Source: Candidatus Harrysmithiimonas galli (GTDB lineage: Bacteria > Bacillota > Bacilli > CAJFEE01). From it: DNA of 44,406 bases. Below are positions 1 through 44,406 of this stretch, piece after piece; the first letter of the stretch is position 1, and each line of letters begins with the position of its first letter. The stretch is from contig CAJFEE010000022.1 in assembly GCA_904373265.1 (NCBI GenBank), forward strand, positions 1 to 44,406. The letters are read 5' to 3'. Under the pieces are notes generated by a model. It was not told the origin of the DNA, ran no database searches, and saw only the letters and a program-made list of their open reading frames with translations. A program made the position numbers and the translations under genes.

Positions 1-91
1 TCAACTTGGAAAAGGAATTGAATAAATGACGGCAAACGCTCAAACCCCTTGAAAATAAAGGCTTTTTCCGTTTGTCGTTATTATACCGTAA

Positions 92-268
92 CGGCACACG
101 CACGCAAGTATTTTGCTATACAAAAGAATTTCTGTCTATTATGTGTCAGAACGTCTAGGACACGCAGATATAGAAACCACGCACGAACATTATGCACATC
201 TATTAAAAGAACTTAGGAAAGAAGATGAAAACAATACGACCGCTACTTTTAGCAAGATGTATGTGTAA
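92..268 (+). pseudogene. Tyrosine recombinase (integrase) C-terminal remnant
   Basis: The translation keeps the catalytic-domain end of a phage/ICE-type tyrosine recombinase: RHTHAS (second conserved Arg with its His), then SERLGHADIETT and the segment HEHYAHLL containing the Tyr nucleophile, ending ...SKMYV-stop. An in-frame TAA at 89-91 stands where the Leu of the usual LRHTHAS motif is expected, and the upstream 90 bases in this frame do not look like integrase, so the gene is broken at about position 91. The fragment points toward the 3' end of tRNA-Arg, the classic arrangement for elements that integrate into tRNA genes. I infer a decayed or rearranged mobile element extending to the left of the window. 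Confidence 0.75.
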
Positions 269-273
269 AATTC

Positions 274-291
274 GTGTAAAAAGTTTTACAC
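274..291. repeat. Short inverted repeat after integrase remnant
   Basis: Arms GTGTAAAA and TTTTACAC are separated by 2 bases, just after the integrase stop codon. It could be an operator or recombination-related site of the former mobile element; the sequence alone does not decide. Confidence 0.35.
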
Positions 292-323
292 AAGTACGTT
301 TTTCTACGTCATTCTTGAGTAAT

Positions 324-371
324 AAAAAATGCTTACAAACGTTGGTGTATCAACATTCATAAGCATTTTTA
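324..371. terminator. Bidirectional terminator-like hairpin
   Basis: AAAAAATGCTTA pairs with TAAGCATTTTT around a loop that itself holds GTTG/CAAC. A-rich and T-rich flanks give a U-tract in both directions, so it can end the tRNA transcript from the right and any transcript from the integrase side. Confidence 0.6.
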
Positions 372-395
372 AATTATTCTAAAAAACACAAAAAG

Positions 396-469
<74 letters not shown>

Positions 470-474
470 AAAAA

Positions 475-548
475 TGGAGCGGACGATGGGAATCGAACCC
501 ACAACCAAAGCTTGGAAGGCTTTTATTTTACCACTAAACTACGTCCGC
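475..548 (-). tRNA. tRNA-Gly (anticodon TCC)
   Basis: On the minus strand GCGGACG pairs with CGTCCGC, followed by discriminator T and an encoded CCA. The anticodon loop reads CTTCCAA and the T-loop GTTCGATTC. It precedes tRNA-Arg by 5 bases and both are served by the promoter at 578-606. Confidence 0.94.
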
Positions 549-577
549 ATCTATATTATTTACTGGCGACAATATCT

Positions 578-606
578 ATTATAGATGATACCCGTCGCCA
601 TGTCAA
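578..606 (-). promoter_or_regulatory. Perfect sigma-A promoter for the tRNA pair
   Basis: The minus strand reads TTGACA (606-601), a 17-base spacer, then TATAAT (583-578), a full consensus match, about 30 bases upstream of tRNA-Gly. Perfect 7-base arms TGGCGAC/GTCGCCA (564-570 and 594-600) bracket the -10 box. Confidence 0.85.
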
Positions 607-613
607 TAAAAAT

Positions 614-1114
614 CTACCGTTGAAAAGTATAACAACATAAACGAGTATGTTCTGCACTCCAACATGTTATTTCAAACTCATTTTCTTTAACATCAATTAT
701 AACATAAGTTCCCTCGCTCCGTCCACGCGGAAAATTCAAACTTCCTGGATTTAAGAAAATCATACCCTCTCGTTCTTCAATTCCTAGTCTGTGACTGTGT
801 CCAAAACAAACGATTTTAGCTTCAATCTCTTTTGCACGCAAAGAAATGGGTAAAAGAGTCTGCTTCACTTTATACAAATGACCATGTGTAATAAAAATAT
901 TCATATTTTCAAACATCACAACTTGTTCATTCTGAAACATTTCCCGTTTATCACAATTTCCTTGAACAACATAAAAACCAGATAACAATGGATCGTCTAC
1001 TTTTAACTCACTGTCTCCACAATGAATTTTCATATCTGCATCCTTATGTTTGTCCAAAACAGATTGAAATTGTATGGTTTCCCCATGTGTATCGCTGACA
1101 ACCAAAATTTTCAT
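614..1114 (-). CDS. ysnB: YfcE/YsnB-type metallophosphoesterase
   Basis: A small calcineurin-like phosphoesterase of the MJ0936/YfcE family, about 166 residues, usual for the family. Metal-binding motifs appear in order: DTHG near the N-terminus, HCGDSE, GNCD, THGH and GHSHR, with NPGS near the end. Family members cleave phosphodiesters in vitro; the physiological substrate is not settled. I place the start at the ATG giving MKILVVSDTHG because GGGAG lies 8 bases upstream; a TTG five codons earlier would swallow that ribosome site. It follows rdgB by 45 bases and is the last gene of the rph-rdgB-ysnB series, the same order as in B. subtilis. A tRNA pair follows with its own promoter. Confidence 0.88.
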   Translation of the reverse strand: MKILVVSDTHGETIQFQSVLDKHKDADMKIHCGDSELKVDDPLLSGFYVVQGNCDKREMFQNEQVVMFENMNIFITHGHLYKVKQTLLPISLRAKEIEAKIVCFGHSHRLGIEEREGMIFLNPGSLNFPRGRSEGTYVIIDVKENEFEITCWSAEHTRLCCYTFQR

Positions 1115-1159
1115 CGTTTCATCTCCCAAATGGTTTGATTTTATTTTTCTATAAAATTT

Positions 1160-1741
1160 TTATTGTAAATCATTAATTAATAGCCGTAGCGCTTTACCAC
1201 GATGGCTGATTTTACCTTTTTGTTCACATGTCATTTCCGCTGTAGTGCATGCATATTCTGGAAAATAGAAAATTGGATCATACCCAAAACCATTTGTTCC
1301 TTTCTTTTCATCGATAATCATTCCTTCACAGACACCTCGGTATGTTTTTGTCAATTCGCCAGGTTTTGCCAACGCCATAACGCAAATAAAACGTGCTGTT
1401 TTGTTTTCTGGTGCTACATCCTTTAAATTCTCCAATACCAATTGTAAATTTTTTTCATCATCTTTCTCCAAACCAGCATAGCGTGCAGAATATACACCTG
1501 GCTCACCATTTAATGCATCAACTTCAAGCCCTGAATCATCAGCAACAACTAGACAATCTAATACTTTTGCCAAATATTCTGCCTTCATACAGGCATTTTC
1601 TTCAAAACTTGTTCCAGTTTCTTCAACTTCTTCGATTTCTGGAAAATCTTTTAATGATTTTACTGTGTAGCCATACGGTGCAAGTAAACTTTGAAATTCT
1701 TTCACTTTTCCAAGATTATTTGTTGCAATCACAATATCCAT
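1160..1741 (-). CDS. rdgB: XTP/dITP diphosphatase (RdgB/HAM1)
   Basis: House-cleaning nucleotide pyrophosphatase that removes ITP, dITP and XTP from the pools so that deaminated purines are not incorporated. The family signatures are clear: N-terminal IATNNLGKVKEF, ADDSGLEVDAL with GVYSARYAG, and C-terminal GFGYDPIF and SHRGKAL. At 193 residues it is full length. The start has GAGGG 9 bases upstream. It lies 26 bases downstream of rph and belongs to the same transcript; the B. subtilis orthologue is ysnA in the same order. Confidence 0.95.
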   Translation of the reverse strand: MDIVIATNNLGKVKEFQSLLAPYGYTVKSLKDFPEIEEVEETGTSFEENACMKAEYLAKVLDCLVVADDSGLEVDALNGEPGVYSARYAGLEKDDEKNLQLVLENLKDVAPENKTARFICVMALAKPGELTKTYRGVCEGMIIDEKKGTNGFGYDPIFYFPEYACTTAEMTCEQKGKISHRGKALRLLINDLQ

Positions 1742-1767
1742 CGCTTGATCCCTCTTTATTTTTAAAT

Positions 1768-2508
1768 CTACAAAATAACAGATACCTCATAATCATTAAT
1801 CACCTTTTGGTGGAGTTCAATCAATTGTGCAATACCCGCAGCGCCCAATGCTAACAAATCTTGCAACTGTTCAAAGGAAAAAGTTGCTTCTTCACCAGTT
1901 CCCTGCAGTTCCACAAAATGTCCCTTTCCAGTCATTACGATGTTCATATCGACTTGACATGTAGAATCCTCTGTATAATCTAAATCCAACAATACCTCAC
2001 CAGATTTAGAAATCCCAACAGAAACAGCCGCCAAATAATCCTTCAACGGATTTTGTTCAATTACGCCAGCAGTGAGCAGCTTTTTCATAACAATAGCAAT
2101 CGCAATAAAAGCTCCATTAATGGATGCTATCCGTGTTCCGCCATCTGCCTGAATCACATCACAATCTACTGTAATCGTGCGCTCACCCAATTTTTCCAAA
2201 TCGATCACACTGCGTAATGCACGTCCGATTAAACGTTGAATTTCCATTGTACGCCCAGTTACCTTTCCTTTATGTGATTCTCGGGAAGTTCTTTGATGGG
2301 TTGCCCGCGGAAGCATCGCATACTCAGCTTGAATCCAGCCTTTATTTTGTCCACGTAAAAAAGACGGAATCTTTTCCTCAACTGTCGCATTACAAATAAC
2401 ACGTGTTTGACCAAATGTAATCAATACAGAACCTTCTGGATGAACGATAAAGTCAGGTTGTATGTTGATTGCACGCAGTTGATCATTTTTTCGCCCGTCA
2501 TGTCTCAT
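1768..2508 (-). CDS. rph: Ribonuclease PH
   Basis: Phosphorolytic 3'-5' exoribonuclease that trims tRNA 3' ends with inorganic phosphate as attacking group. It starts [12 protein letters not shown], the conserved N-terminus, and carries [29 protein letters not shown] and the C-terminal GTGEEATFS motif. At 246 residues it is full length and forms a ring-shaped hexamer in known members. The ATG is preceded by GGGGAGGG. It lies between gerM and rdgB as in B. subtilis. Confidence 0.96.
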
Positions 2509-2653
2509 TTTCTGTCCCTCCCCAAAAATAAAAAAAGAGATCGGACAAATAAAATTTCAAAAATACTCAGCAGGAAAACGTTTTATATCCGTTATTTACC
2601 GAAGCACTTGATGATCTTATTTCCGTCCTCTTCTACTATAACAAAAAAAATCA

Positions 2654-3700
2654 TTAATAACTACCTACATTTGTATTTTGCGGGCGTGTGACCGGTTTGT
2701 TAATTTTTTCACCGTTGCCGTCAACAGCAATTGCTTCCCCCTCTACCAACAATGCAACTGAATCAATATCTGGTTGTTCGGTTAACGATAAAACCAATGC
2801 ATCCAGCATATATTGAGAAACGACATGATTTTGTGCATCTGAAAAAATATTTTGATTGAAATTTACAGTGACCTGCCCGTTTTCAAACTCTGGTTCATTC
2901 AGTAAAACCACATCTTCATGAAAATCGCTAAGCAAATCTGTTTCATAAGACGGACCAAGCACCAATTCATTGACTATGGCCGCTGCCATATTTTGCTCGT
3001 TAGATGAAATGCGTTTGGTTACAGGCACATAATAGGTCTCATTTCCAATTTGCGATACATAGTAAATCACTGCACTTTTAGAATTCATAAAATCAGCAAT
3101 TTCGCTGGTTTGATGATTGATTCCAATTGAACGATCCAGGCTTGTTGCAAGCGGTGTATTCCCCACTGGCATGGCTGTTAGATCATAACCAGACATTTGC
3201 AACTTAACCTCCTTTACCTTATCAAACTGTGTAGCTGTCCAAACAATCGATTGTAAAATTCGTTGTTCATCAACAGCAGCATAATTTTTGAATGCATCTG
3301 ATAAGTTGATAACAAGTAATCCATCTTCCTTCAAATCAACAGAAATTTCTGTATCCGCTGGTAAAGGAGCTTTAAATCCATTCGGAAGCAATTCGGTAAC
3401 AGGTCCATTTTGCACCAAGTATTCTAAAGACTGTTTGACAACAGCATTGGATTCAGGCAAAGCCAATGAACGTGGTACAACATAGCCATTTTCATCAATA
3501 AAATATAAATCTCTTAATACATAACCCTCTTTCACCGTTTCAGATTCTCCTGATTTTCCACTTACAGTCTGTACTGTTTCTTTTGTTTTTACATCCTGAT
3601 CTGAAAAATCACTGTAATAATAGTAAGCACCACCGCATACCCCCACCAAAGTTAACGATAACAATATGCTTTGAACTTTGGACATCTTTTTCATTTTCAT
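2654..3700 (-). CDS. gerM: Sporulation/germination protein GerM
   Basis: A 348-residue exported protein with one N-terminal hydrophobic segment (about residues 9-28) followed by two tandem GerMN domains (roughly 70-185 and 215-335). In B. subtilis GerM is needed for normal sporulation and germination and helps hold the SpoIIIA-SpoIIQ channel between the two spore compartments. B. subtilis GerM is a lipoprotein; here the candidate lipobox reads LVGVC, with Val instead of Gly/Ala just before the Cys, so it may be a simple membrane anchor. The chosen ATG has GGAGG about 10 bases upstream. It sits between racE and rph as in B. subtilis, without the small gene that B. subtilis has between racE and gerM. 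Confidence 0.9.
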   Translation of the reverse strand: MKMKKMSKVQSILLSLTLVGVCGGAYYYYSDFSDQDVKTKETVQTVSGKSGESETVKEGYVLRDLYFIDENGYVVPRSLALPESNAVVKQSLEYLVQNGPVTELLPNGFKAPLPADTEISVDLKEDGLLVINLSDAFKNYAAVDEQRILQSIVWTATQFDKVKEVKLQMSGYDLTAMPVGNTPLATSLDRSIGINHQTSEIADFMNSKSAVIYYVSQIGNETYYVPVTKRISSNEQNMAAAIVNELVLGPSYETDLLSDFHEDVVLLNEPEFENGQVTVNFNQNIFSDAQNHVVSQYMLDALVLSLTEQPDIDSVALLVEGEAIAVDGNGEKINKPVTRPQNTNVGSY

Positions 3701-3763
3701 CTTCTCATTCCCTCCTCAACAGTTCGTACTACTATGTATACGAGCTGTTTATTCCATTAGAAC

Positions 3764-3796
3764 AAAAAAAGATTGCACATTTTTTTAATGGCAATC
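3764..3796 (-). terminator. Intrinsic terminator of racE
   Basis: The minus strand has GATTGC (3796-3791), a 14-base loop, GCAATC (3776-3771) and then seven T's, 20-50 bases after the racE stop. Confidence 0.7.
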
Positions 3797-3814
3797 AAAA
3801 AATCAATAGAGTTC

Positions 3815-4612
3815 TTATTCTAATCGGATTTGCTGCGTGACATAATTTTTTTCATCTAGCCATTGACTTGCAATTTTTTCAAACATTGCTGCATCACCGG
3901 TTGTAAAAAATTTATGCTTTCCTTCTAAAGCATAAATATTCAAAAGATTACTGTATTGTAAAATTGTACTGAGCTCTCTACCAGTTTCTTCCCCTGAATT
4001 AATTAAAGTGACACGTCGTCCCATGGCTTTCTGAATTTGTTTTTGTAAGAGTGGATAATGTGTACATCCAAGAATTAACGTATCGATCTCTTCAAACTGA
4101 AACGGCAACAAATTTTTCTTGACAATCTCAAACGTCTGCTTTTTATGGAAATCTCCTCTTTCTACAATTGGAACAAAATCTGGACAAGCTACACTTTTGA
4201 CATATACATAATTATCAATCATCTTCAATGACTTCTGATAAGCATCAGAATGAATGGTCCCCTTTGTTCCAATTACTCCGATCCGTTTGCTTCTTGTAAC
4301 TTTTAAAGCGGCACGTGTACCTGGTGCAATAACCCCGACCACAGGAATATCCAAGCTTCTTTGCAATTCATCTAATACAACAGCAGTTGCCGTATTACAA
4401 GCAATCACAAGCATTTTTATATTATATGTAAGCAAAAAACGAACCAGTTCCCAAGTAAATTTTCGTACCTCTTCAAACGGTCTTGGACCATATGGACACC
4501 GTAATGTATCCCCGATATAGATAATTTTCTCTTTTGGAAGCTGACGCATCAGTTCTCTTACAACGGTTAAACCACCAACTCCCGAATCTAACATTCCAAT
4601 TGGTCGTTTCAC
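3815..4612 (-). CDS. racE: Glutamate racemase
   Basis: Cofactor-independent interconversion of L- and D-glutamate, supplying D-Glu for peptidoglycan. The protein has the N-terminal GMLDSGVGGLTV signature and both catalytic cysteines, in ACNTAT (near residue 73) and LGCTHYP (near residue 183). The open frame can start at an ATG two codons upstream, but AGGAGG would then lie 1 base from it. GTG (4612) has a 7-base spacing, so I choose GTG, giving 265 residues. It lies between gerE and gerM as in B. subtilis, followed by its own terminator. Confidence 0.94.
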   Translation of the reverse strand: MKRPIGMLDSGVGGLTVVRELMRQLPKEKIIYIGDTLRCPYGPRPFEEVRKFTWELVRFLLTYNIKMLVIACNTATAVVLDELQRSLDIPVVGVIAPGTRAALKVTRSKRIGVIGTKGTIHSDAYQKSLKMIDNYVYVKSVACPDFVPIVERGDFHKKQTFEIVKKNLLPFQFEEIDTLILGCTHYPLLQKQIQKAMGRRVTLINSGEETGRELSTILQYSNLLNIYALEGKHKFFTTGDAAMFEKIASQWLDEKNYVTQQIRLE

Positions 4613-4666
4613 AACCATGCCTCCTAATCTTTCTTTTCATATACACTTTAATGGCTTTCTAGATTA

Positions 4667-4845
4667 GAGGCTGAAACAAAGTCAAAAATGGCTTTTTCAC
4701 ATTTGTCTCGCTTTCCTCAAATAGCCACCAGCCTACATCAAAACAACGACCTTACTTTGAATCTTCTCTCCCATAGATGTCTCATCCATGCAGAAACTTC
4801 AGAAAAAAATTGGTTTGAAAGCAAAAATACTTTTGTTCCAGCTTC
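4667..4845 (+). repeat. Dispersed intergenic repeat, copy A
   Basis: About 180 bases starting GAGGCTGAAACAAA and ending near ACTTTTGTTCCAGC, so the ends form an imperfect inverted repeat. The internal landmarks CTTCAGAAAAAAATTGG and TTTGAAAGCAAAAA align with copy C (12942-13140) and, on the other strand, with copy D (43627-43820). No reading frame. It looks like a diverged non-autonomous element or a structured intergenic repeat. Confidence 0.6.
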
Positions 4846-5007
4846 TTTCAACTTTATTTTCAAATAATCTAAACAAAAAAAGTAACAAATAAAAGGCTTC
4901 TCTCAAAATCTCTTATTCTTTTCTTAATCGCTTAATCATCTGTCCAACTCATTCATTCTAACAAAATTTATTTTAAAAAAACAGTCTGATATGATGAGGC
5001 AGCAGAA

Positions 5008-5139
5008 AAAGGCTGAAACAAAAGATTTATTTACAAAAAAACCAAAGTAAATAAGACAACCTAGGCTTTTATAAATATGTTTTAAAAAAACAGAAAAAAG
5101 ACAAATTATTTTTAAAAATTTTATTTTGTCTCAGCCTTT
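5008..5139. repeat. Shorter repeat with the same termini (copy B)
   Basis: It starts AAAGGCTGAAACAAAA and ends TTTTGTCTCAGCCTTT, a near-perfect terminal inverted repeat of 16 bases, with AT-rich filler that does not match copy A. It shares the end motif of the other copies and abuts the 3' end of gerE, so its transcript could fold into a long hairpin. Between 4846 and 5007 I see nothing else. Confidence 0.55.
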
Positions 5140-5153
5140 AACCCAAAATATAT

Positions 5154-5378
5154 TTACAATTTCAACTCACCTGTTCGAATCAACTCCACAACTGCTTGTG
5201 ACCGACCTTTGACACCGAGCTTCTGCATCGCATTAGAAATATGATTTCGTACCGTTTTTTCACTAATAAATAAATCTGTTGCAATTTCCTTTGTTGTTTT
5301 ATCTTGAACAAGCAATTCAAATACTTCCTTTTCTCGTTTTGTTAGAATTGATTTCGTATGAAATTTCTTTTCATCCAA
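5154..5378 (-). CDS. gerE: Spore coat transcription factor GerE
   Basis: A 74-residue protein that is essentially one LuxR-type helix-turn-helix: LTKREKEVFELLVQ, then KEIATDLFISEKTVRNHISNA and the C-terminal helix. In B. subtilis GerE acts in the mother cell with sigma-K as the last regulator of coat genes. Length and sequence match the B. subtilis protein from end to end. The start is TTG: GGAGG lies 8 bases before it, and the next codons MDEKKF align with the known N-terminus. It has no sensory domain, so it is not a quorum-sensing regulator despite the HTH type. It lies upstream of racE and downstream of sdhB, as in B. subtilis. Confidence 0.95.
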   Translation of the reverse strand: MDEKKFHTKSILTKREKEVFELLVQDKTTKEIATDLFISEKTVRNHISNAMQKLGVKGRSQAVVELIRTGELKL

Positions 5379-5438
5379 TGATGTGACCTCCTTACCTCAC
5401 CTGAATTGCAGCAAACCATTCATTTACTTTCGTCTACA

Positions 5439-5466
5439 TATCATATGTTTTGCCTTTAAGAACCGT
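5439..5466 (-). promoter_or_regulatory. Candidate sigma-K promoter of gerE
   Basis: The minus strand reads AC (5466-5465), a 17-base spacer, then CATATGATA (5447-5439). This fits the known sigma-K pattern AC-N16/17-CATANNNTA exactly and lies about 60 bases before the gerE start. gerE is a known sigma-K gene in B. subtilis, which supports the call. Confidence 0.55.
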
Positions 5467-5469
5467 GCG

Positions 5470-6450
5470 CATTTATACACAAAGTGATAAAAATAGATAT
5501 ATTCAATGGTGTTTTAGCCTTTTTATTGACTAGAAAACCTATAAATGCTTGTCATTTCTGATGTGAGCACTCATTTGAAAAAAGACAAATCATGCTCAGA
5601 CGGAGGAACAAATGGGTTAAACTACTTAATACATAATAATATGAACATAACGTACTATGATTCTTTTACACAGATATATTAAAAACAAGTTTATATTTAT
5701 CTAAATTCTACAAATAAAATGGTGTTAGATAAAGATGGACATCATATAGACTCAAGAAAATAAAATAAATATTCTAATTTTTTAATTTATAAATATAAAA
5801 GTCATCATTTACAAAAATAAAATAAAAGTATGTATAATTATTTTCTCTATCAAATAAATAAAACAATCCCTGTATCAATCTAAACTTTCATTCCTAATTC
5901 TCTAGAAATTCATTTCATAAAACATCAAATGAGCCATACTGATAAAAACAAAGTGGGATTATGACTGCATACTAAATCATATGATAACAAGAATGAAACA
6001 CAGCCTTATGAATTAAACAAATATATTGCAAACCAAAACAAATGCTACATTTAATACAAGTTGATGTGAACAGATCTAAGCTCGTCAAAACTTTGGTGGT
6101 TTCGTCAATCACTTCCCTTAACTGTTATTTGAAAGATCTTGATAAATTACCTGCATTTATGGCAAGACTTTATTATATAAACATAATTGTTCACTCTTCT
6201 AATAATGATGACTCAGATCAGTTGATACCTATGAATTATTATAAGTATCTTTGTTTGTTACTTTCACTTTGATAAGAAGACATTCTTTACCATGCCTAAA
6301 ATTATTCTAACATAAAGATTAAATATCTTTTTGACTATATTTCTTAGTAATACAAAAAATCCATAGCCTACTGTTTTATCAATTCTTTCTGACGATTTAA
6401 GAATCTTTTTATCCTCGATAAGCTGTAGCAATCAAATTTCATAAAAATAT
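5470..6450. other. Gene-free AT-rich region between gerE and sdhB
   Basis: About 1 kb with no frame I can support. The longest plus-strand frame (6042-6272, 76 codons) lacks a ribosome site and recognisable motifs. No repeats or RNA genes were recognised. It may hold gene remnants beyond recognition. Confidence 0.5.
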
Positions 6451-6451
6451 A

Positions 6452-6503
6452 TAAAAAAACTCTTTTAGTCAGAAATTGTAAAACAAACATCTGAATAAAA
6501 GAG
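6452..6503 (-). terminator. Terminator of the sdh operon
   Basis: On the minus strand CTCTTTTATTCAG (6503-6491) pairs with CTGACTAAAAGAG (6472-6460), followed by TTTTTTTAT. It lies 26 bases after the sdhB stop. Confidence 0.8.
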
Positions 6504-6528
6504 GTTTATACAATGTTTTCATTAAAAA

Positions 6529-7284
6529 TTAACTGTCACTGCCAAAGAAATCTTTAAACGCTTGTATAGTTGTTGCACGATTCAGTGCAGCAATCGAAGT
6601 AGTTAATGGAATCTCTTTTGGACATGCCTTCACGCAATTTTGTGCATTTCCACACTCGGCAATTCCACCTTCACTCATAATGGTACGCAAACGCTCTGCT
6701 TTATGCATTGCTCCTGTCGGATGTGTATTAAATAAGCGAACCTGAGACAAAGGTTGTGGACCAATAAATTTCGATTTATCATTTACATTCGGACAAGATT
6801 CCAGACAAACCCCACACGTCATACAACGTGAAAGCTCGTATGCCCACTCTCGCTTATATTCAGGCATTCTTGGACCAGAACCTAAGCTGAAAGTGCCATC
6901 GATCGGAATCCATGCTTTTACACGTTTTAACGCATCAAACATTCTTTGACGATTCACATGTAAATCACGAATCACTGGGAATTTAGTCAAAGGAGCCAAA
7001 CGAATAGGCTGTTCCAATGTATCAATCAATGTTGAGCATGCTTGACGCGGCTTTCCGTTGATAATCATAGAACATGCACCACAAACTTCCTCTAAACAGT
7101 TCATTTCCCATGAAACCGGTGGAACTGATTTTCCGTTCACATCAACACTTAATCTACGAACTTCCATCAGTACTGCAATCACATTCAAATTCTCACGATA
7201 TGGAATTTTAAATTCTTGCTCATATGCAGGAGAATCCGGTGTATCCTGTCTTTTAATAATAAGGTGGATAACTTTCTCACTCAT
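6529..7284 (-). CDS. sdhB: Succinate dehydrogenase iron-sulfur subunit
   Basis: Passes electrons from the FAD of SdhA to the membrane anchor of complex II. Cys motifs for three clusters are visible in order: CLEEVCGACSMIINGKPRQAC for [2Fe-2S] (about residues 63-83), CMTCGVCLESCP for [4Fe-4S] (about 153-164) and CGNAQNCVKACPKEIP for [3Fe-4S] (about 211-226). At 251 residues it is full length. It starts 3 bases after the sdhA stop, with its AAGGAGGAG ribosome site inside the end of sdhA, so the two are translationally coupled. The strong terminator after it closes the operon. Confidence 0.97.
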   Translation of the reverse strand: MSEKVIHLIIKRQDTPDSPAYEQEFKIPYRENLNVIAVLMEVRRLSVDVNGKSVPPVSWEMNCLEEVCGACSMIINGKPRQACSTLIDTLEQPIRLAPLTKFPVIRDLHVNRQRMFDALKRVKAWIPIDGTFSLGSGPRMPEYKREWAYELSRCMTCGVCLESCPNVNDKSKFIGPQPLSQVRLFNTHPTGAMHKAERLRTIMSEGGIAECGNAQNCVKACPKEIPLTTSIAALNRATTIQAFKDFFGSDS

Positions 7285-7287
7285 ATG

Positions 7288-9048
7288 TTATTTCTCCTCC
7301 TTACTTTTTGAATAATCACGTTTACGTGGTGGAATCAGCGAAATATCTACGTCCTCATACGTAATCACAGGCTCATTTTTCACTGGATCATACTGCGCTT
7401 TTGTCGTTTTCAAGAATTTCTCATCATCACGTTCTGGAAATTCTGGTTTATAATGCGCACCACGGCTTTCATCACGCAAAAGCGCACCTTTGGTAATAAC
7501 ACGTGCAAGCTGAATCATACCACCAAGCTCTCTAGCAAAAACAGCTGTCTGATTATTCCATGTAGAATGATCATTAATATTGATATTTTCATATCTTTCA
7601 AGTAACTCTTCCAACTTTTCCAACGTTTTTTGCAAACGGTCATTATAGCGAACAACTGTCACATTTTCTGTCATTAACGTACCCAGTTCTTTATGCAGGT
7701 CATAAATATTCTCTGTACCAGATTTACTGAGCAAGTTTGCATACGCCTTCTTCTCAATTTCCAAAGCTTCAATGAAAACAGATTCTGGAACATCTTCAAC
7801 ATGTTTATTCAATCCGTCAATATATTTCATAGCATTTGGACCAGCAACAGTTCCTGCATAAATCGCAGACAATAGCGAGTTTGCACCTAAGCGATTTGCA
7901 CCATGCTGCGAATAATCACACTCCCCCGCTGCAAACAAACCCGGAATACTCGTTTGCTGATTATAATCAACCCATAATCCACCCATAGAATAGTGGACAC
8001 CTGGGAAAATTTCCATTGGAACCTTACGCGGATCTTGTCCGACAAATTTCTCATAAATTTCTAAAATCCCGCCAAGTTTACGATCTAGTTCCTTTGGATC
8101 TTTATGTGATAAATCAAGATATACTTTATTTTCACCATTAATACCAAGCTTTAAGTCTACACAAACATGGAAAATTTCACGTGTTGCAATATCGCGTGGC
8201 ACCAAATTCCCATATGCTGGATATTTTTCCTCCAAAAAATACCAAGGCTTTCCATCTTTATACGTCCAAATTCGTCCACCTTCTCCACGAGCAGATTCAC
8301 TCATTAAACGAAGTTTGTCATCTTTTGGAATTGCGGTTGGATGAATCTGAATAAATTCACCATTTGCATAATATGCGCCTTGCAAATAAGTTTTCGCTGC
8401 CGCATATCCAGTGTTGATTGTTGAATTGGTAGAACCACCAAAAATCATACCCAAGCCACCGGTTGCCAAAATTACCGCATCTGATTTAAAAACCTCAATA
8501 TCCATTGAGCTTAAATTTTGTGCAACAATTCCACGACAAATGCCTTCACTATCTAATACAGCACGAACATATTCCCATCCTTCATACTTGGTTACCAATC
8601 CTTCTGTTTCAAATTTACGAACTTGCTCATCCAGTGCATACAAAAGCTGCTGACCAGTTGTTGCACCAGCAAATGCTGTACGATGATGTTGTGTACCACC
8701 AAATCGGCGAAAATCCAATAGACCCTCTGGTGTTCGATTAAACATAACCCCCATCCGATCCATTAAATTGATAATATCTGGTGCCGCCTCACACATCGCC
8801 TTTACTGGAGGTTGATTGGCCAAAAAATCCCCACCATAAATTGTATCATCAAAATGAATCCAAGGAGAATCTCCTTCTCCCTTTGTATTGACCGCACCAT
8901 TGATCCCACCTTGTGCACAAACGGAATGAGATCTTTTTACTGGCACAAGCGAAAAAAGCTGAACAGAAACACCAGATTCGGCTGCCTTAATGGTTGACAT
9001 CAACCCAGCAAGACCTCCCCCGACTACAATAATTCTCTTATTTCCCAT
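7288..9048 (-). CDS. sdhA: Succinate dehydrogenase flavoprotein subunit
   Basis: The catalytic subunit of complex II, oxidising succinate to fumarate at the inner face of the membrane with covalently bound FAD. The N-terminal dinucleotide fold reads VVGGGLAGLM, and the flavin-linking His is in RSHSVCAQGGING (about residue 41). Substrate-site motifs include HPTA, SARGEGG and HYSMGGLWVD. At 586 residues it is full length and of the Gram-positive type. It has GGAGGG before the ATG and lies 14 bases after sdhC in the usual order C-A-B. Confidence 0.97.
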   Translation of the reverse strand: MGNKRIIVVGGGLAGLMSTIKAAESGVSVQLFSLVPVKRSHSVCAQGGINGAVNTKGEGDSPWIHFDDTIYGGDFLANQPPVKAMCEAAPDIINLMDRMGVMFNRTPEGLLDFRRFGGTQHHRTAFAGATTGQQLLYALDEQVRKFETEGLVTKYEGWEYVRAVLDSEGICRGIVAQNLSSMDIEVFKSDAVILATGGLGMIFGGSTNSTINTGYAAAKTYLQGAYYANGEFIQIHPTAIPKDDKLRLMSESARGEGGRIWTYKDGKPWYFLEEKYPAYGNLVPRDIATREIFHVCVDLKLGINGENKVYLDLSHKDPKELDRKLGGILEIYEKFVGQDPRKVPMEIFPGVHYSMGGLWVDYNQQTSIPGLFAAGECDYSQHGANRLGANSLLSAIYAGTVAGPNAMKYIDGLNKHVEDVPESVFIEALEIEKKAYANLLSKSGTENIYDLHKELGTLMTENVTVVRYNDRLQKTLEKLEELLERYENININDHSTWNNQTAVFARELGGMIQLARVITKGALLRDESRGAHYKPEFPERDDEKFLKTTKAQYDPVKNEPVITYEDVDISLIPPRKRDYSKSKEEK

Positions 9049-9062
9049 ATTCTGTTTCCCTC

Positions 9063-9692
9063 CTACATTGTTTTTAATACCGGATCAATGAACGCAAGTA
9101 ATGCTCGAATTCCCATATATGTAAGTAATACAAATGCAGCCATGGCAATCACTTTAAATACCTTTTGCGACTTCGGCGTAACAGTTAATCCCCAACTCAC
9201 ACAAAATAACCAAAGCCCGTTCCCAAGATGATAAGTCGCACAAAGCACACCCAGTACATAAAATGCAAACCACCACGGACTGGATAAAATTTGCTCCATC
9301 ATATTAAAATCCACATGTGTTCCAAATAATGCCTGCACTCTTGTTTGCCAAACATGTATTACGATAAATACAAATAAATACACACCTGAAATCCTTTGAA
9401 TATAAAAATTCCAGTTTCTGCATGTCGGATATTGGCTGACATTGTTTTTAGATACATAGGCAATATAAATTCCGTATACCCCATGTAAAAGTAAAGGAAC
9501 AAAAATTACTACAATTTCAAGCAGATAGCGAAGTGGCATATTCCCTACTGCTTCAGCAGCATCATTATATGCTGTTGCTCCTTTCGTTGCCATAAAGTTA
9601 ACCGTTAAATGAAATCCTAAAAAAATAACCAGCGGGATCAAACCTAGAAGTGAATGAAGTTTTCGGTTAACAAAAGCTTGCTTTTGACCCAT
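9063..9692 (-). CDS. sdhC: Succinate dehydrogenase cytochrome b558 subunit
   Basis: The single large membrane anchor of the B. subtilis-type enzyme, with five transmembrane helices and histidines in RKLHSLLG, FLGFHLTVN, LLHGVYG, VIHVWQTR and ATYHLGNG for the two hemes; it reduces menaquinone. It is 209 residues from the chosen ATG. The open frame reaches seven codons further upstream, but GGGGAGGAG then falls inside it, so MGQKQAF is the start. First gene of sdhCAB and divergent from yslB. Confidence 0.95.
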   Translation of the reverse strand: MGQKQAFVNRKLHSLLGLIPLVIFLGFHLTVNFMATKGATAYNDAAEAVGNMPLRYLLEIVVIFVPLLLHGVYGIYIAYVSKNNVSQYPTCRNWNFYIQRISGVYLFVFIVIHVWQTRVQALFGTHVDFNMMEQILSSPWWFAFYVLGVLCATYHLGNGLWLFCVSWGLTVTPKSQKVFKVIAMAAFVLLTYMGIRALLAFIDPVLKTM

Positions 9693-9755
9693 TTTTTCTC
9701 CTCCCCTAAACATTAACTTAAATTCTATCTTTCATAAAAAATATGAAACATAATT

Positions 9756-9787
9756 ATTATACCAAAAAAATCAGACGATTTGTTCAA
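9756..9787 (-). promoter_or_regulatory. Candidate promoter of sdhCAB
   Basis: The minus strand has TGGTATAAT, a consensus -10 with the extended TGn motif, at 9764-9756. The best -35 (TTGAAC, 9787-9782) is 20 bases away, longer than usual, so the extended -10 may carry recognition. Further upstream, 9830-9843 carries the near-palindrome TTTTGT-GA-ACAAAA, a possible operator. Confidence 0.5.
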
Positions 9788-9960
9788 AAGTTTGGCATAT
9801 CTTAATATTTTATGTTTATTTTTTTAACTTTTTGTGAACAAAATCTATATTTTTACATTCTACTACAGCCGAAACGGATTTTATAGACTTTTTCGCTTTC
9901 TTTGTTTAAAATACTATTGAGCGTACGAAAACAAATGATCCTCGAGGTGAATAAATACAT

Positions 9961-10404
9961 ATGGATTTAACAAATGATGAACTGTTATATCATATTCAAG
10001 TCAGTGGATTTGCATACGAATTATTGCGTCACGATTTTTTGCATGAATTGCTAGGCAGTGATTACGAAGAAGTTTTATATTTAGGTGGAAAAAAATTAGC
10101 ACGTAAATATGTTATGAATAATGTTGGGGAAATTATTACTTTCTTTGAAGCTGCTGGCTTCGGTCATTTATCGGTTACAAATGAAGGAGAAAACAAAGCA
10201 ACTTTTGGATTAACCTCCCCGTTGATTCAAGAAAGAATGAAAAATGATGAAAAATCCTCATATCATTTGGAAGCGGGCTTTCTTGCACAAAGCTTCGAAA
10301 ATTTAAAACTGCAAATTACTGAATCTACCATTCGAATTCATAAAAAAACAGGGGTGATTGACTTTTACATCGAGTGGGATCCAAAAGATCAAGTGGATTT
10401 TTAA
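9961..10404 (+). CDS. yslB: YslB family protein (DUF2507)
   Basis: A 147-residue cytosolic protein matching the YslB family next to sdhCAB in Bacillaceae. The conserved start LYHIQVSGFAYELLRHDFLHELLG and the GKKLARKY segment are present. The fold is of the V4R/ligand-binding type by family knowledge; its function is not established. The start follows GAGGTG. It is transcribed away from sdhC and ends at the hairpin at 10465. Confidence 0.85.
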   Translation: MDLTNDELLYHIQVSGFAYELLRHDFLHELLGSDYEEVLYLGGKKLARKYVMNNVGEIITFFEAAGFGHLSVTNEGENKATFGLTSPLIQERMKNDEKSSYHLEAGFLAQSFENLKLQITESTIRIHKKTGVIDFYIEWDPKDQVDF

Positions 10405-10464
10405 TCTTCTGGAGATTTATTTTTATGTAGGAAATACAAAAAAGGCATGAACGAAAAAAGAAAC

Positions 10465-10530
10465 AGGCTCCTTTTAAAGATAAATGGCTTAAATTGTCTA
10501 AATCATCCTCTTTAAGATGGAGCCTTTTAT
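10465..10530 (+). terminator. Terminator after yslB
   Basis: AGGCTCC plus TTTTAAAG pairs with CTTTAAGAT-GGAGCCT around a long inner loop, followed by TTTTATATTTTT. It is about 60 bases after the yslB stop. Confidence 0.6.
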
Positions 10531-10795
10531 ATTTTTAAAGACAAACTTATCGCTACAAAAATAATGAATATTCAGATCAAATTTAACATAAGACTGTTCA
10601 ATTTTTTATAAAATGACAGAAGATCCGTCCAATGTGATATTTTCTTTGCAAAAAACCGTGCACAGACAAAATTCGTTTATTTCATCTCTTACCTATTTTA
10701 AGTACAAAAAACATCCTATCTTTCAGATATAAAAATTAAAAGAATACAAGACCGGGTGAGCAACTCATATTCTGGTCACAAACAATGAAAGATAT

Positions 10796-10987
10796 CTAAC
10801 GACTGTAAAAAAAGCATAAAAAACAAAACAGACCGTGATTCACTATAAAATCTCCCGATATCAATAAGATGTTCCAACATATATGTCTCCATAAAATATA
10901 AAGACCCTCTTTAAACAAAAGACAACATAAAAATATCCCCAAGCCTACTAAGGAAATCAAGGAACCAACCTTTTTATTTTTCATCAT
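10796..10987 (-). CDS. Possible small membrane protein, 63 residues
   Basis: I do not recognise this frame. It would encode MMKNKKVGSLISLVG..., with two hydrophobic segments (about residues 9-25 and 34-58) separated by a basic turn. The frame runs further back into the 3' end of uvrC, where it is only a shadow; the double ATG is the most plausible start but lacks a good ribosome site (GTTGGG nearby). It could be a small downstream gene, the tail of a decayed gene, or chance. The rest of 10531-10795 holds nothing I can name. Confidence 0.25.
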   Translation of the reverse strand: MMKNKKVGSLISLVGLGIFLCCLLFKEGLYILWRHICWNILLISGDFIVNHGLFCFLCFFYSR

Positions 10988-11087
10988 ACCCAACTGACTC
11001 AAAGTTATGCAATATCCAGCTTGCAGATCAAACTCATTGTCAGTTGGTTTCGAACACCATAATTTTATGTTTTCGATCCATCCAATA

Positions 11088-12869
11088 CTATTGATCATAA
11101 TTTTCTTTTTTCTCATAAATGGATCGTGCAACATTTTTCGGGATTTTTGCTTCCAAAAGTTCCTCATACGTCGCCTCACGCATTTTCTTCACACTTCCAA
11201 AATGCTTAAGTAGCTGCTGTTTTCTCTTTTCTCCAACTCCTGGTATATCATCCAAAAACGATTGAAATAAAGATTTCGCATGAACTTGCCGATGAAAAGT
11301 AATTGCAAACCGATGTACCTCATCCTGAATTCTTTGCAATAAATAAAAAGCATGACTATTTCGGTCAAGCGAAATAATTTCTGGCGGATCACCATATAGC
11401 AATTGGCTTGTTTTGTGTCGCTCATCCTTTGCCAAACCAGCAATCGGGATACAAAGGTTTAGCTCATCCTCCAACACCTCTTTAGCTGCCCGAATTTGTC
11501 CTTTTCCTCCATCAACAATCACCAAATCTGGCAACGGCAGCCCATCTCGCAGCACACGAATATACCGTCTCCGAATCACCTCTGCCATGGTTTGATAATC
11601 ATCTGCGCCCTTTACAGTCTGAACCTTAAACTTGCGATACATTTTAGGCTGCGGCTTTCCATCAACAAAAACAATCATCGCTGAAACTGGCGAAACACCT
11701 TGAATATTGGAATTATCAAACGCTTCAATTCGAGATAGATTTGAAATACCCATTGCTTCACCCAATTTTCTAGAAGCTTGGTATGTCCGCTCCTCATTTC
11801 TTTCCAACAACAAAAATTTCTCACGCAAAGCAGTCTCAGCATTCACCTTAGCCAACTGCAACAATTCTTTTTTCTTACCCTTTTTCGGAACCAACACCTT
11901 AATCTTTAAAAGCTCTGATAAAATCTCGATATCAATTCCTTCTGGCACATAGACTTCCTTTGGCACTGGATACAGCTTCTCCAAATAAAAAGTCGCCATA
12001 AAAGTTGTCAACGCATCATTCGGTTCATCATAAACGGGAAAAATCGAAACCTCACGTTCAATCAATTTTCCCTTCCGAATAAAGAAAACTTGCACACACA
12101 TCCATCCTTTATCAACCGCATATGCAAAATAATCTCGATCCAAATGGGTTTTGTCAATCATGTTTTGCGATTCCAAAACGGTTTCAATGGCAGTAATTTG
12201 ATCACGATATTCCTTTGCTCGCTCAAATTCCAATTTTTCTGCAGCCTCTAACATTTTTCTCTCCAAATTATTCTTTAAAAAATCATGCTTTCCATTTAAC
12301 ACCCGTACCATTTCACTGACCGTTTCTTTGTATACTTCTGGCGGTATTTCATATACACAAGGCGCAAGGCACTGATTTAAATGATAGTAAATACACGCCT
12401 TTGTTGGTAACTTACTGCATTTTCGTAACGGATAAATACGATCCAACAACTTTTTTGTTTCATTTGCTGCTGATGCACTTGGATACGGTCCGAAATACTT
12501 TCCACCATCCTTTTTTACATTTCTTGTTGTAAACACACGTGGATGCTTTTCATTCGTAATTTTAATATACGGATATGTTTTATCATCCTTTAGCATCACA
12601 TTGTATTTTGGATCATGCTTTTTAATCAAATTTAACTCTAAAATCAGCGCTTCCAAGTTAGAAGCAGTAATGATATATTCAAAATCGACGATTTCCTGAA
12701 CAAGGCGTTGTGTTTTTCCAGCATGCGCACCATTGAAATAGGAACGAACTCGATTTTTTAAAACCTTCGCCTTTCCAACATAAATAATGGTTCCATTTTT
12801 ATCCTTCATCAAATAGCAACCTGGTTTTTCTGGAAGCACCGCCAGCTTTTCCTTTATCCATTTGTTCAA
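11088..12869 (-). CDS. uvrC: UvrABC excinuclease subunit C
   Basis: Makes both incisions around a bulky lesion after UvrB has loaded. Domains in order: N-terminal GIY-YIG nuclease ([19 protein letters not shown], residues about 14-95), a Cys cluster ([21 protein letters not shown], about 151-171), a UVR motif (about 200-235), the RNase H-like nuclease ([11 protein letters not shown] and VIVDGGKGQ) and a C-terminal helix-hairpin-helix ([20 protein letters not shown]). At 593 residues it is full length. In B. subtilis trxA lies immediately upstream; here an unknown membrane protein and an MBL-fold hydrolase separate them. Confidence 0.97.
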
Positions 12870-12941
12870 TGTAAGCCACCTTCTTTTTTATGCTCAAAAA
12901 TATTTTAGCATAACATAACGACTTTGAACTCCTTTTTAAAA

Positions 12942-13140
12942 AGGAGCTAAAACAAAAATCAAAAATAGCTTCTTTGCATTTTGTCTACTTTTCTTATAAT
13001 GAAACCGTAATTCTACCATAAGTAAAACAATAATCTTACTTGACCTTTTCTTCTCTAAATATTTCTCCTGTGCAAAAGCTTTAGAAAAAATAGGCTTGAA
13101 TCAAACTTTTTTTTTTACAAAATACTTTTGTCTTGGCTTG
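12942..13140 (+). repeat. Dispersed intergenic repeat, copy C
   Basis: About 200 bases starting GGAGCTAAAACAAAAATC and ending AATACTTTTGTCTTGGCTTG. The start, the TAGCTTCTTTGCATTTTGTC segment and the landmark CTTTAGAAAAAATAGGCTTG align in order with copy A at 4667. It fills most of the gap between the 203-residue membrane gene and uvrC; nothing else was seen there. Confidence 0.6.
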
Positions 13141-13192
13141 CATGAAATCTCCTTTGCCACCCCTAAAAAAATATCCCCAATCTTTCTATAAG

Positions 13193-13804
13193 TTATATGA
13201 CACGCTTCTTTTCGGAATAAGGATTCTTCAATTTCTCAGCCTGTCTTCTCATTCGATACTGTTTCCAATCATAAAACAAAAGGGAAACACCAGCATAACC
13301 AATTCCAAATAACAAAAAAAATACATAAAAGCGCATCCATATAACCGGTTCAACATACCAAGATTTTTGCAATGGAGCATACACATAGCAAAAAGCTTGC
13401 ATACAAAAACCGCTTTTCCATGCCTCAACCAAACGTTTAATCCGAGGAAGCACAGCATTCAAATCAAAAAAATACAACTGAACATAATAAAAAAAGTGAT
13501 AAAGGAAAAAGCCACCGAGCATCCAGCCAACCGATTGCCACTCCATCTTATAAAGCCACATTCCTTCCACCAAAAATGCTATGATCAAAAAATAACGCGG
13601 AAAGCTTAACGGAAGCAAAATAACAAGAATTGGAAATAAAAGCAACCATGTATAAAGCCACGCTGTAATATCTACTCCCCAAAAACCATTACGAAATACA
13701 AAAATAAAATTGATACAAACAAAGGAGGTAAACATACGATTTTGCTCTTTTATTCCGACTTGAATTAAGCTTTTTATTCCATCCATACTTTTTATCCATC
13801 CCAT
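13193..13804 (-). CDS. Unknown multi-pass membrane protein
   Basis: A 203-residue protein I do not recognise. It has about five hydrophobic segments (residues about 24-37, 45-66, 68-85, 91-113 and 153-178), a basic loop between the fourth and fifth, and a basic C-terminal tail (DWKQYRMRRQAEKLKNPYSEKKR). The start is uncertain: ATG at 13804 or the in-frame ATG at 13786, neither with a strong ribosome site. It lies between uvrC and the MBL-fold gene, where B. subtilis has no equivalent. Confidence 0.6.
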   Translation of the reverse strand: MGWIKSMDGIKSLIQVGIKEQNRMFTSFVCINFIFVFRNGFWGVDITAWLYTWLLLFPILVILLPLSFPRYFLIIAFLVEGMWLYKMEWQSVGWMLGGFFLYHFFYYVQLYFFDLNAVLPRIKRLVEAWKSGFCMQAFCYVYAPLQKSWYVEPVIWMRFYVFFLLFGIGYAGVSLLFYDWKQYRMRRQAEKLKNPYSEKKRVI

Positions 13805-13995
13805 TCATTACCAAGTCCAATAACTGTTAACAGGATAGACACACAATACTGAATATAAACATAAAATAAAAATCAAATCTCTTATCAAAGTCTATATTTT
13901 AAGCCTCACTTCAATCTTGATACACATATCTTCTCAACATCTTCTAAAATATTCCATTTCATATTTCACTCTTTTAAAGAAGACCAAATGATTTT

Positions 13996-14973
13996 TTACA
14001 CAGAAGGTAAATAATATATGTACACCTCTTTTTTTACTTTACGCAGTACACGTCCAGTTCGATACAAATGCTCCAAATGTGCAAAAACTTCCATGGCAGC
14101 AAACCATTTTTGCATAGCTGGAAAAGCCTCAAAATCTCCACCACCGTAATCCCACTTCATTTCCCGGGAAACATCATATACACATTTTTCACCCGTCATT
14201 AAGATTTCACAGGCTTCATTTAAACGATTCTCATGATGTTTTAAAAGTTCATCAATTCTTTGATTGACATTTTCAACTGGTTGGCGGTGTGCTGACAACA
14301 AAATTTTCACGGGCATATTACGAACCTTACGCAAATTATCCATAAATAGACCTAAGTAATCCGTTTTAAAATCCCAAAGTCCGATATTCGGTGTAATTTT
14401 TGCCAAAATATGATCTCCAGAAATCAACAAACCTTGTGCTGCATCCCATAAACCCAATTGTCCTGGTGTATGTCCAGCTAAATCAACCGCTTCAAAACGA
14501 TATTTTCCGACCGTTAGAACATCTCCTTCTTGTATACTGACAAAATCAATGGCAAAGTCATTACAATATTTATGCGCTGGATGAATGTTACGCTCCAACT
14601 GTACATTCTTTGGCATTCCCATATAATCTTGGAACTTTAACACCTCTGCCCAATACGCATGAGTCAAAAACGCATTGACCGTTCTTCCTTCTCCTGGTTC
14701 AATGTACACCTTGGTGGTCGGGGTCATCAATTTGCTCGTTAACCCAGTATGATCTGCATGCAAATGAGTTAAAAAAATATCTGTATCATCCATGGAAATA
14801 CCTATTTCATCTAAAGCATTTCGCATCGCTTTTTCACATTCTGGATGATTAAATCCAGTATCAATCAATAAATTTCTTTTATCTCCAACCACCAAATAAC
14901 TGTACAGTGCTTTTAAAGGATTTTTCGGTAGCGGTATTTCAATTCGGTAAATATTTTCCAAAACTTGTTCCAT
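13996..14973 (-). CDS. MBL-fold metallohydrolase
   Basis: A metallo-beta-lactamase-fold hydrolase of about 325 residues. Metal ligands are in THLHADH (about residues 69-75), the later His in DLAGHTPGQLGLW, the Asp in LLISGDHIL and a final His in LLSAHRQP. The C-terminal ~80 residues form the winged-helix-like tail of glyoxalase II-like/YflN-type proteins. The substrate cannot be told; hydrolysis of a thioester, lactone or similar is typical. The ATG (14973) has AGGAGG 7 bases upstream; a TTG two codons earlier is too close. It lies downstream of trxA behind a terminator that sits immediately before its ribosome site. Confidence 0.85.
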   Translation of the reverse strand: MEQVLENIYRIEIPLPKNPLKALYSYLVVGDKRNLLIDTGFNHPECEKAMRNALDEIGISMDDTDIFLTHLHADHTGLTSKLMTPTTKVYIEPGEGRTVNAFLTHAYWAEVLKFQDYMGMPKNVQLERNIHPAHKYCNDFAIDFVSIQEGDVLTVGKYRFEAVDLAGHTPGQLGLWDAAQGLLISGDHILAKITPNIGLWDFKTDYLGLFMDNLRKVRNMPVKILLSAHRQPVENVNQRIDELLKHHENRLNEACEILMTGEKCVYDVSREMKWDYGGGDFEAFPAMQKWFAAMEVFAHLEHLYRTGRVLRKVKKEVYIYYLPSV

Positions 14974-14985
14974 ATGCAATCCTCC

Positions 14986-15018
14986 TAAAAAAAAGAACTA
15001 CTCTAATTTATCGAGTAG
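14986..15018 (-). terminator. Terminator of trxA
   Basis: On the minus strand CTACTC (15018-15013) and GAGTAG (15003-14998) flank a 9-base loop, followed by TCTTTTTTTT. It lies directly upstream of the ribosome site of the MBL-fold gene, so read-through may feed that gene. Confidence 0.75.
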
Positions 15019-15035
15019 CCCTTTTGATGATTTTC

Positions 15036-15344
15036 TTACTGTAAAGCAAATTTTTTCAATTCATCCTTTGGCTTAAATCCAACAACTTGATCGACTTTTG
15101 CACCATCCTTAAACAAAATCAAAGTCGGAATGCTCATAACACCAAATTGAGCCGCTGTTTCTGGATTTTCATCTACATCTACTTTTACAATTTTTACTTG
15201 ACCACCAATCTCGGCATCCAGTTCTTCTAACACAGGTGCAAGCATCTTACAAGGTCCACACCATGGAGCCCAAAAATCCACCAATACTGTGCCGTTTTGA
15301 ACCGTTTCTTTAAAATTTGCGTCTGTTCCATATACAATTGCCAT
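15036..15344 (-). CDS. trxA: Thioredoxin
   Basis: The general cytosolic disulfide reductant, serving ribonucleotide reductase, peroxiredoxins and others. The active site is WCGPC within [14 protein letters not shown] (Cys at about 29 and 32), with the cis-Pro in MSIPTL. At 102 residues it has no signal peptide and usual length. AGGAGG precedes the ATG. It has its own sigma-A promoter (15423-15451) and terminator, so it is monocistronic. Confidence 0.97.
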
Positions 15345-15422
15345 TTGTATTCCTCCTAAAAAATTATTTTCTTTGTTTCAAAGCCATTCACATTTATAGC
15401 GTGCCTTTGTCTCAATAACTCT

Positions 15423-15451
15423 ATCCTAGTCAAAAAAGCATTTCCTGTCAA
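15423..15451 (-). promoter_or_regulatory. Sigma-A promoter of trxA
   Basis: The minus strand has TTGACA (15451-15446), a 17-base spacer and TAGGAT (15428-15423), about 80 bases before the trxA ATG. Confidence 0.65.
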
Positions 15452-15633
15452 AAAAGCTGTTTACGAAGTCTATTTTCGCAAAAAAAGTTGCGGACATATT
15501 CACAAATATTCAATTAAAAAACGCAAATGCTTCACTTAGATTTTGTTAGAAAATCATGGAAACACCCTAGATTCAAACAGTTTTGAATCAAACCATCACA
15601 TAATGAAAAACAGACTCAATAGATAGAAAAATA

Positions 15634-18000
15634 TTACTGAAACTGTGCAATGGTCACACCTAAACCACCTTCACCCTGTCCACCCAACCGGAAATCTTTT
15701 ACCCGCTTATGACATTTTAAATACGCTTGAACTCCTTTTCGGAGCGCACCTGTTCCATGGCCATGAATAATGGTTACCCGTGGATAGTTAGATAGCAGTG
15801 CCTGATCAACAAATCGCTCTAAACGATGCATCGCTTCCTCGTAACGTAAGCCACGTAAATCTAATTGTGTAGAAACTGAACGGTTGGCACTTTTGACCGA
15901 TGAGACTACCTTTACTTGTCGCTTAACTGGATTCGATTGGATTTTTTCTAAATCATGGATCGGAACCTTTGTTTTCATGATTCCAATCTGAACCATCCAC
16001 TCCTTTGCACCAACCTTTTCAACCAATGTTCCTTTTTGATTCAGTGAATGTACTTTTACCTCATCACCTGCTTCCAACTGCTTTGGTACTTGAATTTGAG
16101 CATGAGAAGACACTTCAACCTGTTTTTTTAACGTTTTAGAAACCCTATTTAGCTTACCTTGCATTTCAATTAACTCATGCTCCTTAAAACCTTCAGCACC
16201 CAACTGCTTCATCAACTGTAGCTGAGCAATCATTTCCTTTGCCTGTTTTTGCACAGCCATCATTTCTTCTTGAATTTCTTCCTGCGCTTTTTTGCGCAAA
16301 ACCTCCTTTTCTGCCTCTAACTTCGCTCGTTCTTGTTCCAAATTTAATCGAATTTCTTCTGCTTCAAAAGTAGCTTTTGCTGCACGCTGTCTGTACCGTT
16401 CAACCCGCCGTTTTTCCTTTTGTAATGCACGAATCATAGTTTCAACACGATTTGTTTCATCACTTAATTGTAGCCCTGCTCGTTTTAAAATACTATCTTG
16501 TAAGCCGAGCCGTTTAGAAATTTCAAAAGCATTTGATTTCCCAGGAATTCCAAGTTGCAAACGATAGGTTGGACTCAACGTCTCAACTTGAAATTCCATA
16601 CTGGCATTTTCAATTCCCTGTGTTTCAAAAGCATACATTTTCAGCTCAGCATAATGTGTTGTCGCAAATACTTTTACTTTCCGCTCCTTCATTTCTTCCA
16701 AAATTGCAATAGCAAGCGCCGCACCTTCTTGTGGATCTGTTCCTGCACCAAGCTCATCAAATAAAACCAGAGAAGTTTCATCTGCGACAGATAAAATTTT
16801 TACAATATTGACCATATGTGAGCTGAATGTACTGAGCGATTGTTCAATGGATTGCTCATCACCAATATCGGCCAGTACATATCGAAACACATGTAAGATT
16901 GAACCTTCTGCTGCTGGGATTTGCAAACCACTTTGCATCATTAAAACTACCAAACCCAATGTTTTTAACAAAACCGTTTTTCCACCTGTATTCGGACCAG
17001 TAATCACGACCGCAGCCGTTTCTGAAGAAAAAATCAAATCATTTCTGACAACAGTATTCAAATCAATCAATGGATGACCAACTTTTTTTAAATGAATATG
17101 TCCGTTTTGATTTAAAATCGGTTTTGTACATCGCATCTCCCTAGAATAATGTGCCTTAGCAAAAATTCCATCCAATATGCACAACTCTTGTACATTCACA
17201 TAAATTTCATGACTGTACTGCTTAATTTCCTCAGTTAGCTCACGTAGGATCCGTTCAATTTCTCGCTCCTCCTTCAAACGAAGTACCGACCGCTCATGAT
17301 TAAGCTGCACAACACGCTCTGGCTCAATAAATAATGTGTTACCTGAAGCAGAAGCATCATGCACAACACCACCGAAATAACTGCGGTGTTCTGCTTTTAC
17401 TGGCAAAACAAAGCGGTCATTTCGAACTGTAATCAAAATATCTGACAGCATCTTCTGTACATTTGGATTTTTTAACAACCCATCAAGCTGATCACGTACA
17501 CGATTTTCCAAACTTCGAAGCTGTACACGAATAGCACGCAATCCAGGCGATGCATCGTCCACAATCTGACCTTGATCATCTACACTGGAGTGCAATTTCT
17601 TTTCCAGCTCAGGAATGGGCTGCAATGCCTCAAAGTAAACCGATAAAAATTGCAGGGTATCCTCCCCTTCATATTTTTCATAATAGGCTTTCATTTTTTT
17701 CGTTCCATATAATACATCTGCAATCTGCCGACATTCCACACCGGATGCTATACTACCAATTTGAATCCGTTTTATCACTTCCCGCACATCACCAATCCCA
17801 CCAAACGGAGGTGCTCCCAGCAAACGAAAACAAGCCAGTGCCTCATCCGTTTCCTCTTGTAGACGCACAATCTCATCATAAGAGTCCGACGGACAAATAC
17901 GGGTAATCCACTGTTTTCCCATTTCTGTTTGTGCATATTGTCCAACATGCGCAATAACCTTATGAAATTCCAATGTATCCATTGTTTTTTGTATCATCAT
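15634..18000 (-). CDS. mutS2: Endonuclease MutS2
   Basis: A MutS-like ATPase with a C-terminal Smr nuclease domain. The core and lever helices (about 1-310) come first, then the ATPase domain with Walker A GPNTGGKT (near residue 330) and the Walker B segment LVLFDELGAGTD. A long coiled coil follows (about 515-620), then the Smr domain LDLRGLRYEEA...IHGHGTGALRKGV (about 713-788). Members act on recombination intermediates and, in B. subtilis, on collided ribosomes. At 788 residues it is full length. Two adjacent ATGs are possible starts behind TTGGAAA. It is divergent from rnhC; zapA, cvpA and polX, normally between them, are missing here. Confidence 0.96.
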   Translation of the reverse strand: MMIQKTMDTLEFHKVIAHVGQYAQTEMGKQWITRICPSDSYDEIVRLQEETDEALACFRLLGAPPFGGIGDVREVIKRIQIGSIASGVECRQIADVLYGTKKMKAYYEKYEGEDTLQFLSVYFEALQPIPELEKKLHSSVDDQGQIVDDASPGLRAIRVQLRSLENRVRDQLDGLLKNPNVQKMLSDILITVRNDRFVLPVKAEHRSYFGGVVHDASASGNTLFIEPERVVQLNHERSVLRLKEEREIERILRELTEEIKQYSHEIYVNVQELCILDGIFAKAHYSREMRCTKPILNQNGHIHLKKVGHPLIDLNTVVRNDLIFSSETAAVVITGPNTGGKTVLLKTLGLVVLMMQSGLQIPAAEGSILHVFRYVLADIGDEQSIEQSLSTFSSHMVNIVKILSVADETSLVLFDELGAGTDPQEGAALAIAILEEMKERKVKVFATTHYAELKMYAFETQGIENASMEFQVETLSPTYRLQLGIPGKSNAFEISKRLGLQDSILKRAGLQLSDETNRVETMIRALQKEKRRVERYRQRAAKATFEAEEIRLNLEQERAKLEAEKEVLRKKAQEEIQEEMMAVQKQAKEMIAQLQLMKQLGAEGFKEHELIEMQGKLNRVSKTLKKQVEVSSHAQIQVPKQLEAGDEVKVHSLNQKGTLVEKVGAKEWMVQIGIMKTKVPIHDLEKIQSNPVKRQVKVVSSVKSANRSVSTQLDLRGLRYEEAMHRLERFVDQALLSNYPRVTIIHGHGTGALRKGVQAYLKCHKRVKDFRLGGQGEGGLGVTIAQFQ

Positions 18001-18220
18001 TTTCCAATCACTTTCTGCCTTTTCTTATTCTTTTCCCATTGTAGCAAAATGAGAAGAATTTTAAAACCACCAACGATCAAAGTCTCAAGAATGCGATCAT
18101 TTTGTCTTTGCCTAATCATACATGCTTATGAATATTCTTGCCATTAACTAGGAAAGCATTTAATTTTCACGAAAAAAATTGTAAGATGAAAGAACAAAAA
18201 AATTTAAGGAGGAAAAGGAA

Positions 18221-19141
18221 ATGTCTTCTGTCACATTGCAACTTTCAGAGGAAATACTTGATAAAATGAAACAATTTTATCAAGCTGAGCAAATCAAAAA
18301 TAAAAACCCACACGCTTGTTTCACCGCCAAAACTGCTGGCTGTACCATTACCATCTATACCTCAAAAAAAGTGCTGTTCCAAGGAAAGGAAGCTGAAAAA
18401 GAAAGTAAAATTTGGGCGACCTCTGGCAAAACAACAGAGAAAAGGAAAATCGAACTCAGCATGCAACCACATGGAAGCTTTTTTGCACATATCGGATCAG
18501 ATGAAGTTGGAACTGGCGATTATTTTGGTCCGATGACTGTCTGTGCCACCTATATTGATGAAAAAGCCCAACAAGCATTGACCGATTTTAAAATTCAAGA
18601 TTCAAAAGCAATGACAGACAGCTATATTTGCCATATCGCACCGAAAATGCAAAAACTATTCCCTTTCAGTTTATTAATTTTGCCTAATGAAAAGTATAAT
18701 CACTTACAAAAAAACGGTTATAATCAAGGAAAAATGAAAGCATACTTACATAATCAAGCCATTCTACATTTATACAAAAAAATACATGCAAAGAAAAATC
18801 CACCCAAGACCATAATCGATCAATTTGCCAAGCCAAGTACATATTATCAATATTTAGCAGATGCGCCATATATTGCAAAAACGAATGTATTTTTTGAAAC
18901 AAAAGCAGAAAATAAATACTTGGCAGTTGCTTGCGGCTCCATATTGGCTCGTTATGCTTTTTTACAAAAAATGAAACAAATGAACGAAAAATGGGGAATG
19001 GATTTTCCTAAAGGTGCTAGCCATACGGTCGACCAAGCCGCAACAAAATTTATTCAAACCCATGGGATAGAAAATTTACCCCTTGTTGCCAAAATACATT
19101 TTGCCAACACTGAGAAAGCAAAAAAACATCTGTTTAACTAA
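18221..19141 (+). CDS. rnhC: Ribonuclease HIII
   Basis: Cleaves the RNA strand of RNA-DNA hybrids. The N-terminal TBP-like binding domain (about 1-85) is followed by the catalytic domain beginning IGSDEVGTGDYFGPM (acidic residues Asp/Glu near 92-93), with a further Asp in FKIQDSKAM and one in IIDQFAKP. At 306 residues it is full length. AAGGAGG precedes the ATG. It is one of the few plus-strand genes. In B. subtilis it is next to pheT in this neighbourhood; here a sirtuin gene and two gaps come between. Confidence 0.95.
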   Translation: MSSVTLQLSEEILDKMKQFYQAEQIKNKNPHACFTAKTAGCTITIYTSKKVLFQGKEAEKESKIWATSGKTTEKRKIELSMQPHGSFFAHIGSDEVGTGDYFGPMTVCATYIDEKAQQALTDFKIQDSKAMTDSYICHIAPKMQKLFPFSLLILPNEKYNHLQKNGYNQGKMKAYLHNQAILHLYKKIHAKKNPPKTIIDQFAKPSTYYQYLADAPYIAKTNVFFETKAENKYLAVACGSILARYAFLQKMKQMNEKWGMDFPKGASHTVDQAATKFIQTHGIENLPLVAKIHFANTEKAKKHLFN

Positions 19142-19644
19142 ACAAAAGAAACGCGATTTTTCCGATTGCAACATAAATAAAAGAAACCAAAGGATGAACC
19201 TGATCTTAAGGAAGAATAGAAAATCAAGATTTCTATGTTTGATTTCAAATAGAAACACTATAAAATTAAAATGATAGATAACTCATACTTTTGTTCTTAT
19301 ATCTTAAAGCATCAGGATCTTTTTCAGCTCTTTACCTGTTTAAAATCTATATTCTTCTCCTATTATCTTTATAGAAGAAACGAAAAAATATTTCACTGAA
19401 AAACTCGAATTCAAATTTATTTTTTGTAAATATTCTGTGTAAACAAGACACTTACAAGAAAAATCAAGTAGAATGAATATCTTACAATAAGCTTACCATT
19501 CGCTCAAGGAAAGTGAGCCAAATAAAATATAAAGAAATTACTTTTGATTTTTCTCTTGGCCTCTAGTCAATTGAAATAAACGGAACTAATGGTCATAAAA
19601 TTTTTTAAACTAAAAAATCATCCATTTTTTCTCAAAGAAAAATT
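19142..19644. other. Gene-free spacer between rnhC and the sirtuin gene
   Basis: About 500 AT-rich bases between two convergent genes. I see no supported frame and no clear terminator, only short imperfect AT-rich inverted repeats around 19215-19260. Confidence 0.5.
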
Positions 19645-20382
19645 TCACAATTTTTGCATGATCTGCTCAAATGCTTTGTCAATGGAATCACGTATGACAA
19701 TATCTGCTTGTTGATCCATTGCCGTTTGTCCTTTATTCATCAGCACAATTGAATTCCCTGTAAAATAGTGAATAAAGCTGGCTGCCGGATACACAACAAG
19801 TGATGTTCCACCAATGATCAACAAATCTGCATTTTGAATCGCATCAATCGCTTTTTTCACTGTTTGGTCATCCAGTGCTTCCTCGTATAAAACAACATCT
19901 GGTTTCACAATATCACCACATTTTTCACAATATGGAATAGATTGTGTCTTTAAAATATAGGATAAGTCATAAAATGCTCTACAGCTTTGGCAATAATTCC
20001 GATGAACAGAACCATGGATCTCATAAACCTTTTGACTACCCGCCATTTGATGTAGTCCATCAATATTTTGTGTCACAACTGCTGCCAACTTTCCTCTTTT
20101 TTCCAGCTCGGCAAGTGCCTGGTGTGCCGCATTTGGCTTTGCTTTAGGAAAAAGCATCTTCTCACGGTAAAAACGATAAAATTCTTCCGTATGTTGCATA
20201 AAAAACGAATGTGATAACATTACCTCTGCTGGGTATGCCTCTTTACTTTCCGTTTGATACAAACCAGTAGATGAACGAAAATCTGGAATTCCTGATGCCG
20301 TAGAAATTCCCGCACCTCCAAAAAATACCATTCGATGGCTTGTTTGAATCATTTGAACAAGCTTTTCCAATTCAGATGTCAT
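19645..20382 (-). CDS. NAD-dependent protein deacylase (Sir2 family)
   Basis: Removes acetyl or related acyl groups from lysines using NAD+, giving nicotinamide and O-acyl-ADP-ribose. Motifs in order: FFGGAGISTASGIPDFRS (NAD site, about residues 18-35), TQNIDGLH with the catalytic His in EIHGS, two zinc Cys pairs (CQSC and CEKCG), and GGTSLVVYPA. It lacks the Tyr/Arg pair typical of desuccinylases as far as I can see. I start at MTSELEKL because GGAGGG precedes it; the longer frame begins 15 codons earlier without a ribosome site. It gives 245 residues, usual length. No obvious partner gene. Confidence 0.93.
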   Translation of the reverse strand: MTSELEKLVQMIQTSHRMVFFGGAGISTASGIPDFRSSTGLYQTESKEAYPAEVMLSHSFFMQHTEEFYRFYREKMLFPKAKPNAAHQALAELEKRGKLAAVVTQNIDGLHQMAGSQKVYEIHGSVHRNYCQSCRAFYDLSYILKTQSIPYCEKCGDIVKPDVVLYEEALDDQTVKKAIDAIQNADLLIIGGTSLVVYPAASFIHYFTGNSIVLMNKGQTAMDQQADIVIRDSIDKAFEQIMQKL

Positions 20383-20429
20383 TTGTATCCCTCCAAAATT
20401 ATTTCCTCTGTCTAGTTTACCATACACCG

Positions 20430-21025
20430 TAAGAATTCGAGGAAAATTCTTACATTATTATAGAAATTTTAAATTTATTTTTTTATTTTTTTGATAAAAT
20501 CATTATATTTTATTATTTAAACAATATAAAAATAAGAGAGAATCATATAGCCAATCCGTAAAATACTGTTCAATGAATCTTCTAAAATAATTAGAATCCA
20601 TGCAGTAGCCATCAAATTCCATTGTATATAATTTTTCTCTTCTTGATATGTGCTTGATCACAAATCATTTGATTCCTTTTCATCTTTTCAGTTCAAATTC
20701 ATTTTATTTCATTAATTTGAGGGATTTTCTCTTATAATTTTTGACAATCAACGTTACTGTTACGATTCCCAAAAATCTCACAGACACTTATACCTAAAAT
20801 ACTTTCTTAAACATTTTGTCATATCCTTAAGCTATAAAACAAGGATAAATACCCATATAACGCCAAACAGCAAACCACTGCATAAACTTTTTACATATTT
20901 AAACGTTTCATTCCATCAATAATAATGCCTCAGTAGACATCTCAAAATAACATGTGATTTCAAAGACAAGCTAAAACAATGACAGTCATTTCCTCAATGA
21001 AAACATAACAAAACAAATCCACAAC
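20430..21025. other. Gene-free AT-rich region upstream of the sirtuin gene
   Basis: About 600 bases with no frame I can support, and no tRNA or repeat recognised. The promoter of the sirtuin gene must lie near 20400-20480. Confidence 0.45.
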
Positions 21026-21028
21026 AGA

Positions 21029-21076
21029 AAAAAACGTGCTGATCATCGAATTTTTCCGATATCATAAACACGTTTA
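21029..21076 (-). terminator. Terminator of the pheST operon
   Basis: On the minus strand AAACGTG (21076-21070) pairs with CACGTTTTTTT, with an inner hairpin TCGGAAAAATTCGA. It lies about 75 bases after the pheT stop. Confidence 0.75.
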
Positions 21077-21149
21077 TTGATTCAACTTGTGGACTTTCTT
21101 TTTTCTTTATTTTAATGGATTGAAGTCTCATAAAGAAACCAAGTAACAA

Positions 21150-23567
21150 TTACCGCAAAACTGCTCCGTTTTTTTCTGCCAATGCTTGTAAAACCATATC
21201 ATGTACCTTAATTACTTCTTCTTCAGTCAATGTACGTTCTGGATCCAAATACAACAATGAATACGCCATTGACTTTTTGCCTGCACCGACGCGATCGCCC
21301 ATATAAACATCAAATAGAGCAACCGATTTTAACAGCTTACCTCCAGCTTTGACAATCGTTTCCTGAAGCTCAGCATGTGTGGTCTGCTTATCAACAACAA
21401 GCGCGATATCACGTGTCATACCTGGAAAACGTGGCATTTCTTTATAGCGAATTTTTGCCGCGGACAATGCTGTTAATTGAGTGAAATTCAATTCAAATGC
21501 ATAAGTTTCTTTAATTCCCCATGTTTTCTCCAGTTCTGGATGAATCTGTCCAATCACTCCAATTTTATTTTTGGATTCTAACACAATATCTGCACAACGT
21601 CCCGGATGAAAGCCTTCATTTTCCGCACGAACAAAATTTAAATGCTCAGAAATGCCCAACGCTTCACACAACGCTTCAATCACACCTTTTACATAGAAAA
21701 AATCTACCTTTTTTGTTTCACCTTGCCACGGATGATTTAATATATTTCCAGTCATAGCCGCTGCCAAATGATTGCTTTCAGTTGGCAACTCTTCTGGATT
21801 GGCACTTGGCAAATAAATATTCCCCATTTCATATAAAGCAACATCTTCATTTTTTCGTGCCAAATTATATCCAAGAGCATCTAACAAATGTGGAATGAGA
21901 CTTAACCGAAGCGTTTTTCTTTCCTCACTCATTGGCAACATCAATTCAATTGGCTGAACAGATTCCGAATATAAAGAAAACATCTTTGATTTCTCCTCTG
22001 ATGTCAAACCATAAGAAATTGCCTCCTGCAAACCAGATGTTTCCATCATACGCTTTGCCAACCGACGCAACTTTTGAACACGATTCAATTGTCCAATGGT
22101 TGTTTCTTCTTTTGGAAGTGTACATGGAATACGATCATAGCCATACAATCGTCCAACCTCTTCAATCAAATCCTCCTCAATCAAAATATCCCAACGACGC
22201 GTTGGCACCTCTACCGTAAACATACCATCGGTTTCTACCGTCGAAAAACCCAACCGATTAAAAATCTCTAACACTTCTTTTGTAGAAATTTCCGTTCCCA
22301 ATAAACCATTGATTTTATTTAAAGTAGTTTGAACCGTTATCGCCTTAGAATCCTTTGTTTGTACCATAGAAATACCTTCACAAACCGTTGCTCCAGCGTA
22401 TTTTTCCAACATAGCCGCCGCCATCTCAACAGCCGGAATAACGCGATTCATATCTATCCCCTTTTCAAAACGAGCACTGGCTTCACTTCTTAATCCCAAT
22501 AATTTTGAAGTATTGCGGACTGCTTGACGATCAAATACTGCACTTTCCAAAATAACAGTTGTCGTTTGTGCATCTACCTCTGAATTGGAGCCCCCCATTA
22601 CACCAGCTAATGCAACTGGCTTGGTTCCGTCTGTAATCACCAAGTCGTCTGATGTCAATGTCCGTATAATACCATCCAGTGTTTCAAGTTGCTCTTGATC
22701 TCTCGCCTGTCGAACAATAATTTCTTTTGTATTCAGTTTGTTATAATCAAAAGCATGTAAAGGTTGACCATATTCCAAAAGAATATAGTTGGTAATATCT
22801 ACAACATTATTGATTGGACGTACACCCGCTTTCATCAAGCGAGACTCAAGCCACATTGGAGAGCGACCGATTTTCACATTTGTTATCGCTTTTAGCACAT
22901 ATAATGGACTACCTACCTCTACTTTTGCTTGAATCAATTCAGTTGTGGATTTTGGACCTGCTTGATATTGTGGAACATTTAAATGAACCTTTTCATTTAA
23001 AAGTGCCGCAACTTCATATGCCACACCAATCATACTTAAACAATCTGATCGGTTTGGTGTTAAACCAAGTTCCAGTACTGCATCTTGAAAACCTAAAGCT
23101 TCCATTGCATTTTGTCCGATTTTTGTGTCAGATGGAAAATTGAAAATTCCTGCACTGTATTCTTTGGCAACAACCTTTGTTTCCATTCCAAGCTCTGCCA
23201 ATGAGCAAATCATTCCATTTGAAACTACACCACGCAACTTCGCCTTTTTAATTTTAAAATTACCTGGAAGAACTGCACCCACTTTGGCCACCGCAACCTT
23301 TTGACCCGCGGCAACATTGGCGGCACCGCAAACAATTTGTAGCGGATTTTCCTCGCCAACATCCACCATACAAATATTCAGCTTGTCTGCCTCTGGGTGC
23401 TTCTCTTTAGATAAAACATGGCCAACTACAACATTTTGAATTTCTTTGTCTAGAATTTGAACCATCTCTACTTCAATCCCACTTCTTGTAATCTTTTCAG
23501 CCAAATCCTTTGGAGAAATTCCATTTAAATCTACATATTCTGATAACCATTCATATGAAACCAACAT
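21150..23567 (-). CDS. pheT: Phenylalanyl-tRNA synthetase beta subunit
   Basis: The large subunit of the alpha2-beta2 enzyme that charges tRNA-Phe. The N-terminal EMAP-like tRNA-binding domain (about 40-155), the B3/B4 editing domain (about 210-385), the B5 DNA-binding-like domain (about 405-475), the catalytic-like core and the C-terminal FDX-ACB anticodon domain (from about 710, PRFPGMTRDIALVVD) are all visible. At 805 residues it is full length. It follows pheS by 15 bases and is controlled by the T-box ahead of pheS. Confidence 0.97.
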   Translation of the reverse strand: MLVSYEWLSEYVDLNGISPKDLAEKITRSGIEVEMVQILDKEIQNVVVGHVLSKEKHPEADKLNICMVDVGEENPLQIVCGAANVAAGQKVAVAKVGAVLPGNFKIKKAKLRGVVSNGMICSLAELGMETKVVAKEYSAGIFNFPSDTKIGQNAMEALGFQDAVLELGLTPNRSDCLSMIGVAYEVAALLNEKVHLNVPQYQAGPKSTTELIQAKVEVGSPLYVLKAITNVKIGRSPMWLESRLMKAGVRPINNVVDITNYILLEYGQPLHAFDYNKLNTKEIIVRQARDQEQLETLDGIIRTLTSDDLVITDGTKPVALAGVMGGSNSEVDAQTTTVILESAVFDRQAVRNTSKLLGLRSEASARFEKGIDMNRVIPAVEMAAAMLEKYAGATVCEGISMVQTKDSKAITVQTTLNKINGLLGTEISTKEVLEIFNRLGFSTVETDGMFTVEVPTRRWDILIEEDLIEEVGRLYGYDRIPCTLPKEETTIGQLNRVQKLRRLAKRMMETSGLQEAISYGLTSEEKSKMFSLYSESVQPIELMLPMSEERKTLRLSLIPHLLDALGYNLARKNEDVALYEMGNIYLPSANPEELPTESNHLAAAMTGNILNHPWQGETKKVDFFYVKGVIEALCEALGISEHLNFVRAENEGFHPGRCADIVLESKNKIGVIGQIHPELEKTWGIKETYAFELNFTQLTALSAAKIRYKEMPRFPGMTRDIALVVDKQTTHAELQETIVKAGGKLLKSVALFDVYMGDRVGAGKKSMAYSLLYLDPERTLTEEEVIKVHDMVLQALAEKNGAVLR

Positions 23568-23582
23568 AATTTTTCTGCCTCC

Positions 23583-24626
23583 TTAATCCATTGATGGTTT
23601 AAACTGTGATAAAAAACGAATATCATTTGTATAAAAATGACGAATATCATGAATGCCATACTTTAACATGGCAATTCGGTCTGGCCCCATTCCAAAAGCA
23701 AAACCGCTGAATTTCTTTGAATGATAACCTGCCATTTCCAATACATGTGGATGTACCATGCCGGCGCCCAAAATTTCAATCCAACCTGTATGTTTACAAG
23801 TTTTACAGCCATTACCAGCACACATCATACAAGAAATATCCATTTCAACCGACGGTTCAGTAAACGGGAAAAAACTTGGACGCAAACGAATTTCACGTTC
23901 AGGTCCGAACATTTTTTTCGCAAATACTTCAAGTGTTCCCTTCAAATCACTCATACGAATATTCTCACCAACAACAAGTCCTTCAATTTGGGTAAACTGA
24001 TGGGAATGTGTTGCATCGTCATCATCCCGACGAAATACTTTTCCTGGACAAATAATTTTAAATGACTCTTTATTTTTTTTACCAACCATGGTTCGTGCCT
24101 GAACCGGTGAAGTATGAGTCCGAAGTAAAATTTCTTCAGTAATATAAAATGAATCTTGCATATCACGTGCTGGATGTCCTTTTGGCAAATTCAGCATTTC
24201 AAAATTAAAATAATCGCTTTCCACTTCCGGACCTTCTGCAATTTCATAACCCATTCCGATAAATAAATCTTCAATCTCTTCAATCACAATGGTAAGCGGA
24301 TGTTTAGATCCCAAAAACTGTGGACGACCTGGCAAGGTAACATCAATTGCTTCGCTCGCAAGCTTTTTTTGAATTATTGCTTCCTCAATTGCTTTTGTTT
24401 TTTGCTCAATTTTTTCTTGAATTACAGTGCGCACCTCATTGGCAATCGCTCCAATTTTCGGACGCTCCTCTGCTGAAAGTGCACCCATTCCTTTTAATAC
24501 TTCTGTAATTGGACCTTTTTTGCCCAAATATGAAATACGAATTTCATTCAACTGCTTTAAATCATCGGTGATTTCATTGATTTTTGCTACAGCTTCCTGC
24601 TGCAAAGCTTGTAAACGTTCCTTCAT
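23583..24626 (-). CDS. pheS: Phenylalanyl-tRNA synthetase alpha subunit
   Basis: The catalytic class II subunit that forms phenylalanyl-adenylate. The N-terminal coiled coil (about 1-85) binds tRNA. The core has motif 2 ([22 protein letters not shown]) and motif 3 ([17 protein letters not shown]), with the phenylalanine pocket [10 protein letters not shown]. At 347 residues it is full length. The ATG is preceded by GAAGGAGA. The Phe T-box leader lies directly upstream. Confidence 0.97.
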
Positions 24627-24649
24627 TTTCCTATCTCCTTCTTTTATAA

Positions 24650-24905
24650 AAATTCAAAATAAAAAACCTCATCCAAATATAAGGGACGAGGTTCAGTCGC
24701 GGTACCACCCTAATTGAAAACAAAAGTCTGATCAGACTACTGTTCTCCACTCTAAAAAATTTCAACAGATTTTCATCCGGCCTTTCCTTATTTCATCGTC
24801 AAATCAAAATTCAGAAAAGCAGCTCCGAAGTGAACTCAAAAGAATTTGATACAAAGATGCTTTCAGTCTTAGACATCTTCTCCCTGCGTATATCTTCTTT
24901 CTACG
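24650..24905 (-). promoter_or_regulatory. T-box riboswitch, Phe specifier (pheST leader)
   Basis: The T-box motif AGGGTGGTACCGCG is at 24711-24698 on the minus strand. It is followed by a terminator (CCTCGTCCC ... GGATGAGGTTTTTT, 24692-24661) that overlaps the antiterminator in the usual way. A TTC Phe codon in GAGTTCAC (24834-24832) sits where the specifier loop is expected. Uncharged tRNA-Phe should favour read-through into pheS. The promoter must lie inside the 3' end of the methyltransferase gene. Confidence 0.9.
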
Positions 24906-24912
24906 TCTTCAT

Positions 24913-25686
24913 CTATGCTTTTAGTTTGTTGCTTTTTAAATAATATAACAAAATTCCGGCTGCAACTGCAACATTTAATGACTCACTTTGACCCAAAATC
25001 GGCAGATAAATATTTTGCGTCGTTTGATTTAGCAAATGTTGATCGATTCCGCCACCTTCATTTCCCACAATTAACATAAATTCATTTGACGGTGCAACTT
25101 CTTGATAATGCACAGCATTTTGCAAAGCAGAGCCATATACCGGAATTCCTTTTTCTTGACAACTATGAACGCAGACCAAACCATCCACTTCCAAAATCGG
25201 GAAATGAAAAATCGCACCTTGTGTAGCGCGCACAACCTTATCATTATATACATCTACTGTTCCTTTTGTATATAAAACCGCCTGAACACCAATGGCTTCT
25301 GCTGTACGAATCAGTGTACCAAAATTCCCTGGATCTTGAACTCTGTCCACCAATAAATAAGAACAACCATTTTTCAACTCCAAATCATAGACTGGCATGG
25401 AACAAATCGCTGCAATACCCTGTGAAGTTTCAATTTGGCTCAAATATTTCATCACAACTGGCGTTACCCAGTACATCTGAGTAATCTGTTCCAGCCATTT
25501 TACTGGTACATCTGTATTTTCTACGGCAAGTAGCACATCGACGCGACTTTGATGTTTTATTGCTTCTTCGATTAAATGCTCACCCTCAATAAAAAATTGT
25601 CGATATTGCATTCGTCCCTTTTTTGTTTGAAGCTTTTTCCATTCCTTTACCTTTGGATTTTGAATGGATTCAATCCTTTTATCCAT
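24913..25686 (-). CDS. ysgA: TrmH/SpoU-type RNA 2'-O-methyltransferase
   Basis: A SPOUT-class methyltransferase that methylates a ribose 2'-OH of rRNA or tRNA from S-adenosylmethionine. The N-terminal substrate-binding domain (RIESIQNPKVKEWKKLQ, residues about 3-100) precedes the SPOUT knot with RVQDPGNFGTLIRTAEAIG (about 139-157), LIVGNEGGGID and the C-terminal SLNVAVAAGILLYY. I start at MDKRIESI (257 residues) because AAGGGGC lies upstream; eight more codons are open. It lies between sspI and pheS, as ysgA does in B. subtilis. The exact RNA target is not known from the sequence. Confidence 0.92.
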   Translation of the reverse strand: MDKRIESIQNPKVKEWKKLQTKKGRMQYRQFFIEGEHLIEEAIKHQSRVDVLLAVENTDVPVKWLEQITQMYWVTPVVMKYLSQIETSQGIAAICSMPVYDLELKNGCSYLLVDRVQDPGNFGTLIRTAEAIGVQAVLYTKGTVDVYNDKVVRATQGAIFHFPILEVDGLVCVHSCQEKGIPVYGSALQNAVHYQEVAPSNEFMLIVGNEGGGIDQHLLNQTTQNIYLPILGQSESLNVAVAAGILLYYLKSNKLKA

Positions 25687-25806
25687 AAGACTTGCCCCTT
25701 TTTTTGTCAATCTCTTTCATACTTCCAGATCGATTATATCATTTTTTGCATATTTCTCCTACATAATGGAAAAATATAATGAAACTTAGCGATAGGAGGA
25801 TAAAAA

Positions 25807-26013
25807 ATGAATATTGATATTCGAAAAGCAGTTTTACATAATATTCACAAAAACAATCAACAGCAAATCAAAGATACAATTACGGATGCAGTCGCTCGAA
25901 ATGAAGAAGTCGTTTTACCTGGACTGGGTGTATTGATGGAAGTGCTTTGGAAAGAATCAACACCAGATCAGCAACAACAAATTTTGTCCACGTTGGAAAA
26001 AGGCGTGCAATAA
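25807..26013 (+). CDS. sspI: Small acid-soluble spore protein SspI
   Basis: A 68-residue minor SASP of the SspI family, packed in the spore core. The conserved segments are RKAVLHNI near the start and EEVVLPGLGVLMEVLWK in the middle, matching B. subtilis SspI in length and order. It has TAGGAGG before the ATG and is divergent from ysgA as in B. subtilis. In that species it is a forespore sigma-G gene; here TGCATA at 25747-25752 could be the -35, but the -10 is weak. Confidence 0.93.
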   Translation: MNIDIRKAVLHNIHKNNQQQIKDTITDAVARNEEVVLPGLGVLMEVLWKESTPDQQQQILSTLEKGVQ

Positions 26014-26199
26014 CACCCCCTTGCTCGATTCCACTATAACAGAAAAGATATGGACTTTTTTGAAAAAATGATAAAATAAATACAAACATTATTTTTTCTA
26101 ATTTGGGTCAATCGGTTCTCTAGCAACCAAGCCATTGTATCTATAGCCATTTAAATTTTGCAAACCATTTTTACAAAAACAAAAGGGGAAAATACAAGA

Positions 26200-26439
26200 T
26201 TGGCTACAATAATTTTTCAAATCAACATGTTGAGTATTTTATTAGGTATTTGTATTTTATCGATTGCATTATTGATATTGACAAGCAAAGTCTTACTGAC
26301 TCTACATTCAAAACAAGCAAAATCATACCTGCCAAAAAAATTTTGCTTCAATAACATGCAAAAAAGAATGCGTAACATATATGACAAAGTCATTTCTATC
26401 AACCCTCTCATCGTTTCAAACAAGCAGATCATTTTCTAA
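26200..26439 (+). CDS. Possible small single-pass membrane protein, 79 residues
   Basis: I do not recognise this frame. From a TTG behind AAAGGGG it would encode a protein with one strong hydrophobic helix (about residues 9-33, LSILLGICILSIALLIL) and a basic C-terminal half. A good plus-strand terminator (26422-26460) overlaps the stop codon, showing that a transcript on this strand probably ends here. The start is uncertain: an ATG ten codons later (26227) is another choice. Codon content is AT-rich like the surroundings, so it may also be a remnant. Confidence 0.35.
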   Translation: MATIIFQINMLSILLGICILSIALLILTSKVLLTLHSKQAKSYLPKKFCFNNMQKRMRNIYDKVISINPLIVSNKQIIF

Positions 26440-26460
26440 AATTCTTCTGCTTGTTTTTTT
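26422..26460 (+). terminator. Strong plus-strand terminator
   Basis: CAAGCAGA pairs with TCTGCTTG, extended by AT pairs inside, followed by seven T's. It is about 400 bases after sspI, too far to be an ordinary sspI terminator, and supports a small transcript here. Confidence 0.75.
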
Positions 26461-26955
26461 ATCTTCGCTTCAAAGTCGATAACTTTGCCTCAAAAACTTA
26501 TCTTGCATCGCTTTTATTTTATATTGTAAAACTCAAACAAGATTCTTCCATCTATCTTTTTATGATCTTTACAAAATATAAACAAGATAAACTTACTTCT
26601 TAAATCAAAATAAAGCATACTCACTTTATTTCACATCATCAAGATCGTTTGATTCAAACTGCGATCATACAAAAACTTTATTAAAAAACAAATCTTGACT
26701 TAACACAAAGCTTCTCATCAAAGAAAATGCTTTTTTACTGAACAAAGCTTAGCTCAAACTCATTTTCCTAAAACTTTTGTATCGGCACAACACTTACAGA
26801 AAAGAGAAAATCCAACAAGAGCAATATTTCGCAACAAACTTATAACTTTTCCAAGAAAGATCAGACAAATATGAAGAAGCCATTTTTGATTTTTACCCTG
26901 CTTCTTTTAAACAATATAAAAATATGGTAAGTTGACACATAAAACCGTCTTACAG
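26461..26955. other. Gene-free spacer downstream of arcB
   Basis: About 500 AT-rich bases between the plus-strand terminator and the arcB stop. No supported frame. Fragments such as AAAACTTTTGT near 26780 vaguely recall the repeat family but do not align in order. Confidence 0.45.
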
Positions 26956-26963
26956 TATTTAAA

Positions 26964-27959
26964 TTACCCACCAATGGTAGCCAATATAACAGCCTTAATG
27001 GTGTGCATTCGATTTTCTGCTTCATCAAAAACAACAGACTGCTTGGATTCAAACACTTCGTTTGTAACTTCCATTTCCTGAACGCCAAATTTTTGATAAA
27101 TTTTTTGTGCAACCTCTGTATTTAAATCATGGTAAGATGGCAAACAATGCATAAAAATAGCGTCTTTGCCAGCGTTTTCCATTACCTTTGCATTCACTTG
27201 ATATGACTGTAAAAGCTTTAACCGACTTTCCCAAACTTCTTCTGGCTCGCCCATTGAAACCCAAATATCAGTATAAATCACGTCTACATCTTGAGTCGCT
27301 GCCGCCACATCTTCAGTTAAAGTCACAGTTGCCCCGCTTTCCTTTGCAATTTCCTGACATGCATCCACCAACCATTTTTCTGGAAACAACGCTTTTGGTG
27401 CACAAGCTGTAAAATGCAGACCCATTTTGGCACATGCTACCATTAAAGAATTGCCCATATTATTTCGCGCATCTCCCATATAAACAAGCTTTATACCTTT
27501 TAAACGTCCCAACTTTTCCTCAATAGTTAGCAAATCTGCAAGCATCTGTGTGGGATGAAATTCATCTGTTAATCCGTTCCAAACCGGAACACCTGCATAT
27601 TCCGCCAACTCCTCCACAATTTTTTGTGAAAAACCTCGATACTCAATCCCATCATACATTCTACCCAATACACGCGCTGTATCTGCAATGGACTCCTTTT
27701 TTCCCATTTGTGAAGCACTCGGATCCAAAAAAGTTACGCCCATTCCCAAATCTCGTCCTGCCACTTCGAATGCACATCTTGTTCTTGTTGATGTTTTTTC
27801 AAATAATAAAACAATATTTTTCCCTTTCAATGTATCGTGTGCAATTCCAGCTTGCTTTAAACTTTTCAGATTCTTTGATAAATCCAATAAATAACGAATT
27901 TCATTTGGTGTAAAATCCAAAATTTTTAAAAATGAACGCCCTCTTAAATTTACAGCCAT
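26964..27959 (-). CDS. arcB: Ornithine carbamoyltransferase, catabolic type
   Basis: Interconverts citrulline plus phosphate with ornithine plus carbamoyl phosphate. The carbamoyl-phosphate loop STRTRC (about 56-61), the ornithine-site residues in HPTQMLAD and the catalytic HCLPS are present. Residues such as [18 protein letters not shown] and [14 protein letters not shown], the start [15 protein letters not shown] and the length of 331 match the arginine-deiminase-pathway enzyme (ArcB) better than the ~310-319-residue ArgF; this is by recall, without alignment. It stands alone, with no arcA, arcC or antiporter gene next to it. GGGGGAG precedes the ATG, and two Arg-box-like sites lie upstream. 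Confidence 0.88.
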
Positions 27960-28008
27960 ATTGACTCCCCCAATTCTTTTTTTCTAAAAAATTTCTTCCC
28001 CTATATAA

Positions 28009-28047
28009 TTGCATATTTATACAAATAATTCAAGTTTTATTCATTTT
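28009..28047 (-). promoter_or_regulatory. Two candidate Arg boxes upstream of arcB
   Basis: On the minus strand ATGAATAAAACTTGAAT and, a few bases later, TTTGTATAAATATGCAA resemble the Bacillus ArgR/AhrC operator (CATGAATAAAAATTCAAG type). They lie 50-90 bases before the arcB ATG. TTGAAT within the first could be a -35. A match by eye only. Confidence 0.4.
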
Positions 28048-28059
28048 TTAACTGTCTAT

Positions 28060-30200
28060 TTTCTAAAGAATATCATAAAAGACAAGACAGCCATTTTCTC
28101 TACCTCATTTCAACCATAACCAATCTTGATTTTTATACTCTTTTGATCAGCAAAGCAAAGAGAGAAAAATCTATTTTTAAATCATTCATGTCAACAATAA
28201 AATAAAAGATATTTTGTGGAAACGACGAAAAAGGTTCTCAAATTTCAGCCACATGCATCCATAATAAGTATCAAGAAGGTTTTATCAGAAAATGTGATCT
28301 ATTTTCAATACAAGTTGTGAAGGCTATCCAACCACATGTATGGCTTACATAATTATATATCATAATTTAGCATAGTAAACTCCTTAATTCTGAATTATGA
28401 TTTTTTATCTCCATAAAATACATTTTCTTGCGTTTTTTAAACTATATATGCATAAAAAGATATCATTTACAACTTTAATAGTAGAAATTTAAAAGCTACA
28501 CATACAAACCATTCATATGTCATCCATTTCATTGTCGTTCAATATCTAAAATTTTAATTCTGGTAATCACTAATGATTAAAATATTATACATAAAATATA
28601 AAAGTTTTTTAGTAGCGCATCATTTTGTTTTAGGAGAAAACTTCTACAGATGAAAATCCGTAATAACGTGAACAAAAAGATGCTAAACTAAGAGAATCGT
28701 TACCTAAAAAAATTGAACGCAAATTGTCCTTAAGCTATAATAAGGTAACGGTTAATTGTCTGATATTGAAGGTAAACATCCACTTTGTTACAAGGTCAAT
28801 CCTATTGACTTAATAGCAGCAAACACTTTAAAACATCACATAAGTAAGCGAATAACTGCCAATTACTCCCTTTTTAACGTACCCAAAATATCCAGATATA
28901 GTCAATTTTACTTAAATGGTATATCTAAAAATTCAACTGTACATAACTGAATTTCTCATGTACAAACTATAAGATGCCAGGCTGAAAAAACTTCAAAAAT
29001 AAATTACAGATAATGATTTAAGCCAAATAATTTTTTACATCTTATCTCAAAAAGCAAAAAAGCAACCCTCTTGGGATGCTTAAAAAATGATATCATTATT
29101 TCGCTATTTCCCCATTTCTCCAACAGGAAAAATATGCTCCATAACGTCTTTCACACAGTTGATTTTTTGTTTCCGTGGCGTGATTACATACTAAAATCTA
29201 CAATGGTTAAACAAAAAAGATAGATAAAAGGACAACCATTGATTAAGATAGAATCATTGAAAAAATATAAATAACAAAAAAAATACAAGAATCAATATCA
29301 GCATCATTCAAATTTAAAATATAAAGTGATTCATATGACCTCAGATCTAAAATAATAATCCTATACAATAATCATCATTGGAAAAAAGATTTCTCACTAA
29401 ATTAAGTTAAAAAAATAAAATAAAAAATAACAGCTGATCCTGATCTTAATAAAGCTATTTATCATTAAAATTAACCATTAGGCTATTATTTTTAATTTTT
29501 ATGTTAACAAATTATTTCTCATAAATATTAAACTCATTTACTTCTAATAGGTTTGTAAACTTTAGTATATTGACAGATTGTTTATTTAAAATTAGTTTTA
29601 CTTCTATAGTTTATCTTAGTATACGCACAAAGATTGACTTATTTCATTTTCAATGTATCACCCAAAAAATACAAAAAGTAACTTTTAAGGTTTTGAGTCA
29701 ATTCACTTAGAATAACAACTGAATGATCATAATTAGAATAAAATACATTCCTAGAATGATAGGAAAAATAAATTTTTCACATACCATAATTTTTCATTAA
29801 TCTGCTTTTCTTTGAAGAACAATACCTATAAATGTACTTTAGTAATTTCATACATAAAATGAGATAATTGGGAATAAAAAGAAATATTCAGTCTATAAAG
29901 AATTTCGTACATACAAAATATCTCTTTAAGATACTTTATTATATGATACGTGACTTAAACTATATTTTTAAAATATTCATATTTATGTTTCAAATAATAT
30001 TCCAGTTGATAAATATAGATAAAATCACGCTCCAAGAAACACTGAAGCATCAATACAACCTAAGCCAATAATAGTATTTTATAACTTTTATGAAGATGAT
30101 TATATTCAGTGAATACTATTAAATTACATTGACTCCTAATATAGACAGTTTATTTCTTGATCATGGCAGTAACAAATATTATTTTCTGACTTTTCCAGAT
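28060..30200. other. 2.1 kb gene-free region downstream of agrB
   Basis: The longest gap in the window, very AT-rich. No intact gene is supported. Two short coding-like islands are visible: 28667-28813 on plus (48 open codons with LPKKIERKLSLSYNKVTVN) and 29104-29190 on minus (28 codons ending IFPVGEMGK-stop). A minus-strand terminator-like hairpin at 29054-29081 follows the second island. The plus-strand frame 29868-30071 has no ribosome site. I infer decayed genes. Confidence 0.5.
29054..29081 (-). terminator. Orphan minus-strand terminator
   Basis: AAGCATCCC and GGGTTGCTT form a 9-base stem with a 4-base loop, followed by TTTTTGC on the minus strand. No intact gene precedes it within 1.1 kb; the nearest is agrB. 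It marks the end of a former or unrecognised transcript. Confidence 0.6.
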
Positions 30201-30211
30201 TGAAATTATGT

Positions 30212-30787
30212 TTAAACCGCCTGTTTCTTTTGCTTTACTACACCAATCCATAACATAAAGGTTAAGCCAAATAAAGCCACAGCAATACAACTCGCCGCAA
30301 TATTGAAATGAAAGGCAATAAAAAACACAAACAAAATCCCTTCAATCCCTAACAAAATACGGGCTCTTTTACGATAAACAACTACCTCAAGTTCATCAAG
30401 TGGCTTATTTTCATCTGCAATCGGAGATAACATATAAATCGTACAAACAGCAAGCAAAAACATTGCCAATAAAATATAAATATTTTCATGTAATATATGA
30501 ACCATCCAAAGCATTACCATCAATAAAAAAATAGAAATCATATAACAACGTAATTCTGTACGAGCATGGTACCCACCAGCATATGAGCGAACTGGGATAT
30601 ATGCTGCCATTAAAAAAATACTCTCCCATAACATATTGAACAAAGCACCAATAATTATAGTTGTTATAATATTCAAAAATAACATAATCCCCTGATGTAA
30701 CCCAAATAAATAAATAGATTCATCCGCTTTATCAATTGTACCATGATCAACCATTTTTTGTGTTAATCTACCTAAAATCTTATCCAT
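30212..30787 (-). CDS. agrB: AgrB-type peptide-processing membrane protease
   Basis: An accessory gene regulator B family cysteine endopeptidase: it cuts the C-terminal tail from AgrD and closes the thiolactone ring. The family signature RSYAGGYHARTELRC is complete, giving catalytic His74 and Cys81 with the usual 7-residue spacing, plus the later DENKPLDE segment. About six hydrophobic segments place it in the membrane. It is 191 residues from the ATG with AAGGGAGAG upstream; the open frame runs 12 codons further but swallows that site. It lies 130-170 bases downstream of agrD, beyond a hairpin terminator. Confidence 0.93.
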   Translation of the reverse strand: MDKILGRLTQKMVDHGTIDKADESIYLFGLHQGIMLFLNIITTIIIGALFNMLWESIFLMAAYIPVRSYAGGYHARTELRCYMISIFLLMVMLWMVHILHENIYILLAMFLLAVCTIYMLSPIADENKPLDELEVVVYRKRARILLGIEGILFVFFIAFHFNIAASCIAVALFGLTFMLWIGVVKQKKQAV

Positions 30788-30914
30788 ACGATTCTCTCCC
30801 TTTGTATCCAAGTTAGCAAACAAAAATAGAATATCTAAAGAAAATACAAAAAATTATATTTATCATTCCCTGACTCTTATACAATCAACATTTTTATCCC
30901 GCCCTCAATCCTCA

Positions 30915-30945
30915 TAAAAATAGACAAGCTCAAAAAGCCTGTCTA
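30915..30945 (-). terminator. Terminator between agrD and agrB
   Basis: On the minus strand TAGACAGGCT and AGCTTGTCTA form a 10-base stem with one wobble and a 5-base loop, followed by TTTTTAT. It lies 9 bases after the agrD stop, so agrB would be made only by read-through or from its own promoter. Confidence 0.75.
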
Positions 30946-30954
30946 TCTAATATG

Positions 30955-31098
30955 TTAAAATCTTCGAAGTTTTTTTGATTTTTCTGGAAGTTTTCGTTGG
31001 TGTACCCAATATGAGCAGGCAAGGTTTGCATTAAACCCTGTAATTGATTTCGCATACACAGCTAAAAAACTGTATACTCGAGATAATACTTTTCCCAC
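30955..31098 (-). CDS. agrD: AgrD-type autoinducer peptide precursor
   Basis: A 47-residue frame between agrC and agrB that starts with GTG. It begins MGKVLSRVYSFLAVYAK, an amphipathic N-terminal helix as in AgrD peptides. Then follows LACSYWVHQRKLPEKSKKL. Cys28 is followed by four residues (SYWV), enough for the five-residue thiolactone ring, and Pro38 is six residues after the ring, exactly as in Staphylococcus aureus AgrD (CDFIM-DEVEVP). The tail is strongly basic, unlike the acidic S. aureus tail but like the QPKVP-type tails of other Firmicutes. The GTG lies 8 bases after GAGGTG; an overlapping ATG two bases upstream gives only 12 codons. It has its own promoter and terminator. The ring sequence is a prediction. 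Confidence 0.85.
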   Translation of the reverse strand: MGKVLSRVYSFLAVYAKSITGFNANLACSYWVHQRKLPEKSKKLRRF

Positions 31099-31115
31099 AT
31101 TCAACACCTCACTTT

Positions 31116-31163
31116 CTAATTTTTATTGTACAAGATAAAAAAATTATTTTCAATAAAAATTAG
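31116..31163. repeat. Perfect 13-bp inverted repeat over the agrD promoter
   Basis: CTAATTTTTATTG (31116-31128) and CAATAAAAATTAG (31151-31163) are exact reverse complements separated by 22 bases. The arms overlap the -10 and the -35 boxes of the agrD promoter. A related sequence, ACAATTTTTATTC, recurs at about 31173-31185. It could be a regulator operator or an mRNA structure. Confidence 0.8.
31125..31153 (-). promoter_or_regulatory. Sigma-A promoter of agrD
   Basis: The minus strand has TTGAAA (31153-31148), a 17-base spacer and TACAAT (31130-31125), with a TG before the -10. It lies between the agrC stop and agrD, so agrD has its own transcript starting about 20 bases before the GTG. Confidence 0.75.
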
Positions 31164-31214
31164 ATTTTTTATAACAATTTTTATTCATCATATTTTGACA
31201 ATATCTGACTTTAA

Positions 31215-32501
31215 TCACCCAATATTTCCTGAAATATAGAGTAATACATCAACGGTAAACTTATGCTCTTGTTGTGAAATTTCCAATGTGCCATTATATT
31301 TTTCTATCATTTTCTTTACACTCTTCAAACCATAACCATGATTGTTTTTTTGACTTTTTGTAGTTAAATAAATACCATTTCTAATTTTTAACGTGTGACT
31401 ATACGTATTAACGATCCGAATCAAGAGTAAATTTTTGTGGACTCTGACTTCACAATAAATTTTTTTGTGATCGGTGCACTGCTCAGCCGCTTCAATTGCA
31501 TTATCTAAAAGATTTCCAAGTATAACGGTTAAATCAAAAGTTGAAATATCAAGCTGTTCAGGGACAAGAAACAAATGTTTAAAGTAAATATTTTTGGATG
31601 TTGCGCATAAAAACTTTTCATTTACGATATTATCGATTACAACATTTCCTGATTGGATACTATTATTCTTACCTACGATTAATTCTGTAAATGTATTTAA
31701 ATATTTTTGCAGCTCTTCAAATCTTTCTTCCTTCACTAAAGTCTGAATTGAAATAATATGGTTTTTCATATCATGACGCAACATTCGAATTTGTATCTCA
31801 GATTCTCGCATTAAATCAAATTGACGGACATATGCCTCATGTTGAACTTGCATAATTTTTCGCTCTATTCTATCTTTATTGCTCTTTTTCACATAATCAA
31901 ACAAATAAAATACAAAAAAATTCAATAGAAGCAAAATCACTGCACTGATCATTTTCTGAAAAGGATACTGTGAAAATTGTTCTTCCATAATCATCAATGC
32001 CAAATATATACTTCCCAATGGTAAACAAATGACCAGAATCCAATGCAAAGTAGATATTTCATAATTTTCCTTTATATATTTAAAATTTTGGATCAACAAA
32101 AAAATAAAATATAATAGAATGGTAGAGACAAACAAAACCAAAAGCAATTTTCCTTGTGTAATATGAACACCCAATTCTTTTAATAAGAAATACCCTATAC
32201 TTTCTACCAAAAATGAAATTACATATAATAAAAAAGTCGCAACAAAACGCAGAAACAAGCTTCCTTTATAATTAAAAGTTAAAAGAAACATGAAAACAAT
32301 ATTGTTTATCAAATTTAAAAAAGATGAGTCAAATAAAAGATAAATGCTACTGTTTAAAACAAAATATACAGTATAACTACATAGCTCAACACGTGAAGAA
32401 AAAATTCTCTCTGCAAAAAACAAACGGATAAACTTATAAAATACATATGTACGGAAAATATTACAAACTAGATACATCTCATCATTGAAAGTAAACTCCA
32501 T
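31215..32501 (-). CDS. agrC: AgrC-type sensor histidine kinase
   Basis: A 428-residue receptor kinase of the HPK10/AgrC class. The first ~205 residues hold about six transmembrane helices, the expected autoinducer sensor. A coiled linker follows (about 205-238), then the phosphoacceptor region LRHDMKNHIISIQ with His243, and a GHKL ATPase domain with N box GNLLDNAIEA (330-338) and G box GYGLKSVKKM (389-398). AAGGGAAGGG precedes the ATG. Its ligand should be the peptide from the neighbouring agrD. No AgrA-like LytTR response regulator is found in the window. It has its own promoter at 32613-32641. Confidence 0.92.
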   Translation of the reverse strand: MEFTFNDEMYLVCNIFRTYVFYKFIRLFFAERIFSSRVELCSYTVYFVLNSSIYLLFDSSFLNLINNIVFMFLLTFNYKGSLFLRFVATFLLYVISFLVESIGYFLLKELGVHITQGKLLLVLFVSTILLYFIFLLIQNFKYIKENYEISTLHWILVICLPLGSIYLALMIMEEQFSQYPFQKMISAVILLLLNFFVFYLFDYVKKSNKDRIERKIMQVQHEAYVRQFDLMRESEIQIRMLRHDMKNHIISIQTLVKEERFEELQKYLNTFTELIVGKNNSIQSGNVVIDNIVNEKFLCATSKNIYFKHLFLVPEQLDISTFDLTVILGNLLDNAIEAAEQCTDHKKIYCEVRVHKNLLLIRIVNTYSHTLKIRNGIYLTTKSQKNNHGYGLKSVKKMIEKYNGTLEISQQEHKFTVDVLLYISGNIG

Positions 32502-32612
32502 GATACCCTTCCCTTTCTCTCTTCACATACAAATGAAAAATATCTGCTTATCTTTAATTTTATTTTCCATTTCAAATCAGAAAAATCTATTTCTCTTGTT
32601 TTCTGTATTTTC

Positions 32613-32641
32613 ATTATACCGCTTCAAAATAAAAAAAACAA
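32613..32641 (-). promoter_or_regulatory. Sigma-A promoter of agrC
   Basis: The minus strand has TTGTTT (32641-32636), a 17-base spacer and TATAAT (32618-32613), about 110 bases before the agrC ATG. The long leader shows no terminator. Confidence 0.55.
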
Positions 32642-32644
32642 AAT

Positions 32645-33305
32645 ATCTAGTTTTATCTATAGTGAGAAGATCAAAGTTAAAATAAAATTTTCTACATAAA
32701 TATTAAATGGATACTCTTTGAATGAAAAAGATCATGAAGAAAGAAATACTGAAATCAAAAGATAAAGCAATTTCTTATTCTAAAACAAAAATGACATGAT
32801 TGAAATGAGATCTTTAAAACAAAAGGAACAATCACTGATATGAAAAAGGCAACCGTTTATGAACATAATGATCGAAAACCTTTTTAGCTGATTTGAATTA
32901 TTAAAAGGAATGAAAAATATTATGTTGGTATATGATGTATTTATGATTTCAAATCTAGCCGAATTGAAGCCAAATAAAAAGGAACAAATCTGGTACAATT
33001 ACAGATTTCATTCCTCTTAGAAATAACATAAAAAAACCATTGGTTCTGGACAATTTTTTGATTGTATACCCATCGCAAATCAAACAAAACCTCAAGTTTC
33101 AAACAACTTAGTTGTAAATATTTTCGTTTGCAGTCTTGGCATAATAATAAAAATAGCTAAAACCTGTCAATGCAGTATAATTATTGAGACATTCAATCTT
33201 TTATTTTCTCCACAAAACGAATCAAAAAAATCAAAATAATATATAAATAAAACATTCAAAAAATAGTAAATTTTATTTTTTATATCTTTAATGCAAATTT
33301 ATTTT
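32645..33305. other. Gene-free region between agrC and ysdC
   Basis: About 660 AT-rich bases. On the plus strand 32787-33020 reads as about 75 codons with two in-frame TGA codons (segments such as NIMLVYDVFMISNLAELK), possibly a broken gene or chance. Nothing else supported. Confidence 0.4.
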
Positions 33306-33311
33306 ATGAAA

Positions 33312-34403
33312 TCATTCATTTCCATAAATAATTTGATTCACTGTTTCCTGGTCTAAACGTTCAATTAAAGCAACCAAAAGCTTTACAGTATTTTCATAAT
33401 CATCTCGATGTAAAATTCCAGCATGCGAATGAATATATCGCGTTGCAATCCCAATTGCAAGAGATGGTACACCATTATGCGTCAAATGAATTGAGCCCGC
33501 ATCTGTCGCCCCTCCACTCATGACATCATATTGATATGGAATCTTTAATTCATCTGCAATATTCAGTACAAAATCTCTGAGCCCTTTATGTGCGATCATT
33601 CCTGCGTCATATAATACAATTTGTGGGCCTTTCCCAAGTATACCGGTCGCTTCTTTCGGTGTAATTCCTGGTGTATCTCCAGCAATTCCAACATCTACTG
33701 AAAAAGCCACACTCGGATGTATCTGATATGCAGATGTTTTGGCACCACGAAGCCCAACCTCTTCTTGAACTGTTCCGACACCATAAACAATATTTGGGTG
33801 TTTCTTTTTATGCAAATGCTTAAATACATCAATTGCAATGGCACATCCGATACGGTTATCCCATGCTTTAGCCAATAAATATTTTTCATTGTTCATTACA
33901 GTAAATTCAAAATATGGAACAATCGGATCACCAGGACGTATCCCCCAATTCTCTGCCTCCTCTTTGTTAGCAGCACCTATATCAATAAACATATCTTTTA
34001 TCTCAACTGGCTTTTTTCGTTGTTCTGGTGGTAAAATATGCGGCGGCTTGGAGCCAATTACACCAATAATCTCACCTTTTCTTGTTAGAAGGGTCACACG
34101 CTGTGAAAGCATAACCTGTCCCCACCAACCACCAAGCGGTTGAAATCTAATAAAACCCTTATCATCAATTTGAGTAACCATAAAGCCAACCTCATCCAAA
34201 TGTCCGGCAATCATAATTTTCGGACCTTGCGGATCACCGACCTTTTCAGCAATTAAAGAACCAAGTCCATCCGTTTTGATTTTATCTGCATAGGGAGCAA
34301 TATAACTTTTCATCACATTCCGGGCATCTTGCTCAAATCCCGAAACACCATATGCATCCGTTAATTTTTTTAACATTCCTAATGTTTCATCGAATAATTC
34401 CAT
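33312..34403 (-). CDS. ysdC: M42 family metallo-aminopeptidase
   Basis: A di-metal aminopeptidase of the tetrahedral (TET)/glutamyl-aminopeptidase family, trimming short peptides in the cytosol. Metal and catalytic residues: AGHLDEVGF (His near 68), WDNRIGC (Asp near 182), QEEVGLRG (catalytic Glu-Glu near 214), SVDVG and the final His in RYIHSHAG. At 363 residues it is full length. AAGGAGA precedes the ATG. It matches B. subtilis YsdC, also found downstream of rplT, though there ysdA/ysdB lie between and here a dUTPase does. Confidence 0.93.
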
Positions 34404-34497
34404 TTTTAATCTCCTTTTAACAAGCCATTTCTATGTAACCTGCTTTCAATTAGTATACGCCTTTATCTTCTATAAATTGCAGAGCATTGAAATATTT

Positions 34498-34977
34498 TTA
34501 TTGCCTTTGTTTTACACAATACTGACCATTCTTTTCTATATATGCAGATTGAATTTCTTCACGGGTAAACCCAAGAATTTTTCCCAAAAATACGTATTGC
34601 GTAATTAAAGAGATAAATTTTGTATAATTAAATTCTTTCAAAAACAAAGTAGATTCAGAAAAAACTTTTAAAAATTGTTCAGTTAACGGTCTTTCTGTTT
34701 TTACGATTGGAACCTCAAGTTCACGTACACCAAAATCTAAAGCAATAGATAATAAAAAATGCAAAGCACTGACATATTTATCTAAAATCACGTGCGCTGG
34801 CGCACACACTTTCTGGTTCCAATATTTATAACAACAAGTTTCCTCTGCAAGCTCTGAAATTTCTACCAGAAAGGCAAGAATCTTTTCTGGCTTTTTTGTT
34901 TTTTTTTCGATTTGATATTTCTTGAAAATACAATCGTCTAACTGCTTTTGCAACATCAACATTCTTTGAAAGTCCAC
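34498..34977 (-). CDS. Dimeric (all-alpha) dUTP diphosphatase family protein
   Basis: A 159-residue all-helical protein of the dUTPase_2 (MazG-like) family, hydrolysing dUTP to dUMP and diphosphate to keep uracil out of DNA. It starts with LMLQKQLDDCIF and has the family core ILAFLVEISELAEETCCYKYW with the acidic ExxE pair, then ILDKYVSALHFLLSIALDFG with the second acidic residue. The start is GTG with GGAG about 8 bases before. It sits between ysdC and rplT, separate from both. The family match is by motif; the exact substrate is inferred. Confidence 0.82.
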   Translation of the reverse strand: MDFQRMLMLQKQLDDCIFKKYQIEKKTKKPEKILAFLVEISELAEETCCYKYWNQKVCAPAHVILDKYVSALHFLLSIALDFGVRELEVPIVKTERPLTEQFLKVFSESTLFLKEFNYTKFISLITQYVFLGKILGFTREEIQSAYIEKNGQYCVKQRQ

Positions 34978-35170
34978 AATATTATCTCCAATGACTTATA
35001 TTTTCTTATAACGATCATACACCAAAAAGACACTATTACATTTTCTGTTTACAAACAAATCCTTTAATTTCTATCCATTTCTTTTTTATTCTGAACAAAC
35101 TCTACTCATATCATTTGATAAGAGAACAAAAAAATTATGGTATAATTTCATATAAAATCAAGCAATTTGT

Positions 35171-35208
35171 AAAAAAAACCCTTGAACGTCACCATCCATA
35201 AGGGTTTT
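35171..35208 (-). terminator. Terminator of the infC-rpmI-rplT operon
   Basis: On the minus strand AAAACCCTT (35208-35200) pairs with AAGGGTTTT (35183-35175), followed by further T's. It lies just after the rplT stop. The stem is also T-rich in the other direction. Upstream at 35140-35150 a plus-strand TGGTATAAT and overlapping minus-strand promoter-like boxes are present. Confidence 0.8.
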
Positions 35209-35215
35209 CAAATAA

Positions 35216-35572
35216 TTATTTTAAATTTTTCTTTACAACCTCTGCCAATTCCGCAAATGCTTTTTCATCATGAATTGCAATTTCAGACAGCATTTTACGA
35301 TTAACTTCAATACCTGCAAGTTTTAATCCGTGCATAAAACGGCTATAAGATAAACCATTCATACGTGCGGCTGCATTAATACGTGCGATCCATAATTTAC
35401 GAAAATCACGTTTTTTCTGACGACGATCACGGTACGCATACATTAATGATTTCATTACTTGTTGGTTGGCAACTTTAAATAATGTATGTTTTGAACCATA
35501 GTAACCTTTAGCTAACTTTAAAACCTTTTTACGACGTTTGCGGGTAACAGTACCACCTTTTACTCTTGGCAT
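35216..35572 (-). CDS. rplT: 50S ribosomal protein L20
   Basis: An early assembly protein of the large subunit and, by family knowledge, the repressor that binds the leader of its own operon. It starts [28 protein letters not shown], the conserved basic arm, followed by the globular domain with [10 protein letters not shown] and [14 protein letters not shown]. At 118 residues it has normal length. Last gene of infC-rpmI-rplT. Confidence 0.98.
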
Positions 35573-35624
35573 GCTTTAACCTCCTATAATTCCTACTTCT
35601 CTTATTCCAAAACAGATAATGTTT

Positions 35625-35825
35625 TTATTTTAATTTTGTTAACATAAATCGAATACGTTTGTAATCTCCCGCACTAACAATCGCACCTTTGCGAAGCTTA
35701 CGTTTTGCTTTTGTACTTTTGTTTGCAAATAAGTGGCTTGTATAAGCATGTGAACGTTTCAAATTTCCACTGCCAGTTCTTTTAAAACGTTTTGCAGCAC
35801 CACGGTGAGTTTTCATTTTAGGCAT
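35625..35825 (-). CDS. rpmI: 50S ribosomal protein L35
   Basis: A small basic 66-residue ribosomal protein. It starts [20 protein letters not shown] and contains [17 protein letters not shown], both family signatures. Second gene of the operon, 18 bases after infC and 52 bases before rplT. Confidence 0.98.
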
Positions 35826-35843
35826 AATATTTCCTCCTTACAC

Positions 35844-36359
35844 TTACTTATCATTTTTGGGAGCTAGAACGAGAAACATACTGCGTCCTTCCATTTTTGG
35901 TTTGGCTTCAACAGTTGCTACATCGTTACAGCTTTCAGCGAACCGATCCAATACCCGCTGACCGATTTCTTTATGCGTAATCGCACGTCCTTTAAAACGG
36001 ATAGAAGCTTTTACTTTATCTCCTTTTTCCAAGAACTTGCGTGCATTCTTTAACTTGGTTGTAAAATCATGTTCTTCAATGGTGGGAGAAAGACGAACTT
36101 CCTTTAGATTAATAATTTTTTGATTCTTTCGCATTTCACGTTCTTTCTTTTGAAGTTCAAAACGATATTTCCCATAATCCATAATTTTACATACAGGCGG
36201 TTTTGCATTTGGAGAAACCATAACCAAATCCATATTTACATTTCCCGCAATTTCCAATGCTTCCTGACGTGTTTTAATTCCCAATTGATCTCCGTTTACT
36301 CCAATCAAACGAACCTCACGTGCACGAATGTTTTCATTAACGAATAAATCTTTGCTAAT
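35844..36359 (-). CDS. infC: Translation initiation factor IF-3 (ATT start)
   Basis: Binds the 30S subunit, prevents early joining of 50S and checks the start codon. I place the start at ATT (36359-36357), 17 codons before the first standard start: GGAGGTGA lies 6 bases before it, and the translation [16 protein letters not shown] is the normal N-terminus of the factor. This gives 171 residues; the start at 36308 would cut off the conserved N-terminal segment. The N-domain ([11 protein letters not shown]...) and C-domain (ending [14 protein letters not shown]) are both complete. A rare ATT start is known for infC in several bacteria, including B. subtilis, and lets IF-3 limit its own synthesis. 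Confidence 0.95.
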
Positions 36360-36374
36360 AGTAAGTCACCTCCA

Positions 36375-36592
36375 AGATTTTTTAAAACATGTTTGCAAAT
36401 TTATTTTTCAAAATTGAAAAGGAGTGTAGGATTTACCCACACTCCGACAAAAAATCAAATAAGCTTGTCGATTATTTTCAACCTGCAAACATCCAGTAAA
36501 GTCAGTCAGGCGAGAAGCGTGGGCTTCTACTTTTACAAACAACACCATATAGTCACCCTGAAACTGTATCATATAAACCCTCAAAATGTCAA
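36375..36592 (-). promoter_or_regulatory. L20-type leader and promoter of infC-rpmI-rplT
   Basis: A promoter TTGACA (36592-36587), 18-base spacer, TACAGT (36568-36563) is followed by about 185 untranslated bases rich in secondary structure, including the hairpin AGAAGCCCACGCTTCT. A terminator follows: GGAGTGTGGG / CCTACACTCC then TTTTC (36445-36415), 55 bases before the ribosome site. This layout matches the known Bacillota L20 leader, in which L20 binding favours the terminator. Confidence 0.8.
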
Positions 36593-36721
36593 CCATTCTT
36601 TATTAAAAATACCTATTATTTTTCCTACACATAAAAAAACAGTATATTAAACCAAAATATTCCAATGGAAAACAATTCACTGTCTGCCCATGAACATAGG
36701 GACATTATAGAAGTAAAAAAT

Positions 36722-37657
36722 TTATTTAGTTTTTTTCAGACCATAAATAATTGTACGATTTTTTCCTTTTTCTTTTCCTTCATATAAAGCTTTGTCTACA
36801 TGCATAATATTTTTTTCCACAGAATCATTTAAATTAAATTTACTTAAGCCACATGTAATTGTAACCTTGAATGTTTGCTCACGAAAAACAAAAGAGTAAA
36901 TTTCGATTTGTCTTCGAATGGCTTCCATAAGTTCAAATGCTTTTTTTTGCGTTGTATTTTTAATGGCCACAATAAATTCTTCTCCACCCCATCTTGAGCA
37001 TATAATATGATCTGAAACAAGCGACTTAAAAACATCCGAAACAACGGTAAGAACATAATCTCCACCTGCATGACCATATGTATCATTAATGATCTTAAAA
37101 TTATCAATATCAAAGATACCTAAAAAAATATCTCCTTTTTGATTTGTATTTTTTTGTGCTTCAGTAATAAAACTTTGAATCTGCTTTAAAAAAGACCTTC
37201 GATTATGTAAACCTGTCAAAAAATCATTATTTGCCGCATATTTTAATTCTTTCATTGCTTTCTTTAATGCATCTTGTGCACTTTGAAATTCAAGACGGCT
37301 TCGAACACGCGCCCTTAACTCAACTGGAATAAATGGCTTTATAATATAATCAACTGCACCCATTTCAAAACATTTAACAATTGTTTCCGCATTATTATTA
37401 CCTGTAATAAAAATGATCGGTATATGCTTTGTTCGTTTATCAGCTTTTAGTATTTTAAAAATTTCAAAACCATCTATTGGTGTTAAAACCAGATCCAATA
37501 AAATAAGATTTGGTAATTCATTTTGTGCCATCTGAACTCCAATATCACCTGAATACGCCTTTAACACATGAATATTTTTATCTTCTTTAAAAATATCTTC
37601 AACAACTTGACAAATAAAATGACTGTCATCAATTACAAGTATAGTAGTTTTTCCCAT
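36722..37657 (-). CDS. Response regulator with GGDEF output (diguanylate cyclase)
   Basis: A 311-residue protein with an N-terminal receiver domain (about 5-120; acidic pair DD near 11, phospho-Asp in LILLDLVLTP, Thr in FITGN, Lys in IIKPF), a helical linker (about 120-145) and a GGDEF domain (about 150-305). The active site reads SRWGGEEF and the substrate segment DIDNFKIINDTYGHAGGD is complete, so it should make cyclic di-GMP from GTP when phosphorylated. The inhibitory RxxD site is not present at the usual place. The start follows GAGGG. It lies 54 bases downstream of a lipoprotein gene, likely the same operon. No sensor kinase is adjacent. Confidence 0.92.
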   Translation of the reverse strand: MGKTTILVIDDSHFICQVVEDIFKEDKNIHVLKAYSGDIGVQMAQNELPNLILLDLVLTPIDGFEIFKILKADKRTKHIPIIFITGNNNAETIVKCFEMGAVDYIIKPFIPVELRARVRSRLEFQSAQDALKKAMKELKYAANNDFLTGLHNRRSFLKQIQSFITEAQKNTNQKGDIFLGIFDIDNFKIINDTYGHAGGDYVLTVVSDVFKSLVSDHIICSRWGGEEFIVAIKNTTQKKAFELMEAIRRQIEIYSFVFREQTFKVTITCGLSKFNLNDSVEKNIMHVDKALYEGKEKGKNRTIIYGLKKTK

Positions 37658-37711
37658 AACATCCCTCTATTCCGGCTCTCCCTACTTTCAACATCCTAAA
37701 ATCTCACGCCT

Positions 37712-38203
37712 TCATTCTGTCAATGATTTTTCATATATTTCCTGAATTTGTATCAAACCTTTTTTAAAATCGCGTGCTGTGGACTGTACATTTCTATAAT
37801 GTTCATTGAGTCTCTCTATCTCCTTTACGTACATATAACGTTGTTGGTTCTCCACTTTAAATCGCACTGTCATCTGCAATATTTCTTTAGATAAATCTAA
37901 CAATTCTAAATTCGCATTGATACCACTTTGTAACATTTCATGCGCCTTTTGATACACATTCGGAACATCCATTTGATTTATTTGCAAAGAAACGGATTCT
38001 GTTTGTAGCCGCAACTCTTCCAAATATGACATTTGTTCTGCTTCATCCATTTGATAAATACTTTGAGAATATACATATAACTTCTCTGTTTCTTTAACTA
38101 CTTGGCTGATTTCTTTCATATAAACAGATACTTTATCCTCAATACAAGCGGTTAGCAGTCCGAAAGAGAGAAGAATGGAAAGAAAACACTTTAATTCATT
38201 CAT
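37712..38203 (-). CDS. Helical lipoprotein of unknown function
   Basis: A 163-residue exported protein: N-terminal MNELKCFLSILLSFG hydrophobic segment with the lipobox LLTAC (Cys near residue 20), so it should be lipid-anchored outside the membrane. The mature part is almost entirely helical, with acidic and Gln-rich heptad-like stretches, suggesting a four-helix or coiled-coil bundle. I do not recognise the family. I start at MNELK, with GGGTGAG upstream; a TTG four codons earlier would overlap that site. The next gene is the receiver-GGDEF protein, 54 bases later. Confidence 0.75.
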   Translation of the reverse strand: MNELKCFLSILLSFGLLTACIEDKVSVYMKEISQVVKETEKLYVYSQSIYQMDEAEQMSYLEELRLQTESVSLQINQMDVPNVYQKAHEMLQSGINANLELLDLSKEILQMTVRFKVENQQRYMYVKEIERLNEHYRNVQSTARDFKKGLIQIQEIYEKSLTE

Positions 38204-38227
38204 AAACTCACCCAATGTTTTTGAACT

Positions 38228-38271
38228 GGAACAGGTATATGCATAATAATGTATTTATCTATACCCGTTCC
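38228..38271. repeat. 12-bp inverted repeat upstream of the lipoprotein gene
   Basis: GGAACAGGTATA (38228-38239) and TATACCCGTTCC (38260-38271) match at 11 of 12 positions, with a G-U pair possible in RNA. It lies 25 bases before the lipoprotein start and has no T-run after it on the minus strand, so it is more like an operator or leader hairpin than a terminator. Confidence 0.6.
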
Positions 38272-38444
38272 ATCACTGTTGTTCATTAAATATTTTTTCT
38301 TGGATATTGTACATTGAATTTGTATATAAAAAAGATCACTTGTATGACAATTTTTTTACATTCAACTAGAAACAATAATAAAATGGCTCTTTAGAATGGA
38401 CATATAAAAAATAACAGCAGTCAATCATTTTCCCATTCAAACCA

Positions 38445-40355
38445 TTAACTCATCTTTTGAATTTGTTCCTTCACAGATTCGATAAATACATGAACATCAA
38501 CGCTTTCTGATTTTTGTTCACTGTATTTTCTAACATTCACCTGATGTTTTTCTTTTTCCGCATCTCCCAATACCAACATATATGGAATTTTTTTCATCTG
38601 CGCTTCACGAATTTTATATCCAACCTTTTCATCCCGGTCATCGAGGGTTACTCGAATTCCAGCAGCCTTCAGTTGATTTTGAACATCCAATGTATAGGAT
38701 AAATGCGCTTCTTTAGACACTGGAATCACTATGACTTGTATCGGTGCCAACCACACTGGAAACGCTCCAGCATAATGCTCAATCAAAATACCAATAAATC
38801 GCTCAATACTTCCAAACACCACACGATGTAACATAACTGGACGATGTTTTTCACCATCTGAACCAATATATGTAATATCAAAACGCTCTGGCAATTGGAA
38901 ATCCAACTGAATGGTTCCGCACTGCCATGTTCGTCCTATGGAATCACGCAATTTAAAATCAATTTTCGGACCATAAAATGCTCCGTCCCCTTCGTTAATT
39001 TCAAAATCCAATCCGGCATCTTGCAGTGCTTCTGCCAATGCAGATTCTGCCGTTTCCCAATCTTCATCACTTCCCATCGAATCCTCTGGACGTGTAGAGA
39101 GCTCCACAGAATATTCAAATCCAAAGGTTTTATAAAAACCATCTGTCAATTGAATCAAATCAATAATTTCATCTTTAATCTGATCTTTTGTCATAAAAAT
39201 ATGTGCATCATCTTGTGTAAAGTTACGAACACGCATCAGACCATGCAATGCTCCACTATACTCATGCCGGTGCACCAAGCCCAATTCCCCGTAACGCAGT
39301 GGAAGCTCTTTATAAGAATGGAGATCATGTTTATACACCAAAATGGAACCTGGACAATTCATTGGTTTGATTGCAAACTCTTGCTCATCAATAACTGAGG
39401 TATACATATTTTCTCGGTAATGATACCAATGACCGGAAGTTTCCCATAACTTTTTATTCAGCATAATCGGTGTACGAATTTCATCATATCCTGCTGCTTC
39501 ATGAATCTTTCTCCAATATTTTTCCAATTCATTGCGTAAAATCATCCCTTTTGGTAAGAAAAACGGAAATCCGGGTCCTTCTTCCATCAAAGTAAATAGC
39601 CCCAATTCTTTACCCAATTTTCGATGATCTCGTTTTTTTGCTTCCTCTAACATATGCAGATGCGCTTTTAGATCTTCTTTGTTATAAAATGCTGTACCGT
39701 AGATTCGCTGCAACATTTTATTATCTGAATTCCCACGCCAATATGCACCTGCAATAGATTGCAGCTTAACAGCTTTAATTTTTCCAGTTGAAGGAACATG
39801 TACACCACGACAAAGATCATAAAATTCTCCTTGTGTGTAAACCGAAATAACCGCATCCTCTGGTAGGTCGCGAATCAACTCCAGCTTCAGCCAATCATCT
39901 GAAAATCTTTCCAACGCTTCCTCTCTAGAGACCTCCAAACGACGAACAGCATGATTTTCTTTTATAATTTTATTCATTTCTTTCTCAATGGTGACTAAGT
40001 CCTCTGGGGTTAACGAAATATCCAAATCAATGTCATAATAAAATCCGTTTTCAATAACTGGTCCGATGCCAAACAGAGCTTGCGGATACAACCGTTTTAC
40101 AGCTTGTGCCAATAAATGTGCACTGGAATGACGAATCACTTCCAGACCTTCTGCAGAACCTTCTGTTATTAATACAAGGCGCCCATCATTTTCAATTGGA
40201 GTATACACATCCAACCACTGGTCATCCAATTTCACTGCTATTGTTTTTCTCTTTAAACTTGGACTGATTTCTTCTGCAATTTTTTCCGCATTGATTCCCT
40301 TCGGATACTGTTTTACATTTCCGTCTGGGAATGTAATTGTAATCAATTCAGACAT
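38445..40355 (-). CDS. thrS: Threonyl-tRNA synthetase
   Basis: Charges tRNA-Thr. Domains in order: N-terminal TGS (about 1-62), editing domain (about 63-225, with HSSAHLLAQAVKRLYP and the Cys-containing YDLCRGVHVP), class II core (about 240-535; MNCPGSILVYKH zinc site, motif 2 RVRNFTQDDAHIF, motif 3 HRVVFGSIERFIGIL) and C-terminal anticodon domain (from about 540). I start at MSELITITF with AAAGGAG upstream, giving 636 residues; eight further codons are open. It lies behind a Thr T-box. ytxB/ytxC, which lie between dnaI and thrS in B. subtilis, are missing. Confidence 0.97.
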   Translation of the reverse strand: MSELITITFPDGNVKQYPKGINAEKIAEEISPSLKRKTIAVKLDDQWLDVYTPIENDGRLVLITEGSAEGLEVIRHSSAHLLAQAVKRLYPQALFGIGPVIENGFYYDIDLDISLTPEDLVTIEKEMNKIIKENHAVRRLEVSREEALERFSDDWLKLELIRDLPEDAVISVYTQGEFYDLCRGVHVPSTGKIKAVKLQSIAGAYWRGNSDNKMLQRIYGTAFYNKEDLKAHLHMLEEAKKRDHRKLGKELGLFTLMEEGPGFPFFLPKGMILRNELEKYWRKIHEAAGYDEIRTPIMLNKKLWETSGHWYHYRENMYTSVIDEQEFAIKPMNCPGSILVYKHDLHSYKELPLRYGELGLVHRHEYSGALHGLMRVRNFTQDDAHIFMTKDQIKDEIIDLIQLTDGFYKTFGFEYSVELSTRPEDSMGSDEDWETAESALAEALQDAGLDFEINEGDGAFYGPKIDFKLRDSIGRTWQCGTIQLDFQLPERFDITYIGSDGEKHRPVMLHRVVFGSIERFIGILIEHYAGAFPVWLAPIQVIVIPVSKEAHLSYTLDVQNQLKAAGIRVTLDDRDEKVGYKIREAQMKKIPYMLVLGDAEKEKHQVNVRKYSEQKSESVDVHVFIESVKEQIQKMS

Positions 40356-40389
40356 ATTTACTGATACTCCTTTTCTCATGATTTTTTAT

Positions 40390-40640
40390 AAAAAAAAGCA
40401 TACACCGCTTCTATAATTTTCTCTACATAGAAGGGACGTATGCACGTGGTTCCACCCTTATTCCCGATTGATTCAAATCAGGCACTCATTACAAAATAAC
40501 GGCTTGTCCGTCGACTTTATAGTCGATTTTTTTGAGTTGGTAAGCTTCTGAAATGACCTCGGAGGCTTTCAGCCAAGACCTCCTTCTCTAATGAAGCAAA
40601 TTTCAAAAACCCATATTCTCAAAATTCATTTTCCATATCA
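40390..40640 (-). promoter_or_regulatory. T-box riboswitch, Thr specifier (thrS leader)
   Basis: The T-box motif AGGGTGGAACCACG is at 40458-40445 on the minus strand. It is followed by a terminator with GCATAC (40443-40438) and GTATGC (40403-40398) arms and a long T-run. In stem I the codon ACC (40541-40539, context GCTTACCAACTC) is the expected Thr specifier. Uncharged tRNA-Thr should promote thrS expression. Confidence 0.9.
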
Positions 40641-40691
40641 TAATTCATTATACAGAATCCAAATGAAAAATCAAGTTAGAATGATTCTAAT

Positions 40692-41618
40692 TTAGTTTCT
40701 TAAATTTTCTCCAGCCATTTCAATTGGATCAGCTAAAACACGGATCCGTTCTATAATCCGCTTTGCTTTGACACGCTCTTCATCTCCATACTGTGAAGTT
40801 GTCAAATGCACCTCCATCTCTGCCAAATTAAAATTCGATGTAAAAAAGGTTGGCATTTTTTCTAGCATACGATATTGTAAAATTGCACCCAGTATCTCAT
40901 CACGTGTAAAGCTCGAAACCGATTCTGCTCCAATATCATCCAACATAAGAACTGGTGCGGATTTGACAACCGTAAGCTTACCTTCCAGTGTCTGATCAGA
41001 AATAGAACTTTTCATTTCACGAACAAATTCTGGAAAATAAACCAACAAAGTAGCTTGTCCAATTTCTGCAAGCTGACCAGCAAGCATACCTAAAATAAAA
41101 GTTTTTCCAATACCAAAACTTCCAGATAAATAAAGCCCTTTATATTTTTCATGATTTGCTGCTTTTTGAAGGATATCTTGAATTTTCTCCACTACCAAAA
41201 TACGTGATGCATCATTCAAATACAATTCATTTCTTTTTGCCATCAACACTTCTTGCGGAATATACATACTTTTAACCAACTTCTTTAATTTGGTTTGTTG
41301 AATATCCATCTGCTTTTGATCACAAATATCATACACAAGCTGAACTTGCCCATACTGCCAAGTCAATTTCGGAGTATACCCTTTTACGACATTTGGACAA
41401 TCAAGCAGTCCTGGACAACATGTACATTGTGTAACCTGTGTTATATACTCATAGAAAGTTGAAAGATTTCGATTAACTACGGTCTCTGACAATTGATTTT
41501 CTTGAATAAAAGAGGAAATTTCCGATTGACCCAACACTTCTTTTTGTAACTGCCTATATGTTTCATTCAATTGAGTTTGCGTAATGAAATTGTTTAAGGA
41601 AACTTGAATCGGCTTCAT
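40692..41618 (-). CDS. dnaI: Primosomal protein DnaI (helicase loader)
   Basis: An AAA+ ATPase that loads the replicative helicase at the origin and at restart sites. The N-terminal helicase-binding domain has a zinc-type Cys cluster (CTCCPGLLDC, about residues 63-72), followed by Walker A GSFGIGKT (about 166-173), Walker B VLMLDDIG and sensor region FFTSNF. At 308 residues it is full length. Its ribosome site AGAGGAG lies inside the end of dnaB; the genes are 3 bases apart and probably coupled. Confidence 0.96.
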   Translation of the reverse strand: MKPIQVSLNNFITQTQLNETYRQLQKEVLGQSEISSFIQENQLSETVVNRNLSTFYEYITQVTQCTCCPGLLDCPNVVKGYTPKLTWQYGQVQLVYDICDQKQMDIQQTKLKKLVKSMYIPQEVLMAKRNELYLNDASRILVVEKIQDILQKAANHEKYKGLYLSGSFGIGKTFILGMLAGQLAEIGQATLLVYFPEFVREMKSSISDQTLEGKLTVVKSAPVLMLDDIGAESVSSFTRDEILGAILQYRMLEKMPTFFTSNFNLAEMEVHLTTSQYGDEERVKAKRIIERIRVLADPIEMAGENLRN

Positions 41619-41621
41619 TTT

Positions 41622-43019
41622 TTAATTCTCCTCTTTTTTTATTTTCGCGTCAGATGCTAACCAAGCTTCAATTTTTTTTCTTCTTTCTTCCAGCTTCTGC
41701 ATTTCCTTTTGAGACAAAGATTCTTTTGAACCTTGTTCTTCATCTGCTTTCATCCATGTAGGTACTACTTCTTTTCGTGAAACTTTTCGTGTGTTTTTGG
41801 GTTTTGATGGTGCCTGTACTTGTTTCTGTTTTTCTGTCCATTGCTCAGCTTTAGCAAAATCCATTGCTTCTTTTGCTGTCTGAATTCCTTTTCTGGACCA
41901 ATGCGCTGCAATTTTCGAAACATATGGAAATGAGAGTTTCATATTGGTTTTTAATAATGTATAGTATAAAAGAACATTGATTACACCAATTGGCAATTTT
42001 TGTTCAAGCATAATCTGCTCTACAATTTTCAAATCTCCAGTAGAAGGCTTTGCACCGTTTGCAAAATCTGTTAAAAACTGTACCGGTGAAACCTGCTCCA
42101 AATAAAGCTGTAACATTTCTTCTTTTGACTGTGGCTGTGGAGATTTTTGTAAATTTACCTCATTGGTTTCTATCATCGAATACAACTTAGGCACTTGATT
42201 GCCTGTAAATGCCTGATAAGCTTTCTGTGCACTCTTTCTTAATCTTTCCTCCAACAATTGTCCATTTTCATCTAAAGCATCAAGAACTACTCTTTGCATC
42301 TGAAAAATATTCAAATCATAAATATACGCCAACTTAACAATTAAATTCCGCATTGCTTGTGTAAAGATCTCTCTAGAGGTAAACGCACCAGATAAACCTT
42401 CCAAAAATAATTCAAAATCAAAAGAACGATTGATTACTTTTAATTGTCCAGCTATTTCAGAAGACGGTTTAACTACAGCATCATCTTTTAATTCTTTCAT
42501 ATGTGAAAATATTTTTTCACCAGTTAAAAACACATCATTAAAAGGCACAGTAACATCTGTAAATCCAATTTCCGGTTTTGCTTGCTCATGTAAACCAAAC
42601 CAGCGTTTTCGCTCTATATATATTCTTTTCCCCAAACGTTCATACAACATGACGCTTAAAATGCTATCTTGGAAAAAATCAACTGGAACAAGTGGACGCT
42701 GCAAACAATAAATGTAGTGATGACCATCATCCTCTGTTTTTTTTACTAAACTTTGGAGCAAACCAATCCCTTCCAATCTTTTTCGGGCAGCTTGAAAAGA
42801 CTGTAAAGATGCTTGACTCGTTAACAGCAAATGATGATGTTGTAACAAAATTTTTTCATGCTTTGTTAATGACCACTGCGCCCATAAAGTCATAAACAAA
42901 CTATACGCTTCTTTACCAATAATCGGTTGATAAAGCATAGATAAAACAGATTGATCCACCGATGTAAAGTATGCCGATCCATATATTTCATATGTATCAA
43001 TTGCCAATAGCTTTTCCAC
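41622..43019 (-). CDS. dnaB: Replication initiation/membrane attachment protein DnaB
   Basis: The Bacillus-type DnaB, not the helicase: a DnaD/DnaB-domain protein that, with DnaD and DnaI, brings the helicase onto DnaA-bound origin. It has the N-terminal winged helix (YGSAYFTSVDQSVLSMLYQPIIG, about 14-36), a middle DDBH1 region and a C-terminal DDBH2 region with IGVINVLLYYTLLKTN (about 358-373), then a charged tail. At 465 residues it is full length. The start is GTG with GAGATG upstream. It lies 11 bases after nrdR in the standard order nrdR-dnaB-dnaI. Confidence 0.95.
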   Translation of the reverse strand: MEKLLAIDTYEIYGSAYFTSVDQSVLSMLYQPIIGKEAYSLFMTLWAQWSLTKHEKILLQHHHLLLTSQASLQSFQAARKRLEGIGLLQSLVKKTEDDGHHYIYCLQRPLVPVDFFQDSILSVMLYERLGKRIYIERKRWFGLHEQAKPEIGFTDVTVPFNDVFLTGEKIFSHMKELKDDAVVKPSSEIAGQLKVINRSFDFELFLEGLSGAFTSREIFTQAMRNLIVKLAYIYDLNIFQMQRVVLDALDENGQLLEERLRKSAQKAYQAFTGNQVPKLYSMIETNEVNLQKSPQPQSKEEMLQLYLEQVSPVQFLTDFANGAKPSTGDLKIVEQIMLEQKLPIGVINVLLYYTLLKTNMKLSFPYVSKIAAHWSRKGIQTAKEAMDFAKAEQWTEKQKQVQAPSKPKNTRKVSRKEVVPTWMKADEEQGSKESLSQKEMQKLEERRKKIEAWLASDAKIKKEEN

Positions 43020-43030
43020 AGCTTTTCATC

Positions 43031-43498
43031 TCATTTCTCATGATTTTCTTTATGGATCAATTCACGAAGTTCATCTAAAAATACATTAATATCTTTAAAT
43101 TGCCGATAAACAGAGGCAAATCGAACATAGGCAACCTCATCAATTTTCGATAATTCATCCATTACCATCTCACCAATGGTTTCAGATGATATTTCAGAAA
43201 CACCGCCACTTCGCAAAATTTTTTCTATATGCGTTGCCACTTCTTCCAGTCGCATCAGAGATACAGGTCTTTTTTCACACGCACGAATCAATCCACGCAA
43301 AATTTTATCCTTATTAAATTCTTCACGAATTCCTTCTTTCTTTACAACGATTAACGGAATTTCTTCAATTTTTTCAAACGTTGTAAATCTTGTACCGCAT
43401 TGTTCGCATTCGCGCCTTCTACGAATCGAGCGATTATCGTCAACTGGTCTAGAATCCAAAACTTTTGATCCATTATATGTACATGCAGGACAACGCAT
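43031..43498 (-). CDS. nrdR: Transcriptional repressor NrdR
   Basis: Represses ribonucleotide reductase genes according to ATP/dATP level. The zinc ribbon [17 protein letters not shown]...CEQCGTRF (residues 1-40) is followed by an ATP-cone (about 46-136, [20 protein letters not shown]). At 155 residues it is full length. GGGAG precedes the ATG by 10 bases. First gene of nrdR-dnaB-dnaI, as in B. subtilis. Confidence 0.97.
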
Positions 43499-43626
43499 AA
43501 AAGTTCAACTCCCACTTTCATAATAATTGCTCTTATTTTACCATATCTCTAATTTTTTATCAGGTACATTGCTATTATAGGGCATTACCAGTTTGAGTCA
43601 ATTGACTACATCACACTGTTTCCAAA

Positions 43627-43820
43627 AAGGCTAAGACAAAAGTGATTTAGATTAAAAAAGCTAGATTTCAAACCAATTCTTCAAAACCTTTACATAAACA
43701 ATCAACTACTAGAATAAAAGAAACAAATAAAAAAGCTGACTGGTGTTTCTATAGTAAACTTATAGCTTACCTAAAACACAATCTAAAGACAAAAGTTATT
43801 TTAATTTTTATCTTAAACCC
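43627..43820 (-). repeat. Dispersed intergenic repeat, copy D (inverted)
   Basis: In reverse complement it ends GAAGAATTGGTTTGAAA ... CACTTTTGTCTTAGCC, aligning in order with the ends of copies A (4667-4845) and C (12942-13140). The other end has ATAACTTTTGTCTTTAG matching the inner TTTGTCT motif of the copies. The remaining spacer 43499-43626 has a short palindrome GTCAATTGAC and no gene; 43821-43949 shows nothing. Confidence 0.5.
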
Positions 43821-43949
43821 ATCTTCTTATTCCTAAGCTTCCGTTTACATCGTTTACCTCTCTTTTATTTAAGAAAAATAAAAAAAAGTTACTGACTATA
43901 AACTCCGAGCTATCCTTGTTTGTCTTTCTTTCATCAAAGCAGTCGGTAC

Positions 43950-44135
43950 TTATTCTTCTTTTTCCCTATATTTTTCATCATATTCTAAAAATAAATCTCC
44001 ATTCATAACTTCATTCGCTGCAGGGATAAGACTTGCACCCGCTTTTAGGGTATCTAAGTCAGCTTCTCCACAGGCAATATCGGTTATCACTTGTTTTGCG
44101 TCTAATAGCCAAGTAAGTCTAAGATAAGGTTTTTC
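43950..44135 (-). pseudogene. Broken coding remnant, 61 codons
   Basis: The minus strand has a clearly protein-like frame: KPYLRLTWLLDAKQ, then ITDIACGEADLDTLKAGA and NEVMNGDLFLEYDEKY to a stop. It is closed upstream by an in-frame TAG with no start codon or ribosome site, so it is a C-terminal fragment. The base composition is less AT-rich than its surroundings. I do not recognise the family. The less AT-rich composition and the nearby hairpin would suit mobile-element origin, but that is inference. Confidence 0.5.
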
Positions 44136-44213
44136 CTAGTGTTTTTAGATGGATGGTATGACTTTGTCATTGGGCTATAATCTGCTTTTTATTTGGTAAA
44201 GAATTGTGACTCT

Positions 44214-44250
44214 TTTCAAGTCCACCTTTGGTGGAGTTTGAAGTAATAAA
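44214..44250. terminator. Strong hairpin near the right edge
   Basis: TTCAAGTCCACC and GGTGGAGTTTGAA pair around a TTT loop, a 12-base stem with a G-U-type position. It lacks a clear T-run on either strand, so it may be a mobile-element end structure rather than a terminator. Confidence 0.4.
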
Positions 44251-44406
44251 ATAAAGGTTATTCCCCTACAACAGAGCATTAACCTTTTAAATATTCCAAT
44301 ATAAATTTATTATTTCCGATTATCATCAGGCACCAAATATACGGATAATAGGGGACATCTTTTCATTCGCTATCACCTAACCCTAAAACTTTCACCATTG
44401 CCCACT

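Follow-up and report, generated by a model that had tools for sequence, protein, structure and literature searches.

The window analysed here, a stretch of 44,406 nucleotides from Candidatus Harrysmithiimonas galli, carries on its minus strand an agrC-agrD-agrB locus whose products are, with a probability that we put at close to nine in ten, the sensor kinase, precursor and protease of a peptide quorum-sensing system. The predicted signal, the cyclic pentapeptide CSYWV, would be an addition to the agr repertoire and otherwise an ordinary one for agr of the Clostridia type. The more unusual point is that the window operon lacks a response regulator, which an incomplete agr operon on another contig of the genome (C10) could supply.

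The agrD frame and its neighbours

The gene for the AIP precursor, agrD, occupies positions 30955 to 31098 of the minus strand and reads through 47 codons from a GTG at 31098 to a TAA stop at 30955, giving the protein MGKVLSRVYSFLAVYAKSITGFNANLACSYWVHQRKLPEKSKKLRRF. A ribosome-binding site, GAGGTG (31105 to 31110, minus strand), stands 6 nt 5' of this GTG. The ORF lister takes the frame further, to an upstream GTG at 31107, but since that codon overlaps the ribosome-binding site we consider 31098 the better start. The product has a single cysteine, Cys28, and a proline, Pro38, six residues past Val32. The GTG-started frame, the GAGGTG and both residues are present exactly as the first-pass annotation had claimed, and the amphipathic N-terminus that it proposed is borne out by an Eisenberg moment of 0.43 over residues 1-22, a value reached by 0.5% of shuffles. 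Searched against TIGR04223, the NCBIfam AgrD model, the protein scored 30.7 bits (E 2.4e-7) against a curated cut-off of 19 bits, which upholds its naming as AgrD, and when the same model was run over all six frames of the genome, the frame was matched again (E 2.4e-6). No Pfam-A model matched the protein, and it shares 50% identity over 42 residues with the AgrD of contig C10. Its score, a cysteine ahead of four further ring residues, a charged tail that includes Gln and Pro, and an amphipathic leader place the window AgrD in a known family, as a new member. The TIGR04223 E-values and the position of the frame between agrC and agrB argue that it did not arise by chance. To call the gene hidden, as had been done, was an overstatement, since the peptide scores above the cut-off of the model that NCBI itself uses for annotation.

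Upstream of agrD lies agrC (31215 to 32501, minus strand), which encodes a membrane sensor kinase with an RHDMKNH box and a GHKL domain (PF14501, 95 bits). It is of the AgrC type, having a membrane N-terminus, the His box and the GHKL ATPase, and it groups with agr-linked kinases; its match to the staphylococcal AgrC model NF046015 is weak, 32 of 500 bits, and with a score so far below the cut-off it is not an equivalog of that model. Downstream lies agrB (30212 to 30787, minus strand; best start the ATG at 30787), encoding a membrane cysteine protease which would process AgrD. It carries the PF04647 domain (132 bits) and the catalytic-type residues of AgrB, His74 and Cys81, conserved in 29/29 and 28/29 sequences respectively, and a search of PDB sequences with it returned no match. 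The flanking GHKL kinase and AgrB reported earlier were thus both recovered. Working together, these genes would produce AgrD as a 47-residue precursor with its amphipathic N-terminus at the membrane; AgrB would cut it after Val32 and close a thiolactone between Cys28 and Val32; and the cyclic peptide, CSYWV perhaps with an N-terminal tail, would be exported and sensed by AgrC.

Directly 3' of agrD there is a hairpin followed by a short T-run (30918 to 30948, minus strand), a probable terminator as judged from folding (-19.3 kcal/mol, z -6.9, matched by 0 of 200 shuffles); it is absent from the list given by a simple terminator scan. The C10 agrD likewise has a hairpin with a T-run 3' of it. 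The gap between the agrD stop and the agrB start is 167 nt, and among 22 relatives that have agrB next after agrD, 21 keep the agrB reading frame open at the agrD stop itself or at a point no more than 6 nt away. A candidate promoter, TTGAAA-17-TACAAT (31125 to 31153, minus strand), was found by scanning between agrC and agrD, some 26 nt 5' of the agrD start codon; since promoter-like sites in the region do not exceed chance in number, it is its position that speaks for it.

The predicted ring and its relatives

The mature ring CSYWV (Cys28-Val32, positions 31003 to 31017, minus strand) is well predicted from the alignment of AgrD sequences and is followed by the recognition segment HQRKLPEK. 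A pattern Cys-x4-x-Q-x-x-x-Pro is common to about 39 AgrD relatives, with which Cys28, Gln34 and Pro38 of the window protein align. Among 39 distinct cores, picked by a motif filter which itself required part of this pattern, the ring starts with Cys in 34, position +6 is Gln in 38, and Pro occupies +7 in 30 and +10 in 37; an unfiltered AgrD list, judged by eye, gave the same picture. Conservation of Cys28 and Pro38 in related sequences, which had been set as a test of the assignment, therefore holds, and extends to Gln34. Of the ring as first proposed, the alignment supports the pentapeptide, while its cyclic form is one that we infer.

The AgrD of S. aureus carries a pair of prolines in its tail, at ring +3 and ring +6. 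The window locus resembles agrBDCA of that species in its protease, precursor and kinase families, in a five-residue ring and in a Pro at ring +6, and departs from it in gene order, in having no linked agrA and in carrying Arg for Pro at +3. The first-pass claim of a proline spaced as in S. aureus is right for +6, with the qualification that in the tail HQRKLP, Arg35 stands at ring +3 (+7 counted from the cysteine) and Pro at +6 only. This Arg in place of the usual Pro might weaken recognition by AgrB. Pro is missing at +3 in several other AgrD as well, making Arg35 an uncommon and not an isolated departure.

The first-pass annotation had also called the ring unfamiliar. Among the papers searched, CSYWV gave one irrelevant match and none that names it in this context. 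The CSYW type is not unique, since one clostridial relative (L064) carries CSYWF; a literature search for CSYWF together with 'autoinducing' returned nothing. No relatives were found among viral contigs searched with the AgrD alignment. The nearest counterparts of the locus are agrA-C-D-B loci of Clostridia (such as L011, L012, L084 and L086), which are like it in AgrC, AgrD and AgrB subtype, in the order C-D-B and in a tail of the kind QxKxPExxKKLRKF, common to them and the window AgrD; they differ in possessing agrA, in agrD and agrB that touch, where the window has a hairpin and 167 nt, and in their ring. An AgrD-type pentapeptide of Clostridium thermocellum, a Ser lactone, was detected by mass spectrometry and has no surrounding agr operon (PMC5322536). 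It shares with the window peptide the five-residue ring and a place outside a complete agr operon, whereas the predicted window ring has Cys and not Ser and is encoded next to agrC and agrB.

Two further arrangements of agrD were seen among the relatives. Locus L088 (G492) encodes at 4655-4828 a precursor resembling AgrD in which Gly stands where the ring would start, NTAGVYFFHQPKLP. It also has agrA and an agrC broken into two frames, no agrB was detected there, and the locus is perhaps decaying. In Lacrimispora amygdalina (L048/L010), agrD is apparently divergent from agrA-C-B and outside the operon.

Three agr loci in one genome

The genome, a draft of 59 contigs, holds three AgrD above the cut-off, two AgrB and five LytTR regulators. 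Contig C2 has a complete agrA-C-D-B locus with the ring CAWIL, contig C10 has agrA-C-D with the ring CVFTA and no agrB, and the window has agrC-D-B without the linked LytTR regulator AgrA of a complete agr operon; a LytTR search of the window gave no match. The first-pass annotation had not remarked on this missing agrA, and the complementary C10 locus was out of its sight. The clostridial loci nearest to both incomplete ones are ordered agrA-C-D-B, so that the window and C10 loci each lack one end of the standard operon. Six-frame profile searches found no relic of agrA upstream of the window agrC and none of agrB downstream of the C10 agrD. A possible fourth agrD, at C18:26293, was rejected because it scored 16.8 bits, below the cut-off, and is antisense to a long open frame. 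Another locus without agrA was seen in a genome of the same class, where agrC-D-B (L040, G012:C6, 1379-4765) lies directly 3' of a gene resembling a transposase; in the 9-kb stretch around it no agrA was found.

Since agrA is missing at the window and agrB at C10, the two loci may share parts. We propose, tentatively and as a reading that is less likely than not, that they form one cross-wired circuit in which one AgrB serves two peptides and one AgrA two kinases, with C2 independent of both: the window AgrB would mature the CSYWV as well as the CVFTA precursor, and the C10 AgrA would take phosphate from the window and the C10 kinases. The evidence for sharing consists of gene counts and partner homology. 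The AgrC proteins nearest to that of the window are those of L057 and L084 (37%), and those nearest to the C10 AgrC are of L058 and L086 (37%). The L084 AgrA, which partners an AgrC nearest to that of the window, is 44% identical to the C10 AgrA and about 25% to the C2 AgrA, and the L058 AgrB, which partners an AgrC nearest to that of C10, scores 131 bits against the window AgrB and 81 against the C2 AgrB. This partner homology makes the window AgrB and the C10 AgrA the best candidates for shared parts, and a protease serving both loci would fit with an agrB expressed on its own. On the other hand, the window and C10 AgrC are 33% identical and are not sisters in a tree which is itself unresolved, and for this reason the two systems may have been acquired independently and have nothing to do with each other. 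The C10 AgrD could also be processed by the AgrB of C2. An origin of the two loci by duplication within the genome was considered and is not supported, their AgrC being nearest to different clostridial ones.

It is also conceivable, though again less likely than not, that signal production at the window is self-contained and that its AgrC passes the signal to an unlinked orphan LytTR regulator or to a regulator of another type, with no wiring to C10. The genome has five LytTR regulators, and those on contigs C34 and C30 are AgrA-like and have no adjacent AgrC-type kinase, so that either could serve in place of the C10 AgrA. Compared with the AgrA of the locus whose AgrC is nearest to that of the window, however, they are 24-27% identical (24% for C34), as against 44% for the C10 AgrA. 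The two LytTR regulators lacking such a kinase lie at L016 549-1271 and L017 4073-4807; close to the latter are genes for a site-specific integrase and a resolvase-like protein.

The tentative circuit of window and C10 parts has a parallel in C. autoethanogenum, where agrA is missing from one agr locus, both agrB and agrA from another, agrA lies elsewhere, and the two peptides are proposed to be matured by a single AgrB (PMC8748961). The two cases are alike in having two incomplete loci and a single AgrB proposed for both peptides; they differ in that agrA is in neither of those loci, whereas here C10 keeps it and a third locus is complete, and in gene order, agrD-agrC-agrB there and agrC-D-B in the window (PMC8748961). 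The present genome offers a direct test case for the pairing of one AgrB with two precursors, proposed and unproved in C. autoethanogenum, with a candidate AgrA identified. If the cross-wired circuit is real, it responds to two signals and belongs to a lineage in whose class this AgrD subtype is rare. A profile built from five AgrD matched 5 of 399 sampled genomes of the class of the window genome and, in the class to which a Lacrimispora genome belongs (Clostridia), 24 of 291; since the profile is specific to one subtype these are not counts of all AgrD.

Setting and origin of the locus

The agr genes lie, together with argF and without agrA, in an A+T-rich segment (26014 to 33311) between a ysdC-like M42 peptidase gene and sspI. 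Its agr part has a G+C content of 0.25-0.30, as against about 0.36 elsewhere. In G001, the one genome of the same family compared, sspI and an rRNA methyltransferase gene come straight after the M42 peptidase gene; neither argF nor agrCDB lies between the peptidase gene and sspI, and no AgrD of the window type was found genome-wide. Most simply, the agr locus is an acquired island, with loss in G001 as the alternative. Its ancestry is possibly clostridial, since of the sequences compared those closest to its AgrB and AgrC come from Clostridia. Long A+T-rich flanks of agrCDB (27960-30211 and 32502-33311) are without convincing genes in a window that is otherwise gene-rich, and an Rfam search gave no match in either.

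Such surroundings could suggest that the island is decaying, having lost agrA, had agrB cut off by the hairpin and ring +3 changed, and that it is now non-functional or able only to eavesdrop. The A+T-richness, the long non-coding flanks, the missing agrA and the Arg for Pro would all fit this, but we consider it improbable, because all three frames are intact, the catalytic-type residues of AgrB and the kinase motifs are kept, no decayed trace of agrA was found and other AgrD sequences lack the +3 proline too. That the short frame is a mere chance ORF in the agrC-agrB spacer, as its GTG start, its shortness and its A+T-rich surroundings might hint, can be dismissed, for the curated model match (E 2.4e-7) already contradicts it, as do the 50% identity to the C10 paralogue and a motif near-universal among AgrD relatives.

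The other genes of the window are Bacillus-like housekeeping genes together with two spore genes, sspI and one that is GerM-like, which make it very probable that the host belongs to the Bacilli and forms spores, the latter in agreement with the first-pass annotation. Control of sporulation, biofilm or toxins by this agr system is speculation. Elsewhere in the window, a T-box leader was seen 5' of pheS-pheT, at 24679-24924.
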